Shown here in pieces: positions 1-64,000 of a DNA stretch of 64,000 nt. The stretch comes from an uncultured Marivita sp. Its GTDB lineage: Bacteria > Pseudomonadota > Alphaproteobacteria > Rhodobacterales > Rhodobacteraceae. The stretch covers positions 806,001 to 870,000 of the forward strand of contig NZ_CANKYW010000001.1 in assembly GCF_947488135.1 (NCBI RefSeq), written 5' to 3'. The first letter of the stretch is position 1. Each line of letters starts with the position of its first letter. Below the pieces are notes generated by a model, which saw only the letters and a program-made list of their open reading frames with translations, searched no databases and was not told the DNA's origin. The position numbers and the translations under genes are program-made.

Positions 1-1707
1 GAAGATCAGTTCGGACCACGCCTTGTAGACGGCGAACACCCCCATCGGGAAGTAAAGGAACATCATCGGGACCCATTGCATCAGCTGTTCGTGCTGCGTG
101 CGTCCCACCGCTACAAAGCCGATGAGCAGCGAAATCAGCTCTGTCAAAAGAAAGAGGGCCAGAAGGCCCCCTGTCCATGCCGCCGGAAACATCTCCATGA
201 ACGGCGTCGAGAATCCGAATAAGACCAGCCAGAAAGACCAAAGCGCGGGCGCGAGCGTGAATTGCAGGATCGTCGTCAGAAAGAAGAACTGGAACCCGAG
301 GAATTTGCGAAGCCCCAGATCGCGCAGGAGCCTGAAGGGCCGTTTCATATGCACCAGATAGGTGACGATGTACCCCTTGAGCCATCTTGACCGCTGCTTG
401 ATCCAGGAAATGAACCTGTGGTTCGCCTCTTCTCGGGTGACGGTCGGGATCAGGATGGTCCTGTAGCCGAAGCGCGACAGCCTGATCCCGAGATCCGCAT
501 CTTCGGTCACGTTATGGGCATCCCAACCGCCGACCTGTTGCAATGCGCTGCGTTTGAGATAGACCGTCGTGCCGCCCAAGGGGATCGGCAGACCCAGACG
601 TGCGGCACCGGCCAGAACGATCCGGAACCAGGTCGCGTATTCGATGGTGAAACACCGCGAGATCCAGTTCGATCGCGTGTTGTAGAAATCGAGGATTCCC
701 TGCACGCAGGCGACATCGTCGGGCGCCAGGTGAAACGCTTCGACCACGCGTTCGATCTGGTCGGTCGCGGGCGCATCCTCGGCATCGAGGATCCCGACGA
801 TATCGCCGCGGGTGTGACCCAGCGCATAGTTCAAGGCGCGGGGTTTGGTTTTCAGCTCTGCGTCGGGCACGACCACGACGCGCATCCATGCAGGGAGGGA
901 CAGGTCCCCGATCATATTGCGGGTCAGGTTGTCCTTTTCCTCAAGCACCAGAACCACATCGAGCAGCGATTTCGGATAGGTGAGGCGCGACAGGCGCTGC
1001 ACCAGACTGTTGGCTATGCTTGCCTCGTTGAACAGCGGCACGATCAAGCTCACCACCGGTTTTTCGGCCAAGGGCACGTGAACCGGTTTGTCGGGTGGCT
1101 TCTTGTACCCGGCAAAGAAAACCGCGATCTTAAAGGTGACACAAGCCAGCAGGTTCGCCACAGCGACGAGGGTAATTCCCGCAAAAAACACGTTGGGAAA
1201 GAAAAATATGAGGGCAAGGCTGACCCCGAAGAACAGTGATGCGAGAATCCCGCGCCTCCAGGTCAGCTTGTTGATGTCGCGGCAGCTGTAATCGTCTGCC
1301 ACAAGTGTTTCCGCCCGCTCGGCCAGGTAATCGCTGTGCTGGGCCATGATGACGGTGATCAGATCGTCTTCGGACGCTTCGGCAAACAGGACCGGCCCGA
1401 TCTGGTGTTCGAGCATATCGCGCAATTGCGTCCGATCGCGGTTCGGTGTGACGCCGATCAGGGTCGCTTCGCCCACCATCCCCCAAGGGTAAACGCGGTG
1501 TTCGAGGCAGAATTTCGGTGGGAGGAGGTGCGCCAGCCTCTCGTCCGGCGGGTTGGTTTCAGGTTTGAGCCGTCGTCGACTGATCGCGAGGTTGCGCGCC
1601 TCGCGCAAGACGCTGTCTGAAAGCCGTTCGGACGCAATGGGCTGTGTGCGTGCCGATGGCGCCAGAACGAAGGGCGAGTCGGTCGCATCTTTGATTGAAA
1701 AGGACAT
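1..1707 (-). CDS. Glycosyltransferase family 2 membrane protein (cellulose-synthase-like), C-terminus truncated by window edge
   Basis: Manual reverse-strand translation from ATG at 1707 (MSFSIKDATDSPF...) is open to base 1. It contains PVVSLIVPLFNEA, a GDIVGILDAEDAP-type motif, TEDADLGIRLSRFGY, QRSRWLKGY and C-terminal TM segments. Not in the ORF track because it has no stop in the window. Confidence 0.88.
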   Translation of the reverse strand, partial: MSFSIKDATDSPFVLAPSARTQPIASERLSDSVLREARNLAISRRRLKPETNPPDERLAHLLPPKFCLEHRVYPWGMVGEATLIGVTPNRDRTQLRDMLEHQIGPVLFAEASEDDLITVIMAQHSDYLAERAETLVADDYSCRDINKLTWRRGILASLFFGVSLALIFFFPNVFFAGITLVAVANLLACVTFKIAVFFAGYKKPPDKPVHVPLAEKPVVSLIVPLFNEASIANSLVQRLSRLTYPKSLLDVVLVLEEKDNLTRNMIGDLSLPAWMRVVVVPDAELKTKPRALNYALGHTRGDIVGILDAEDAPATDQIERVVEAFHLAPDDVACVQGILDFYNTRSNWISRCFTIEYATWFRIVLAGAARLGLPIPLGGTTVYLKRSALQQVGGWDAHNVTEDADLGIRLSRFGYRTILIPTVTREEANHRFISWIKQRSRWLKGYIVTYLVHMKRPFRLLRDLGLRKFLGFQFFFLTTILQFTLAPALWSFWLVLFGFSTPFMEMFPAAWTGGLLALFLLTELISLLIGFVAVGRTQHEQLMQWVPMMFLYFPMGVFAVYKAWSELIF

Positions 1708-1771
1708 CGTACCCCCGGTTCTGGCCGGGGGTCAGCTAATCGCGTGTCGGTTAACTTGCGGTTAACGCGGC

Positions 1772-2941
1772 CTAAACCTTTTCCGTTTTGTGCGCCGCCA
1801 TCGAGTTCGCGAAGCGTTCGAACAGGTAAAAGCTGTCCTGCGGACCGGGGCTCGCCTCGGGGTGCTGCTGGACCGAGAATACAGGGCGATCCGCCATGCG
1901 GATCCCGCAATTCGATCCGTCGAACAGCGACACATGGGTTTCAAGCACACCCGTGGGAAGGCTCTGGCTGTCCACGGCAAAACCGTGGTTCATTGAGGTG
2001 ATCTCGACCTTGCCGGTCTCGGTGTCCTTGACCGGGTGGTTCGCACCGTGATGGCCGTGGTTCATCTTGACGGTCTTCGCCCCAAGCGCGAGCGCCAGCA
2101 TCTGATGGCCGAGGCAGATGCCGAACATCGGCAGGTCGGTGTCCTTGAGAATTGTCCGGATCATCGGCACGGCATATTCGCCGGTTGCCGCAGGATCGCC
2201 GGGTCCGTTGGATAGGAAGACCCCATCGGGATTATGCGCCAACACTTCTTCCGCGGTCGCCGTCGCGGGCAGAACGGTCACATCGCACCCGGCACTGGCA
2301 AGACAGCGCAGGATGTTCCGCTTTGCACCGTAGTCGATGGCCACGACCTTGTGCTTGGCATCGGTCTGGCGAACGTAGCCCTCGGGCCAGGCCCACCGCA
2401 TCTCGTCCCAGCGATAGGATTGCGCGCAGGTGACGTTCTTGGCAAGGTCGAGCCCCTCCAGGCCGGGGAACGCGCGTGCCTTCTCGACCAATGCGGCAAT
2501 GTCGAACGTGCCTTCGGGATTGTGCTCCAACGCGACATGCGGTGCGCCGAGCTGCCGGATGGCGCGGGTCAGCCGCCGCGTATCCACGCCGCCGATCGCA
2601 ATCCGCCCACGCGCCGAGAGCCAGTCACCAAGCTCTTGCACCGCGCGCCAATTGGAGCTTTGCGTCGGCATCCATTTCACCACCATACCTTCGGCCACCG
2701 GATCGGCGGTTTCGTCGTCATCCGGGTTCACGCCGACATTGCCGATATGGGGAAAGGTGAAGGTCACGATCTGCCCGGCATAGGACGGATCGGTCATGAT
2801 CTCCTGGTAGCCTGTCATGGCGGTGTTGAAGCACAGCTCGGCCACGGAGGTGCCGACAGCGCCAAAGCCCTGACCGTAAAAGATCGTCCCATCCGCAAGG
2901 GCAAGGCAGGCGGTCGGGGTGTCGTTGGTAAGCTGGGCCAT
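1772..2941 (-). CDS. carA: Carbamoyl-phosphate synthase small subunit
   Basis: 389 aa; GICLGHQMLALALGAKT class-I glutamine amidotransferase nucleophile motif, NHGFAVD, QQHPEASPGP. Confidence 0.97.
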   Translation of the reverse strand: MAQLTNDTPTACLALADGTIFYGQGFGAVGTSVAELCFNTAMTGYQEIMTDPSYAGQIVTFTFPHIGNVGVNPDDDETADPVAEGMVVKWMPTQSSNWRAVQELGDWLSARGRIAIGGVDTRRLTRAIRQLGAPHVALEHNPEGTFDIAALVEKARAFPGLEGLDLAKNVTCAQSYRWDEMRWAWPEGYVRQTDAKHKVVAIDYGAKRNILRCLASAGCDVTVLPATATAEEVLAHNPDGVFLSNGPGDPAATGEYAVPMIRTILKDTDLPMFGICLGHQMLALALGAKTVKMNHGHHGANHPVKDTETGKVEITSMNHGFAVDSQSLPTGVLETHVSLFDGSNCGIRMADRPVFSVQQHPEASPGPQDSFYLFERFANSMAAHKTEKV

Positions 2942-3121
2942 GGCGCGACTCCGCAGGGGGTTAAATCTCCGGGAAACTACGGGTGCGGTGCCCTGCGGTC
3001 AAGGGAGGGTCGAAATTGTGATTAATAGCCTTTTCAATGACTTAGCCGAAATCACGCAGACTTGCGTCGAAACGGCTCCTCGCTTACTGTGCCCGCTCGT
3101 TCAACCATGGGATAGGAATTC

Positions 3122-3586
3122 ATGGACCTTCGTACCCGGCTCAACACGTCGATCAAACAGGCGATGCGCGACAAGGACAGCGCGCGGCTGTCGACCCTTC
3201 GCCTGATCAATGCTGCGATCAAGGACCGCGATATTGCGGCGCGCGGCGAGGGCAACGAAGATGGGGTCGGAGACGACGAAGTTCTTGCGATCCTTGGGAA
3301 AATGGTCAAGCAACGCAGGGACACCGCCAAAACCTACGAAGAGGGTGGGCGGCTCGATCTGGCCGAACGCGAGCTCGCCGAGATCGAGGTGATCGAGGAA
3401 TTCCTGCCGCGCAAGCTGTCGGATGACGAGGTTGCCAGCGCCGTGGATGCCGCCGTTGCCGAGACCGGAGCATCCTCGATCCGGGACATGGGCCGCGTCA
3501 TGGGCGCGCTCAAGGCGAAATATACCGGCCAGATGGATTTCGGCGCAGTCGGCCCGATGGTCAAAGACCGTCTGTCCAACATCTGA
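3122..3586 (+). CDS. GatB/YqeY domain-containing protein
   Basis: 154 aa; MDLRTRLNTSIKQAMRDKDSARLSTLRLINAAIKDRDI and MGRVMGALKAKYTGQMDFGAVGPMVK are typical of YqeY. Confidence 0.93.
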   Translation: MDLRTRLNTSIKQAMRDKDSARLSTLRLINAAIKDRDIAARGEGNEDGVGDDEVLAILGKMVKQRRDTAKTYEEGGRLDLAERELAEIEVIEEFLPRKLSDDEVASAVDAAVAETGASSIRDMGRVMGALKAKYTGQMDFGAVGPMVKDRLSNI

Positions 3587-3604
3587 TTTTGCCGAAATAA
3601 GCGA

Positions 3605-3646
3605 CCGTTTCTGTCAACGGAAACGGCGCGATGCGTCAACGCATCG
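3605..3646. terminator. Candidate bidirectional terminator region, two adjacent hairpins between convergent genes
   Basis: CCGTTTC/GAAACGG (3605-3626) and CGATGCG-TCAA-CGCATCG (3629-3646, overlapping the 3' end of the minus-strand gene). Confidence 0.45.
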
Positions 3647-4556
3647 TGGGCCCGACCGTCTCTAGACCGAAATCGCGCCTGATCTCTGCAAGAGTGGCAT
3701 CGTCTGTGACCTTGAAACGCTGCACGAACCGCGTCTTGTACCCAATCCGCCCACGGCGCGCGCCGAAGTTTCCCCCGTGGTTTAGCATGTAAAGCACCGA
3801 TGGTCGCGACAATGGTGCCAAGGGCTGACCGGCCAGTGCGGCGAGATAGGGAAACATCCGGTGCTCGTGCTGTGTCATCTCTGCGATGAAGGCCGTCGAG
3901 GCGGGTTCCGACGGATCATGATACACCGCCGCACAACTGCCGCAGAGTTTCCAGAACGGCTTGCGCATGGGGGCAGACCAACTGCGCGTGTCCGCCACTC
4001 CGATGTCGCCGGCACTGACGTCCATCACGTAGCCTGACTGCACCAGGTAGCCGCCCGGCTCCTGCCGCTCCAGCATCTCTCCCACCGCGCCCTGTCGCAG
4101 AAGGTCGTCCGCATCGAAGGACATCACGTAGCCCGGAGACGAGGTCAGATCGGGCAACGCCTTGCTCAACTGCCGCAGCTTGCGCCATTTGTCGTTGCCC
4201 GGGGTCGGGTCGGTGAAGGGCAGGTAGGTGATGCGCGGATCGTCGGGCAGATCAGGGCGCACCTGGCAGCAGATCGCGGCGGTCCAATCGGATCGGTCCT
4301 GCGCAAGAAAACCGTCAAGCGTGCTCCGCAACCGGGCCACCACCGCGTCCCAGTCACCAACGTGGTCCGGGCCAACGAGGGGCAGCAGGAAGGTCACTTG
4401 CTTGGGCGTCGCTTTCCGCACCGCAGCCCCGCGCAACGCCAACGCGGCGCGTTCTGACGGGACCATCTCAGAGGTTGGGTCTATCTTGCCAAGAAGCTGT
4501 GTCCGCAGCAGATGACGCGCGCGGATGTGTTTCGGGACGGCGGGAACCTGTGCCAT
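3636..4556 (-). CDS. Putative glycosyltransferase (family A-like)
   Basis: 306 aa; FDADDLLRQGAVGEML DXD-like motif. Confidence 0.6.
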   Translation of the reverse strand: MAQVPAVPKHIRARHLLRTQLLGKIDPTSEMVPSERAALALRGAAVRKATPKQVTFLLPLVGPDHVGDWDAVVARLRSTLDGFLAQDRSDWTAAICCQVRPDLPDDPRITYLPFTDPTPGNDKWRKLRQLSKALPDLTSSPGYVMSFDADDLLRQGAVGEMLERQEPGGYLVQSGYVMDVSAGDIGVADTRSWSAPMRKPFWKLCGSCAAVYHDPSEPASTAFIAEMTQHEHRMFPYLAALAGQPLAPLSRPSVLYMLNHGGNFGARRGRIGYKTRFVQRFKVTDDATLAEIRRDFGLETVGPTMR

Positions 4557-4567
4557 GACGCCTCGGA

Positions 4568-5059
4568 TCAGGGGGTGGCGATGCGCCGAACCTTTTCACT
4601 CAGCTCTGCGTACAGCTCTTTGCGTTCGTCTTCGCTCAGAAACGCGCCAATCTCAACCTCTCTTCCCGCACCGGAGAGCGTCACGTAATGCGGAACCGGG
4701 CCACCCTTGTGGTGCATGTTGACCTGCGTCCAGTAAGGGTTGCAGTGCCATTCCTGCGGCGCGCCCTTGAAGCTCTGCCGCGTCAGGTGCAAATCGTCGG
4801 GCGTCAGGGTCAGCACCTCGATGATCTGCAAATCCCGCTCGTTCCGGCGTAGCGCGTACCACATCGCACCAAGCGCCAGCAGCATGAACGGCAGGATGCC
4901 CCAGAGCAGCACTGTGCCGATCAGGCCGTAAAGCGGGATCGTGGACAGGGCGAAAATGCCAAGAATTGTCGCCGCAAACCCATGCGCGGGCAGCGATTGA
5001 TGCGGCCAGAGGCGGAGTTCAGAGGTGTCTCCCGAGGTGTCGGTCCAAGTGTACGGCAT
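4568..5059 (-). CDS. DUF2244 domain-containing membrane protein
   Basis: 163 aa; two TM helices followed by LTLTPDDLHL...FLSEDERKELYAEL pattern. Confidence 0.75.
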   Translation of the reverse strand: MPYTWTDTSGDTSELRLWPHQSLPAHGFAATILGIFALSTIPLYGLIGTVLLWGILPFMLLALGAMWYALRRNERDLQIIEVLTLTPDDLHLTRQSFKGAPQEWHCNPYWTQVNMHHKGGPVPHYVTLSGAGREVEIGAFLSEDERKELYAELSEKVRRIATP

Positions 5060-5065
5060 CGTGGT

Positions 5066-5365
5066 TCAGTACCCCGTCAAAAGCATATCGCAGGCGCGGA
5101 TGATGTCGTCCCGCTGATTGGCGGCAGAGCCGATATGTGTCTCCAGCTGCGGTAGTGTCAGGGTCGCAACTTGCAAAAGGTTCAAACGCAGTGACAGATC
5201 ACCCAGCACGATACGCGGTGCAAGCCTGTCTATTGGCGTATCCGACCAATCCTCCGGCACCAAGCGAGCCACAACTCGAGTGGTGGCATCGGCGAGCAAG
5301 TCAGATTGGAGAACCAAGACATGGCTGCCGCTGTCAGCGCGGAAAACGTCAAACTGCTTCGCCAT
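5066..5365 (-). CDS. ccdB: CcdB-family toxin
   Basis: 99 aa; QFDVFRADSGSHVLVLQSDLLADATTRVVARLVP and terminal RDDIIRACDMLLTGY match the CcdB pattern; directly downstream of a CcdA-like gene. Confidence 0.82.
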   Translation of the reverse strand: MAKQFDVFRADSGSHVLVLQSDLLADATTRVVARLVPEDWSDTPIDRLAPRIVLGDLSLRLNLLQVATLTLPQLETHIGSAANQRDDIIRACDMLLTGY

Positions 5366-5368
5366 GTC

Positions 5369-5590
5369 TTACCACTGACGATATTTGGCGAGGGGCAGGC
5401 CTTCTTCTTCAACCCGTCGATTATATGCCTCGAACGCAGCCTTGTTCTCTTCCTTCCAGCGTTCGGCTTCCGCGCGGCGTACGTCTTCCTCAATTCCAGC
5501 TTCGGCCGCGCGTGAGATATTCACGCCAACGGCCTTCGCGCGGGCGATCAGGTCGGCATCGAGGCTGAGGCTGGTGGATTTGCGTGGCAT
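5369..5590 (-). CDS. ccdA: CcdA-family antitoxin
   Basis: 73 aa; STSLSLDADLIARAKAVGVNISRAAEAGIEEDVRRAEAERWKEENKAAFEAYNRRVEEEGLPLAKYRQW. Confidence 0.88.
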   Translation of the reverse strand: MPRKSTSLSLDADLIARAKAVGVNISRAAEAGIEEDVRRAEAERWKEENKAAFEAYNRRVEEEGLPLAKYRQW

Positions 5591-5656
5591 GGGGCGTTCT
5601 CCTTTGCAGAAGATATACCGCAGAACCTACCCGCAAACAACGGTAGGTTCGATAGC

Positions 5657-5689
5657 AAAAGGCCCCGGCGTTTCCACCAGGGCCCTTGG
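5657..5689 (-). terminator. Candidate intrinsic terminator downstream of ctaD
   Basis: Imperfect GC-rich stem (AAGGGCCCTGG / CCGGGGCC) followed by TTTT on the minus strand. Confidence 0.5.
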
Positions 5690-5706
5690 TTCAGAAAACT
5701 CTTAGC

Positions 5707-7380
5707 TTAGTGCGCGTGGGTCTTTTCCCAGTCTTCCCGCTTCGGAAGCTGCTCGAACGTGTGTTCGGGCGGCGGGGAGGGCAGGGTCCATTCCAGCGTG
5801 TCCGCATATTCGTTCCACGGGTTCTTCGCGGTCTCGGCACGGCCCTTGGCAAGGCTCCATGCGATCACGCCGATGAAGAACAGGAACGAGGCGAAGGACA
5901 GGAACGCGCCCCAGCTCGAGATGTAGTTCCAGAAGGCAAAGGCTTCCGGATAATCGATGTAGCGACGGGGCATGCCCTGACGGCCCAGGAAGTGCTGCGG
6001 GAAGAACGTCAGGTTCGCACCGATGAAGAACGTCCAGAAGTGCAGCTTACCGGCCCATTCCGGGTACATCTTGCCGGTCATCTTCGGGAAATAGAAGTAG
6101 ATGCCCGCGAAGATACCGAAGACGGCACCGAGGCTCATCACGTAGTGGAAGTGCGCAACCACATAGTAAGTGTCATGGTAGGCACGGTCCACGGCAGCCT
6201 GCGACAGGACGATGCCCGTCACACCACCCACGGTGAAGAGGAACAGGAAGCCGAACGCCCAGAGCATCGGCGTCTTGAACTCGATCGAGCCGCCCCACAT
6301 GGTCGCGATCCACGAGAAGATCTTGACCCCTGTCGGAACCGCGATGACCATCGTCGCCAGCATGAAGTAGGACTGCTGGGTCAGCGACATGCCCACCGTG
6401 TACATGTGGTGCGCCCACACGACAAAGCCCAGTGCACCGATCGCGATGATCGCCCAGACCATCGGCAGGTAGCCGAAGACCGGCTTGCGGCTGAACGTGG
6501 CGACCACGTGGCTGATGATGCCGAAGGCCGGCAGGATCACGATGTAGACCTCGGGGTGACCGAAGAACCACAGGATGTGCTGGTAGAGAACCGGGTCGCC
6601 ACCGCCTGCGGGATCGAAGAAGGTCGTCCCGAAGTTCCGGTCAGTGAGCAACATGGTGATCGCACCCGCCAGAACCGGCAGCGCCAGAAGGATCAGCCAG
6701 GCTGTGACGAAGATCGACCAGGCAAACAGCGGCACCTTGAAGAGCGTCATGCCAGGCGCGCGCATGTTCAGGAAGGTGGTGATCACGTTGATCGCACCCA
6801 GGATCGACGAGGCACCGGAAACGTGCACCGCGAAGATCGCGAGATCCATCGACATGCCGCCTTCATTGGTCGACAGCGGTGGATAGAGCACCCAACCCAC
6901 ACCCGAACCCAACTGACCGTTGCCGCCCGGTGCAAAGACCGAACAGATCGCCAGCGTCGTCCCGGCGACGAACAGCCAGAAGGACAGGTTGTTCAGACGC
7001 GGGAACGCCATGTCCGGCGCGCCGATCTGCAACGGCATGAAATAGTTGCCGAAACCGCCGAAAAGCGCCGGAATCACCACGAAGAACATCATCAGGATGC
7101 CGTGTCCGGTGATCAGAACGTTCCAAAGGTGTCCGTTCGGTGTACATTCGCCGACCGCTGCTGCGGTCAGGCGGGCGCCTTCCATACACATGTACTGAAC
7201 CCCGGGGTTCATGAGCTCCATGCGCATGTAAACGGTAAAGGCCACCGAGATGAAGCCCGCGATACCGGCGGCGATCAGGTACAGAATCCCGATATCCTTG
7301 TGGTTCGTGGACATGAACCAGCGGGTGAAAAACCCGCGCTGGTCTTCATGCTCGTGGCCGTGAATGGCGGCGTCTGCCAT
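5707..7380 (-). CDS. ctaD: Cytochrome c oxidase subunit I (aa3-type)
   Basis: [47 protein letters not shown]. Start set at [14 protein letters not shown] (7380); the ORF-track extension to 7653 is unlike COX1. Confidence 0.97.
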
Positions 7381-7495
7381 ATCTGCCTCCTGATGGTTCC
7401 CAATAAAAAAGCGCAAGGAATCTCCGTGCGCCATTTTTTCCATAGTCGTTTTAGAATGTGAGACCGGCGGCGGCAACGGATGTATTTGACGCAGA

Positions 7496-7509
7496 TCAAA
7501 CTTTATTGT
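7496..7509. promoter_or_regulatory. Candidate FNR/FnrL box upstream of ctaD
   Basis: TTGAC-GCAG-ATCAA, 9 of 10 match to TTGAT-N4-ATCAA, about 116 nt upstream of the ctaD start. Confidence 0.55.
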
Positions 7510-7606
7510 CGCACTTTGATCTTGATGCGATGACCGCTTCTCAACGCATACCCTTAATAAATATACAATTTGTTCGAGATCGGGCGTTTTTGCCCGGTTT
7601 GCAGCC

Positions 7607-8290
7607 TCAAGAGCGACACGCCGCCGCGCTTGGAGCGTCGAAAACCACGTCAAAGCTCTGCTTCAACGCCACGTCCACATCGTCCATCGTCACCGGAAGA
7701 CCAAGGTCGACGAGGGATGTCACACCATATTGCGTGATCCCGCAGGGCACGATGCCGTCGAAATGGCTCAGGTCTGGCTCCACATTGATGGAAATGCCAT
7801 GAAAGCTCACCCATTTCCGCAAACGGATGCCGATGGCGGCGATCTTGTCTTCCGCGATTTTACCATCCGGTAAAAGTTTCTTGTCCGGCCGCTCGATCCA
7901 GACTCCGACGCGCCCGTCGCGGATATGCCCGGTCAGACCGAATTCGCCCAGTGTCGCGATCACCCAGCGTTCGAGATCCTGCACGAAACACCGCACATCC
8001 CGGCCACGCTTGCCGACATCGAGCATGACATAGACGACACGTTGGCCCGGTCCGTGATACGTGTACTGCCCCCCTCGCTTGGTGTCGTAGACCGGGAAGC
8101 GGTCCGGGTCCTTCAAATCCTCGATCCGCGCGCTGGTCCCGGCGGTGTAGAGCGGGGGATGCTCGAGCAACCAGATCAGCTCATCCGCAGAGCCATCCGC
8201 AATGGCCGAAGCCCGCGCCTCCATCACAGCGACCGCGTCATCGTAGTCGGTCAGGCCGTCCGAAATGATCCATTCGACACGTGTCGACAT
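7607..8290 (-). CDS. lipB: Lipoyl(octanoyl) transferase
   Basis: [57 protein letters not shown]. Start placed at ATG 8290. Confidence 0.96.
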
Positions 8291-8385
8291 CACAGATTCC
8301 TTGACTCGCGAAACATTCTTTTCAGAATGGACGCAACTTTTATTCGAATTCCACTTGCACTGAACATTTTTTGAAAGGCTCCGCA

Positions 8386-10101
8386 ATGATACCCCGCATA
8401 TCCCTCAGCGCCATTCTCTCTCTTAGTCTTATCGCATCGCCTCTTCCGGCCATGGCCAACGACGCCTTGATCGGCGGGATCATTGGCGGCGTCATCGGTG
8501 GTGCGATCAGCAACAGCAACAAACGCGCGGCACCAAAGCGGACCTACACCAAGGCCGCCAAGCCGCGCTCGCCGGGAATCAGCAGCGCGCAACGCGAAGC
8601 GAACAGACAGACGCAAACGGCGTTGAATTACTTCGGGTTCAACTCAGGGACACCGGACGGGGTGCTGGGCCGTAACTCGCGGGCGGCGATCTCTGCCTAC
8701 CAGGCCCATCTCGGATATTCGCCAACCGGGCAATTGACCAGCTTCGAACGCGATTTCCTGATTTCGTCGTTCCACCGGGCTCAGGCGGGGGGTGTGAACA
8801 CGTCCCAGTTGATTGCAAGCAACCCGCAAGGGGTGCGCGGCTTGCTGGTCATGTATCGCGACGAACAGATGAACGGTACCGGAGGCAGTGCGACCTCGGC
8901 CATTGGCGGGCATTACGGTCTGCCGTCCATCGTCGCGGCGGCGGTGAACGAAGTGGCGAAAAGCTCCGACCCTTCTGCGGAACAGTTGGTCCAGCGGCAT
9001 GGCTTCATTCAACTGGCGGATATCAACGGCGACGGTCAGACCGACTACATCATCGATACCTCGGTGACCGGCTCGGCCTTCTGGTGCAACGCGCAATCCT
9101 GCATGGTTCGCGTCTTCGCATCGACGCCCAATGGCTACGAACGCAACGACTTTCAGGCGTTCAACGTCACCCCGGCGATGTTCTCATGCGTTCGCGGCAC
9201 CTGTTCCAAGACCAACGATGGCTCACAGCTCGCAACGGCAAAGCTGATCCCGCAAGCGGTTCAGCCCGATCTGCCCCAGACCCAACTGGCAGCGGTCGCA
9301 GAGCCCTCCACACCCGCCACCCCGGTCCCGTCTGCGCAGCCGGTGGTGAGCGGCGTCACGCAACCTTCTGCGCCCGCAATGTCCGGCCAATTGCCGTCCT
9401 TCATGGGAGGACAGAAAGCGGCGCAACCGTCCCTGGCATCGTTCTGCAACAAGGTGAGCCTCCTCACCAGTTCGAACGGTGGTTTCGTGACCGAGGCGTC
9501 GATGTCGGACGCCAACTTCGCGCTGGCCGAGCAGATGTGCCTGACTCGCACCTACGCGATGGCGCAAGGCGAGGACCTGATGGCCAAGGTGCAGGGCGCA
9601 ACGCCTGAGCAGATCACCGAACAGTGCCGGAGCTTCGGGCCGTTCCTCAAGGATCATGTCATGGCGGTTTCGTTGAAATCCCGTGATGAGGTGCTTCAAG
9701 GGATTTCCTCGTTCATCCTGTCGAGCGGTATGGCACCGCAACAGCTTGCAGGCACGGCCAAGGTTTGCCTGTCGGTCGGATATCGCGTGGACGACATGGA
9801 TGTCGCAATGGGCTCGGCCCTGCTTCTGACATCGCTTGGCGAAGCCGGGTATTCCGAACTTCTGGGCCATCACCTCAGCCAAGGCATCGGCGCCGCCGAG
9901 CGTTCGGACATGGCTCTGGAGTGGTACGAAACGGCTTTGGCGGAATTTACGGATACCGGCACCTCGGTCTTCGCACCCGGTCAGCCCGATCGCATGGCGC
10001 TCTTGCAGAAAGCGGCTTTCATGCTGAACGGCCAGTCCGATCTCGTGTCGGAGGATCCCAAGCCGCAACCGGCCGCGCTTCCTCTGTTGAACGTCGACTA
10101 A
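8386..10101 (+). CDS. Secreted/envelope protein with glycine zipper and peptidoglycan-binding-like domain
   Basis: Signal peptide [24 protein letters not shown], glycine zipper [19 protein letters not shown]_binding_1-like [42 protein letters not shown] Ca-loop-like motif. Confidence 0.7.
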
Positions 10102-10334
10102 CGACACTGTCCCCGAAGGTCCGGTCGCATCATCGTATTGCGATTCGAGCCTTCGGGATGTGTCGACGCGAAACCCGGCCTTCTACAAAGGCTGGGACAC
10201 GGTAATCGGATACCGGAAAGCGCCTGACATGTGCTCACTTGGCCCGCGATCTGCGGACGTGACGGTTTGTCGAAATTTGCCCTTGCCCCCGATTGCGACC
10301 TTCGCTAATGAGCCGCCTACCAAGTCAAGACAGT

Positions 10335-10421
10335 GCGGTCGTGGCGGAATTGGTAGACGCGCAGCGTTGAGGTCGCTGTGGGGTAACTCCCGTGGAAGTT
10401 CGAGTCTTCTCGACCGCACCA
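10335..10421 (+). tRNA. tRNA-Leu (anticodon GAG)
   Basis: GCGGTCG...CGACCGC acceptor stem with encoded CCA; anticodon stem CAGCG-TTGAGGT-CGCTG; GTTCGAGTC T-loop; long variable arm. Confidence 0.97.
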
Positions 10422-10465
10422 TTTTCCTGAAATTTAGGTAATGCGTGCGACTGCTTTAGGCGCAC

Positions 10466-10491
10466 GAAAAAACGCGCCCGAGATGGGCGCG
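10466..10491 (-). terminator. Intrinsic terminator (minus strand)
   Basis: CGCGCCC-GAGAT-GGGCGCG stem (10473-10491) followed on the minus strand by six T. Confidence 0.75.
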
Positions 10492-10513
10492 CTCTGTTTG
10501 AAATATGCGGAAA

Positions 10514-10810
10514 TCAGTCCGCCGCGGAAAGTTGAAATTCCTCCGGTTCAGCGGCGTGCATGTTTGCATGCTCCAGCGCGCCAGCCTTCAGCAGGATGTC
10601 ATGCACCAACAACACTTTCATGCCGTGGGCAAGATCGTCACGTGCGTGGACAGCCAGTATCTTCTCGCGATCGTCGGCTTGGATCGCAGGCATGTCGAAA
10701 TCCGTCACGTAATCGTCGATCACCTCCGAGAGAGGCGACGCGCTCACAACGATAGGCAGGGTGATCGCGACGATCATGGGAAAGGCGTACTTGGCAAAAA
10801 AGCGGGTCAT
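10514..10810 (-). CDS. Small secreted/membrane hypothetical protein
   Basis: MTRFFAKYAFPMIVAITLPIVVSAS signal/TM N-terminus; followed by an intrinsic terminator. Start chosen at the internal ATG. Confidence 0.6.
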   Translation of the reverse strand: MTRFFAKYAFPMIVAITLPIVVSASPLSEVIDDYVTDFDMPAIQADDREKILAVHARDDLAHGMKVLLVHDILLKAGALEHANMHAAEPEEFQLSAAD

Positions 10811-10954
10811 ATCCTCGGTTTCCGTTGGCAGCTGTTCACGAGGACAACGCGAAAGACCGCCAGAGGTTCCGGAACGATGACCGCTGGTCACACAACGCTT
10901 GGTAATGGGGTGGCGCTGGAGCGCAACCTGTAGCGCGCCGCGCCGATGCTGCGA

Positions 10955-11890
10955 TCAGGGCAAGGTGCCCAGCCAGAGCCACGTGGTCAGCACGGAAAGC
11001 GCGCTTGCCAACAGCACCGAGGACGCCGCCACGCGCCGGGCGCGCCCGTAGATATTGGCGAAGACATAGCAGTTCACCCCCGGCGCCATGGCGGCCGTGA
11101 TCACTGCGCTGCGGAAGGCACTGTCCTCCAGCGCGAAGGCAGACCCGAGGCTCCAGGTGATTGCCGGATGCAGCAGGAGGCTCACCGCGCAGACGAAGAG
11201 GATGATCCGCATGTCGCCCTCGGGCCGGTAGCGGTAGAGCACGCCGCCCATCGCGAACAACGCGGCGGGCAGGGCGGTGCGCACCATCATGTCCAATGCG
11301 TCGGTGAACGGACCGGGCAGGGAGATGTTCAGCAGGTTGAACGCCGCCCCGAGCGCGATCCCGATCACCAGCGCATTGCGGAACATCGCCTTGGCGACGA
11401 TCAGCGGCACATCGCGGTTCGGTTGTCTGGTTTCGCGGGCACGCACGAATTCCATCACGGTGATCCCGAGCCCGTAGCAGAACGGCGAATGAAACGCGAT
11501 GATCGCGTAGTTTGCGGACAGCGCGTCAAGCCCGAAGGCGCGTTCCGTGATCGCAAGGCCCAGCAGGACGGAATTGGCAAAGAGGCAGGTGAACCCGATG
11601 ACGACCGCATCCTGCCAGTCGCGTTTGAACAAAAAGCGCGCGCCGAACAGGCCGACGATGAAGCAGGTCAACGATCCGCTGTAAAAACTGATCAGCAGCG
11701 GCACTGAGAAGCTGTCGCCGATGTCCAACGTCCAGATCGCACGGAAGAGCAGGCAGGGGATCGCCACGTTCTGCGTGAAGGTCATCAGCCCGTCGATCGA
11801 ACTTTCGCTCAGAAGCCCGCGCCAGGCGACGGCATAGCCGAACCCGACCACCAGAAAGACCGGGAGAATGATGTCGAGAAGCGCCTGCAT
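10955..11890 (-). CDS. AEC family transporter (auxin efflux carrier-like)
   Basis: 311 aa, about 10 TM; FLVVGFGYAVAWRG, AMAPGVNCYVFANIYGRA. Confidence 0.85.
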   Translation of the reverse strand: MQALLDIILPVFLVVGFGYAVAWRGLLSESSIDGLMTFTQNVAIPCLLFRAIWTLDIGDSFSVPLLISFYSGSLTCFIVGLFGARFLFKRDWQDAVVIGFTCLFANSVLLGLAITERAFGLDALSANYAIIAFHSPFCYGLGITVMEFVRARETRQPNRDVPLIVAKAMFRNALVIGIALGAAFNLLNISLPGPFTDALDMMVRTALPAALFAMGGVLYRYRPEGDMRIILFVCAVSLLLHPAITWSLGSAFALEDSAFRSAVITAAMAPGVNCYVFANIYGRARRVAASSVLLASALSVLTTWLWLGTLP

Positions 11891-11938
11891 GTCAGCGCGC
11901 CATGCGTACGGTTCGACCGTCGTATCGTACGGTCGGCG

Positions 11939-12745
11939 TCACCCCAGCGGCTGCGTGATCACCATGCCGTCAAAGGCCGGGGTGATATGGTCGGGCGTTT
12001 CGGCATCGACAGCGGCGTAGTCGAGGTCGATATGCATGTTCGTCAGAACCCCGCGCCGTGGCTTCGCACGCTCCATCCATTCCAGCGACTTGGCCAGATG
12101 CGCGTGGGTCGGATGCGGGTCACGCCGCAACGCGTCGAGGATCCAGACATCGAGACCCTGGAGATGATCGTTCCAGACATCCTCGGAAATGCTGGCGACG
12201 TCCGGCAGATAGACAAGATCGCCGATCCGAAACCCAAGCGCGTCGATGCTGCCGTGGTTCACCTTGAAGGGCGTCAGCGACACGCGGCCTCCGGCTCCGT
12301 TGACATGCACCGGACCGTCGATCGTGTTCATGTCGAGGATCGGCGGATAGGGGCTGTCGGAGGGTTGCACGAAGGCATAGCCGAACCGCGAGAAGAGGTC
12401 GTTCTGCGTGTCGCCATCGGCCCAGACGGCCAAGCGCTTGCGCATGTTGAACACGATCATCCGCAGATCGTCGAGCCCGTGCACGTGATCCGCGTGGCTG
12501 TGGGTGTAGACCACCGCATCAAGCTCTCCGACACCGGCGCCGAGCAGCTGCGCGCGCATGTCGGGGCTGGTGTCGATCAGCACGCGGGTGATCCCGCCAT
12601 CGGTTTCCCGCTCGACCAGCAGGGAACAGCGGCGGCGCACGTTCTTGGGGTTCTCCGGATCACACGCGCCCCAATTGCCGCCAAGGCGCGGAACCCCACC
12701 GGACGAGCCGCAGCCAAGGATGGTGAAGCGCATCTCGCCCATCAC
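11939..12745 (-). CDS. MBL fold metallo-hydrolase (PhnP-like)
   Basis: LGCGSSGGVPRLGGNWGACDPENPKNVRRRCS and YTHSHADHVHGLDD. Confidence 0.93.
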   Translation of the reverse strand: MMGEMRFTILGCGSSGGVPRLGGNWGACDPENPKNVRRRCSLLVERETDGGITRVLIDTSPDMRAQLLGAGVGELDAVVYTHSHADHVHGLDDLRMIVFNMRKRLAVWADGDTQNDLFSRFGYAFVQPSDSPYPPILDMNTIDGPVHVNGAGGRVSLTPFKVNHGSIDALGFRIGDLVYLPDVASISEDVWNDHLQGLDVWILDALRRDPHPTHAHLAKSLEWMERAKPRRGVLTNMHIDLDYAAVDAETPDHITPAFDGMVITQPLG

Positions 12746-13545
12746 GCGGCCGCCTCGTATTGCGCGGCCTTCCAGAACAGCCGTTCGAAATTCGCCTCGG
12801 TCTGCGCGGCGAAATCGGCGTAATCCATGCCGAATACATCAGCCCCGACGCGGGCGGTGTGTGCCGTATAGGCCGGCTCATTCCGCTTGCCGCGATGCGG
12901 GGGCGGGGCAAGGTAGGGGCTGTCGGTTTCCACCAGAATGCGGTCCACGGGTGCCGCTGCGAAGATGTCCCGCAATTCCTGGCTTTTGGGGAAGGCAGCG
13001 ATGCCGGACATCGAGAGGTAGAAGCCCAGTTCCAGCGCCGCACGGGCCAGGTCGGCGGACGAAGAAAAGCAATGCATCACGCAGGTATAGGGCTTCGTCT
13101 TGAACCCTTCGGTGAGGATGCGCGCCATGTCGTCATCGGCGGCGCGCGCATGGATGATCAGCGGCAGCCCGGTTTCCTGCGCCGCCTCGATATGCACGCG
13201 GAGCGAGGCTTTCTGAATGTCGGCGCTTTCGGCGGTGTAATGGTAGTCCAGTCCCGACTCTCCGATGCCCACGAATTTCGGATGCTGCGCCAGCGCGACG
13301 AGGTCATCGACCGTGGCCAGCGGCTCATCGGCGGCGCTCATCGGATGGGTGCCCGCGGCATAGAACACCGGCTCATGCGCCTCGGCAATCGCCCGCACCT
13401 GCGGCTCAAGCCGCAGTTTGGTGCAGATCGTCACCATGCGACGCACACCGGCCTCCAGCGCGCGCGCGATCACGTCGGCGCGTTCGTCGTCGAAATCCGG
13501 GAAGTCCAGATGGCAATGGCTGTCGGTGATCTGTGGTGTAGACAT
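12742..13545 (-). CDS. TatD family DNase/hydrolase
   Basis: DSHCHLDFPDF, VGIGESGLDYHY, LIIHARAADDD, ILVETDSPYLAP. Confidence 0.95.
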   Translation of the reverse strand: MSTPQITDSHCHLDFPDFDDERADVIARALEAGVRRMVTICTKLRLEPQVRAIAEAHEPVFYAAGTHPMSAADEPLATVDDLVALAQHPKFVGIGESGLDYHYTAESADIQKASLRVHIEAAQETGLPLIIHARAADDDMARILTEGFKTKPYTCVMHCFSSSADLARAALELGFYLSMSGIAAFPKSQELRDIFAAAPVDRILVETDSPYLAPPPHRGKRNEPAYTAHTARVGADVFGMDYADFAAQTEANFERLFWKAAQYEAAA

Positions 13546-13599
13546 GAGGGTGGTATCGGGGATGCGACCGGGGGCGTCAAGACGTGGCTTGCGGGCGCA

Positions 13600-14727
13600 T
13601 CACGAGCGCGGACAGCCAGCCTGCAACGCCAGAAAACTCGACAGCAAGAGCGATCCCGCCTCCACGTTGACCGCCCGCCCGTGGCGCAGCCGTTCGCCCT
13701 GATCCTGCGCCAGTTGCGCCCATTGGCGCGCGGCTTTGGGCGACGGGCAGAGCCGCTGAAAGGTCTCAGCTTCCTGTGATGCAGCCTGCGGATCGGGCGG
13801 ATGGCCGGTGGCCCCGGTCCGGGCAAGACGGGTCAGCGCCCGGTCGAACAGACCCATCAGCAGGTCAAGCCGCTCTTCCTTGCCGCGCCCTGCCGCGCTT
13901 TCGGACAGGGCGATGGCGTGAGGGCGGCTGAGATCGGGCAGGGTGGAGAGCAGTTTCACGAGATCAGAATAGAGCTTCAGCCCGTCCTGCTGCATCAGCC
14001 GCACGGCCTCACCAACCGATCCGCCGGACAGCGCGGCGAGCGCCGCCGGGTCGGTTACGCTCTGGTCGATCCCGGTGGCCGCAAGCGCCTGCGCCATATC
14101 CGCCGTTCCGAGAGGGGAAAGCCGCAATTCGCGGCAGCGCGACCTAATCGTCGGCAACAGCCGCGAGGGCTGGTGGCTGACCAAAAGCAGCGTCGTGCGT
14201 TCGGGCGGTTCTTCCAGCAGCTTGAGGATCGCGTTGGCGGCGTTCACGTTCATGTCGTCGGCGGCATCGACGATCACAACGCGCCGCCCGCCATCCACGG
14301 CGGAGAGCGAAAAGAAAGTCTTGAGCCGCCGCACCTCGTCCACGGTGATCTGCGCCTTCAGACGCTTTGCCTTTTCGTCATAGGGACGGCGCAGCGCGAA
14401 CAGGCCCGGCTCCGACCCGGCCATGATCCGGTGCGAGACCGGGTGATCGGGCGCGATATGCAGATCCGTTGGTGGCGGCGGCGCACCGAAAAGGCCGTCG
14501 TCTTGCGCAGGCGGTGTCGCCAGCAGGAACCGCGCGATCCTCCAGGCCAGGGTGGCCTTGCCGACGCCGCGCGGGCCTGTGATCAGCCAGCCGTGATGCA
14601 GCCGGTCCGATCCGTAGACTTGCAGGAAATCCGCTTGCGCTGCGTCCTGACCGAACAGCGTGACGGTCTCGCGCGGATGCGGCGCGCCGTCGATGCGGTC
14701 GGGTTCTGGATGTGTGGCTTCACTCAT
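13600..14727 (-). CDS. holB: DNA polymerase III subunit delta-prime
   Basis: GPRGVGKATLAWRIARFLL Walker A, AANAILKLLEEPPERTTLLLVSH, SRCRELRLSPL; between tmk and tatD as usual in alphaproteobacteria. Confidence 0.92.
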   Translation of the reverse strand: MSEATHPEPDRIDGAPHPRETVTLFGQDAAQADFLQVYGSDRLHHGWLITGPRGVGKATLAWRIARFLLATPPAQDDGLFGAPPPPTDLHIAPDHPVSHRIMAGSEPGLFALRRPYDEKAKRLKAQITVDEVRRLKTFFSLSAVDGGRRVVIVDAADDMNVNAANAILKLLEEPPERTTLLLVSHQPSRLLPTIRSRCRELRLSPLGTADMAQALAATGIDQSVTDPAALAALSGGSVGEAVRLMQQDGLKLYSDLVKLLSTLPDLSRPHAIALSESAAGRGKEERLDLLMGLFDRALTRLARTGATGHPPDPQAASQEAETFQRLCPSPKAARQWAQLAQDQGERLRHGRAVNVEAGSLLLSSFLALQAGCPRS

Positions 14728-15350
14728 GGCATGTGCGGGCTTACCGCAGCCCACACGTCGCCTGCAACGGTCTCTGCGTCCCGCGCGCCGTCGATCACGC
14801 GGAAGCGGTCGGCATATTCCGTGGCCAAGGCCAGGAACCCGGACCGCATCGCCTCTTGCAGCGACGCGCCGAAATCCTCGAACCGTTCTTCGACCGTGTT
14901 GCGCGCCTTGGCGCGACTGAGACCGGTTTCCGGGTCCATGTCGATCAGCAGGGTCAGGTCCGGCTCCACCCCGATCATCAGATCGTGCAACGCGTCCACC
15001 TTGGCCCGCAGGTTGCCCCGCGACAACCCCTGATACATGCGCGTGCTGTCGGCAAAGCGGTCGCAGATCACCACCTTGCCCGCGTCCAGCGCCGGCTGGA
15101 TCGTGCGTTCCAGATGGTCGCGCCGGGCGGCGGTAAAGAGCAGGATCTCGGTCTCTGCCGACCAGCGGTCCGGATCACCCTGCAACACCAGCGCGCGAAT
15201 TTCCTCTGCCCCCGGACTGCCGCCGGGTTCGCGGGTGTGGACCACGTCATGCCCTGCGGTGCGTACCCGGTCCGCGAGCATTTTCGCCTGTGTGGATTTT
15301 CCCGATCCGTCGATCCCCTCGAAGCTGAGAAACAGCCCGGATCGGCTCAC
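14724..15350 (-). CDS. tmk: Thymidylate kinase
   Basis: LSFEGIDGSGKSTQAKMLADRV, TREPGGSPGAEEIR, DRFADSTRMYQG. Confidence 0.97.
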   Translation of the reverse strand: MSRSGLFLSFEGIDGSGKSTQAKMLADRVRTAGHDVVHTREPGGSPGAEEIRALVLQGDPDRWSAETEILLFTAARRDHLERTIQPALDAGKVVICDRFADSTRMYQGLSRGNLRAKVDALHDLMIGVEPDLTLLIDMDPETGLSRAKARNTVEERFEDFGASLQEAMRSGFLALATEYADRFRVIDGARDAETVAGDVWAAVSPHMP

Positions 15351-16519
15351 ATCGTTTCCTCGGCGGGGGTCTGCAAGCGGCCCAGCAGCACCTGCGACAC
15401 GCTCATCATGCGTGCCACGAACCCGCTGGCCGGAACGGCGCTTGCCGCGTAAAGCGGGATGCGGTGCTCGGGCAGGCCCTCAGGGCTGATGATCAGCTCG
15501 GCCAGTTGGCGCCCCTCGGCGATCGGTGCCTCGATCGGCCCGGTATAGACGACCTCGGCAGTCACGGACGTGCCCGGGGTGTTCGGCAAGAGCAGCGTCA
15601 CGTCTTCCTTGGCCATCAACCCGACCGACGCGCTCGCCCCCATCCAGACATCGGCCTCGGCAATCACCGCACCCGCCCGTGTCACGGTGCGTTCGGCGAA
15701 TTGGCGAAAGGCCCAGTTGACGATGGCTTCGGATTCCTGCGCGCGCGCCTGTGCCGTATCGAGACCGGTGATGGTAAAGATCACCCGCCGGTCGCCCTGC
15801 TTGGCCGACCCGACCAGCCCATACCCGGCTTCCTGCGTGTGCCCGGTCTTGAGCCCGTCAGCGCCGATCCCCAGCGTCAACAGCGGGTTGCGGTTGAACC
15901 GGTTGGAGGACTCCGCTTCGTCGAACAGAAATTCCTCTTCGGCGAACATCGGGTAGAATTCCGGGAAATCTTCGATGATGCGCTGCGCAAGCAATGTGAG
16001 ATCGCGCATCGACATGACATGCCCGTCCGCGGGCCAGCCGCTGGAATTCTTGAAAACGGAATTGGTCATCCCCATCTGCTGCGCGCGCTGGGTCATCATG
16101 CGGGCAAACCCAGCTTCGGTGCCATCGGGTGACAACGCCTCGGCCAGAACGACGCAGGCATCATTGCCGGACAGAACGATGATGCCGCGGATCAGGTCTT
16201 CCACGGATACCCGTTCTCCCTGCCGCAAAAACAGGGTCGATCCGCCAAAGGAATTGGCATGGGCCGACACCGGCAACTCTTCCTCAAGGCGCAAACGCCC
16301 GTCGCGCACGGCCTCGAACGCGATATAAAGCGTCATCAGTTTGGACATCGACGCAGGCGGCAGCGGTGTGTCGGCGTTCTTGGCCAGCAACACGGTGCCG
16401 GTTGTCTCGTCCAGCACGAAAGCGGCGCTCGCCTGCGTGTCGAACGCGGCCAAGGGGCTGGTCGACATCAGCAGCGCGGCGGCACCGGCGGCGATGAAAC
16501 TGCGATATGTTCGGATCAT
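15347..16519 (-). CDS. D-alanyl-D-alanine carboxypeptidase (serine-type)
   Basis: SMSK (SxxK), SGN (SxN), KTG motifs; signal peptide MIRTYRSFIAAGAAALLMSTSPLAAF. Start moved from ORF-track 17209 to 16519. Confidence 0.94.
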   Translation of the reverse strand: MIRTYRSFIAAGAAALLMSTSPLAAFDTQASAAFVLDETTGTVLLAKNADTPLPPASMSKLMTLYIAFEAVRDGRLRLEEELPVSAHANSFGGSTLFLRQGERVSVEDLIRGIIVLSGNDACVVLAEALSPDGTEAGFARMMTQRAQQMGMTNSVFKNSSGWPADGHVMSMRDLTLLAQRIIEDFPEFYPMFAEEEFLFDEAESSNRFNRNPLLTLGIGADGLKTGHTQEAGYGLVGSAKQGDRRVIFTITGLDTAQARAQESEAIVNWAFRQFAERTVTRAGAVIAEADVWMGASASVGLMAKEDVTLLLPNTPGTSVTAEVVYTGPIEAPIAEGRQLAELIISPEGLPEHRIPLYAASAVPASGFVARMMSVSQVLLGRLQTPAEETM

Positions 16520-16554
16520 GGCAGCTCTCCTGTGATACCCGGGAAGGCGCGCGA

Positions 16555-17445
16555 TCAGTTGGTCACGGCGTAGGCGTCGGTAAAGCCCGATGCCTTGATC
16601 TTGGCAAGCAACGCGCTGCGCTCTGAGCGGGACTGTGCCGGTCCCACCAGCACGCGCCAGAACGTCTTTCCGCTCGAGCTTTGCTCCAGAACCGTCGGCA
16701 CCATACCCGCCTGGCGCATGGCGGTCGCGGTGTTGTTGGCGTTCTGTTCGATGCTGAAAATGCCGATCTGGATGAAGGGCTTGTCCAGTGGCGACGCCGC
16801 AGGCCGGGGCGGGGCGGCCGGGGCCGCCGCCGCAGGTGCCGCCTCGATCGCGGCCGAAGCGCTTTCGGCGATCGGGTCGAGCGTCGTCTCGGCCACGTCG
16901 GTCGGCGCGCCCAGCGTGGCGTCGCCCACCGGGGCGTCCTGAATCGGGGCTGCCGAGGCGTCGTCCGGCACCTCCTCGCGCCGCAGGGCGACCACGTTCA
17001 ATTGTGTCGGCGCGCCGGCCAGCACACCAAGCGCCGCCGCCGCGTCGGACGAGATCTGCAACCGCGGTCCGGGCGTTTCGCGCTCCTTGCGGAAAAGAGC
17101 GCCGATGACAAAATTGCCGTTCGCCTCGTTTCGGATGATCACCCGCTCCGGGTCCGACACATCCGGATGCGCCGCCCAGACCCCGCCAAGCGACGGGCGT
17201 CCGTCCCACAGACCGGGTTCGGACACCTGGAACACTTCGGGGGCTTCGACATCCCGTTCCACCAACCGCGTCGACCGCGTGCCCTCTGCCGCCGCGCCCT
17301 CTTGCGCCGGGGCCGCACCGCCCCCCTGAAGAAATGCCGGAACAGTGCCGTCCTCACATCCGGCCAGGGCCAGAATGCCGGCACCGCAGATCGTCGTGAT
17401 CCGGGCGCTGCGCCAAAGCGGAGATTTCGGGACCGTGATGTTCAT
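16555..17445 (-). CDS. SPOR domain-containing lipoprotein-like protein
   Basis: C-terminal IQIGIFSIEQNANNTATAMRQAGMVPTVLEQ...FWRVLVGPAQSRSERSALLAKIKASGFTDAYAV SPOR pattern; GILALAGCEDG lipobox-like. Confidence 0.82.
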   Translation of the reverse strand: MNITVPKSPLWRSARITTICGAGILALAGCEDGTVPAFLQGGGAAPAQEGAAAEGTRSTRLVERDVEAPEVFQVSEPGLWDGRPSLGGVWAAHPDVSDPERVIIRNEANGNFVIGALFRKERETPGPRLQISSDAAAALGVLAGAPTQLNVVALRREEVPDDASAAPIQDAPVGDATLGAPTDVAETTLDPIAESASAAIEAAPAAAAPAAPPRPAASPLDKPFIQIGIFSIEQNANNTATAMRQAGMVPTVLEQSSSGKTFWRVLVGPAQSRSERSALLAKIKASGFTDAYAVTN

Positions 17446-17629
17446 TGCCTGCTCGCCTTCTGCTATGCCAATCCGAGCGCAATTTGGGACTGACCGCCCA
17501 GCGCCGCTTTTGTTTTGCCGAAAGCTTACAGTCTTCATCGCGCCAAGAAAAGTCTGACGGTGCGGTTGTACAGATTTTCCCCAACCCCGCTTTCAGAATC
17601 GCAATCGGGCGGCTATGTCACCTGCCACC

Positions 17630-17719
17630 GGAGGTTTGGCAGAGTGGTCGAATGCGGCGGTCTTGAAAACCGTTGGGCGTGAGAGCGTCCCCAGGGTTCG
17701 AATCCCTGAGCCTCCGCCA
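17630..17719 (+). tRNA. tRNA-Ser (anticodon UGA)
   Basis: GGAGGTT...AGCCTCC acceptor, encoded G-CCA, anticodon stem-loop GCGGT-CTTGAAA-ACCG(T), long variable arm, GGTTCGAATCC T-arm. Confidence 0.97.
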
Positions 17720-17909
17720 CCTTATCGAAATGGCACGAGACGCTGGATCGGACCGGCTTTCGACAATGAAGCCTCGGAACAGGCTGCGTGTCCGCAACAT
17801 TTCCAAACACCGGCTTGCCTAGGCGATTCCAACGCATCCCTAGACGGGCGCGTCGTTCGTCTTAGCTTTCCGCAATGCACAAAGGATCACGCAGGACGGG
17901 GCTTGGAAA

Positions 17910-18833
17910 ATGAAAATTGCGATCATCGGGTCGGGGATCACCGGGCTGTCCTGTGCGCGGCGATTGATCGAGGCGGGGATGGCGCCCGTCGTGTTCGACA
18001 AGGGCCGTGGCCTTGGCGGCCGCGTGGCGACGCGTCGTGCGGAGGGCAGGTTTCAGTTTGATCACGGGGCGCAGATGATCCCGTGTGAGACGCGCGGCTT
18101 TCGCACGCTCCTGGACGAGGCGATGTCTGAAGGCTGCGTCGCTCAATGGGACACCGACGCGGGCGAGCGGCACTATGTGGGCACGCCCGGCATGACCGGA
18201 CTGGCGAAGTTCCTGGCGACAGGCGTCGATCTGCATCAGGCAACCGAAATCACCGCGCTGACGCAGCATGCCGATGGGTGGGAGCTCGAGGCGAGTGCGC
18301 CGCTTAGCCGGTTCGACCGCGTCGTTTGCACCGCGCCCGCACCGCAAACCACCAAGCTCGTCGGGCCCGCTCTGACGCAACCGCTCAACGGCGTGACATA
18401 CGATCCCAGCCTGACCCTGATGGTCGCTCTCAAGCGGGACGCCAACGCGCCCGACACACAGTCCAACCCCACCGATGCCTTCGCCTGGGTGGCGCGTGAC
18501 AGCGCCAAACCCGGCCGACCGACGCAGAACTGCTGGGTCGTGCAAGCCAATGCCGATTGGAGCGCGGCCCATCTCGAGCGTACCAAGGACGAGATCGCGA
18601 CGCTGATGCTCGACCTTTTCCTGTCGCATTACGGGCTCGCGCCCACCGATGTGGCCTATGCCACCGCGCATCGCTGGCGCTATGCCTTTGTGTCTCGGCA
18701 GCTGGGACAGCCCTTCGTCACCTCGCGCGACGGCACGCTTCATGCGGGTGGCGACTGGTGTCTCGGACCGCGGGTCGAGCACGCGTGGCAAAGCGGCACC
18801 GCCATCGCCGATGACATCCTGGCCACTGCATGA
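17910..18833 (+). CDS. NAD(P)/FAD-dependent oxidoreductase (renalase/amine-oxidase-like)
   Basis: MKIAIIGSGITGLSCARRLIEAGMAPVVFDKGRGLGGRVATRR; C-terminal LHAGGDWCLGPRVEHAWQSG. Confidence 0.88.
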   Translation: MKIAIIGSGITGLSCARRLIEAGMAPVVFDKGRGLGGRVATRRAEGRFQFDHGAQMIPCETRGFRTLLDEAMSEGCVAQWDTDAGERHYVGTPGMTGLAKFLATGVDLHQATEITALTQHADGWELEASAPLSRFDRVVCTAPAPQTTKLVGPALTQPLNGVTYDPSLTLMVALKRDANAPDTQSNPTDAFAWVARDSAKPGRPTQNCWVVQANADWSAAHLERTKDEIATLMLDLFLSHYGLAPTDVAYATAHRWRYAFVSRQLGQPFVTSRDGTLHAGGDWCLGPRVEHAWQSGTAIADDILATA

Positions 18834-19663
18834 GGCTGGACGATCCCCGCATCAAGCGGTTGGTCACGCTGATCACCGCCGCAGTGACGCCGCCGCCCGG
18901 CAAGGGCCGGATCGCGCTGGCGCTGGTCATGGGCACCATCTGCCACATGATCTTCGCCATCGCCGTCCTGTCGATGATGACCGCCATGTTCTTCGGAATG
19001 AGCGAAAGCTTCGGCACCGTCCCGTGGCCCTGGGCGGCGCTCGCCAACGCGGTGCTGATCCTGCAATTCCCGCTGCTGCACTCCTTCCTGCTCTCGAAAC
19101 CGGGGATGCAGATTGTGGCCCGCCTGATCCCCGGCCCACACGGCGGCACGCTCTCGACCACCACTTACGCCATCATCGCATCGCTGCAACTGGCGGCACT
19201 TTTCCTTTTGTGGACGCCCAGCGGCATCATCTGGTACCGCGCCGACGGCTGGGCGTTGGTCGCCATCTGCGTCGCCTATGCCGCGACCTGGCTCTTGCTC
19301 ATAAAGGCCAGCTTCGACGCCGGGGCCGAGGTGCAATCCGGCGCGCTGGGCTGGATGTCGCTCTTGGGCAAGATCAAACCGGTCTTCCCCGATATGCCGA
19401 CCCGTGGCCTCTTTCGCCACATCCGCCAGCCGATCTATGTGGCCTTTGCGCTGACGCTCTGGGCCGTTCCCGTCTGGACACCGGATCAACTGGCGCTGGC
19501 GGTCAGCTATACCGCCTATTGCCTGCTGGCCCCGCGCCTGAAGGAACGACGCTTTGAACAGCGCTATGGCGCCGCATTCGATCGCTATCGGGATCGCGTG
19601 CCCTATGTCCTGCCCAAACTCACGTCCAAGGAGCGCAAGAATGGCGCAAACCCAGCGGAATAA
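18830..19663 (+). CDS. Isoprenylcysteine carboxyl methyltransferase/PEMT-like integral membrane protein
   Basis: 277 aa multi-TM; C-terminal RHIRQPIYVAFALTLWAVP...LKERRFEQRYGAAFDRYRDRVPYVLP. Confidence 0.72.
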   Translation: MRLDDPRIKRLVTLITAAVTPPPGKGRIALALVMGTICHMIFAIAVLSMMTAMFFGMSESFGTVPWPWAALANAVLILQFPLLHSFLLSKPGMQIVARLIPGPHGGTLSTTTYAIIASLQLAALFLLWTPSGIIWYRADGWALVAICVAYAATWLLLIKASFDAGAEVQSGALGWMSLLGKIKPVFPDMPTRGLFRHIRQPIYVAFALTLWAVPVWTPDQLALAVSYTAYCLLAPRLKERRFEQRYGAAFDRYRDRVPYVLPKLTSKERKNGANPAE

Positions 19664-20363
19664 CCTGGCGATCTACGATGACGTCGCCGCGCATTGGTGG
19701 TCAGATGACATCCGCTGGGTGCGCACGCTCAGAAACATGGTGCCGGGTCGCTTGAGCTGGTTCGACACGCACATTGACTGGCACGGCAAGGAGGTGCTCG
19801 ACCTCGGTTGCGCCGGGGGCTTCATGGCCGAGGCCCTTGATGATCGGGGCGCAAATGTCACCGGTATCGACCCCGCGAAAGACGCCATCGCCGCCGCCCG
19901 TCAACACGCAGAGGCCGCGGGCCGGACCATCGCCTATGATGTCGGCGTGGGCGAGGCGCTGCCCTACACGGATCAAAGCTTCGACGCGGTGGTCTGCGTC
20001 GATGTGCTGGAGCACGTTCAGGATCTCCCGCAGGTGATCGATGAGGTGTCCCGCGTCTTGCGCTCCGGCGGCATGTTCCTCTTCGACACGATCAACCGCA
20101 ACCCGATCTCGCGCCTCGCCACGATCACGATGGCCGAGAACGTGCTCAAACTGCTGCCCAAGGGCACACATGACCCCGAGATGTTCATCAAACCGGCAGA
20201 GTTGCGCGCGCAGCTCGACCGCGCGGGGTTCACAATCGGCAAGATGACCGGCCTCGGCCCGCGCGGCCTGAACGCCAAGGGCGATTTCACCTTCGGACGG
20301 GTGCCTGGCACCATGATCATCTACATGGGCACCGCCCGCAAACCCGACCAACAAGGAGACTGA
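19641..20363 (+). CDS. UbiG-type SAM-dependent O-methyltransferase
   Basis: VLDLGCAGGFMAEALDDRGANVTGIDPAKDAI, VCVDVLEHVQD. Start set at MAQTQRNNLAIYDDVAAHWW. Confidence 0.82.
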   Translation: MAQTQRNNLAIYDDVAAHWWSDDIRWVRTLRNMVPGRLSWFDTHIDWHGKEVLDLGCAGGFMAEALDDRGANVTGIDPAKDAIAAARQHAEAAGRTIAYDVGVGEALPYTDQSFDAVVCVDVLEHVQDLPQVIDEVSRVLRSGGMFLFDTINRNPISRLATITMAENVLKLLPKGTHDPEMFIKPAELRAQLDRAGFTIGKMTGLGPRGLNAKGDFTFGRVPGTMIIYMGTARKPDQQGD

Positions 20364-20364
20364 C

Positions 20365-20757
20365 ATGACGACACTCGCCCTGCTCTCGACCGCGCTCCTC
20401 TTCGGCGGCATGGTCCTTTATTCCTTCGGTTTCGCGGCGTTCCTGTTCACCGCGCTCCCGGCCGAGACCGCTGGCCCGACCATCCGCCGCGCCTTCCCAC
20501 ATTTCTATCTCTTCGTCATCGCCGGGGCAGGGCTGTCGGCCGTGTTCCTCGCGCTCTCCGATCCGCTGGGCGCGGCGATCATGGCCGCCATCGCGCTGAC
20601 GACGATCCCGACCCGGCAACGGCTCATGCCCGCGATCAACGCCGCCACGGATGCGGGCAACAAGCGCCGCTTCGCCATGCTGCACGGCCTGTCGGTTGTG
20701 ATCACTTTGATCCACATTGTCGCCGCGGCTTACGTGCTGCACCGCTTTATCGGTTGA
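20365..20757 (+). CDS. DUF4149-like small integral membrane protein
   Basis: 130 aa, four TM segments. Confidence 0.6.
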   Translation: MTTLALLSTALLFGGMVLYSFGFAAFLFTALPAETAGPTIRRAFPHFYLFVIAGAGLSAVFLALSDPLGAAIMAAIALTTIPTRQRLMPAINAATDAGNKRRFAMLHGLSVVITLIHIVAAAYVLHRFIG

Positions 20758-20968
20758 CTTGCCGGGCGTTAGGCCCCATGTCCTCCTCATCGCCGCGCAG
20801 CCGCGTGAGCTTGCCGCGCCCGTCATCTTGGGCGCACCGGCGATGAGCAATTCAGTTCCCCATCACGCAGGGTCCCTGACGCAGAACCAGACGGTGCGGG
20901 GCGCTCTCGTGATGTCTTAAGGTCCTGCGACACCCTCGTTGCCGCGATGATGCGGCAGAACTCCCTCC

Positions 20969-22273
20969 GTGCGCGAGATCGCGTGCGGACGCAAAGGATA
21001 CCTTTTGTCTGATTTTGATACGCTGGGCCTCAAGCCCATTCTCCTCGCCGCTCTCAAGGAGGCCGGCCTCACCACACCCACCCCGATTCAGGACCAGGCG
21101 ATCCCGCTTGCGATGGCGGGCCATGACATCCTGGGCCTTGCCCAGACTGGCACCGGCAAGACGATGGCCTTCGGCCTGCCGCTGGTCAGCCACCTGATGG
21201 ACATGCCCGAACGACCCGCCGCGAAAACAGCGAAATCGCTGATCCTCGCGCCAACCCGCGAACTGGTCAACCAGATCGCCGAAGCGTTGCGCACGCTCAC
21301 GAAAAAGACCCACCTCAAGGTGAACGTCGTCGTCGGTGGCCAGTCCATCAACAAGCAGATCCACCACCTGCTCAAGGGCACCGACATCCTCGTCGCCACG
21401 CCCGGTCGCCTCATCGACCTGATGGACCGCAAGGCCGTCGACCTACGCACCGTCAAGCACCTCGTGCTGGACGAAGCCGACCAGATGCTCGACATGGGCT
21501 TCATCCACGCCCTGCGCCGGATCGCGCCGAAACTGGGCACCCCGCGCCAGACCATGCTGTTCTCGGCCACCATGCCGAAACAGATGGAAGACCTGAGCAA
21601 GGCTTACCTCACCGACCCGAAAAAGGTGCAGGTCTCGCCTCCGGGCAAAGCCGCCGACAAGGTCACGCAATCGGTGCATCACCTGTCCAGCAAGGGCGAG
21701 AAACCGGCCAAGCTGCGCGAAATCCTGTCGCGTGACATGGATGCCCTTACGCTGGTCTTCTCGCGCACCAAACATGGCGCGGAAAAGCTGATGAAGGGCC
21801 TCGTGGCGGACGGCTATAACGCCGCGTCGATCCACGGCAACAAGAGCCAGGGCCAACGCGACCGCGCCATCAAGGCGTTCCGCGATGGCACGATCAAGGT
21901 GCTGGTGGCAACCGACGTGGCCGCCCGCGGCATCGACATTCCGGGCGTGGCTTACGTGGTCAACTACGATCTGCCCGACGTGCCGGACAACTACGTCCAC
22001 CGCATCGGCCGCACGGCCCGCGCCGGTCGCGAAGGCGAAGCCATCGCCTTCTGCGCCCCGGACGATGCCGACCTGCTGCGCCAGATCGAAAAGCTGATGA
22101 AGATCGAGGTGCCCGTCGCCAGCGGCACCGCGCCGAAAGACCCGGTCGCCCGCAAACCCCAGACACGCGGTCAGGGACGCGGCGGCAAGGGCGGCCAAGG
22201 CCGACCCGCCGGTGCCACGGCAAAACCCAACGGCAACCGCCGCCGCCGCAACAGATCGCGCAAGGCCGCCTGA
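20969..22273 (+). CDS. DEAD/DEAH-box RNA helicase (RhlE-like)
   Basis: AQTGTGKTMAF, PTRELVNQIAE, VLDEADQMLDMGF, SATMPKQ, HRIGRTARAGREG; basic C-terminal tail. Start GTG 20969 or TTG 21005. Confidence 0.94.
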   Translation: MREIACGRKGYLLSDFDTLGLKPILLAALKEAGLTTPTPIQDQAIPLAMAGHDILGLAQTGTGKTMAFGLPLVSHLMDMPERPAAKTAKSLILAPTRELVNQIAEALRTLTKKTHLKVNVVVGGQSINKQIHHLLKGTDILVATPGRLIDLMDRKAVDLRTVKHLVLDEADQMLDMGFIHALRRIAPKLGTPRQTMLFSATMPKQMEDLSKAYLTDPKKVQVSPPGKAADKVTQSVHHLSSKGEKPAKLREILSRDMDALTLVFSRTKHGAEKLMKGLVADGYNAASIHGNKSQGQRDRAIKAFRDGTIKVLVATDVAARGIDIPGVAYVVNYDLPDVPDNYVHRIGRTARAGREGEAIAFCAPDDADLLRQIEKLMKIEVPVASGTAPKDPVARKPQTRGQGRGGKGGQGRPAGATAKPNGNRRRRNRSRKAA

Positions 22274-22319
22274 TCTGACATAACCCCGGCTTCTTTGGGC
22301 TCCAAGTACCTCGGGGGGT

Positions 22320-22366
22320 GTGGGGGGCAGCGCCCCCCACCCGGTCGGAGCGGCCCCGCCGCTCCG
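22320..22366. repeat. Tandem perfect 9-bp hairpins (palindromic intergenic unit / possible terminator)
   Basis: GTGGGGGGC-AGC-GCCCCCCAC then CGGAGCGGC-CCC-GCCGCTCCG. Confidence 0.7.
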
Positions 22367-22465
22367 AAACCCGAAACGCACAAACGCAAATTACCCCAGC
22401 GTCACCTCTCCCTCCCGCCGCGCATCCGCCTATGTTAGGTTGAATTAGCCGACGGAATGGAGCGC

Positions 22466-22930
22466 ATGATGCAACTCAGGATCAACGGAACGCTGCACGA
22501 GGTCGATGTCGAAGACGACATGCCGCTCCTCTGGGTCCTGCGCGACGAGTTGGGGCTGACCGGCACCAAGTTCGGCTGCGGCATCGCGCAATGTGGCGCC
22601 TGTACCGTGCATCTCGATGGCGTCGCCGTGCGCTCCTGCCAGACATGGGCCGTCGACGCCGAAGGCGCGGACATCCGCACCATCGAAGGTCTCGGCACAC
22701 CCGAGGCGCTGCACGCCGTGCAAGCCGCCTGGCTCACCGAACAGGTCGCGCAATGCGGCTACTGCCAGTCCGGGCAGATGATGCAGGCGGCGTCCCTGCT
22801 GGCCGAAAATCCCCGCCCGACGGATCAAGAGATCGACGACGCCATGTCGGGCAACCTGTGTCGCTGCGGCACCTATCCACGCATCCGCGCCGCCGTCAAA
22901 CGCGCCGCCAACATGATGCAGGAGGGCTGA
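22466..22930 (+). CDS. iorA: (2Fe-2S)-binding subunit of isoquinoline-1-oxidoreductase-type molybdenum hydroxylase
   Basis: [44 protein letters not shown]. Confidence 0.88.
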
Positions 22931-22932
22931 GC

Positions 22933-25179
22933 ATGGGACGCGCCAGAACCATCGCCCGCCGCACGTTCCTGATCGGCTCTGCCGCCGTCGTCGGCGGCGT
23001 TGCCTTCGGCGTCTACACCGTGCGCAAACCGCATGAGAATCCGCTTACAGCTAATGCCGGAGAGGCGGTGCTGACGCCCTACGTCAAGATCACGCAGGAC
23101 GGCATCACCCTCATCACGCCGCGCGCGGATTCGGGGCAGGGGGTCTACCACGTACAAGCCGCCCTCATCGCCGAGGAGCTGGATGTCGATCTCGATCAGA
23201 TCACCCCCGATCCCGGACCGCCCAGCCCGGCCTATTGGAACACCGCCCTCGCCGCCGAAGCCGCCGATTTCATGGTCCCCGCCGCAGGAATGATGCACGA
23301 CCTCGCCGAAGGCGCGGTGAACAGCGTGATGAAGGTGATGGGTCTTCAGATTACCGGCGGCTCGACCACCGTGCCGGACCAGTACGAAAAGCTGCGCCGC
23401 GCCGGGGCCTCGGCCCGCGAGACGATCAAGGCGCTCGTGGCCGACCGCGAAGGCGTGGCCATCGACGACCTGACCACCCGCGCCGGAGCCGTAATTTTAC
23501 CGGATGGTCAAGAAATCCCGTATACCGCCCTCGCCGCCGATCTGGCGGACCGCGATGTGGTGCAGGACGTGCCGCTGCGCGCGCCGGATCAATGGCGCTA
23601 TATCGGCAAGCCGATGCAGCGGATCGACATGCTCGCCAAAAGCACCGGCACGCAAGGCTACGGCATCGACGCCAGCGTGGACGGCATGGTGCACGCCACC
23701 GTGCTGATGAACCCCGCGCAGGGCGGCGGCATGGCCGATTACGACGCGTCCGAAGCCCTCGCCATGCGCGGCGTGCAGGCGGTCGTGCCGATCACCGGCG
23801 GGCTGGGCATCGTCGCCGACAACACCTGGCGGGCGTTCCGCGCCGCGCAGGCGATCGACGTGACGTGGGAAGACCCCGCATATCCTCTCGAACAAGCGGA
23901 TCATTGGGCCGCGCTCGAGGCGTCCTTCACACCCGACGCGCAAGACAGCCAGAAGGGCGACGATGGCGATGTCGAGACCGCGCTGGGCGATGGCGACATC
24001 CTCACCGCCGAATACCGCGCGCCCTATCTGGCCCACGCGCCGCTCGAGCCGATCAACGCCATTGTCCGCGTCGATGACGACCGCGCCGAGGTCTGGACCG
24101 GCACGCAAATCCCGCGCTTTATCCAGGCCAATGTCAGCCGCATCACCGGAATCCCCGCCGATAATGTCACCGTCCACGTCCTGATGATGGGCGGCAGCTT
24201 CGGCCACCGGCTCGAGGACGAGGTGGTGAAACAGGCGACCGAGATCGCGATGCAGATGAAGGGCACGCCGGTCAAGCTGACGCTGTCGCGCGAAGAGGAC
24301 ATGCTGCACGATTTCCCGCGCCAGATCGCGATGGCACGCATGCGCGGCAAAGTGGCGAACGGTCGGGTCGAAGCGCTCGACCTCGGCATCGCCATGCCCT
24401 CGGTCATGGCCTCGCAGCTCAGCCGCCAGAACCAATCCGCCCCGGGTCCCGACAGCCAGATCGTCGCGGGCGCTTGGGAACAGCCCTTCGCCATCCCGCA
24501 CCAGCGTGTCACTGGCTACCGCGCGCCCGAATTGGCCCCGATCAGCTCATGGCGTTCGGTCGGCGCGTCCTCCAACGGCTTTTTCTACAATGCCGCACTG
24601 GACGAATTGATCGCCGCCGCCGGGGCCGACCCACTGGAAGAACGCCTGCGCCTGTGCAGCGACCCGCTTGCGCGGCAAGTGTTGGAGGCCGTAGCCGAGA
24701 TGTCCAACTGGTCCGGCACCGGCGGCCTTGCGAACGGATCGAAGACCGGGCGCGGCGTGGCGCTGACCAAATCCTTCGGCGTCCACTGCGCGCAGGTGAT
24801 CGAGGTCACGGACACCGACAACGGGATCCGCATCGACACCGTCTGGGTCGCCGCCGAGGTGGGCCGCGTTGTCGATCCGGTGAATTTCGAAAACCTCGTG
24901 CAGGGCGGCGTGATCTACGGCCTCGGTCACGCGATGAACAGCGAGATCACCTATGCCGGTGGCGTGGCCGAGCAATCGAATTTCGACACCAACCCCGGCA
25001 TGCGCCTGCACCAATGCCCCACGATCCATGTGCGCGGTCTGGAAAACGGCGACCGCGTGCTGGGAATCGGCGAACCCCCGGTGCCGCCAGCGGCTCCCGC
25101 ATTGGCCGGTGCCATCTGGGCGGTGACGGGCACGCGGCTGCGCGAGATGCCGTTCAGCAAGAGCGTCGATTTCGTCTGA
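22933..25179 (+). CDS. iorB: Molybdopterin-binding subunit, isoquinoline-1-oxidoreductase/aldehyde dehydrogenase type, Tat-exported
   Basis: Tat signal RRTFLIGSAAVVGG; MMGGSFGHRLEDE; C-terminal GIGEPPVPPAAPALAGAI. Start set at 22933, not ORF-track 22591. Confidence 0.88.
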   Translation: MGRARTIARRTFLIGSAAVVGGVAFGVYTVRKPHENPLTANAGEAVLTPYVKITQDGITLITPRADSGQGVYHVQAALIAEELDVDLDQITPDPGPPSPAYWNTALAAEAADFMVPAAGMMHDLAEGAVNSVMKVMGLQITGGSTTVPDQYEKLRRAGASARETIKALVADREGVAIDDLTTRAGAVILPDGQEIPYTALAADLADRDVVQDVPLRAPDQWRYIGKPMQRIDMLAKSTGTQGYGIDASVDGMVHATVLMNPAQGGGMADYDASEALAMRGVQAVVPITGGLGIVADNTWRAFRAAQAIDVTWEDPAYPLEQADHWAALEASFTPDAQDSQKGDDGDVETALGDGDILTAEYRAPYLAHAPLEPINAIVRVDDDRAEVWTGTQIPRFIQANVSRITGIPADNVTVHVLMMGGSFGHRLEDEVVKQATEIAMQMKGTPVKLTLSREEDMLHDFPRQIAMARMRGKVANGRVEALDLGIAMPSVMASQLSRQNQSAPGPDSQIVAGAWEQPFAIPHQRVTGYRAPELAPISSWRSVGASSNGFFYNAALDELIAAAGADPLEERLRLCSDPLARQVLEAVAEMSNWSGTGGLANGSKTGRGVALTKSFGVHCAQVIEVTDTDNGIRIDTVWVAAEVGRVVDPVNFENLVQGGVIYGLGHAMNSEITYAGGVAEQSNFDTNPGMRLHQCPTIHVRGLENGDRVLGIGEPPVPPAAPALAGAIWAVTGTRLREMPFSKSVDFV

Positions 25180-25180
25180 T

Positions 25181-25199
25181 CCCCGCAAACCGAGCGGGG
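25181..25199. terminator. Candidate hairpin after iorB
   Basis: CCCCGC-AAACCGA-GCGGGG; no T-tract. Confidence 0.35.
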
Positions 25200-25230
25200 G
25201 GCGCCCATCGCGTTTGCCGAAAGTTGCACT

Positions 25231-25245
25231 GTAAGACATGCTTAC
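25231..25245. promoter_or_regulatory. LysR-type T-N11-A dyad upstream of the frdB-like operon
   Basis: GTAAG-ACATG-CTTAC. Confidence 0.4.
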
Positions 25246-25334
25246 GAATGAGGTTAATTTATTTGCCTTTTCGTTACCTGCGCTGACCGTTATTCTTTGA
25301 CCATCAACAGGATCGAAGAAAGGCGGGCTCTCAG

Positions 25335-26066
25335 ATGCCAGAGCGAGACCACTTGACTGTAACGGTGCAACGCGGAGGCCCGGATACGCCGCAAAGGCCG
25401 CAGACATTCGAGGTTCCGGCCTATGACAACCAGACCGTTCTCGACGTGGTGTCCTGGATCCAGCAGAACACCGACCCGACCCTGACCTACCGCTTCGCCT
25501 GCCGCGTCGGCATGTGCGGAAGCTGCGCGATGATGGTCAACGGCGTGCCGCGCTGGACCTGCCGCACCCATGTCAGCAAGGTCGTGAAGGGCGGTGCCAT
25601 CGAGGTCGGTCCCCTGCGCAACCTGCCGGTCATCAAGGATCTGGCCGCCGACATGGACCCGTTCTTCGACAAATGGGTCGCCGCCGAAGGCATGCACCAC
25701 CCGACCCGCACCCGCGAAGATGAAATCGAGGCGATTGATCCCGTCGCATCTGACCGGCAAGAGGCGAATGCCGGGATCGAATGCATCAATTGCTCGGTCT
25801 GCTATTCGGCCTGTGACACGGTGGCGGGCAATCCCGACTACCTTGGTCCGGCGGCCCTGCAACGGGCCTGGACGCTTTACAACGACGCCAAGGATGCCGA
25901 CCGGGACGCGATCCTCGATGCGGTCTCCGGCAAGGGCGGATGCCATTCCTGTCATTCGATGGGGTCCTGCACCGCCTATTGCCCGAACGAGTTGGACCCC
26001 CTGTCGGCCATCGCGGGGCTGAAGCGCGCTACCACCAAGCGGTTCTTCGGAGGGCGCAAGGGATGA
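25335..26066 (+). CDS. Succinate dehydrogenase/fumarate reductase iron-sulfur subunit (paralog-like)
   Basis: CRVGMCGSCAMMVNGVPRWTC (2Fe-2S), CINCSVCYSACD (4Fe-4S), CHSMGSCTAYCPNELDP (3Fe-4S). Confidence 0.93.
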   Translation: MPERDHLTVTVQRGGPDTPQRPQTFEVPAYDNQTVLDVVSWIQQNTDPTLTYRFACRVGMCGSCAMMVNGVPRWTCRTHVSKVVKGGAIEVGPLRNLPVIKDLAADMDPFFDKWVAAEGMHHPTRTREDEIEAIDPVASDRQEANAGIECINCSVCYSACDTVAGNPDYLGPAALQRAWTLYNDAKDADRDAILDAVSGKGGCHSCHSMGSCTAYCPNELDPLSAIAGLKRATTKRFFGGRKG

Positions 26067-26392
26067 GCGAATTCCAGCTCTACATGGCGCAACGCCTCAG
26101 CGCGCTGGTGATGGCACCCTTCGTGATCGTCCATATCGGCGTGATGATCTACGCAATCCAGGGCGGGCTCACGGCGGCAGAGATCCTCGGCCGCACCCAA
26201 GGCTCGGTCTTCTGGTTGGCCTTCTACGTCATGTTCGTCATCGCCGTATCGATCCACGCAACCATCGGCCTGCGCACGATCCTCGGCGAATGGGTGGGGC
26301 TGCGCGGTGGCCTGCGCGACGGGCTGTCGGCGGTGATCGGGCTGGGATTGTTCCTGCTCGGCGCACAGGCGGTCTGGGCGGTGACGGCATGA
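26063..26392 (+). CDS. Succinate dehydrogenase/fumarate reductase membrane subunit 1
   Basis: MSEFQLYMAQRLSALVMAPFVIVHIGVMIYA, three TM; ATG overlaps upstream gene. Confidence 0.82.
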   Translation: MSEFQLYMAQRLSALVMAPFVIVHIGVMIYAIQGGLTAAEILGRTQGSVFWLAFYVMFVIAVSIHATIGLRTILGEWVGLRGGLRDGLSAVIGLGLFLLGAQAVWAVTA

Positions 26393-26727
26393 GGGTCGAT
26401 CGCGCGCATCCGCTTTGGCTGGCCTATATCCTGCACCGGCTGTCGGGGATTGGCCTCGCGCTTTTCCTTCCGCTGCATTTCTGGGTGTTGTCCTACGCCC
26501 TGAACGACGCCGCGCGGCTGGATGCTTTCCTGACCCTGACCGAGATGCCGCTGGTCAAACTGGCCGAGTTCGGTCTTGTCTTCCTGCTCGCCGTGCATTT
26601 CTTCGGCGGGCTGCGGCTCTTGGCGCTGGAATGGCTGCCGTGGAGCGCGCCGCAAAAGACATGGGCGGCGGCGGCGGTGGCCGGGTCGTTCCTTGTCTCG
26701 ACAACCTTCCTCTTGCAGGCGATTTGA
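26389..26727 (+). CDS. Succinate dehydrogenase/fumarate reductase membrane subunit 2 (SdhC-like)
   Basis: HPLWLAYILHRLSGIGLALFLPLHFWVLSYAL (HRxSG motif), VHFFGGLRLLALEW. Confidence 0.86.
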   Translation: MRVDRAHPLWLAYILHRLSGIGLALFLPLHFWVLSYALNDAARLDAFLTLTEMPLVKLAEFGLVFLLAVHFFGGLRLLALEWLPWSAPQKTWAAAAVAGSFLVSTTFLLQAI

Positions 26728-26728
26728 T

Positions 26729-28489
26729 ATGTTCAGCGTAAAAGACATCGACCCGCACGACACGGATATCCTGATCCTCGGCACCGGCGGCGCGGGCATG
26801 TTCGCCGCCCTTCACGCCCTGCAAACGGCACCTGAGGGCACCAAGGTGACGATCGCCGTCAAGGGCCTGATCGGCAAATGCGGCTGCACGCGGATGGTGC
26901 AGGGCGGCTATAACGTGGCACTCGGCGGCGGCGATTCCGTCGAACGGCACTTCATGGACACGATCGAGGGCGGCAAGTGGTTGCCCAATCAGGACATGGC
27001 CTGGCGGCTCTGCGAACAGGCCGTGGTGCGTATCCGCGAGTTGGAAAACGAGATCGGTTGCTTCTTCGACCGCAACCCGGACGGATCCCTGCACCAGAAG
27101 GCGTTTGCCGGTCAGACGGCGGATCGCACGGTGCACAAGGGCGACCTCACCGGCATCGAGATTATCAACCGCCTGATGGAGCAGGTGCTGTCCCGCAATG
27201 TGGAGAAATTGCAGGAACACCGCGCCATCGGGCTGATCCCGACGAAGGACGGCACCGCGCTCTCGGGTGTGCTGATGATCGACATGCGCACAGGCAAGTT
27301 CCGCTTCGTACGCGCCAAGACCGTGCTGATGGGCACGGGTGGCGGTCCGACCATGTACAAGTACCACACGCCCAGTGGCGACAAGACGATGGACGGGCTG
27401 GCGATGGCCCTGCGCGCCGGTCTGCCGCTGCGCGACATGGAGATGGTGCAGTTCCATCCCACCGGGCTGCTTGCGGGCGATCACACTCGGATGACCGGCA
27501 CGGTGCTCGAGGAAGGTCTGCGCGGCGCGGGCGGGCAGCTTGTGAACCACGCGGGCCAGCGCTTCATGTTCGACTACGACGCCAAGGGCGAACGCGCCAC
27601 GCGCGACGTGGTCAGCCGCGGCATCTATGCCGAGATGCGCAAGAACAACAATCCCGAGCAGGAGGGCGTGTTCATCTCGATGGCCCATCTCGGCCCCGAC
27701 AACGTGCGCGAGAAGTTCAAGGGCATGGTCAAACGCTGCGCCGACAGCGGGTTCGATCTGGCCGCGGGCAAGGTCGAGGTGGTCCCCACCGCGCATTACT
27801 TCATGGGCGGCGTCGTTGTCGATATGGACACGCGCACCGCGATGGAGGGGCTTTATGTCGCCGGAGAGGACGCGGGCGGCGCGCATGGGTCGAACCGGCT
27901 GGGCGGCAATGGTGTCGCCAATTCCACCGTCTATGGCGGCATCGCGGGCGACGTGATGGGTGCCGATGTGCGCGGCTTCGGCCTGCGCGAACCGGACATG
28001 GACGTGATGGAGGCCGAGCTTGCCCGCGCCTGCCATCCCTTTACGCGCGAGCCTGGCCTCGTGCTGCCGCTGCGCAAGGAGTTGCAGAACGCGATGTGGG
28101 ACGAGGTGGGCGTGATGCGCACCGAAACCGGCCTTACCAGAGGGTTAACGCGCATCGCCAAGGTCTCGGAATCGTTGATGGAAACCGGATTGTCAGCTGA
28201 CAATCTGGCGTTCAATCTGACATGGCATGACTGGCTCAACCTGCGGTCGCTCTGCGATATTTCCGAGGTCATCACCAAGGCAGCCCTTGCCCGAGACAAC
28301 TCCCGCGGCGCCCATTACCGCGAGGATTTCCCAGACCCGGGCGCGATGGAGGATAGCTATTTCACCGTCGCGCAGCAAAAGGGCGATACGGTCGAGGTCA
28401 GCCGCGAGGATGTGCAGTTCACCATCGTGCGGCCGGGAGAGACGGTGCTGCCCGAGGGCGAGCCGGAGACATTGGTGGCGGCGCAATGA
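26729..28489 (+). CDS. FAD-binding fumarate reductase/succinate dehydrogenase flavoprotein subunit
   Basis: DILILGTGGAGMFAALHAL, QFHPTGLLAGDH, GLYVAGEDAGGAHGSNRLGGNG. Start set at ATG 26729. Confidence 0.92.
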   Translation: MFSVKDIDPHDTDILILGTGGAGMFAALHALQTAPEGTKVTIAVKGLIGKCGCTRMVQGGYNVALGGGDSVERHFMDTIEGGKWLPNQDMAWRLCEQAVVRIRELENEIGCFFDRNPDGSLHQKAFAGQTADRTVHKGDLTGIEIINRLMEQVLSRNVEKLQEHRAIGLIPTKDGTALSGVLMIDMRTGKFRFVRAKTVLMGTGGGPTMYKYHTPSGDKTMDGLAMALRAGLPLRDMEMVQFHPTGLLAGDHTRMTGTVLEEGLRGAGGQLVNHAGQRFMFDYDAKGERATRDVVSRGIYAEMRKNNNPEQEGVFISMAHLGPDNVREKFKGMVKRCADSGFDLAAGKVEVVPTAHYFMGGVVVDMDTRTAMEGLYVAGEDAGGAHGSNRLGGNGVANSTVYGGIAGDVMGADVRGFGLREPDMDVMEAELARACHPFTREPGLVLPLRKELQNAMWDEVGVMRTETGLTRGLTRIAKVSESLMETGLSADNLAFNLTWHDWLNLRSLCDISEVITKAALARDNSRGAHYREDFPDPGAMEDSYFTVAQQKGDTVEVSREDVQFTIVRPGETVLPEGEPETLVAAQ

Positions 28490-28535
28490 CGAGAGTCTTT
28501 GTCTTACTTCAAAGAAACAAGGTACATCGTTTGGT

Positions 28536-28604
28536 GCCGGACAGCCCGCGACCGCAGGTGGGGGTGAAGCCCCCGCCCGGGGGGGCGGTCGGGGGCTGTC
28601 CGGC
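28536..28604. repeat. 69-nt GC-rich long hairpin inside the operon
   Basis: GCCGGACAGCCC (28536-28547) pairs perfectly with GGGCTGTCCGGC (28593-28604); inner GACCGC/GCGGTC; nested GGGGG-TGAAG-CCCCC. Confidence 0.8.
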
Positions 28605-28643
28605 TTACGCCGGACGAGGCAATGCCCAAACGGGAGTTTCAAC

Positions 28644-29600
28644 ATGATCCCCATATCCCTCATCCAATCCACCGCCGAAACCTTGATGGACAAGGCGGCC
28701 ATCGATATCCCCGACGATTACCTCACCGGCCTCAAACGCGCCGCCGAAACCGAAGACGGGGATCTCTCGTCCTTCGTCCTCAAGGCCATGCTCGACAATT
28801 ACGAGGCCGCCAAGGAGGACCGCCGGGCGATGTGCGGCGACACCGGTGTGCCGCGCTGGTTCGTCAAGATGGGCAACGAGGCCAGCGTCGAAGGCGGCAT
28901 GTGCGCGCTTGAGACGGCGCTAAGACGCGCCACCGCCACCGCCACCAACGGCGTGCCCCTGCGCCCCAACCGGGTGCATCCGCTCTGGCGCACCGATCAC
29001 AACAACAATGTCGGCATCGGCGCGCCCGAGATCGAATACGGGTTCGAGCCCGAGGGCGACTGGATCGACCTCATCACCGTGCACAAGGGCGGGCTCTTCG
29101 GCACCGATTACCGCATGTTGTTCCCGTCAGATGGCATCCAGGGGATCAAACGGTTCTACCTCGACAGCCTGATGGCCTTCGGCAAGCGCGGTCTGGCCTG
29201 CCAACCGGCAATCATCGGTATCGGGCTGGGCGGCTCCAAGGACATCTGCATGACGCTGGGCAAACGCGCCTCGGTGCTGCGCACCGTGGGCAGCCGCAAT
29301 TCCGATCCGCGCATCGCCGAGATGGAGGAAGAGTTCAAGGAACTCGGCAACTCCATCGGCATGGGCGCGATGGGCTTTGTCGGCAAGAATATGGTGGTGC
29401 AGTGCAACATCGAGGTGGGGTACTGCCACACCGGCGGAATGCCGATGTCGGTGCATGCCTTCTGCCTCTCCTCCCGCCGCGCCGTGGCCCGGCTCTGGCC
29501 CGATGGCCGCGTCGAATACCGCACCGATCCCGACTGGTTCACGCCGTATCAACGCCGGGAAACCGTGGACTGGGAACCCATGCACGAGGCGGCGGAATGA
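28644..29600 (+). CDS. Class-I fumarate hydratase / L(+)-tartrate dehydratase alpha-type subunit
   Basis: MCGDTGVPRWFVKMG, RTDHNNNVGIGAPEIEY, GLGGSKDICMTLGK, CNIEVGYCHTGGMP. Confidence 0.9.
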   Translation: MIPISLIQSTAETLMDKAAIDIPDDYLTGLKRAAETEDGDLSSFVLKAMLDNYEAAKEDRRAMCGDTGVPRWFVKMGNEASVEGGMCALETALRRATATATNGVPLRPNRVHPLWRTDHNNNVGIGAPEIEYGFEPEGDWIDLITVHKGGLFGTDYRMLFPSDGIQGIKRFYLDSLMAFGKRGLACQPAIIGIGLGGSKDICMTLGKRASVLRTVGSRNSDPRIAEMEEEFKELGNSIGMGAMGFVGKNMVVQCNIEVGYCHTGGMPMSVHAFCLSSRRAVARLWPDGRVEYRTDPDWFTPYQRRETVDWEPMHEAAE

Positions 29601-30742
29601 GCGATGGCCCCCTCAGCGGCATTCGCATTCTCGACCTGACGCATGTTCTAGCGGGTCCCTATGCGACCGGTCAGCTTGCCCTCATGGGCGCGGACGTGAT
29701 CCGGGTGGAACGTCCCGACAGCGACGATTTCGTGCGACGACACGGTGGCACTGAGGCGATGAAGGATGCAGGGTTCGGCGCATCCTTCCTCAGCCAGAAC
29801 AGCGGCAAAAAGTCGGTTGTTCTTGATCTCAAGGACGAAAGTGATCACGAGATGTTTCTCCGTCTTGCCGAGACAGCCGATGTCTTGGTCGAGAATTTCC
29901 GTCCCGGTGTAGTCGATCGTCTGGGTGTAGGGTTCGATGCCATACGCTCAAAGCGAACCGACATCATCTATGCCAGCCTGAGCGGATACGGCCCAACCGG
30001 CCCGCTGTCGGACCGCCCGGCCTACGATCACATCCTGCAAGGCATGTCCGGCCTAATGGCAATGACTGGCGACACTGGCAGCGGCCCGATGCGCGTTGGT
30101 TTGCCCATTGTCGATTACGTTGCCGGTCAAGCGCTGGTTGCGGCAATCCTGGGGGCGCTGTTGAACCGGGCGCGCAAACCGGGCGAAGCGCAACGGCTGA
30201 CCGTTTCCATGCTGGATGCGATGACGGCCTTCATGGGGGCCTATGCGATCCACCACGAAACGACCGGCCAGTTGCGCGGGTTGGAGGGCAATCGTGCCTT
30301 TGCCGATACGCCGTTTTCCGGCCGCTTCGAGACAGCCGATGGCGCGCTGGTGGTCACCGCGAATACTCCGGCTCAGGCAGCACGTCTTTGCGCCGCGCTG
30401 GACCGGCCGGATCTGGCCAAAGACACGGACGCCTCGAACGTGGCCGACGCGCTGCGCAGGGTTTTCCCCACGGCTACCGCAGAGGTTTGGGAGGACAGGT
30501 TGTCCGCAGCAAACGTGCCCGCAGCCCGCGTCCGCACCCTTGCCGAGGCGCTGTCGCATCCGCAGATGGCAGACAGCCCGGCATGGTTGCGATTGGACGT
30601 GCCGGAACTCGACATGACCGTTCGCGCACCGTCTTTGCCATTCAATGCGCCTTGGAGCCCAAAAACGTTGCTGCCAGTGCCCGCGCTGGGTGCGCACACC
30701 GCCGAGGTTCTGGCCACGTTAGCTTTGGAGACCAAACCATGA
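29597..30742 (+). CDS. CaiB/BaiF family type-III CoA transferase
   Basis: LSGIRILDLTHVLAGPYATGQLALMGADVIRVERP, VLVENFRPGVVDRLG, SLSGYGPTGP, GLPIVDYVAGQ (catalytic Asp region). Confidence 0.93.
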   Translation: MSDGPLSGIRILDLTHVLAGPYATGQLALMGADVIRVERPDSDDFVRRHGGTEAMKDAGFGASFLSQNSGKKSVVLDLKDESDHEMFLRLAETADVLVENFRPGVVDRLGVGFDAIRSKRTDIIYASLSGYGPTGPLSDRPAYDHILQGMSGLMAMTGDTGSGPMRVGLPIVDYVAGQALVAAILGALLNRARKPGEAQRLTVSMLDAMTAFMGAYAIHHETTGQLRGLEGNRAFADTPFSGRFETADGALVVTANTPAQAARLCAALDRPDLAKDTDASNVADALRRVFPTATAEVWEDRLSAANVPAARVRTLAEALSHPQMADSPAWLRLDVPELDMTVRAPSLPFNAPWSPKTLLPVPALGAHTAEVLATLALETKP

Positions 30743-31404
30743 GCCCCCGTGAAATCCGCCTCTCCACCACGCCGACCGATGAGGACATCGCAAAGCTGCG
30801 GCTGGGCGACATCGTCTACCTCGACGGGCTGATGTATACGGCCCGCGAGGGCGTCTATATGCGCGCGCTGGAGGAGAAGGCGAACATTCCGATGGAGCTG
30901 CCGTCGCAAAGTGCGGCCAACTTCCACTGTTCGCCCGCCGCCCGCATCAATGCCGATGGCAGTTTCGACATGGGGGCGGTGACGGCCACGGCCTCGTTCC
31001 GCTTTGCCAAGTGGCTGCCGGAATGGATGGAAAAGACCGGCGCACGGCTCATCATCGGCAAGGGCGGCATGACCTCGAAGGATTACAAGAGCTACTTCGT
31101 TCCTAACGGTGCCATTTACCTCTCGACGGTCGGCTACGGCACCGGCGCGCTTCTGGGGCGGGGGGTCGAGAATGTGGAGGCGGTGCACTGGAACGAGGAA
31201 CTGGGCCTTGCCCAAGCCATGTGGGTCATCAAATGCAATAAGATGGGGCCGTTCATCGTGGCCTCTGACCTCAACGGTGATTGCCTCTTCGAGCGCGAGA
31301 ACGCCAAGATCGCGCAGAATATCGAACGTGTCTACGAAGGCACGAAACCCGCCGTCCTGAAACGCTACGGCGAAAGCGACGACCGTTCCGACGAGGTGAT
31401 ATGA
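30739..31404 (+). CDS. Class-I fumarate hydratase / L(+)-tartrate dehydratase beta-type subunit
   Basis: LRLGDIVYLDGLMYTAREGVYMRALEE, GKGGMTSKDYKSYF, STVGYGTGALLG. Confidence 0.9.
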   Translation: MSPREIRLSTTPTDEDIAKLRLGDIVYLDGLMYTAREGVYMRALEEKANIPMELPSQSAANFHCSPAARINADGSFDMGAVTATASFRFAKWLPEWMEKTGARLIIGKGGMTSKDYKSYFVPNGAIYLSTVGYGTGALLGRGVENVEAVHWNEELGLAQAMWVIKCNKMGPFIVASDLNGDCLFERENAKIAQNIERVYEGTKPAVLKRYGESDDRSDEVI

Positions 31405-32501
31405 CGACCAATCCTTTCGCGCCCGACGCGAAGCGCCCGCCCGTGACCGAGGGCGTGTTTTCGCGCGAAGAGGTGGCGCTGGCCAACCGCAACTCCGGTG
31501 CCTTGCTGGAAACACTGGACTTGGACATCACGCCCACCGGCACGCATTACCTGCTCAACCATTTCGACGTTCCGATGCTGTCCGGGGCCGATCATGTGTT
31601 GCGCTTTGAAGGCGCGTTCGATGCGCCCTACAGCCTCACGATGGACGAGATCCGCGCGCTGCCAGAGGTCACGCGCCCGGTGACGCTGGAATGTGCGGGC
31701 AACGGGCGGATCGGGGTCAGCCCGCGCTGTTTCTCGATGCCTTGGGCTTACGAGGCGGTGGGCACGTCCGAATGGACCGGCACGCCGCTTGCGCCCTTGC
31801 TGGAGCGCGCAAAGCCGCAAGCGGGGGTGCAGGATTTCGCATTCCTCGGCGCAGATTACGGCTTCGACAAGGGACAGCCGCACTACTTCGGTCGGTCGCT
31901 GACGCCGCGCCAAGTCGCGGATCTCGACGTGATGCTGGTCTGGGGGATGAACGGACAACCGCTCTTGCCACAGCACGGCGCGCCGCTTCGGATCATCGTG
32001 CCGGGCTGGTACGGAATGGCGTCGGTCAAATGGCTCACGACAGTAGAGGCGCTGACGGAACGATATCAGGGCTTCCAGCAGGTGCAGACCTACCGCTTTC
32101 GCACCGACGAGAACGATCCCGGCACGCCGATCACCACGATCCGGGTCAAGTCGCTGATGATGCCGCCCGGCGTGCCCGATTGGGTGACGCGACAACGCTG
32201 GATGCAGGCGGGACGGAAGACGCTACGCGGTCGCGCGTGGTCCGGTGGTGGGGTGCCGATCAAACGGGTGGAGGTGCTGTTGAACGGCGAGTGGCAGGAG
32301 GCGGAATTGACAGGCCGGGCAGACACTTACGCATGGACCGGCTGGCAGGTCGATTGGGACGCCACACCGGGGGTCCACGAACTTGCCTGCCGTGCGACGG
32401 ATGCCGAAGGCAACACGCAACCGCTCGACGCGCCGTTCGACATGGCGGGCTTCGCCAACAACGCGGTGCACCGCGTCACCGTGCACGTGGCGGAGGCATG
32501 A
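31401..32501 (+). CDS. Sulfite oxidase family molybdopterin protein, apparently cytoplasmic
   Basis: VTLECAGNGR (Mo-ligand Cys), RIIVPGWYGMASVKWLTTVEAL, C-terminal Mo-co dimerisation-like domain; no N-terminal Tat/Sec signal. Confidence 0.88.
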   Translation: MTTNPFAPDAKRPPVTEGVFSREEVALANRNSGALLETLDLDITPTGTHYLLNHFDVPMLSGADHVLRFEGAFDAPYSLTMDEIRALPEVTRPVTLECAGNGRIGVSPRCFSMPWAYEAVGTSEWTGTPLAPLLERAKPQAGVQDFAFLGADYGFDKGQPHYFGRSLTPRQVADLDVMLVWGMNGQPLLPQHGAPLRIIVPGWYGMASVKWLTTVEALTERYQGFQQVQTYRFRTDENDPGTPITTIRVKSLMMPPGVPDWVTRQRWMQAGRKTLRGRAWSGGGVPIKRVEVLLNGEWQEAELTGRADTYAWTGWQVDWDATPGVHELACRATDAEGNTQPLDAPFDMAGFANNAVHRVTVHVAEA

Positions 32502-34066
32502 TGCGCGGGGCGGATGCGGTGATGCGCACGCTGGCGGCGCATGGGGTCACAGACATCTTTGCGCTCTCGGGCAACCAGATCATGCCGCTTTTCGATGCGA
32601 GCCTCGACGCTGGGCTGCGGCTCTACCATACGCGGCACGAGGCGGCGGCGGTCTATATGGCCGAGGGCTATGCGCAGATCACCGGCAGTGTCGGTGTCGC
32701 GCTGGTGACGGCGGGCGCGGGGCTGGGTAACGCGCTTGGCCCGCTCCTGACCGCGCGGGCGTCGGATACGCCGATGCTTCTGTTGAGCGGCGACAGCCCG
32801 GTGGCGCGCGACGGGCAGGGGGCGTTTCAAGAGATGGATCAGGTTGGACTGACCCGATCTCTGACCAAGTGGTCGGTGCGCGTGACCCGCGCGGAGGACC
32901 TTTGCGGAACCATCGACAAGGCCGTGCGTATGGCGCTTTCGGGACGGCCGGGGCCGGTGCATGTGTCCTTGCCGGCGGACGTTCTGCTGGCTGAAACGGA
33001 TGCTGTCGGTTTGACGCAGATCCCGGATGCGGCCGCGCCGGAGGTCAGCGCCCTGCGCCAGTGGATCGACGCGGCGGAGAGGCCGGTTCTTGTCCTCGGC
33101 CCCGCGCTGAACGCGACGCGCCAGCCGGGTCTGGCGGACAGGCTGGAGCAGGCGACCGGAGCGCCGGTGATCGTGATGGAAAGCCCGAGGGGGATGAAGG
33201 ACCCGTCGCTGGGCGCGATAGCGGCGGTGTTCGCAGAGGCGGATCGCGTGGTGCTCCTGGGCAAGCCGCTGGACTTCACGCTGGGCTTTGGTGCTGCGGC
33301 ACCGGAGGCCGGTTGGGCCGTGGTCAACGCCGATCCGGGTGAGCTGACACGCGCGCGTCTGAACGTCGGGGATCGCGTGGCATGGACGATCGAGGCCGAT
33401 GCGGTCGCTGTGGCAGAGGCGCTGTGCAAGGGATCTGCTGCGGAGCGGGATCGCGATTGGACGGGCCGCGTCCATGATGCTTGCGCGCGTCGGGTGGAGC
33501 GGAGAGACGAGAAAACCGCGATCACATCCAACGGGTTATGCGCGGCGGTTCAAGCGGCACTTGAGGAGGTCGCATCCCCCGTTCTCATTTGCGATGGCGG
33601 AGAGTTCGGGCAATGGGCGCAGGCGGGCGTGTCCGCCCCGCGACGGATCATCAACGGTGTCTCGGGCGCGATCGGCGGTGGGCTGTGTTACGCGATGGCG
33701 GCGCGGGCGGCGGACCCACTGGCGACGGTGGTCGCGCTCATGGGGGACGGGACGGTCGGGTTCCACTTTGCCGAATTCGAAACCGCCGTCCGGGAAAACC
33801 TGCCCTTCGTCGCGGTGATCGGGAACGACCAGCGTTGGAACGCGGAGCATCAGATCCAGCTGCGCGACTTCGGCGCGGACCGCACGCATGGCTGCGACCT
33901 GAGCGGCGCGCGTTATGACGAGGCGGTGACGGCGCTGGGCGGGTTCGGCGTGTTGGTGACAGAGGCGAAAGACCTGCCTGATGCGCTGCGCCGCGCCATC
34001 GCGTCCGGCAAGCCCGCTTGCGTCAACGTCATGATCGAGGGCCAGCCCGCGCCGGTCGTGACCTGA
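32498..34066 (+). CDS. Thiamine-pyrophosphate-dependent enzyme (acetolactate-synthase-like/decarboxylase superfamily)
   Basis: RHEAAAVYMAEGYAQITG (catalytic Glu), GRPGPVHVSLPADVL, GDGTVGFHFAEFETAVRENLPFVAVIGNDQRWN (TPP motif). Confidence 0.88.
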   Translation: MMRGADAVMRTLAAHGVTDIFALSGNQIMPLFDASLDAGLRLYHTRHEAAAVYMAEGYAQITGSVGVALVTAGAGLGNALGPLLTARASDTPMLLLSGDSPVARDGQGAFQEMDQVGLTRSLTKWSVRVTRAEDLCGTIDKAVRMALSGRPGPVHVSLPADVLLAETDAVGLTQIPDAAAPEVSALRQWIDAAERPVLVLGPALNATRQPGLADRLEQATGAPVIVMESPRGMKDPSLGAIAAVFAEADRVVLLGKPLDFTLGFGAAAPEAGWAVVNADPGELTRARLNVGDRVAWTIEADAVAVAEALCKGSAAERDRDWTGRVHDACARRVERRDEKTAITSNGLCAAVQAALEEVASPVLICDGGEFGQWAQAGVSAPRRIINGVSGAIGGGLCYAMAARAADPLATVVALMGDGTVGFHFAEFETAVRENLPFVAVIGNDQRWNAEHQIQLRDFGADRTHGCDLSGARYDEAVTALGGFGVLVTEAKDLPDALRRAIASGKPACVNVMIEGQPAPVVT

Positions 34067-34070
34067 CGCG

Positions 34071-34688
34071 TCAGATGCCGTGAATGGCCATCACGGCGAG
34101 GGTCGCCGGGCGGTGCAGCAGCGCGTTGTGATGCGCTTCGAGCTTGGGGAAGTCCGACAGATCGACCCCCGCCTTGGCCAACCAGCGCGGCACGAGGAAC
34201 AGGTAGGCGTCGCAGTGTGTATAGGTGTCGCCAAGCGCCCACGGCCCTTTGAGGTAGTGGTCCTCGATGACTTGCGCACAATCGGCCAAGTTCGCGGCGA
34301 CCTTGTCTTTCATCGCGGCCTGCGCCTCGGCGCTGTCGGCCCAGCGGGCGCCGCGCAGCAGATGCGCAAAAGCAACGTGGACGGTCGCACAGAGATAGGC
34401 GTTCAGCGCATCTGCTTCGGCGCGGGCGAAGGGCGTGTCGGGCAACATTTCGGCCTGCGGGTGTGTGGCGGCGACGTAGTTCAGGATGGCCGGGTTTTCG
34501 GTGATGACCCCCTCGGGTGTTTTCAGCGCCGGAACGCGGCCCTTGGGATTGACCGCGAGATAGGCCGGTTCGTGATTGGCCCCGTGCGCGATGGGAACCT
34601 CGTGGACGGCATACTCCGCGCCCACTTCTTCGAGCAGGAGATGGGACGCCAAGGCAGACGAGCCTTTCGCATAGTAGAGTGTCAGCAC
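34071..34688 (-). CDS. Glutathione S-transferase family protein
   Basis: MLTLYYAKGSSALASHLLLEEVGAEYAVHEV, NPKGRVPALKTPEGVITENPAILNYVA. GTG start. Confidence 0.9.
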   Translation of the reverse strand: MLTLYYAKGSSALASHLLLEEVGAEYAVHEVPIAHGANHEPAYLAVNPKGRVPALKTPEGVITENPAILNYVAATHPQAEMLPDTPFARAEADALNAYLCATVHVAFAHLLRGARWADSAEAQAAMKDKVAANLADCAQVIEDHYLKGPWALGDTYTHCDAYLFLVPRWLAKAGVDLSDFPKLEAHHNALLHRPATLAVMAIHGI

Positions 34689-34716
34689 AAGTGGTCCTCC
34701 GGTCAGGTGCGCCAGG

Positions 34717-35460
34717 TCAAAGCGCCGCGCGGATCAGGATGCCCAGCCCCAAAAGCAGGGACAGCCCGATCAGCAGGCGTCTGAAGATGTTGTCCGAGAT
34801 CCGACGAAACACCGCAATGCCGATCTGCGCTGCCAGAAGCGACGTGGGCAGCGCGATTAGGAAGGCGGTGACGGTGGTCGACGTATAGGCCCCACGCCAC
34901 CAGAGCATCACGGTCGTGGTAAACAGAACGCTGACGTTGAAGGGTTGCAGCACCGCGCGGGTTTCGGCCTTGGGCCAGGGGCGCATGGAGCACCAGATCA
35001 CCGGCAGCGCGCCCGAGAGCGACGCCATCCCGCCCAGCACCCCGCCGGTCAATCCAACCATCGAATCGAGCACCGGGGTGCGGCGTTCGAATTTGGGCAG
35101 GTTCGCGCGGAAGCTGAAAAACCCGCCGTATACGATCAACAGCCCCCCGATCAACAGCTTGAGCGTGTCCGAGTCGATGAAAGTCAGCAGAGAAATCCCC
35201 ACCGGAACGCCAAGCAATCCGGGGATGATGAACCGCATCAGGCGCGGGACATTGCGGGTCAGCGCCTCGCGCACGACCCATAATCCCTGAAGCCCGGTGA
35301 CCACCGACATCAGCGACACGACCGCGACGGCACTGATTGGATCGAGCGCCACGAGGAAGAACCCAAGCGCGAAAAGTGCGGTGCCGGTGCCTGCGAGGCC
35401 GTTCACGAACCCTCCGGCGAAGGCCCCCAGAGTGATGAAGAGAATCGCTTCGGTGGTCAT
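34717..35460 (-). CDS. TauE/SafE family (sulfite exporter-like) permease
   Basis: GAFAGGFVNGLAGTGTALFALGFFL, VGLTGGVLGGMASLSGALPVIW. Confidence 0.88.
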   Translation of the reverse strand: MTTEAILFITLGAFAGGFVNGLAGTGTALFALGFFLVALDPISAVAVVSLMSVVTGLQGLWVVREALTRNVPRLMRFIIPGLLGVPVGISLLTFIDSDTLKLLIGGLLIVYGGFFSFRANLPKFERRTPVLDSMVGLTGGVLGGMASLSGALPVIWCSMRPWPKAETRAVLQPFNVSVLFTTTVMLWWRGAYTSTTVTAFLIALPTSLLAAQIGIAVFRRISDNIFRRLLIGLSLLLGLGILIRAAL

Positions 35461-36365
35461 GGAGCCTCGGTCTTGGGGGTATCCTTGGGGGGTGCGTGGT
35501 CTTCGACGGCGCGCAAGAGGGCCGCGTGGATTTCCTCGATCACGCGCAGTTTGGGATGCTCCTTGCGGTAGGCCAGTCCAAGCACCCGCGACGGCGCGCC
35601 GTCAAGCGCCACGTGGTTCAGCGGAATGGCATAGGCACTGGTCACACAAGAGCGCGGCACGATGGAGACGCCGAGGTTGGAATGCACCATGCTCGAGATC
35701 GCTTCGAGATTGCCAAGCTCCATCGCCTCGCTCACCCGGATGTTGTTTTCCTGAATCCAGGTTTCGATCAAGGTGCCCACCACAGCGTCGCGATTGAAGC
35801 GAATAAAAGGTTGCGTTTCCAGTATCTTGACGGGATCACTTTCAGTGACTTCCGAACCCGTGATCAGGTGCAGCGGCTCGGTTGCGATTTCGAGAAACGC
35901 CATGCCGAGGGGCATCAGGACGGGCTTCGTGATGATTGCCACATCGTAGTTGCCCCGATCCAGCCCGGACAAAAGCGCGGCGGTGAGCGCAGGGGTGATC
36001 CGCACGCGCAGATCGGGGAACCGCGCGCGCAGGATCGACATGGAGAGTGGTGCGAGACCGATGAGCGTCGTTGGCACCGCGCCCAGGACGACATCGCCAG
36101 TCAGCCCGTCATCGCCCAGAACCGACGGAACGAGATTGTCATAGTCCATCACCAGCTTGCGCGCGCGGGCGACAACGGCCCGACCGAGCGGCGTGAGTTC
36201 GGGGGTGCGGTGGCTGCGATCGAAAAGCGGGATACCAAGGTCGGTCTCCAGCGTGCGCATCTGCTGGCTGACGGCGGCATGGGTGATGAACACCGCATCC
36301 GCAGCCGCGCTGAAGGTCTTGTGATCCGCGACCGCGACCAGTGTTTTGAGCAATCTGATAGACAT
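35457..36365 (-). CDS. LysR family transcriptional regulator
   Basis: LLKTLVAVADHKTFSAAADAVFITHAAVSQQMRTLETDLGIPLFDRS HTH; TGA/ATG overlap with tauE-like gene. Confidence 0.93.
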   Translation of the reverse strand: MSIRLLKTLVAVADHKTFSAAADAVFITHAAVSQQMRTLETDLGIPLFDRSHRTPELTPLGRAVVARARKLVMDYDNLVPSVLGDDGLTGDVVLGAVPTTLIGLAPLSMSILRARFPDLRVRITPALTAALLSGLDRGNYDVAIITKPVLMPLGMAFLEIATEPLHLITGSEVTESDPVKILETQPFIRFNRDAVVGTLIETWIQENNIRVSEAMELGNLEAISSMVHSNLGVSIVPRSCVTSAYAIPLNHVALDGAPSRVLGLAYRKEHPKLRVIEEIHAALLRAVEDHAPPKDTPKTEAP

Positions 36366-36388
36366 TCGGGGGTTTATGTTGGTTTTGC

Positions 36389-36403
36389 TTACAGAACTTG
36401 TAA
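36389..36403. promoter_or_regulatory. LysR-type T-N11-A dyad between lysR and tctC
   Basis: TTACA-GAACT-TGTAA perfect 5-5-5 dyad in the divergent intergenic region. Confidence 0.55.
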
Positions 36404-36490
36404 TTTTTTATTTCTTCGTCAAAGCTCTACTTAAGGTTAACGTAAGTCAAGAGCCCTCGGGAGGGGTGAAATTCAAAACGGGAGGACAGT

Positions 36491-37468
36491 ATGAAACTTC
36501 GGACACTCGGTTCGGCGATTGCGGTTGGTGTGGGTGTGATGGCCGGGGCCGCGATGGCGGAATACCCAGAACGCCCCATCAACATGATCATTCCTTACGG
36601 CGCGGGCGGGGCGACGGACATCTCCGCACGCACCATCGCAGAGCCTCTGGGCACGGCGGTCGGTCAGGCCCTTGTTATGGCCAACGTCACCGGTGCAGGC
36701 GGCGCGACTGGATCGGTGGCGGTGCAGAACGCCAAGCCAGACGGTTACACGATGCTGTTTGCACGGGTCGGATCGCATTCCGTGAACCCGGCGATGAAAG
36801 CGACCTTGCCCTACACGCTGGATGATTTCCGCTTCGTGACCGTCTACGAGATCAACCCCGTGGCCTGCGCCGTGCGCCCGGACAGCGGGATCGAGTCGAT
36901 GGACGATCTGATCGCCAAGGTGAACGAGGGTGGAGTCAGCTATTCGTCCTCGGGTGTCGGATCATTGCTGCACCTTGCCGGTGCGATGGTGCTCAAGGAA
37001 TTCGGAGTGGAAAACCCGCTCGAGCAGGCAACGCATATTCCGCAGAAGGGCGGCGGTGAAGCTGCAACCGCGGTTCTGAACGGAACGGCGACGTTCATCT
37101 GCACGAACTCCTCGGCGCTGGCCAATTTCGTGGCAAACAACCAGCTCAAGCCGCTCATGGTGACGACGCAGGACCCGGTCGAAGGCTTCGACGTGCCGAC
37201 CGCGAACGATCTGGGCAAGCCGCGCCTGAACCAGCTTGTCGGCTGGACCGGCATCGCAGGGCCCGACGGGCTTCCCGATGATGTCGCGGCCATATGGGGT
37301 GAGTGGATGGCGACCGCCACGCAGGACGCCAAGTTCCGCGAGACGATGGAATCCGTGGGCTCGGTCATCACTTTGATGAGCCCGGACGAGGCCAACGCCT
37401 TCATCGAAGAGCAGTACAACACGTTCAAGGCTCTGGTGGACGAACTGGGGATGCGGGTCGAGGGGTGA
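36491..37468 (+). CDS. Tripartite tricarboxylate transporter substrate-binding protein (TctC/Bug family)
   Basis: YPERPINMIIPYGAGGATDISARTIAEPL, NVTGAGGATGSVAV. Confidence 0.94.
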   Translation: MKLRTLGSAIAVGVGVMAGAAMAEYPERPINMIIPYGAGGATDISARTIAEPLGTAVGQALVMANVTGAGGATGSVAVQNAKPDGYTMLFARVGSHSVNPAMKATLPYTLDDFRFVTVYEINPVACAVRPDSGIESMDDLIAKVNEGGVSYSSSGVGSLLHLAGAMVLKEFGVENPLEQATHIPQKGGGEAATAVLNGTATFICTNSSALANFVANNQLKPLMVTTQDPVEGFDVPTANDLGKPRLNQLVGWTGIAGPDGLPDDVAAIWGEWMATATQDAKFRETMESVGSVITLMSPDEANAFIEEQYNTFKALVDELGMRVEG

Positions 37469-37548
37469 TCGCTGATCCCTTGATCTGAGCCTGACTTGCG
37501 CCGGGGCCCTTGGGTCTCGGCGTTTCCACCTGCGGAGCGTCCCTGTCC

Positions 37549-38046
37549 ATGTCTGAGAAATCCTTGCACCTGCGCCTCGGGATCATCGTATCCCTGTTCG
37601 CGCTTTTCCTTGTTTTCTACGCCATTCCTTCCTTCGTGTTCGCCCCGTCGAACGTGCGCAACATCATCCTGTCACCGGTGTTCTGGCCCTACGTTCTGGC
37701 CGGTTTGACCGGGACCATCGGTCTTGGCTTGGTGTTCAACGCGCTTACCTCGGCACCGGACACTCCGTTCGACGATGAAGAAAGCGTGCATCCCGAAGGC
37801 AGCGCGCCCTGGATGCGGCTGGCCGCGTTGGCGGTCATCATGGTGCTGGTCATGTTCGGCTTACCGCGCCTTGGCATGGTCTGGACCGCGATGCTGGCCT
37901 TTGCGGCCTGCGCGTTCCTGTTCCGCACCCGCCATCCGATCGTCGCTGTGATCTGCGCGGTGGTGGTGCCGCTCTTGCTCTACGCCTTCTTCGCGCATGT
38001 CGCGGGTGTGGCGATCCCGCAGGGCAACTTCGTGAGGCTGCCATGA
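37549..38046 (+). CDS. Tripartite tricarboxylate transporter TctB family small membrane protein
   Basis: Four-TM small protein between tctC and tctA; start moved to ATG 37549. Confidence 0.85.
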   Translation: MSEKSLHLRLGIIVSLFALFLVFYAIPSFVFAPSNVRNIILSPVFWPYVLAGLTGTIGLGLVFNALTSAPDTPFDDEESVHPEGSAPWMRLAALAVIMVLVMFGLPRLGMVWTAMLAFAACAFLFRTRHPIVAVICAVVVPLLLYAFFAHVAGVAIPQGNFVRLP

Positions 38047-39533
38047 GCCTGTTGGACAGCCTTGCCGCGGGCTTTGCGCTTGTCGGGAATTTCGAAGCGT
38101 TTTTCATGCTGTTCTGCGGTCTGGTGATCGGCGTCGTGGCGGGCGCGATCCCGGGCCTGTCGGCCACGATGGCGGTGGCGCTGACGCTGCCGTTCACCTT
38201 TGCGATGACGCCGATCAACGCGATCCTGCTGTTGCTTGGGGTCTACAAGGGCGGCATCTTCGGCGGCTCGATCCCGGCAATTCTCATCAAGACGCCCGGA
38301 ACACCCGCGTCGTCGGCGACGATCCTCGACGGGCACCCGATGGCCGAGCGGGGTGAGGCGGGCAGGGCGCTGGGCATGGCGCTTTATGCGTCCTGCACGG
38401 CGGATGCGGTGTCGAACCTTGCGCTGATCCTCTTTGCCGGATGGCTTGCGTCCTTTGCGCTCAACTTCGGGCCGCCCGAGTTCTTTGCGCTGATCCTGTT
38501 CTCGCTCACCATCATCGCGGGCGTGTCGGGCGAAAGCCTGCTGCGCGGCGCGTTGTCGGCTTTGGCCGGGCTGCTGCTGGCGACGGTAGGGCTTGATCTG
38601 GTCTACGGGACCAACCGCTTTACCTTCGGCGATCCGAACATGATGGGCGGGCTGAATTTCATCGCTGTTCTGATCGGTCTCTTCGCTATCCCCGAGATCA
38701 TCGCGATGGCGTGGAACCCGGTCGCGCATCTGGGGCGCACGCGGGCCTTGGGCAAATCGCGCTGCACCTTTGCCGACTACGCGCGCAGCTTCAAAAGCAT
38801 CATCCGGGGCAGCATGATCGGCGTGTTCCTGGGCTCCATCCCCGGGATCGGGGCGGCGCCTGCGGCCTTCCTCAGCTATTCCGAAGCGCGGCGCACGTCG
38901 AAGAACAAGGCGAATTTCGGCAAGGGCGAGATCGAGGGCGTCGCGGCATCCGAGGCGGGCAACAACGGCGTGGCGGGCGCCACGCTCATCCCGCTGCTGG
39001 CGCTGGGCGTGCCGGGGGACGTGATCACGGCCATCATCATCGGGGCCTTCATGGTGCATGGGCTGCAACCCGGTCCGATGATGTTTATCCTCAACGTGGA
39101 TATCATCTACGGCCTCTTTATCGGCCTGATCGTGAGTTCGGTGTTCCTGCTCGTCGTCGGATCGGTGGCGATCCGGGGGTTCCGCTTCGTAGCGGATGTG
39201 CCCAAGCGGATCCTGATGCCGGGGGTTCTGATCCTGTGCATCTATGGTGTGTTCGCGGTGAACAACAACATCTTCGACGTGGGTGTGATGTTCGTCATGG
39301 GGTGGCTCGGCTACATCATGATGCGCAACCGCATCCCGGCGGCGCCATTCCTGATTGCCTTCATCCTTGGCCCGCTGCTGGAGGACAATTTCCGCCAGTC
39401 GATGCTGATGTCGGGCAGTGATCCAAGCATCCTCTTCCGGGGGCCGATCACCTGGTTCTTCTGGTTCCTGACTTGCCTGACCGTGTTCGCCATCACCCGC
39501 AGCACGCTGCGCAAGAAGGTGCCGCTCAGTTGA
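38043..39533 (+). CDS. Tripartite tricarboxylate transporter permease (TctA)
   Basis: GVVAGAIPGLSATMAVALTLPFTF, GVYKGGIFGGSIPAILIKTPGTPAS, LGSIPGIGAAPAAFLSY. Confidence 0.96.
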   Translation: MSLLDSLAAGFALVGNFEAFFMLFCGLVIGVVAGAIPGLSATMAVALTLPFTFAMTPINAILLLLGVYKGGIFGGSIPAILIKTPGTPASSATILDGHPMAERGEAGRALGMALYASCTADAVSNLALILFAGWLASFALNFGPPEFFALILFSLTIIAGVSGESLLRGALSALAGLLLATVGLDLVYGTNRFTFGDPNMMGGLNFIAVLIGLFAIPEIIAMAWNPVAHLGRTRALGKSRCTFADYARSFKSIIRGSMIGVFLGSIPGIGAAPAAFLSYSEARRTSKNKANFGKGEIEGVAASEAGNNGVAGATLIPLLALGVPGDVITAIIIGAFMVHGLQPGPMMFILNVDIIYGLFIGLIVSSVFLLVVGSVAIRGFRFVADVPKRILMPGVLILCIYGVFAVNNNIFDVGVMFVMGWLGYIMMRNRIPAAPFLIAFILGPLLEDNFRQSMLMSGSDPSILFRGPITWFFWFLTCLTVFAITRSTLRKKVPLS

Positions 39534-40944
39534 GATCTTCGAGGAGACGCCCGTGACGGCGCGTCTCTTCGATGACCTGACCGAAGGTGGTCAGCCCGCG
39601 CGCCTCGAGCATCGGCAGCATCCTGACCAGCACCTCGGCGGTGGCACGCGCATCCCCCAAGGCCGTGTGGCGCAGATCGTTCGGGATGGTGACGTTCAAC
39701 CGCTCGCACAGCGCGTCCAGCGTGTGACGTTCGCTGGCCCCGAACAGCACGGCGGACAAGAGGACCGTATCGAGGATAGGGTGATCCCAAGTGACGCCGG
39801 TGTCCTTCGCCTGACGGTGCAGAAACGCCATGTCGAAGGGCGCGTTATGCGCGACGATCACCGCATCGCGGGAAAAGTCGTGGAACCGTTTTGCGACCAC
39901 GCGGATGTCCGGCTTCCCGCGCACCATCGCATCCGTGACCTTGTGCACCTTGGTCGAGGCGGGCGGGATCGGGCGACCGGGATCGACGAGTTGGTTGATG
40001 ACCTCGCCCTCGATGATGCGCCCGTTCAGAACGCGAACGGCGCCAAGCTGCACCACATCGTCCTTGTGCGGCAGAAGCCCGGTGGTTTCGGTGTCGAAGA
40101 CCGAAAAGCAGAGCGAGCGTATCGGGCGGTCGAGGATGTGCATCTCGGCCGCGCCCCGATGCTGGTCCAGCAGGTCGAAATCATAGACAAGCGGTCGCGA
40201 CGCGTCGGGTGAGATATCGAGCGTCTGGCTGTCGATGATCATCAGGTAGCCGCCGCCCTCCATCGGTTTCAGCTTGGTGTCGAAGCTCTGCGTGCCGTCA
40301 TGGGATTGCGCGGTGAAGCTGACATCCTTGCCCGTCCGGCCAAGCTTGCTTACCGCCGCGCCAAGGCTTTTGGCGTCGAAATATTCGGTGATCGACGCGT
40401 TGAGCCGTGCGACGCCCAACTGGGCCAGCACCTCGGCGGCCTGTCCGTCGTAAAGCACGATCTGCCCCGTGGGGCCGACAAGGATCGTGGCCACCGGGAT
40501 CTCGGTCAGAAGCGCGGTCAGGCGTGCCTTTTCTGCAGACAGGCGCGCGGTTTCGCTGGCAATCGCCTGTGCCGTGCTGACGGCGGTTTCGTTGAGTTGC
40601 CGCGTCACCGCCGACGCAGCGGGGGCCAGATCGCCAAGATACCGCGCCGCGGTCATGTCCAGCTCACCCGCGACCCCGGCATGGGCGCGCGAGCGCATCT
40701 GCGAGGCCAGCCGTTCGATGGGTTTGGCGACGTTTTCGTCAAAGAGCAGCCAGACCCCGGCGGTCAGCGCAAGGATCAGGAACGCGGCGAGGATCGCGGC
40801 GAAGGTGAAGCCGTTGGCCGCCGTGGTCTCGAGCGCGCGACCGTAGCCGAACCACAGCGCGAGGCCGACCGAGGCCAGACCGCCGAGGCCCAGCAGAACG
40901 AAAAACAGGAAGATGCGGGTGCGCAGGCTGAGGCTCGAAAACAT
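39526..40944 (-). CDS. Membrane-anchored sensor-like protein fused to DnaQ-family 3'-5' exonuclease
   Basis: Two N-terminal TMs, HAMP-like linker, PAS-like ILVGPTGQIVLYDGQAAEVL, then exonuclease motifs FSVFDTETTGLLP, VAHNAPFDMAFL, RHTALGDARATAEVL. Start at ATG 40944. Confidence 0.86.
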   Translation of the reverse strand: MFSSLSLRTRIFLFFVLLGLGGLASVGLALWFGYGRALETTAANGFTFAAILAAFLILALTAGVWLLFDENVAKPIERLASQMRSRAHAGVAGELDMTAARYLGDLAPAASAVTRQLNETAVSTAQAIASETARLSAEKARLTALLTEIPVATILVGPTGQIVLYDGQAAEVLAQLGVARLNASITEYFDAKSLGAAVSKLGRTGKDVSFTAQSHDGTQSFDTKLKPMEGGGYLMIIDSQTLDISPDASRPLVYDFDLLDQHRGAAEMHILDRPIRSLCFSVFDTETTGLLPHKDDVVQLGAVRVLNGRIIEGEVINQLVDPGRPIPPASTKVHKVTDAMVRGKPDIRVVAKRFHDFSRDAVIVAHNAPFDMAFLHRQAKDTGVTWDHPILDTVLLSAVLFGASERHTLDALCERLNVTIPNDLRHTALGDARATAEVLVRMLPMLEARGLTTFGQVIEETRRHGRLLEDLN

Positions 40945-40948
40945 CGCG

Positions 40949-41449
40949 TCACCCCCGGTCACAGACGCCGCTGACGATGGGATCGTCTGCGGTGGTGTCG
41001 CGCCATACCGGATCGCCGCCATCGCCGAAGGCAGGATCGGCCCTCTGGCCGGTCCGGCAGTTCACCATAAGCTCGACCGACTGAACGGTGCCCCAGCGAC
41101 GGAAGAAATAGACGTCGGCCATGAAGAGGTTTTCGTCCTCGGAGTTGCTGCGCACATTGCCGGTATCCAGCGCGATGAAACGGTCGGTGTAGGGCGCGAG
41201 ATAGGTCCACGGGCGATAGAAGGCGGTGCTGTCGGCGGTCTGCACCACCTGAAGACCCTCGGGCAGCGCCTCGGCCGTGCGGTCGAACCAGCTGTATTCG
41301 CTGCTGATCGTCACGGCCAGCATTGCCGCACCCGCCGCCACGGGGATGAGCCATTTGGGCACCCGACCGCCTGCCGCGCGCGAGACAAGCATCATCACAC
41401 CGGCCCCGGCCACACCGGCCACGATCACCGCGATCAGTTCCAGAAACAT
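40949..41449 (-). CDS. Hypothetical membrane protein
   Basis: 167 aa, N-terminal TMs; between the DUF294 and exonuclease genes. Start taken at ATG 41449 (track start is TTG). Confidence 0.65.
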   Translation of the reverse strand: MFLELIAVIVAGVAGAGVMMLVSRAAGGRVPKWLIPVAAGAAMLAVTISSEYSWFDRTAEALPEGLQVVQTADSTAFYRPWTYLAPYTDRFIALDTGNVRSNSEDENLFMADVYFFRRWGTVQSVELMVNCRTGQRADPAFGDGGDPVWRDTTADDPIVSGVCDRG

Positions 41450-41474
41450 CCAACGTCCTCCCAAACGATGCGGG

Positions 41475-43297
41475 TCAGCTTAACATGCCGCGCCCGTGTC
41501 CCACTGCCGATTGCAGCGACTTTATCACCACAAACGCATCCCGTAGATGACTTCGCTCAAAGTCCGACAGCGATGTCGGGCTCAGGAAGTTGTCCGGCAC
41601 AACGCCCGCGCGGACCTGTTCGGCCTGATGCTCCAGCCGGGTCTCGGCGATGAGGTCATAGGCATCGCGCAGATCCTGTCCACCGGATTGGCTGAGCACG
41701 CCCGCCGCGATCGCCGCTTCGATCCGCGCCGCCGTGTTCACCGCGGTCAGCTTGCCCCGCAACGCGTAGATGCGGCCAAGGTCCACCACCGGCACCACGC
41801 CGTTGTGCTTGAGGTCGATCATGTTCTTGTGCTCGCCCGACCGGATCGTGGCGAAGCCGCGCAAGAGGCCCAGGGGCGGCGTGTGCTTGAGCGAGTTCGA
41901 CACCATATGCGCGACGAAGATCGAATTGGCCGATGCGCGGCGCAGGGTTTCGGCCTGCAAATCCTCGAACAAAGCCTTCGTGCCGCCGATGGGGCGCAGG
42001 TCGAACATGACGCTGGCCAGCATCTGCGCCTCGGGCGACGGTGTCTTGATCCAGCCCGCGAAATAGTCGCGCCAGACGCGTACGGGCTGGCGCCATCGCG
42101 GGTTCGTGGCCATCATGTCGCCCGGGCAATAGACATAGCCGCAGGTATCCAGACCGTCGCAGACGAACCGGGCCAAGGCTTCGAAATAGGGCATGTCGGC
42201 GTCGGTCACGCTGTCGTCTAGGAAGAGGCAATTGTCCTGATCGCTGACGCCGGTCTGTTCCTGCCGCCCCTGGCTGCCGCAGGCGAGCCACAGATACGGC
42301 ACCGGCGGTGCGCCAAGCTGCGCTTCGGCAAGGGCGAGAAGGCGGCGCGTCGCGGTGTCGGCGACGTCGGTGATGAGACGGGTGATGACCTCGTGCCGAT
42401 TGCCGCCCGCCACGAGTTGCGCCAGCAGTTGCGGGATGCGGTGGGTGACTTTCGCCATCGCCTCGGCGCTGTCGGAATGCGCGATCTCGGACACCAGCTC
42501 GGCCGAGCTGACCGCCTGGAACCGCGTCAGATCGGTTTGCGTGACGATGCCCACAAGCTTGTCCGCCTGGCACACGGGGATATGCCCGATGCGGCGCTCC
42601 ATCATCATGTGCAGAACGTCCGACCCGATGGCCGACGGGGGCAGGGTGACGGGATCGGGCGTCATCACGCGGGCGATGGGCGTGTCGAAGGGCAGGCCGT
42701 CCCCCACCACCTTGCCGGACAGATCGCGGATCGTGGCGATGCCCCGCAGCGCGTCGCCCTCGGCCACGCAGATCGACGACACATGCGCATCGCGCATCAG
42801 CCGTGCGGCGGTCTGAACATCGGTTTCGGGCGGGCAGGTCAGCGGCGATGTCGCCATCAGCGCCTCGACCCGGGTTGTGGCAAGGCTTGCCTTGTTCGGT
42901 TTTTCCATCCGGCTGCGGTTGAAAAAGCGCCGGAAGGCGGGGTCTTCGTTCATCGCCTGATGAAAGCGCGCAGCCGGAAGCAGCAGCAAGGTGCTGTCGG
43001 TTACGGCGCGGGCCGATGTCAGGCTGGCCCCGTCGCGCAAGAGACCCCGTTCCCCGAAGGAATTGCGCGGCCCCAGAAGCGAGATCGGAACATCGTGTTC
43101 GTCGCGGATCTCGACGTCGCCGGTGTAGACCACATACAGACCCGCAAGCGTGCTGCCGAGTTGATATACCTTGGCCCCCGCAGCGAAATCCTGCACGTCG
43201 ATGGTTTCGATCAGCGTTTGCAGGGCGGCGGGTTCCATCGCGTCATAGGGATGGATCGCCGACAGGAACTGCGCAATCGACTGGGGATCAAGCGTCA
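41475..43297 (-). CDS. Cyclic-nucleotide-binding/CBS/DUF294 nucleotidyltransferase-like protein
   Basis: cNMP-like GAKVYQLGSTLAGLYVVYTGDVEIRD; CBS repeats DAHVSSICVAEGDALRGIATIRD and RIGHIPVCQADKLVGIVTQTDLTRF; WLACGSQGRQEQTGVSDQDNCLF nucleotidyltransferase motif. Start ATG 43297 (or TTG 43319). Confidence 0.9.
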
Positions 43298-43321
43298 TTT
43301 CAGGGGTCCGTTCATCCAAGT

Positions 43322-43354
43322 AAAAAGTCCCGCCCCGGACAACCGGCGCGGGAC
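43322..43354 (-). terminator. Intrinsic terminator between actP and the DUF294 gene
   Basis: GTCCCGC-c-CCGG-ACAA-CCGG-c-GCGGGAC stem followed on the minus strand by TTTTTA. Confidence 0.82.
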
Positions 43355-43397
43355 CGCAGTGTCAGGTTGCGCCGCCGAAGCGACGCCTCCCGGTAGC

Positions 43398-45176
43398 TTA
43401 GTGGTCCTGAGCCGCGCCTGCACCCCGGGGGACGCGTACGCTTTCGACCAGCTCTTCGATTTCCTGCGGGATCGGCGATGTCATCTTCGACACGGTGAAG
43501 GCCACCGCGAAGTTGATGAGCGCGCCCACCGCGCCAAAGCTTGTCGACTGAACCGTGCCCAGAAGCGGGTTGGCATCGGTAAAGCTGTTGGTGTCGGGGA
43601 TGAAGAACCAGCCCTTGTGCAGGAAGATGTAGATCAGCGTCACGATCAGACCGGAAAGCATCCCGGCCACGGCACCCTTGTTGTTCACCTTCGTGAAGAT
43701 GCCCATCATCAGTGCCGGGAAGATCGACGCCGCCGCGAGACCAAAGGCCAAGGCCACGGTTTGCGCCGCAAAGCCCGGAGGGTTGAGACCCAGATAGGTC
43801 GCCACAGCGATTGCCACCGCCATCGCGATCCGCGCCGACAGAAGTTCGCCCTTCTCCGAGATGTTCGGGTTCAGCTGACCCTTGATCAGGTCGTGGCTCA
43901 CTGCCGAAGAGATCGCGAGCAGAAGGCCCGCCGCCGTGGACAGGGCCGCCGCAAGGCCGCCTGCCGCCACGAGACCGATCACCCAACCGGGAAGGTTGGC
44001 AATCTCGGGGTTGGCCAGAACCAGGATGTCGCGGTTGAAGTTGGTCAGCTCGTTGCCTTCCCAGCCATTCGCCGCCGCGCGTTCCTGCATCGCCGGGTTC
44101 GCATCGTTGTAGTACTGGATGCGGCCGTCGCCGTTCTTGTCTTCCCAGCCCAGAAGGCCGGTCTGCTGCCACGTCGCCATCCAGTCATATGCCGGATCGG
44201 TTTCGATCTGCTCGACCGATACGGCCTCGCCGCCCGTGCCGTTGGGCCAGAACTGTTCGGTGATGTTGAGACGCGCCATCGCACCAACAGCCGGAGCCGT
44301 GAGGTAGAGCAGCGCGATGAAGACCAGCGCCCAGCCAGCGGACCAACGGGCGTCAGCCACGCGCGGCACGGTGAAGAAGCGCATGATCACGTGCGGCAGA
44401 CCCGCCGTACCGATCATCAGCGACAGGGTGAAGAGCACCATGTTGAACGTGTCGCCGTGGTGGGCCGTGTACTCGTTAAAGCCAAGCTCGGCCACGATCT
44501 GGTCGAGCTTCGCCAGCAGCGGCTCACCGGATTCGACATTGCCGAAGAGACCCAGACCCGGGATCGGGTTGCCGGTCAGCTGGAGCGAGATGAAGACGGC
44601 CGGGATGGTGTAGGCCATGATCAGCACGACATATTGCGCCACCTGCGTGTAGGTCACGCCCTTCATGCCGCCGAACACCGCGTAGGCAAAGACCACACAG
44701 GCGCCGATCAGAAGACCTGCCGTGTTGCTGACTTCCAGGAAGCGGCCAAAGGCCACGCCCACGCCGGTCATCTGGCCGATGACGTAGGTGAGCGACGCCA
44801 CCAGAAGGCTGATCACTGCGACCATGCGGGCGGTCGGGCTGTAGAACCGGTCGCCAATGAACTCGGAGACGGTGTATTTGCCGAACTTGCGCAGGTAGGG
44901 CGCCAGCAGCAGCGCCAGCAGCACGTAGCCACCGGTCCAGCCCATCAGGTAGGTGGAGTTGTCATAGCCGGTAAAGGCAATGAGACCCGCCATCGAGATG
45001 AAGCTTGCCGCCGACATCCAGTCGGCAGCGGTCGCCATGCCGTTGGTGACGGGGTGGATGCCGCGACCGGCGGCGTAGAATTCCGACGTGGAGCCCGCGC
45101 GGGCCCAGATCGCGATGCCGATATAGAGCGCGAAAGACGCGCCCACGAACAGCAGGTTGATGGTAAACTGATCCAT
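43398..45176 (-). CDS. actP: Sodium:solute symporter, acetate/cation symporter (DUF4212-partnered subfamily)
   Basis: 592 aa SSS family; MATAADWMSAASFISMAGLIAFTGYD, LAAALSTAAGLLLAISSAVSHDLIKG. Confidence 0.9.
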   Translation of the reverse strand: MDQFTINLLFVGASFALYIGIAIWARAGSTSEFYAAGRGIHPVTNGMATAADWMSAASFISMAGLIAFTGYDNSTYLMGWTGGYVLLALLLAPYLRKFGKYTVSEFIGDRFYSPTARMVAVISLLVASLTYVIGQMTGVGVAFGRFLEVSNTAGLLIGACVVFAYAVFGGMKGVTYTQVAQYVVLIMAYTIPAVFISLQLTGNPIPGLGLFGNVESGEPLLAKLDQIVAELGFNEYTAHHGDTFNMVLFTLSLMIGTAGLPHVIMRFFTVPRVADARWSAGWALVFIALLYLTAPAVGAMARLNITEQFWPNGTGGEAVSVEQIETDPAYDWMATWQQTGLLGWEDKNGDGRIQYYNDANPAMQERAAANGWEGNELTNFNRDILVLANPEIANLPGWVIGLVAAGGLAAALSTAAGLLLAISSAVSHDLIKGQLNPNISEKGELLSARIAMAVAIAVATYLGLNPPGFAAQTVALAFGLAAASIFPALMMGIFTKVNNKGAVAGMLSGLIVTLIYIFLHKGWFFIPDTNSFTDANPLLGTVQSTSFGAVGALINFAVAFTVSKMTSPIPQEIEELVESVRVPRGAGAAQDH

Positions 45177-45181
45177 GGCGC

Positions 45182-45466
45182 TTATTCCTCCTCGACGCCG
45201 TATTCACGGTCGAGCTTGTTCATCCGCCAGGCGTAGAAGAAGATCAGCGCCAGAAAGACGAGGATCGACCCCTGTTGGGCGAACCAGAACCCGATATCGG
45301 TGCCACCGACCTCGATGCCGGACAGCATGGGGCGCAGCAGGATGCCGAACCCGAATGAACAGATCGCCCAGATCACCAGGCTGATCAGAATGATGCGCAC
45401 ATTGGCCGACCAGTAGCCCGCATCGGACTTCTGACCAGCCTGCGCTGTTTGTGTGTGGTCCGCCAT
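45182..45466 (-). CDS. DUF4212 small subunit of sodium/substrate symporter
   Basis: YWSANVRIILISLVIWAICSFGFGILLRPML...GFWFAQQGSILVFLALIFFYAWRMNKLDREYGVEEE. Start set at 45466. Confidence 0.9.
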   Translation of the reverse strand: MADHTQTAQAGQKSDAGYWSANVRIILISLVIWAICSFGFGILLRPMLSGIEVGGTDIGFWFAQQGSILVFLALIFFYAWRMNKLDREYGVEEE

Positions 45467-45493
45467 GGCGGCTCCTCCTCTTCCTCCGTTGGA

Positions 45494-45515
45494 CGTGCCC
45501 CGGTCCGGGGGCACG
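45494..45515. terminator. Candidate hairpin between adk and the DUF4212 gene
   Basis: CGTGCCCC-GGTCCG-GGGGCACG; second hairpin CCACCGC-TCAG-GCGGTGG (45551-45568) over the adk stop. Confidence 0.4.
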
Positions 45516-45557
45516 AATTCCGTGTGGCGCGGCACCAGGGCCGCGATAGGCCACCGC

Positions 45558-46250
45558 TCAGGCGGTGGCGCGTCGAACGATGCCGCCGAGCGTTTCGGCG
45601 ATCTCGTCAATGGCGCCCATCGCATCGACGCGGGCAAGCGCGCCCTGTGTGTCGTAGAATGCGATCAGCGGGGCTGTCTGGGCATGATATGCATCAAGCC
45701 GGGCTGCGACCGTTTCCGCGTTGTCATCCGCGCGGCGTTTGAAATCAGTGCCTTGGCACTTGTCGCATTGGCCTTTGGTCGTAGGCGCCTTGAACGTGTC
45801 GTGATAGCCTTCGCCGCAGGTGCCGCAAGTGAACCGGCCCGAAATCCGCTCCACCATCGCCGCATCGTCGACATCGAGGCTGATCGCCGCGTCGATCTTC
45901 TGGCCGGATTCGGCCAGCAGCGTATCGAGCGCCTCCGCCTGCACCGTGGTGCGCGGGAACCCGTCGAGGATCACGCCGCGCGCGCAATCGGGGTCGGCCA
46001 GCCGGTCGCGCAGGATCGCGATGACGATGTCGTCGCTGACCAGCTCACCGGCTTCCATGACCGCCTTGGCGGCATTGCCCGCATCGGTGCCTGCCGCCAC
46101 GGCGGCGCGCAGCAGGTCGCCGGTGCTCAGTTGGACAAGGCCGAACTGCTCTTCCAGCATCCGGGCCTGCGTGCCTTTGCCGGCCCCCGGGGGGCCAAGC
46201 AGGATCAGGACAGGGGCGGTGGTGGGTGTCGTGCTTCCGTCCATCGTCAT
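45558..46250 (-). CDS. adk: Adenylate kinase with Cys4 (zinc-type) lid
   Basis: LILLGPPGAGKGTQARMLEEQFGLVQLSTGDLLRAAV, DGFPRTTVQAEAL, lid CGTC...CDKC. Confidence 0.96.
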   Translation of the reverse strand: MTMDGSTTPTTAPVLILLGPPGAGKGTQARMLEEQFGLVQLSTGDLLRAAVAAGTDAGNAAKAVMEAGELVSDDIVIAILRDRLADPDCARGVILDGFPRTTVQAEALDTLLAESGQKIDAAISLDVDDAAMVERISGRFTCGTCGEGYHDTFKAPTTKGQCDKCQGTDFKRRADDNAETVAARLDAYHAQTAPLIAFYDTQGALARVDAMGAIDEIAETLGGIVRRATA

Positions 46251-48223
46251 CACCCCTTGTTCATCCGGTTTTCGATGAGGTCATCGACGACGGAGGGGTC
46301 AGCGAGTGTGGATGTGTCGCCCAATGCGCCGTAGTCGTTTTCGGCGATCTTGCGCAGGATGCGGCGCATGATCTTGCCGGAGCGGGTTTTCGGCAGGCCA
46401 GGCGCCCATTGGATGAGGTCCGGCGACGCGATTGGGCCGATCTCGGTGCGGACCCAGGTGCGCAGCTCCTTGGTGAGCTCGTCGCTGGGCTCCACCCCGT
46501 TCATCAGGGTGACGTAGCAATAGATGCCCTGACCCTTGATGGCGTGCGGGTAGCCCACCACGGCGGCCTCGGCCACTTTGGCGTGCGCGACCAGCGCCGA
46601 TTCCACCTCGGCCGTGCCCATGCGGTGGCCCGACACATTGATCACATCGTCCACACGGCCGGTGATCCAGTAATCCCCGTCGGCGTCGCGCTTGCAGCCG
46701 TCGCCCGAGAAGTAATAGCCCTTGTAGTCCGAGAAATAGGTCTTCTCGAACCGCTCGTGATCGCCCCAGACGGTGCGCATCTGTCCCGGCCAGCTGTCCT
46801 TGAGCGCCAGCACGCCCTCGGTCGGGGAGCTGTGGATCTCCTCGCCCGATTGCGGGTCGAGCACCACGGGCTGCACCCCGAAGAACGGCTTCATCGCAGC
46901 CCCCGGTTTGGTGGCATGCGCGCCCGGCAGCGGGGTCAGCAGGTGCCCGCCGGTTTCCGTCTGCCACCATGTATCGACGATCGGGCAGCGGCCCCCGCCC
47001 ACCACGTCGTTGTACCAGTTCCACGCCTCGGGGTTGATCGGTTCGCCCACCGTGCCGAGGATTCGCAGGGAGCTTAGATCGCATTTCGTTACGAACTCGT
47101 TACCCTGGCCCATCAAGGCGCGGATGGCCGTCGGTGCGGTGTAGAACTGGTTAACGGAATGTTTCTCGCAGACCTGCCAGAAGCGCGACGCGTCCGGATA
47201 GGTCGGCACACCTTCAAACATCACGGTGGTCGCGCCATTGGCCAGCGGCCCGTAGACGATATAGCTGTGGCCGGTGACCCAGCCGACATCGGCGGTGCAC
47301 CAGTAAACGTCGCCTTCATGATAATCGAAGGTAATTTCGTGGGTCAGGGCGGCGTAAACCAAATATCCACCACTTGAGTGCACAACCCCCTTGGGCTGAC
47401 CGGTCGAGCCTGATGTGTAGAGGATGAAAAGGGGGTCTTCGGCATTCATTTCGGCAGGGGCGGAATAGTCATCCGCTTCCAGCGCCATCTCGTTGTAGTC
47501 GTAATCGCGGTCGGCGATCCAGGTGGTCTGGCCGCCGGTGCGCTTCACGACAAGGCATTTCACCGTGTCCTTGCAGTGCAGCAGGGCGGCATCGGCATTG
47601 GACTTGAGCGGCGTCTTGCGCCCGCCGCGCGGGGCTTCATCGGCGGTGATGACGACCTTGGCGTCGGACCCGTTGATGCGGGCGGACAGCGCGTCGGGCG
47701 AGAAGCCCGCGAAGACGATGGAGTGGATCGCCCCGATGCGGGCGCAGGCCAGCATGGCATAGGCGGCTTCGGGGATCATCGGCAGGTAGATCACCACGCG
47801 GTCGCCTTTGCGCACGCCCAGCGTTTCCAAGATATTGGCCATCTTGCAGACGCTGCGGTGCAGGTCGTTGTAGGTGATGTGCTTGGCCGGCTCGTTCGGA
47901 TCGTCCGGCTCGAAGATGATCGCGGTCTGGTCGCCGCGCGTCTCAAGGTGCCGGTCGACGCAGTTCGCCGCCACGTTCAGCGTGCCATCGGCGAACCAGT
48001 TGATCTTGACCCGTCCGAGGGTGAAATCGACATCCTTCACCTGCGTCGGCGCCTTCATCCAGTCCAGACGCTCCGCAGCCTCCGCCCAGAACCCCTCCGG
48101 ATCGGACACCGACCGCGCATACATCTCCTCGTAACGCGACGCATCGACATGGGCTTTCGCAACCAAATCCGCCGAAGGCGGGTACACAGCTGTGCCGTCA
48201 TTGGTGGTGGTTTGATCGTTCAT
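46250..48223 (-). CDS. acs: Acetyl-CoA synthetase
   Basis: 657 aa; [54 protein letters not shown]. Confidence 0.97.
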
Positions 48224-48410
48224 GGTGTTTGTCTCCCCTCACGCCACCCGATCCTCCTCGGGCGTTTCAGACTGCGATCACAGACGTGTTATCGCGACTT
48301 GGCGTGATCATACGCGAAGCTGAAAACAAATAAATAACTGAATAAAAAACAGTGAGTTAGTTGTAAATATTTTTCAAAGCGCAACGAAAATACGTAAATA
48401 AATTTACCCT

Positions 48411-48424
48411 ACGTTACGTAACGT
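48411..48424. promoter_or_regulatory. Perfect 14-bp palindrome in the AT-rich acs/ade intergenic region
   Basis: ACGTTACGTAACGT. Confidence 0.4.
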
Positions 48425-48693
48425 CCTCAAAAACAAGGCAAGTTCAAGGCACCGCTTTTGCCACCGTTTGCGGTAACCGCGGCAGGCGGACGCAGGTCAT
48501 GCGGCCCCGCTCCGGGTGTGACATATTGATCCGGTATGCCGTTGTATGCCGTTTTGGTGCCCGCAATTTGGGCGGCGCGCATGTTTTGACGCCAAAAACC
48601 GTGCACTGAGTCGTTAGCGCTCACGAGACCGGGCTTGGTTGCCCCACCGCACATGGCATAGACTGAACCGAACCCGAAGGAGCGCCCCTCGCC

Positions 48694-50397
48694 ATGTCCC
48701 ACCAAAGCCCCCTGGACCGCCGGATCGCCGTAGGACGCGGTGATGCCCCCGCCGATCTCGTGTTGCGCGGGGCACAGGTGCTGGATCTCGTCACCGGCGA
48801 CCTGCTGACCGGTGACGTCGCCATCTGCGACGGGGTGATCGCGGGCACGTGCGGGACGTATGACGGGGCCGAGGTTCGGGACATGACGGGCCTGATCCTC
48901 GTGCCCGGCTTCATCGACACCCATCTGCATATCGAAAGTTCGCTGGTCACGCCGTTCGAATTCGACCGCTGCGTCGCGCCGCACGGGATCACCACCGCCA
49001 CCTGCGACCCGCACGAGATCGCCAACGTGATCGGCGCGGCGGGCATCCGGTACTTTCAGAAGGCAAGCGCGCACACGTTGATGGACATCCGCGTGCAATT
49101 GTCGTCCTGCGTGCCGTCGACGCACATGGAAACCGCCGGGGCCGAATTGCTGGCCGCCGATCTGGCCGCGCTGCGGGGGCACCCTTCGGGCATCGGGTTG
49201 GCGGAGTTCATGAACTATCCCGGTGTGATCCATCGCGATCCTCAGGTGATGGAGAAACTGCACCTCTTCGAGGGCGGCCATATCGACGGTCATTGTCCGC
49301 AGCTTCGGGGCATGGACCTCAACGCGTATGTCGCGGCGGGCATTTCCACGGAGCACGAGGCGACGACGGCGGAGGAGGCGCGCGAGAAGTTGCAGAAGGG
49401 AATGCGCGTACTGATCCGGGAAGGGTCGGTGTCGAAAGACCTGCACGCGCTGCAACCGCTGCTGACGGAACGCACGTCGCCGTATATGTGCTTGTGCACC
49501 GATGACCGAAACCCGCTCGATATCGCCGAGGAGGGGCATCTGGATCACATGATCCGCACGCTGATTTCGCTTGGCACACCGCCACTGGCCGCCTATCGCG
49601 CGGCGTCGCTGTCGGGGGCCGAGGCGTTCGGGCTGAAGGATCGGGGCCTCATCGCGCCGGGCAAGCGCGCCGATATCGTGGCGGTCGGATCGCTGGAGGC
49701 GTGTGACGTGCGCGCCGTGTTCTGCGCAGGGGTAGAAGCGACCGCAGAGAATTTTACCAAGCGATCAAAAATCGCGCCCGTGGGCAGAGGTTCGGTGCAC
49801 GCGCCACATCTCACGCCCGAGGATTTCCGCGCCAAAGCCAACCGGGCCGAGACGGATGTGATCGGCATTGTCGAGGGCAAGATCATCACCGAACACCTGC
49901 ACGAAGAGATCCCGGTCGAGGATGGCGACAAGCGCCCCGATCCCGCGCGCGATCTGGTCCGTATCGCGGTGGTCGAACGACATGGGCTGAACGGCAACAT
50001 CGCGACGGGCTTCGTGCGCGGCTTCGGGTTGCAGCGGGGGGCCATCGCCTCGACCGTGTGCCACGACCACCACAACATCGCCTGCGTGGGGGTCGATTAC
50101 GCCGACATGGCGCTGGCCGCGAACCGGCTGTCCGAGATCGAGGGCGGCTTCGTCGTGGCCGCCGGGGGCAAAGTGCTGGCGGAATTGGCGCTGCCGGTGG
50201 CCGGGCTGATGAGCCTTGAGCCGTTCGAGGAGGTGCATGACCGGTTGGTCGATCTACGCGCGGCCGCAAAGGGGCTGGGGGTGACGCTGAATGAGCCGTT
50301 CCTGCAACTGGCGTTTCTCGCCTTGCCGGTCATCCCGGCGCTCAAGATCACGGATCGGGGCATGGTCGATGTGACCAAGTTCGAGATCATTCCTTGA
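48694..50397 (+). CDS. ade: Adenine deaminase
   Basis: [54 protein letters not shown]. Confidence 0.95.
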
Positions 50398-50409
50398 GTT
50401 ACAGGATCG

Positions 50410-50460
50410 GCCCGAGACGCTTGCGTTTCGGGCATGTGCCCGCCCGCCCCAAGGCGGGCG
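50410..50460. terminator. Tandem hairpins between convergent ade and lysR
   Basis: GCCCGAGACG-CTTG-CGTTTCGGGC (one G-T) and CGCCCGCC-CCAA-GGCGGGCG. Confidence 0.6.
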
Positions 50461-50516
50461 CATTCGCGCCCACCCGGTCGGGCGCATGCCCTGTGTTGGC
50501 GCGCAGTTGAAGGTGA

Positions 50517-51392
50517 CTACCTCCCAGCCGCCTCAAGCAACTCCTTGACCAGCGGGTTCGGATAGCGGCGGTCGAGCGTGACCGCGTAGAACAACTCGTG
50601 CAGGTCCAGCATCGCCGCCTGTACCAGCTCGCCGCGCGCCAGTTCGTCCTGCACCACGATGGGCGGCACCACGGCAAGCCCGGTTCCGCGCAGGGCCAGA
50701 AGGCGGATCATCGCCATGTCATCGACCTCGGCGGCGATGATCGGTTTGGCCTGAACGCGCGACAGCAGCGTGTCGAAGGCGTTGCGGATCTGGGTGTCGC
50801 GGGTGGGCAGGATCAGGGGTTGTTCCGCCACCAGCGCCTCGAACGGGCGGTTGCCCTGTACGCGGTCCGGGGTCCCGAACAAGCCCACGGTCTGGTCCGC
50901 GAGCTTTTGCGTCAGGTACGGGCTGATCGCGTCGCGCGCGGGGGGCGTGTTGGTCAGCACCACGTCGAGATTGAGCGCATCGAGCGCGGCATAAAGTTCC
51001 GCCGCGCTGCCCGAGCGCAGGATCACCTCGACATCCGGGCGGCCCAGTACCGGCTCAAGGAAGGTGATCTGAAAGTTGCGCGACAGGGTGGAGAGCGCGC
51101 CGACGCGGAGCGCGCGGGCCGGGCGGGCGGTTTCGCGCAGCGTGTCGAGCAGTTCTTCCCCGGCGGCAAAGATCGTGTCGGCATGATCCAGCGCGATGCG
51201 CCCCGCCTCGGTCAGATGCAGCGCGCGGCCCCGCCGTTCGAACAGGGCCTGGCCGATCCGTTCTTCCAACTGCTTGATCTGAGACGACAAAGCCGATTGC
51301 GACAGGTTCAGCCGCTCGGCCGCGCGGGTCAGGTTTCCGTCATGCGCGACGGCCCAGAAATATCGCAGGTGGTGATAATTCAAGTCCGACAT
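50517..51392 (-). CDS. LysR family transcriptional regulator
   Basis: LNYHHLRYFWAVAHDGNLTRAAERLNLSQSALSSQIKQLEERIGQALFERRGRALHLTEAG. Confidence 0.94.
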   Translation of the reverse strand: MSDLNYHHLRYFWAVAHDGNLTRAAERLNLSQSALSSQIKQLEERIGQALFERRGRALHLTEAGRIALDHADTIFAAGEELLDTLRETARPARALRVGALSTLSRNFQITFLEPVLGRPDVEVILRSGSAAELYAALDALNLDVVLTNTPPARDAISPYLTQKLADQTVGLFGTPDRVQGNRPFEALVAEQPLILPTRDTQIRNAFDTLLSRVQAKPIIAAEVDDMAMIRLLALRGTGLAVVPPIVVQDELARGELVQAAMLDLHELFYAVTLDRRYPNPLVKELLEAAGR

Positions 51393-51413
51393 TCGTTCTG
51401 TTTAATCGAACGA
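51393..51413. promoter_or_regulatory. Dyad adjacent to lysR start, candidate LysR operator for dabBA
   Basis: TCGTTC-N9-GAACGA, perfect 6-bp arms. Confidence 0.4.
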
Positions 51414-51497
51414 TTATGCTCAAACAATGTATTTTTATTCACCAAAGCTGCGCGCTAGGTCCCCACGCAAGATCACCACCTGTTTGGAGACCGCATC

Positions 51498-53051
51498 ATG
51501 ATCACGAGTTTGCCGCTTCTGGCCCCGGCCATTTTTGCCCTCATCGGCCTCGTCTACATGCGTGGCGACATGGCGCGCGGATCGGGGCTGCTGCGTCTAG
51601 GCGAATATGCCGGGCTTGCGGCGATGGTCGTGTCGCTGGGGGCGCTGGGGCTTTTGATCCGTGACGGATCGGCCACCAGCCCGCTGATCGGTGCCGCCGA
51701 GATGGGGTTCGCCGCGCGCATCGACGCGGTGAGTGTGACGATGCTGATGCTCGTCAGCTTTATCGGCTGGGTCGTGATGCGCTTTGCGGTCACCTACACC
51801 GACGGCGAAGCCAACCAGACGCGGTTTCTGGGCTGGCTGAGCCTTGGCCTCGCGTCGGTTCTCCTGCTGGTGACCGCGGGCAACCTAATCCAGTTGATCC
51901 TCGGCTGGGGCGCGGTGGGGCTGTGCGTCAACCGGCTCTTGCTGACTTACCCGGAACGGGCGGCGGCGCAGCGGGCGGCGCGGAAGAAAGCGCTGTGCTC
52001 GGCGGCCTCGGATGCAGGGCTGATCCTTGGCGCCTTCGCGCTGGCCGTAGCGTATGGCACCGCAGATATCGCGACGATCATCGAAGCGGCACGTGCGGGC
52101 GAAGGCGGCGGGGCAGCGCTGTTCGCGGCTGGCCTGCTGGCGATTTCGGCGCTGTTCAAATCGGCGCAGGTGCCGACGCATGGCTGGCTGACCGAGGTGA
52201 TGGAGGCACCGACGCCGGTATCGGCCCTGCTGCACGCAGGTGTGGTGAACGCGGGGGGTTTCCTTCTCATTCGCTTCGCGGACGTGTTGTTGCTGGCCCC
52301 CGGTGTGTTGTCGGTGCTGGTGATGGTCGGCGGGTTTTCGGCCATCTTCGGCGGGTTGGTGATGCTCACGCAGCCGTCGGTCAAGACGTCGCTCGCGTGG
52401 TCCACCGTGGCGCAGATGGGGTTCATGATCCTGCAATGCGGGCTTGCGTTGTTCCCGCTGGCGCTGCTGCACATCGTGGCGCATTCGCTTTACAAGGCGC
52501 ACGCGTTCCTTGCCTCTGGTGGTGCCGTGGCACAAGTGGCGTCGATCCGGCGGCCCGGCCCGGTGGCGATCCCGAACGGCAAGGCGGTGCTCAAGGCCTT
52601 CGCGCTTGCACTGGCGATCTACGGAACCATCGGGCTGTTGCTGGGCATCGACGGGAAGTCGGCTCAGGCCATCGCGCTGGGTGCGGTGCTGGTGATGGGG
52701 GTGGCCTATCTCTTGGCGCAAGGTCTGGCGGATCACGCGCCAGAGGTTCTGACCCGGCGCATGGCGGTCTATTCGGTGGCCACCACGCTGAGCTATTTCG
52801 CGCTGCAATCCATCGCCATTTGGCTGACCACCGGTGCCTTACCCGCGACCCCGGCCCCCGGACCGCTGCAATGGGCGCTCATGGTGCTGACCATCCTCAG
52901 CTTCGGCACCGTGGCGCTGGCACAGGCGACCTTCCCCAACTGGGCGACCCATCCGGCGGCCCAGGGCCTTCGGGTGCATCTTTCGAACGGCTTTTACCTC
53001 AACGCGGTGTTTGACCGGCTGACAGGCGGCTGGGCCGCGCGGTCGCGGTGA
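51498..53051 (+). CDS. dabB: Proton-conducting NuoL-like subunit of the DAB inorganic carbon transporter
   Basis: 517 aa NuoL-like; KSAQVPTHGWLTEVMEAPTPVSALLHAGVVNAGGFLLIRF; overlaps a DUF2309 gene. Confidence 0.9.
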   Translation: MITSLPLLAPAIFALIGLVYMRGDMARGSGLLRLGEYAGLAAMVVSLGALGLLIRDGSATSPLIGAAEMGFAARIDAVSVTMLMLVSFIGWVVMRFAVTYTDGEANQTRFLGWLSLGLASVLLLVTAGNLIQLILGWGAVGLCVNRLLLTYPERAAAQRAARKKALCSAASDAGLILGAFALAVAYGTADIATIIEAARAGEGGGAALFAAGLLAISALFKSAQVPTHGWLTEVMEAPTPVSALLHAGVVNAGGFLLIRFADVLLLAPGVLSVLVMVGGFSAIFGGLVMLTQPSVKTSLAWSTVAQMGFMILQCGLALFPLALLHIVAHSLYKAHAFLASGGAVAQVASIRRPGPVAIPNGKAVLKAFALALAIYGTIGLLLGIDGKSAQAIALGAVLVMGVAYLLAQGLADHAPEVLTRRMAVYSVATTLSYFALQSIAIWLTTGALPATPAPGPLQWALMVLTILSFGTVALAQATFPNWATHPAAQGLRVHLSNGFYLNAVFDRLTGGWAARSR

Positions 53052-53074
53052 TGGACAGGACAGGAGATCAGGAC

Positions 53075-55474
53075 ATGCTGACAATGGTTGAACGGTTCTC
53101 TGGCCCCGCGCTCGAGATCATGGCGGGTGCCAAGAACGCCGCCGCGCATATCCCGCCGCTCTGGTCGCTTGAGGCGACGGTGGCGGTGAACCCCTATGTC
53201 GGGCAGGCGGGCGAGCCGTTGCAGATGGCTGCCGCCCGTTTGGCGCGGGTGGCGGGTGTGCGGACCGTGCCGGAGCGCGCGCATTTCAAGGCGAAGTTCG
53301 ACGCTGGGGATCTAAGCGTGGCGGACCTTGAGGCAGGGCTGGCCGATGTGCCAGACCTGACGGCGACGGTCGAAGACCTGATCGCGGCGATGGATCGCGA
53401 GCCGCTCGCGCGGCAGACGCTGCCGACGCTGGCCGATCTGGCCGAAGAGGTGTCGGACATCAACTGGCCCGATTTCGTGGCCGAACGGATCGGTCATTGG
53501 GCGGGCGGACATTACGACACCGGGCAGGCGCTTTGGCCTGCGCCCAAGACACGGGCGTGGCTGTCGTGGCGGTCCTTTGCGCAGCGCGATCTGACACCCG
53601 AGATCTTCGGCCTGACCGGGTTTGCGAGCCGCGTTGCAGGAATGTCCATGTCGGCACGCGGTGCGCTGACCAAATGCGCCGAGGAGATGGGGATCACGGC
53701 GGATGCCTGCGAAAGCTATTTCCACACGCTCTTGATGCGCTTGGGCGGCTGGGCGCAGCTTGCCTCGGGCGAGGCGTTTCGTGCGAACCTCAAGGGCGAG
53801 GGCAACAACGACATCACCGATCTTCTGACGGCGAAGCTGGTGTTCGAGGCGGCGCTGTTGGCGCGCTATAAGGACAAGATCGGCGCGCGGTGGAAAGAGG
53901 TGCTCGAGGCGCACGCAAAGCCCATCGTGCCGAGTGAGGACGATCTGATCGACGCGGCCCTTCAGGCGGCGGCGGATCACGCTGCGGCACGCGCGCTGGA
54001 CGAGACTTTGGCGCAGCCGGGGTCGGCCAAGCACGATGCGCCGAACGTGCAGGCCGCGTTCTGCATCGACGTGCGCTCCGAAGTGTTCCGCCGTGCGCTG
54101 GAAGCCTCTGGCGACGGGATCGAGACCATCGGCTTTGCCGGGTTCTTCGGCATCGCAGCGGCGCATCATGGCTTTGCCTCCGACGTGGAGGAAACGCGAG
54201 GTCCGGTGCTGATCAATCCGGGCGCCACATCCGCGGCCACCGATCCGCAGGACAGCGACATGCTGACCCGCGTCGCCAAACGGGTGACGCGGGCTTGGGG
54301 CCGGTTCCGGCTGGCGGCGGTGTCCAGCTTTGCCTTCGTCGAGGCGACGGGACCGCTTTACCTGGGCAAGCTGGTACGGGATTCACTGGCGCAAAGACAT
54401 CCGAGCCTTGGCAATGATCCGGTGCCCGCCTTGTCTGACAACCTGTCGGTCGCGGATCGGGTGGGGATGGCGGCGGCGATCCTGTCGGGCATGTCGCTCA
54501 AGCATGGTTTCGGAAAAGTCGTTCTGCTCGCCGGTCACGGCGCGGGTGTGGTCAACAATCCGCATGCCAGCGCGCTGCAATGCGGCGCGTGTGGTGGGCA
54601 TGCGGGCGATGTCAACGCACGGCTCGCGGCCAACCTGCTGAACGATCCAGAGGTGCGTGTGGGGCTTGTGGACAAGGGGATCGAGGTGCCTGCGGAGACC
54701 GTGTTCCTTGCCGGTCTGCACGACACGGTCACGGATGAGGTAAAGCTCTACGAGGACGACCTGCCCGCCGGGCATACGCAGGCGGCCACGATTGCGTCGC
54801 TCAAGCAGGCGTTGAAGCTGGCGGCAAAGGCGACGCGGAGCGAACGGTCGGCGCGCCTGCCACGCGCGACGGATGCGGCGGCGATGATCGAACGCGCCCG
54901 GGACTGGTCGGAAACCCGGCCCGAATGGGGGTTGGCCGGCTGTTCCGCCTTTATCGCGGCCCCCCGGTCACGGACAGCGGGGCGGAGCCTGAGCGGGCGG
55001 TCCTTCCTGCACACCTATGACTGGCGGCAGGACAGCAATTTCCAGGTGTTGGAGTTGATCCTGACCGCACCCGTGGTCGTGGCAAGCTGGATCAGCCTTC
55101 AGTATTACGGGTCCTCCGTTGCGCCGGATGCGTTCGGCGCGGGCAACAAGCTCTTGCACAACGTCACCGGCGGGATCGGCGTGGTTGAGGGCAATGGCGG
55201 CGTGCTGCGCGGCGGATTGCCGTGGCAGTCGGTGCATGACGGGGAAAAGTTCATGCATGATCCCCTGCGCCTGTCCGTTGCGGTGGAAGCCCCGCGCGAG
55301 GCGATCAGTGAGATCCTGAAACGGCACGAGGGTGTGGCGGCGTTGTTCGACAACGGCTGGCTGAAGCTTTTTGCGATGGATGATGAGGGCCGGTTGGGCT
55401 GGCGCTATACGGGAAAGGGCGATTGGGTCTCGCTTCGCGGGGGCGAAGCTGCGGCGCAGATCGCGGCCGAGTGA
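53075..55474 (+). CDS. dabA: DUF2309/UPF0753 zinc protein, DAB inorganic carbon transporter subunit A
   Basis: AAFCIDVRSE (Cys-x-Asp) and GHGAGVVNNPHASALQCGACGGHAG (His-x14-Cys) keep the DabA Zn-site spacing. AGGAG ribosome site precedes ATG 53075. Confidence 0.92.
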   Translation: MLTMVERFSGPALEIMAGAKNAAAHIPPLWSLEATVAVNPYVGQAGEPLQMAAARLARVAGVRTVPERAHFKAKFDAGDLSVADLEAGLADVPDLTATVEDLIAAMDREPLARQTLPTLADLAEEVSDINWPDFVAERIGHWAGGHYDTGQALWPAPKTRAWLSWRSFAQRDLTPEIFGLTGFASRVAGMSMSARGALTKCAEEMGITADACESYFHTLLMRLGGWAQLASGEAFRANLKGEGNNDITDLLTAKLVFEAALLARYKDKIGARWKEVLEAHAKPIVPSEDDLIDAALQAAADHAAARALDETLAQPGSAKHDAPNVQAAFCIDVRSEVFRRALEASGDGIETIGFAGFFGIAAAHHGFASDVEETRGPVLINPGATSAATDPQDSDMLTRVAKRVTRAWGRFRLAAVSSFAFVEATGPLYLGKLVRDSLAQRHPSLGNDPVPALSDNLSVADRVGMAAAILSGMSLKHGFGKVVLLAGHGAGVVNNPHASALQCGACGGHAGDVNARLAANLLNDPEVRVGLVDKGIEVPAETVFLAGLHDTVTDEVKLYEDDLPAGHTQAATIASLKQALKLAAKATRSERSARLPRATDAAAMIERARDWSETRPEWGLAGCSAFIAAPRSRTAGRSLSGRSFLHTYDWRQDSNFQVLELILTAPVVVASWISLQYYGSSVAPDAFGAGNKLLHNVTGGIGVVEGNGGVLRGGLPWQSVHDGEKFMHDPLRLSVAVEAPREAISEILKRHEGVAALFDNGWLKLFAMDDEGRLGWRYTGKGDWVSLRGGEAAAQIAAE

Positions 55475-55494
55475 CGATTTAGGAGCGAGGTTTT

Positions 55495-55515
55495 GCCCGG
55501 TGGGAAGCACCGGGC
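55495..55515. terminator. Hairpin downstream of dabA
   Basis: GCCCGGTG-GGAAG-CACCGGGC, followed by a second GC-rich dyad AGCGC...GCGCT. Confidence 0.55.
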
Positions 55516-55588
55516 AGCGCCGACCCGCCCCCACGGGGCGGCGCTTTCAGCACCACCCCTCGGGCCGTCGCTGCCCTTATCTCTCTGA

Positions 55589-56851
55589 TCAGCCTTCTTC
55601 GATCTCCACCTCAACCCCGAGCCCGCGCAGCACGTCCCAATAATTGGGGAACGTCTTGGACACGCAGTAGGGGTCTTCGATCCGCACGCCCTCGACCTTC
55701 ATCGCGGCGAGGGCAAAGCACATGGCGATGCGGTGATCGGCATGGCTGTCGATGAGGCCGGTGCTGACGTGATCGGTCAGGGCGGGGTCTGCGTGGACGA
55801 TGAGGTCATCGCCCTCGACCGTCGCCAGACCGGGGCGCACCTGTTCCAGCCCTTTATGCACCGCGTCGATCCTGTCGCATTCCTTGACGCGGAGGTTCTC
55901 GATCCCGGTGAAGCGCACGGGTGTCTCGTTGAACGCGGCCAGAACCGCCAGCGTCGGGATGGCGTCCTGCATTTGCGATCCGTCGATCTCGGCCGGCATG
56001 TGCGGGAAGGCGGCGATCATGTCATGGGCCTTGGCGTCGGGCTGGTTCATGTCGCCGGGGGCGGTGCCGATGTCGATGGCGCCACCGGTCAGCGCCTCGG
56101 CGGCCCAGAGATAGGTCGCGGCGCTGGCATCGGGTTCGACGTGATAATTGGTAGCGGTGTAGCCGCCGGGAGCCACGATGATCTGGTTTTCGGACGGGAA
56201 CGACACCGACGCGCCGAAGGCGCGCATCACGGCGGCGGTGATGTGCAGGTATCCCACAGCGCCGATCTTGCCGCCGCCTATGGTGATGCGGGTCTCGCCG
56301 TCGCCCATCGCGGCGAGCATCATGATGGCCGAGATATACTGGCTCGACAGCTTGCCACTGACCTCGATCTTGCCGCTTTGGAACGTGCCGGTGCCCTTGA
56401 CGGTCACGGGCGGGCAGCCTGTCTCGGACGTTGCCTGCACACCCATCGCCTGCAACGTGTCCAACAGGGGTGCGATGGGGCGCTTCTGCATGTGTTCGTC
56501 CCCGGTCACGATTGTGGTTCCGGGCGCGAGAGCCACAGCAGCGGTCAGGAAGCGGGTCGCCGTGCCTGCATTGCCGAGGAAAAGCGGTTCCCTGGCGGCG
56601 TGCAGCGTCCCTGAGCCGGTGACTTCGACCGTGGTTTCGTCCACCTCGGTGATGCCCACAGCCATCGCGCGCAGGGCTTCCATCATGTAATGCGTGTCGT
56701 CGCTGCGTAGGATGCCGGTGAGACGGCTGGTGCCGCGTGCCAGACCGGCCACCAGCAACGCCCGGTTCGTCACGGATTTAGAGCCGGGCAAAGTCACCCT
56801 GCCCACCAGAGGTTGGCTCACGGGGGTGATGCGGGCGATGGGCAGCGGCAT
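55589..56851 (-). CDS. aroA: 3-phosphoshikimate 1-carboxyvinyltransferase (EPSP synthase), ars-linked
   Basis: LPGSKSVTNRALLVAGLA, LFLGNAGTATRFLTAAV, SGKLSSQYISA, DGSQMQDAIPTLAVLAAF, NLRVKECDRI, DSHADHRIAM, SKTFPNYW. Confidence 0.9.
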   Translation of the reverse strand: MPLPIARITPVSQPLVGRVTLPGSKSVTNRALLVAGLARGTSRLTGILRSDDTHYMMEALRAMAVGITEVDETTVEVTGSGTLHAAREPLFLGNAGTATRFLTAAVALAPGTTIVTGDEHMQKRPIAPLLDTLQAMGVQATSETGCPPVTVKGTGTFQSGKIEVSGKLSSQYISAIMMLAAMGDGETRITIGGGKIGAVGYLHITAAVMRAFGASVSFPSENQIIVAPGGYTATNYHVEPDASAATYLWAAEALTGGAIDIGTAPGDMNQPDAKAHDMIAAFPHMPAEIDGSQMQDAIPTLAVLAAFNETPVRFTGIENLRVKECDRIDAVHKGLEQVRPGLATVEGDDLIVHADPALTDHVSTGLIDSHADHRIAMCFALAAMKVEGVRIEDPYCVSKTFPNYWDVLRGLGVEVEIEEG

Positions 56852-56977
56852 GGCGGGTCCTCCGGTCGGGCGGTCAGATGCGGGTTTACGGGTTTTGCCG
56901 CGCGTCGCAATCCGAAACTCCGGTCAGCGGGGGCTCAGCCGAAGTCACGCTGCAAAGAACTCATTGACACACCAAAT

Positions 56978-57005
56978 ATTTCTATTATTCACGAATTATG
57001 GAAAT
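56978..57005. promoter_or_regulatory. Candidate ArsR operator overlapping the arsR start codon
   Basis: 13-2-13 imperfect dyad ATTTCTATTATTC-AC-GAATTATGGAAAT, 11/13 complementary positions. Confidence 0.55.
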
Positions 57006-57843
57006 AAGAATCGCCTCACAACTCTCGACCCTCGGCCATCCGCAACGGCTGGCCATCTTCCGGATGCTGATGCGCCGGATGCCCGATCATGTGCCAGCCG
57101 GGGAAATCTCGACCGCGCTGGATATCAAGCCGTCCACGCTGTCGGCCTATCTGTCGAACCTGCTGGATGCCGGATTGCTGAGCCAGACGCGGGTGGGGAC
57201 ATCTCTTCGTTACAGTGTGAACGTATCGAACGTGCAGGGGATGCTGGATTTTCTCCTGCTGGATTGTTGTCGTGGCAGGCCGGATATGTGCAGCCCGCTT
57301 GCCACCGCTTTTGCACAAGGAAAGCGTGATATGCCATTGGACAGGTTCAAGGTACTTTTCATCTGTACTGGTAATTCCGCACGGTCGATTTTCGCCGAGA
57401 CGATCCTTCGGGATATGGCGGGCGATCGCTTCGAGGTCTACTCGGCTGGCACCAGACCGTATTCGGAATTGAACCCGTTGGCCGTGGAGGTGCTGCGCCA
57501 GAAGGGGCACGACGTGTCGGCGTTGCGGGCGAAGAACGTGCAGGAATTCATGCAACCGGACGCGCCGGTGTTCGATTTCGTCTTCACGGTGTGCGACCAG
57601 GCCGCCAACGAGGAGTGCCCGGCATGGTCCGGTCAGCCAGTGAGCGCGCATTGGGGCATGTCTGACCCGGTCAAGGCGACGGGGTCCGACGCGGAGCGCA
57701 GCCTGGCATTCCACGCCGCCTACGGTGCGCTGCGCAATAGGATCAGCGTGTTCACCGCGCTTCCGATGGCGACGCTCGACCGGATTTCGCTGCAAAAGGC
57801 CGTCGATACCATCGGACAGATGACAGAGGACCAAAACGCATGA
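56998..57843 (+). CDS. ArsR repressor fused to ArsC-like low-molecular-weight phosphatase arsenate reductase domain
   Basis: N-terminal ArsR HTH ([53 protein letters not shown]), [13 protein letters not shown] thiols, then [17 protein letters not shown]-loop and [13 protein letters not shown]. Confidence 0.93.
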
Positions 57844-58838
57844 CCACTTACGCACTCAACGGGCTTGGCCGCATCGGCAAGCTGGCGCTGAAACCTTTGT
57901 TGGAGCGGGGCGCCAAGATCGCGTGGATCAACGACGCGGTGGGCGACCCGGCGATGCACGCGCATCTGTTCGAGTTCGACACGGTGCATGGCCGTTGGGA
58001 TGCCGACTTCGCGCATGACGCGGACAGCATCACGGTTGACGGGGTGCGGTTGCCGTTTATCGGCACTTCGGAACTGTCGAAATTGCCGATGGACGGTGTG
58101 GATGTCGTGATCGACTGCACCGGCGTTTTCAAATCGGAGGCGAAGATCGCGCCCTATTTTCAAATGGGAGCGAAGAAAGTCGTGGTTTCGGCCCCGGTCA
58201 AGGAAGGGCCGACGGCGAATATCGTCTACGGGGTGAACGATGGCATTTACGATCCTGAGAAACATGACATCGTGACGGCAGCCAGTTGCACCACCAATTG
58301 CCTCGCCCCGGTTGTGAAGGTGTTGCACGAGGCCATCGGGATAAGCCACGGATCAATCACCACAATCCATGATGTGACGAACACACAAACCATCGTGGAC
58401 CGCCCGGCCAAGGACCTGCGCCGCGCCCGGTCGGCGCTCAATTCGCTGATCCCGACGACCACAGGCAGCGCCACGGCAATCACCCTGATCTATCCCGAAC
58501 TGAAGGGGCGCTTGAACGGCCACGCGGTGCGGGTACCGCTGCTCAACGCATCGCTGACCGATTGCGTGTTCGAGATGAACCGCGCCACGACCGTGGAAGA
58601 GGTCAACGCGCTGTTCAAGGCGGCGGCGGAGGGGCCTTTGAAGGGCATCCTCGGCTATGAAGAACGGCCTTTGGTGTCCACCGATTATACAAACGACACG
58701 CGGTCGAGCATTGTCGATGCGCCCTCCACGATGGTCGTCAACGGCACGCAGGTGAAGGTCTATGCCTGGTACGACAACGAGATGGGCTATGCGCACCGCT
58801 TGGTGGATGTGGCGCTGATGGTCGGGGAACGGTTGTGA
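57840..58838 (+). CDS. ArsJ-associated glyceraldehyde-3-phosphate dehydrogenase
   Basis: [46 protein letters not shown]; lies directly between the arsR-arsC fusion and arsJ. Confidence 0.94.
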
Positions 58839-60097
58839 GCAAACCCGAGGGTCTGTCCGCCTATATCGCCGTGACGGCCGCGTATTGGGCGTTCATGCTG
58901 ACCGATGGCGCGCTGCGGATGTTGGTGCTGCTCCATTTTCACACGCTGGGATTTTCGCCGGTGCAACTGGCCTATCTCTTCGTGCTGTACGAGGTCGCGG
59001 GCATGGTGACGAATCTCAGCGCAGGCTGGATCGCGGCGCGGTTCGGGTTGACGGCGACGCTTTATGCGGGGCTTGGGTTGCAGGTGGTGGCCTTGCTGGC
59101 GCTGGCGCAACTGGATCCGACATGGGCCATTGCCAGTTCGGTTGCCTTTGTCATGTGCGTGCAGGGCGCGTCGGGGGTGGCGAAGGATTTGGCCAAGATG
59201 TCGTCGAAATCGGCGGTGAAGCTGTTGGCCCCGACCGAGGGCGGCGGGCTATTCCGCTGGGTCGCCGTTCTGACCGGGTCGAAAAACGCGGTGAAGGGTG
59301 TGGGCTTCCTGCTGGGCGCGGCTTTGCTCGCGACGCTGGGATTTGTCGCGGCGGTCTATGCGATGGCGGCGGTGCTCGCAGTGATCCTGCTGGCGATCGT
59401 GGTCTTCATGCCGTCTGGCCTGCCCAAGGGGCGCAAGGGCGCGAAATTCTCCGAGGTGTTCTCCAAATCCGCCAACGTGAACTGGCTGTCGGCGGCGCGG
59501 GTGTTCCTCTTCGGGGCGCGCGACGTGTGGTTCGTCGTGGGCATCCCGATCTATTTCTACGCCGTGCTGTCGGACGGCACGACCGAGGGCAACCGCGCGG
59601 CATTCTTCCTGATCGGGACGTTCATGGCGGTGTGGATCATCCTCTACGGGATCGTGCAGGCGAACACGCCACGGTTTTTGCAAGCGGCGACGCGTACCGA
59701 GGGTGCGTTGATCGCGGATGCAAGAAAATGGGCGCTGCTGCTGCTGGCGGTGCCGGTCGCTTTGACCGTCGCGGCGGTCCTGTCGCCTGAACCACAAGCT
59801 TGGCTGACCGTGACGCTGGTCGTCGGACTGCTCGTCTTCGGGGCGGTCTTCGCGGTCAACTCGGCGCTGCATTCCTACCTGATCCTGGCGTTCACACAGA
59901 ATGAACGCGTGACGATGGATGTGGGGTTCTACTACATGGCCAACGCGGGCGGGCGGCTCTTGGGCACCGTTTTGTCGGGGCTCAGCTACCAGATCGGTGG
60001 TCTGCCGCTCGTCTTGGGCACGGCATCGGTGATGGTGGCGCTGTCGGCGCTGGCGGCGGGGCGGTTGCGCGCGGATGGCGTGGCGCAGGCTGTCTAG
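58835..60097 (+). CDS. arsJ: ArsJ-type organoarsenical (1-arseno-3-phosphoglycerate) efflux MFS
   Basis: 12-[46 protein letters not shown]; coupled to GAPDH. Confidence 0.92.
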
Positions 60098-60166
60098 GCA
60101 GCCTCTCTCGACATGAGGGACAAAGACAGGCACATCTTTCGCTGACACCAGACGACAGGAGTGCCC

Positions 60167-61309
60167 ATGACCGCCTTTGCCTTTGCCACCGTAGACATGA
60201 TCCGATTTGGACGGGGAGAGGCGGCGCAGGCCGTGCCCGCGCTGGCAGCGCTGGGCCGATCGGCATTGCTCGTCACCGGCGCGACGCCGGGGCGAGTGGC
60301 GTGGCTGCAAGAGGCGTTGGAGGCGCAGGGCGTCTCGGTGACGATGTTCCCGGCCGCCAAGGAGCCCGATGTGGCTTTGATCGAAGCAGGCGTCGCCGCA
60401 GCGCGTGACGCGCGTGTTGAGGCGATCATCGCCATCGGCGGCGGGGCAGTGATCGACGCGGGCAAGGCGATTGCGGCGTTGGCGCCTGCGACGCGCCCGA
60501 TGATGGACCACCTCGAAGTGGTGGGCAAAGGCCTGCCGTTGGACGTGGACCCGTTGCCCTTTGCCGCCTTGCCGACCACCTCGGGGACAGGGGCGGAAGT
60601 GACCAAGAACGCGGTGATCTCGGTGCCCGACGCGCAGCGCAAGGTGAGCCTGCGCGATGCGCGCATGTTGCCGACGCTGGCGATTGTCGATCCGGCGCTT
60701 GCGGACGGGTGTCCGCGCGGGGTCACGCTGGCCTCGGGGCTGGATGCGGTCACGCAGGTGATCGAGCCGTACTTGTCCTCCAAGGCCAATCCGTTGACCG
60801 ATGCGATCTGTCGTGATGCGATCCCCAAAGGGTTGGCGGCGATCCGGCAGATCATGCAGGGCGAAGACCCACAGGCGCGCGATGCGCTGGCCTGGGTGAG
60901 CCTGTGCGGTGGCCTGGCGCTGGCCAATTCCGGCTTGGGTGTGGTGCACGGGTTGGCCGGCCCGTTGGGCGGGTTGTCCAATGCGGCGCATGGCGCGATC
61001 TGCGGCGCGCTGTTGCCGCATGGGATGCGGGCCAATGCGCAGGCAAGCGACGATCCGAGGCTGGCGGCGCGCATCGCCGAAGTGCAGGGCTGGATCGCGC
61101 AGGCCTTCGGTGGGACCCCCGAAGCGGCGTTCGACACGCTGCACACATGGTCGCGCGAGGCTGGACTGCCGGGGCTGGACGCGCAGGGGATCACGGACGC
61201 GGCGCGGGCCAAGGCGGCGCGGGACGCGGTGAGTTCCTCGTCCATGAAGGCGAACCCGGTGGCATTGAACGAAGAGCAGTTGCTGGACCTGATGGAGCGG
61301 GCGCGATGA
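60167..61309 (+). CDS. Iron-containing alcohol dehydrogenase
   Basis: AIIAIGGGAVIDAGKAIAAL, LPTTSGTGAEVTKNAVI, GLGVVHGLAGPLGG...HGAICGALLPH. Confidence 0.93.
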   Translation: MTAFAFATVDMIRFGRGEAAQAVPALAALGRSALLVTGATPGRVAWLQEALEAQGVSVTMFPAAKEPDVALIEAGVAAARDARVEAIIAIGGGAVIDAGKAIAALAPATRPMMDHLEVVGKGLPLDVDPLPFAALPTTSGTGAEVTKNAVISVPDAQRKVSLRDARMLPTLAIVDPALADGCPRGVTLASGLDAVTQVIEPYLSSKANPLTDAICRDAIPKGLAAIRQIMQGEDPQARDALAWVSLCGGLALANSGLGVVHGLAGPLGGLSNAAHGAICGALLPHGMRANAQASDDPRLAARIAEVQGWIAQAFGGTPEAAFDTLHTWSREAGLPGLDAQGITDAARAKAARDAVSSSSMKANPVALNEEQLLDLMERAR

Positions 61310-62238
61310 CCGACCATACCACCACGCATGACGCCGAAGAGGACGCGCGCAACCGGGACATCCTCGTCTACATCAACGGGCAGCTTTATCCGAGGGACGA
61401 GGCCAAGGTGTCGGTCTACGATTCCGGCTTCCTGCTGGGCGACGGCATGTGGGAAGGGATGCGGCTTTATGACGGGCATTGGGCCTTCTTCGACGATCAT
61501 ATGGACCGCTTTTTCGATTCTTGCTACGCGGTGGGCCTTGATGTCGGCATGGACCGCGCAGGCATTGCCGAGGCGCTGCGCATGACGGCCGAGGCGAACG
61601 ACATGACCACGGATGTGCATTGCCGGTTGATGCTGACGCGCGGCACCAAGGTGAAGCCGTTTCAGCACCCGAGCCTGTCGCGGTCGGGGCCGACGTTGGT
61701 GATCATCATGGAACATTCCAGACCCGCCGAAGCCTTGCAGGCGAAGGGCATCCGCCTTGCTTCGGTCCCGCAGGTGCGGGGGCTGCCGCACAGCCAGGAC
61801 GCCAAGTTCAACAGCCATTCCAAGCTGAACTGCGTGATCGCCTGTCTTCAGGCCGAAGCGGCGGGCGCGGACGAGGCGCTGATGCTCGACCCGCATGGGT
61901 TCGTGAACACGACCAACGCCTGCAACTTCTTCATCATCCGCAAGGGCGAGGTTTGGACCTCTACGGGTGATTACTGCATGAACGGGGTGACGCGTCAGAA
62001 GGTCATCGACCTGTGCCGCGACAACGGCATCCCGGTGTTCGAGAAGAACTATTCGCTCTACGAGGCCTATTCAGCGGACGAGGCGTTCCTGACAGGCACG
62101 TTCGGCGCGCAGACGCCGGTGGCGTCGATCGACGGCAAAACCATCGGCACGGGGGAGCGGCCCATGACGGCCCGGCTCCGCGCGCTCTACAAGGAGGCCA
62201 TCGCCCGCGATATCGCGGCGCAGAGGGCGGGAGGATGA
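61306..62238 (+). CDS. Class IV aminotransferase (BCAT/DAAT fold)
   Basis: KVSVYDSGFLLGDGMWEGMRLYDG, LNCVIACLQAEAAGADEALMLDPHGFVNTTNACNFFII. Start set at 61306. Confidence 0.92.
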   Translation: MTDHTTTHDAEEDARNRDILVYINGQLYPRDEAKVSVYDSGFLLGDGMWEGMRLYDGHWAFFDDHMDRFFDSCYAVGLDVGMDRAGIAEALRMTAEANDMTTDVHCRLMLTRGTKVKPFQHPSLSRSGPTLVIIMEHSRPAEALQAKGIRLASVPQVRGLPHSQDAKFNSHSKLNCVIACLQAEAAGADEALMLDPHGFVNTTNACNFFIIRKGEVWTSTGDYCMNGVTRQKVIDLCRDNGIPVFEKNYSLYEAYSADEAFLTGTFGAQTPVASIDGKTIGTGERPMTARLRALYKEAIARDIAAQRAGG

Positions 62239-62266
62239 GCGTCGTGGTGTGCAGCAGGGGTACCCC

Positions 62267-63436
62267 ATGAAAACGCAGGTCGCGATCATCGGCGGCGGTC
62301 CGTCCGGTCTGCTCTTGTCGCAACTGCTCAACCGGGCGGGTGTGGCGACCGTGGTTCTGGAACGCGCGTCGCGGGAGCATGTGCTGTCGCGCATCCGCGC
62401 GGGCGTGCTGGAGACGGGCACCGTCGAGATGCTGCGCGAGGCTGGTGTGGGCGACCGCATGGCGCGGGAAGGCATCCCGCATGAGGGGTGTTACCTGACC
62501 GACGATGACCTGATGGTGCGGATCAACTTCAAGGAGCTGACCGGGACATCGGTGATGGTCTACGGGCAGACCGAGGTGACGACCGATCTGTACGCAGCAC
62601 AAGACGCCATCGGGGCGACGATCCTGCACGGGGTCGAGGACGTGGTGATCGGTGATGCGGACGGCGATGCACCCCATGTGATGTTCACGCATGGTGGTCA
62701 GCGCACGCGGCTCGACTGTGACTATGTGGTGGGCTGCGACGGCTTTCATGGCGTCAGCCGCGCCACGATCCCGCAGGACAAGCGCCGTGCGTTTGAACGG
62801 GTCTATCCGTTCGGCTGGCTGGGCGTCTTGTCGCGCACCCGTCCTGCGCATGAAGAGCTGATCTATGCCAATTCCTCCAACGGTTTCGCGCTGGCCTCGA
62901 TGCGGTCCGAAACGCTCAGCCGCTATTACGTGCAGGTGCCGTTGACCGACAAGGTCGAGGAGTGGAGCGACGCGCGGTTCTGGGCCGTGCTGAAATCCTG
63001 CCTGCCTTCCGAGGTGGCCGACGCCATGCAGACCGGACCATCGATCGAGAAATCCATCGCGCCGCTGCGGTCCTTCGTCAATGAGCCGCTGCGCTGGGGC
63101 CGGTTGTTCCTTGTCGGGGACGCCGCGCATATCGTGCCGCCCACCGGGGCCAAGGGGCTGAACCTTGCGGTGTCGGATGTGCACTACCTGTATCAGGGCT
63201 TGATCGACGCGGTGACGCGGGGCGACACGCGGGGGATCGACGCCTATTCCGACCGCGCGCTTGTGCGGATCTGGAAAGCGATGCGCTTTAGCTGGCAGAT
63301 GACGACGACGCTGCACCGCTTCGACGGTGAGGACAGTTTCGCGGCCCAGATGCGCAAGGCCACGCTGCGGCATCTGGCGCAGTCCGAAACCGCGCGGCGC
63401 GATCTGGCCGAGAATTACATCGGCTTGCCCTATTGA
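62267..63436 (+). CDS. pobA: 4-hydroxybenzoate 3-monooxygenase
   Basis: VAIIGGGPSGLLLSQLLNRAGV, CDGFHGVSRATIP, LVGDAAHIVPPTGAKGLNLAVSDVHYL. Confidence 0.96.
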   Translation: MKTQVAIIGGGPSGLLLSQLLNRAGVATVVLERASREHVLSRIRAGVLETGTVEMLREAGVGDRMAREGIPHEGCYLTDDDLMVRINFKELTGTSVMVYGQTEVTTDLYAAQDAIGATILHGVEDVVIGDADGDAPHVMFTHGGQRTRLDCDYVVGCDGFHGVSRATIPQDKRRAFERVYPFGWLGVLSRTRPAHEELIYANSSNGFALASMRSETLSRYYVQVPLTDKVEEWSDARFWAVLKSCLPSEVADAMQTGPSIEKSIAPLRSFVNEPLRWGRLFLVGDAAHIVPPTGAKGLNLAVSDVHYLYQGLIDAVTRGDTRGIDAYSDRALVRIWKAMRFSWQMTTTLHRFDGEDSFAAQMRKATLRHLAQSETARRDLAENYIGLPY

Positions 63437-63553
63437 TCCGGGCAGGCAGATGCGGTCAGTTCGCAATTTCAACCCGCTGCCAGACGTGCCAAGATTGCCC
63501 CCGAAACACGGCATCGCACGCGGTGTCCCGCGACTGAGCAAAGGAAACCGATC

Positions 63554-63937
63554 ATGTCCAGCCGCCATGACCAAGGCATGAAAACCCGGCGCGCGGTGTT
63601 GGGCGATGCCCATGTCGACCGGGCCGAGGCCGCGAAGACCGAGATGGACGCAGCGTTTCAGACGCTTATCACCGAAGGCGCGTGGGGCACGGTCTGGGCG
63701 TCGGACGCGATCAGCCAACGGGAACGGTCGATGCTGACGCTGGCGCTGTTGGCGGCGCTGGGCAATTTCGACGAGATCCCCATGCATATCCGCGCCACGG
63801 CCCGCACCGGGGCCAGCAAACAGGACGTGATGGAGGCGTTCCAGCACGTCGCCATCTATGCCGGTGTGCCGCGTGCCAATCGTGCGATCCAGATCGCCAA
63901 GGACACCTATGCCGAGATGGAGCAGACCGATGACTGA
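63554..63937 (+). CDS. pcaC: 4-carboxymuconolactone decarboxylase
   Basis: RRAVLGDAHVDRAEA, ERSMLTLALLAALGNFDEIPMHIRATARTGASKQDVMEAFQHVAIYAGVPRAN. Confidence 0.95.
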   Translation: MSSRHDQGMKTRRAVLGDAHVDRAEAAKTEMDAAFQTLITEGAWGTVWASDAISQRERSMLTLALLAALGNFDEIPMHIRATARTGASKQDVMEAFQHVAIYAGVPRANRAIQIAKDTYAEMEQTDD

Positions 63938-64000
63938 CCGCGCCGCCCTGATGCCCCGGCGCAGGGAGTTGCAGCCGGACCCGTATGTCCCGGACTACAA
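63930..64000 (+). CDS. pcaH: Protocatechuate 3,4-dioxygenase beta subunit, N-terminus only (truncated by window)
   Basis: MTDRAALMPRRRELQPDPYVPDY, start overlaps pcaC stop. Confidence 0.8.
   Translation, partial: MTDRAALMPRRRELQPDPYVPDY

Follow-up and report, generated by a model that had tools for sequence, protein, structure and literature searches.

RESULTS

The gene at 39526-40944 encodes a predicted membrane sensor with a DEDDh exonuclease domain

At the end of an operon that starts with acs, the window analyzed here (64,000 nucleotides from an uncultured Marivita sp.) carries a gene that joins a predicted membrane sensor to an exonuclease, which raises the question of what such an output might do beside genes for acetate metabolism. 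The open reading frame (ORF) was confirmed at 39526-40944 on the minus strand and encodes 472 amino acids (aa) from the ATG at 40944. An alternative in-frame ATG at 41022, upstream of the gene start, falls within the preceding gene, and the conserved N termini of the relatives start at residue 1 of the 472-aa protein, in support of the ATG at 40944.

An AF2 model computed from an alignment of 50 relatives (pLDDT 87, pTM 0.81) shows, in this order, two transmembrane (TM) helices, a long helix with a HAMP-like break, a PAS fold (residues 151 to 238), and the exonuclease (residues 279 to 462; 39559-40110; these and the following coordinates are on the minus strand). TM helix 1 (residues 7 to 39; 40828-40926) and TM helix 2 (residues 42 to ∼68; 40741-40821) are also indicated by hydropathy. 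Only a few residues lie between them, so that a periplasmic sensor domain is lacking and any signal would be sensed within the membrane or on its cytoplasmic side. Helix 2 runs unbroken into the first helix of the HAMP-like linker (residues 69 to 120; 40585-40740), which leads into a helix at residues 106 to 147 and then into the PAS domain (residues 148 to 240; 40225-40503). The N-terminal region, searched by itself, returned zero Pfam matches, even at an E value of 10. The PAS assignment comes from the modeled beta-beta-alpha-alpha-beta-beta-beta topology and from several homologues that exceed the PF00989 cutoff; for HAMP, the best homologue match reached an E value of 0.056 in Pfam, and the segment is otherwise recognized by its two-helix-plus-connector topology alone.

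The sole Pfam match of the protein is RNase_T (PF00929; E = 7e-35, residues 282 to 439, 121 bits against a cutoff of 24). The predicted catalytic residues D284 and E286 (DTETTG; 40087-40095), D371 (HNAPFD; 39832-39834), and H426 and D431 (HTALGDA; 39652-39669) are invariant in the 50-sequence alignment, and DEDDh is retained in 130 of the 131 long and short TM forms (see below) of the tree set. An apparent E at the D371 position in 17 soluble proteins may be a misalignment and was kept out of the argument. The full architecture is kept at 45 to 90% identity across dozens of genomes, which rules out chance, a fusion artifact, or a miscalled start. All segments are under purifying selection, with dN/dS values of ∼0.04 to 0.07 for the exonuclease and 0.08 to 0.12 for PAS at a dS near saturation; such conservation of the PAS and TM regions makes it likely that the sensor half gates the exonuclease.

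A sequence-only reading of this DNA had described a membrane protein of the sensor type whose output is an intact exonuclease and had proposed structure prediction as a check. The architecture was borne out by Pfam, the alignment, and the AF2 model, in which the TM helices, PAS fold, and exonuclease all appear; its HAMP-like segment holds as a topology, without a significant Pfam match. That reading knew of no characterized example, and an open-access literature search likewise turned up no characterized protein with a TM-HAMP-like-PAS-exonuclease architecture.

The protein is distinct from the replicative DnaQ epsilon

Foldseek showed that the exonuclease domain resembles the DinG, PolC, and DnaQ epsilon exonucleases, and by sequence it is closest to proofreading exonucleases of the DNA type (PolC, DinG). 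The window protein has the fold and the DEDDh residues in common with these enzymes but comes without a polymerase, helicase, or clamp partner and has a membrane sensor instead. It scored 107 bits against the equivalog cutoffs of 222.7 (TIGR01406) and 196 (PRK05711) and thus failed both, whereas the genome's own DnaQ epsilon (L287) scored 285 and 293 bits, respectively, above cutoff. Because a separate epsilon exists and the curated cutoffs were failed, we rejected the assignment as replicative DnaQ epsilon, and identification as a standard replication or repair factor, one of the outcomes named beforehand as fatal to the sensor proposal, did not come about. A defense system was also rejected, the PADLOC matches being generic DEDDh models and unnamed candidates only.

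Long relatives point to descent from a sensor kinase

Many relatives are long (∼690 to 830 aa, counted stop to stop), with ∼215 aa between PAS and exonuclease; such forms are found in Caldilineaceae (Chloroflexota) and among the alpha-, beta-, and deltaproteobacteria, including Rhodobacter capsulatus (L153). HisKA was weakly detected in some of them (L043, E = 5.5e-4), and where one was modeled with AF2 (pLDDT 82), the stretch between PAS and exonuclease folds into a helical hairpin and an alpha/beta domain. Among the top Foldseek matches of this long relative were WalK (E = 7e-16, 476 columns), VicK, LOV-HK, ThkA, and DivL. TM-HAMP-PAS histidine kinases of the WalK/VicK type share their N-terminal order with the window protein and align with the long relatives over HAMP-PAS-DHp-CA. 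The window protein differs from them in having neither a phospho-His nor any kinase core, DHp included, and in its exonuclease output. The H-box histidine is absent from every long member examined, so that these retain the kinase folds without the phospho-His, and neither type qualifies as a histidine kinase.

A gene for a single-domain CheY-like receiver (Response_reg, E = 2e-25) lies directly upstream at 58 of the 74 long loci and at 0 of the 56 short ones (Fisher P = 1.5e-22, ignoring shared ancestry). Receiver genes were counted by HMM, which replaced a strict regular expression that had missed many. At loci L068-L083 and at many of L147-L207, the CheY-like receiver is directly upstream of the exonuclease, beside a pseudo-kinase that lacks the phospho-His.

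In a tree of the exonuclease domain (rooted with DnaQ epsilon; several inner nodes are weak), most TM-bearing forms group together (support 0.99), the soluble forms linked to DUF294 are placed separately, and the window-type short forms are nested among the long ones. We read this as joint loss of the kinase remnant and the receiver in the lineage of the window protein, through an uncertain number of events. Since the long relatives have a kinase-like core and usually an upstream receiver, both gone in the window type, the exonuclease family is, as judged from sequences and models, derived from a sensor kinase. The earlier wording, that an exonuclease replaces the usual kinase output, is better put as derivation from a histidine kinase: its core degenerated, as in the long relatives, and in the window type disappeared along with the receiver gene.

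The exonuclease gene closes an acs-symporter-DUF294 operon

The operon is tightly spaced and transcribed from the minus strand in the order acs, adk, DUF4212, VC_2705 symporter, DUF294, small ORF, and exonuclease. It begins with an acetate-CoA ligase gene (acs; 46250-48223; TIGR02188, 1,003 bits), followed by a gene with profile matches to adenylate kinase (45558-46253), whose presence within an acs operon suits AMP recycling after acetate activation. The symporter small subunit (DUF4212; ORF as listed, 45182-45637) matches TIGR03647 at residues 75 to 150; the domain is the C-terminal half of the ORF, and the true start is therefore probably internal. Next come a VC_2705 family sodium/solute symporter (43398-45176; TIGR03648, 810 bits) and a protein with a cNMP-binding domain, two CBS domains, a DUF294 nucleotidyltransferase domain with an intact pol-beta motif (GSQGRQEQTGVSDQDN), and DUF294_C (41475-43319). 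The small predicted membrane protein (40949-41464), encoded 4 nucleotides upstream of the exonuclease gene, has no significant family; its gene is found beside the exonuclease or, in some other genomes, after the symporter. All these genes are on the minus strand. Tripartite tricarboxylate transporter genes (36491-39533; TctB and TctA by Pfam, with a TctC-like ORF at 36491) face the exonuclease gene in convergent orientation and share 8 nucleotides with its end.

Wide context was available for 40 same-family loci, and 39 of them show DUF294, symporter, and small ORF in the same order, the exception being L086; complete and end-truncated symporters were both counted, at the loci whose stretch extends far enough to include one.

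The exonuclease co-occurs with DUF294

The window thus holds an exonuclease-DUF294 pair of the PP_0354/PP_0353 type, with a 516-nucleotide ORF alone intervening. Among 150 same-family genomes, the exonuclease was found in 74, DUF294 in 73, and the symporter in 74. All 73 DUF294-bearing genomes carry the exonuclease (Fisher P = 8e-43 for this overlap, ignoring shared ancestry). The single genome with the exonuclease and without DUF294 (G087; locus L086, 4956-6296) is also missing the symporter, and its exonuclease has S-E-R-R-Q at the DEDDh positions, so that four of the five catalytic residues are lost. When Pseudomonadota were searched from the DUF294 side, an exonuclease was adjacent in 33 of 39 regions, nearby in 2, and absent from 4; the adjacent exonucleases are mostly soluble, and two are long TM forms with the receiver gene in between. 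Direct exonuclease-CBS-CBS-DUF294 fusions occur at L057 and L059 (the same places as L121 and L123). With ORFs taken stop to stop and a relaxed motif pattern that superseded a stricter first one, the pol-beta nucleotidyltransferase (NTase) motif of DUF294 is intact in 157 of 167 ORFs. Elsewhere, exonucleases of the family are joined to an EamA-type transporter, as judged by Pfam for L053 and by sequence for L054.

That the exonuclease is a partner of DUF294 is very probable and is the best-supported functional statement we can make. The sequence-only reading, which proposed a one-component signal protein, was partly upheld and missed this pairing in an acetate/pyruvate operon.

DISCUSSION

We favor, with somewhat better than even confidence, a membrane-anchored, PAS-controlled DEDDh hydrolase that descends from a histidine kinase and serves as the dedicated partner of DUF294 in a small-acid operon. 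The same DEDDh-DUF294 pairing is found in Pseudomonas, where PP_0353/PA3232 (RNase_T) lies beside PP_0354/PA3233 (CBS-DUF294) in the MxtR/ErdR (CrbS/CrbR) regulon and, as in the window operon, is linked to an actP-type symporter and acetate/pyruvate genes. By their published description, PP_0353 and PA3232 are soluble, without TM, PAS, or kinase remnant. In P. putida, where PP_0353 and PP_0354 are the soluble counterparts within the MxtR/ErdR regulon, the Δpp_0353 strain grew slowly on pyruvate, the Δpp_0354 (DUF294) strain did not, and acetate growth was impaired in neither (PMC9927547); this counterpart and its pyruvate phenotype had also escaped the earlier reading. PA3232-PA3235 are upregulated on propionate (PMC9765439), and P. 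fluorescens Pflu5625 (cAMP-binding, CBS, NTase) belongs to the CrbS/R regulon (PMC5715377).

The operon would allow small monocarboxylates (acetate, probably pyruvate) to be taken up and activated. On this reading, the exonuclease protein goes back to a TM-HAMP-PAS histidine kinase that gained an exonuclease at its C terminus; the kinase core then decayed, and the remnant core and receiver partner were lost subsequently in the window lineage. In the present protein, the TM/PAS module would sense a signal from the membrane or cytoplasm and gate the exonuclease accordingly. Like GlnD/GlnE, with which DUF294_C has been classed, the neighboring DUF294 is a pol-beta NTase with a GlnD/E-like C-terminal domain (PMC3710099), with sensor domains and a proposed write/erase logic. 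With its cNMP/CBS adenylate-sensor domains, it may modify a protein or RNA target with nucleotides that, in our leading guess, the exonuclease would take off. GlnD takes off UMP via its HD domain, whereas here a separate DEDDh protein would be the putative eraser. The DEDDh enzymes DnaQ epsilon and Orn cleave pNP-TMP, the p-nitrophenyl ester of TMP (PMC6768110 and its reference 34); as a phenolic NMP ester, it resembles nucleotidyl-tyrosine, and by this analogy we count it in favor of eraser chemistry.

Removal of a DUF294-placed nucleotide, with protein and RNA targets taken together, is a tentative proposal on the unlikely side, and its protein version, in which a kinase-derived receptor would strip NMP groups put by DUF294 on the symporter, Acs, or another protein, is rather doubtful. 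The lack of a pyruvate defect in Δpp_0354, unlike Δpp_0353, indicates that the exonuclease may not depend on DUF294 in that setting, and it argues for caution over DUF294-linked nucleotide removal. The close relationship to the DNA-type proofreading exonucleases PolC and DinG would favor a nucleic acid substrate, against the explanation that we consider best.

Such a substrate is central to a possible but unlikely alternative, a membrane-tethered exoribonuclease that would trim or degrade carbon-metabolism or operon mRNAs near the membrane under PAS control. As DUF294, with its intact pol-beta motif, may add 3′ tails, the pair would then be a tailing and trimming module. The fold lies near RNase T as well as the proofreading exonucleases, and mRNA degradation was proposed for PP_0353 by the P. 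putida authors (PMC9927547); however, neither an RNA-binding domain nor a degradosome link was seen, and the best matches are DNA exonucleases and not Orn or RNase T. We consider it improbable that the protein is a signaling-nucleotide hydrolase that clears a short linear dinucleotide or messenger bound by the cNMP/CBS domains of the DUF294 protein. The presence of these domains and the cleavage by the DEDDh enzyme Orn of short oligonucleotides and of the dinucleotide mimic pNP-TMP (PMC6768110) would fit, but the exonuclease groups with the DinG/PolC/epsilon types and not with Orn, and the operon genes that could be identified include no cyclase or messenger gene. An exonuclease for DNA repair or replication, membrane-bound and in this operon by happenstance, would suit the proximity to proofreading exonucleases but is highly improbable given the failed equivalog cutoffs, the genome's own epsilon, the operon, the co-occurrence, and the TM/PAS half.

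Returning to the kinase-derived partner of DUF294, the steady company of an exonuclease, a nucleotidyltransferase, and acetate/pyruvate uptake suggests a putative switch for small-acid metabolism in which one enzyme adds and the other removes. Co-occurrence that is near-perfect, together with the decayed copy in the sole exonuclease-bearing genome without DUF294, makes the partnership directly testable. The finding ties together the function of DUF294 proteins and the role that an exonuclease plays within the CrbS/MxtR acetate-pyruvate regulon, and it bears on whether a sensor kinase can become a receptor with a hydrolytic output. If the nucleotide-stripping receptor is true, bacteria would gain a nucleotidylylation switch that is gated at the membrane and has a DEDDh enzyme for its eraser.
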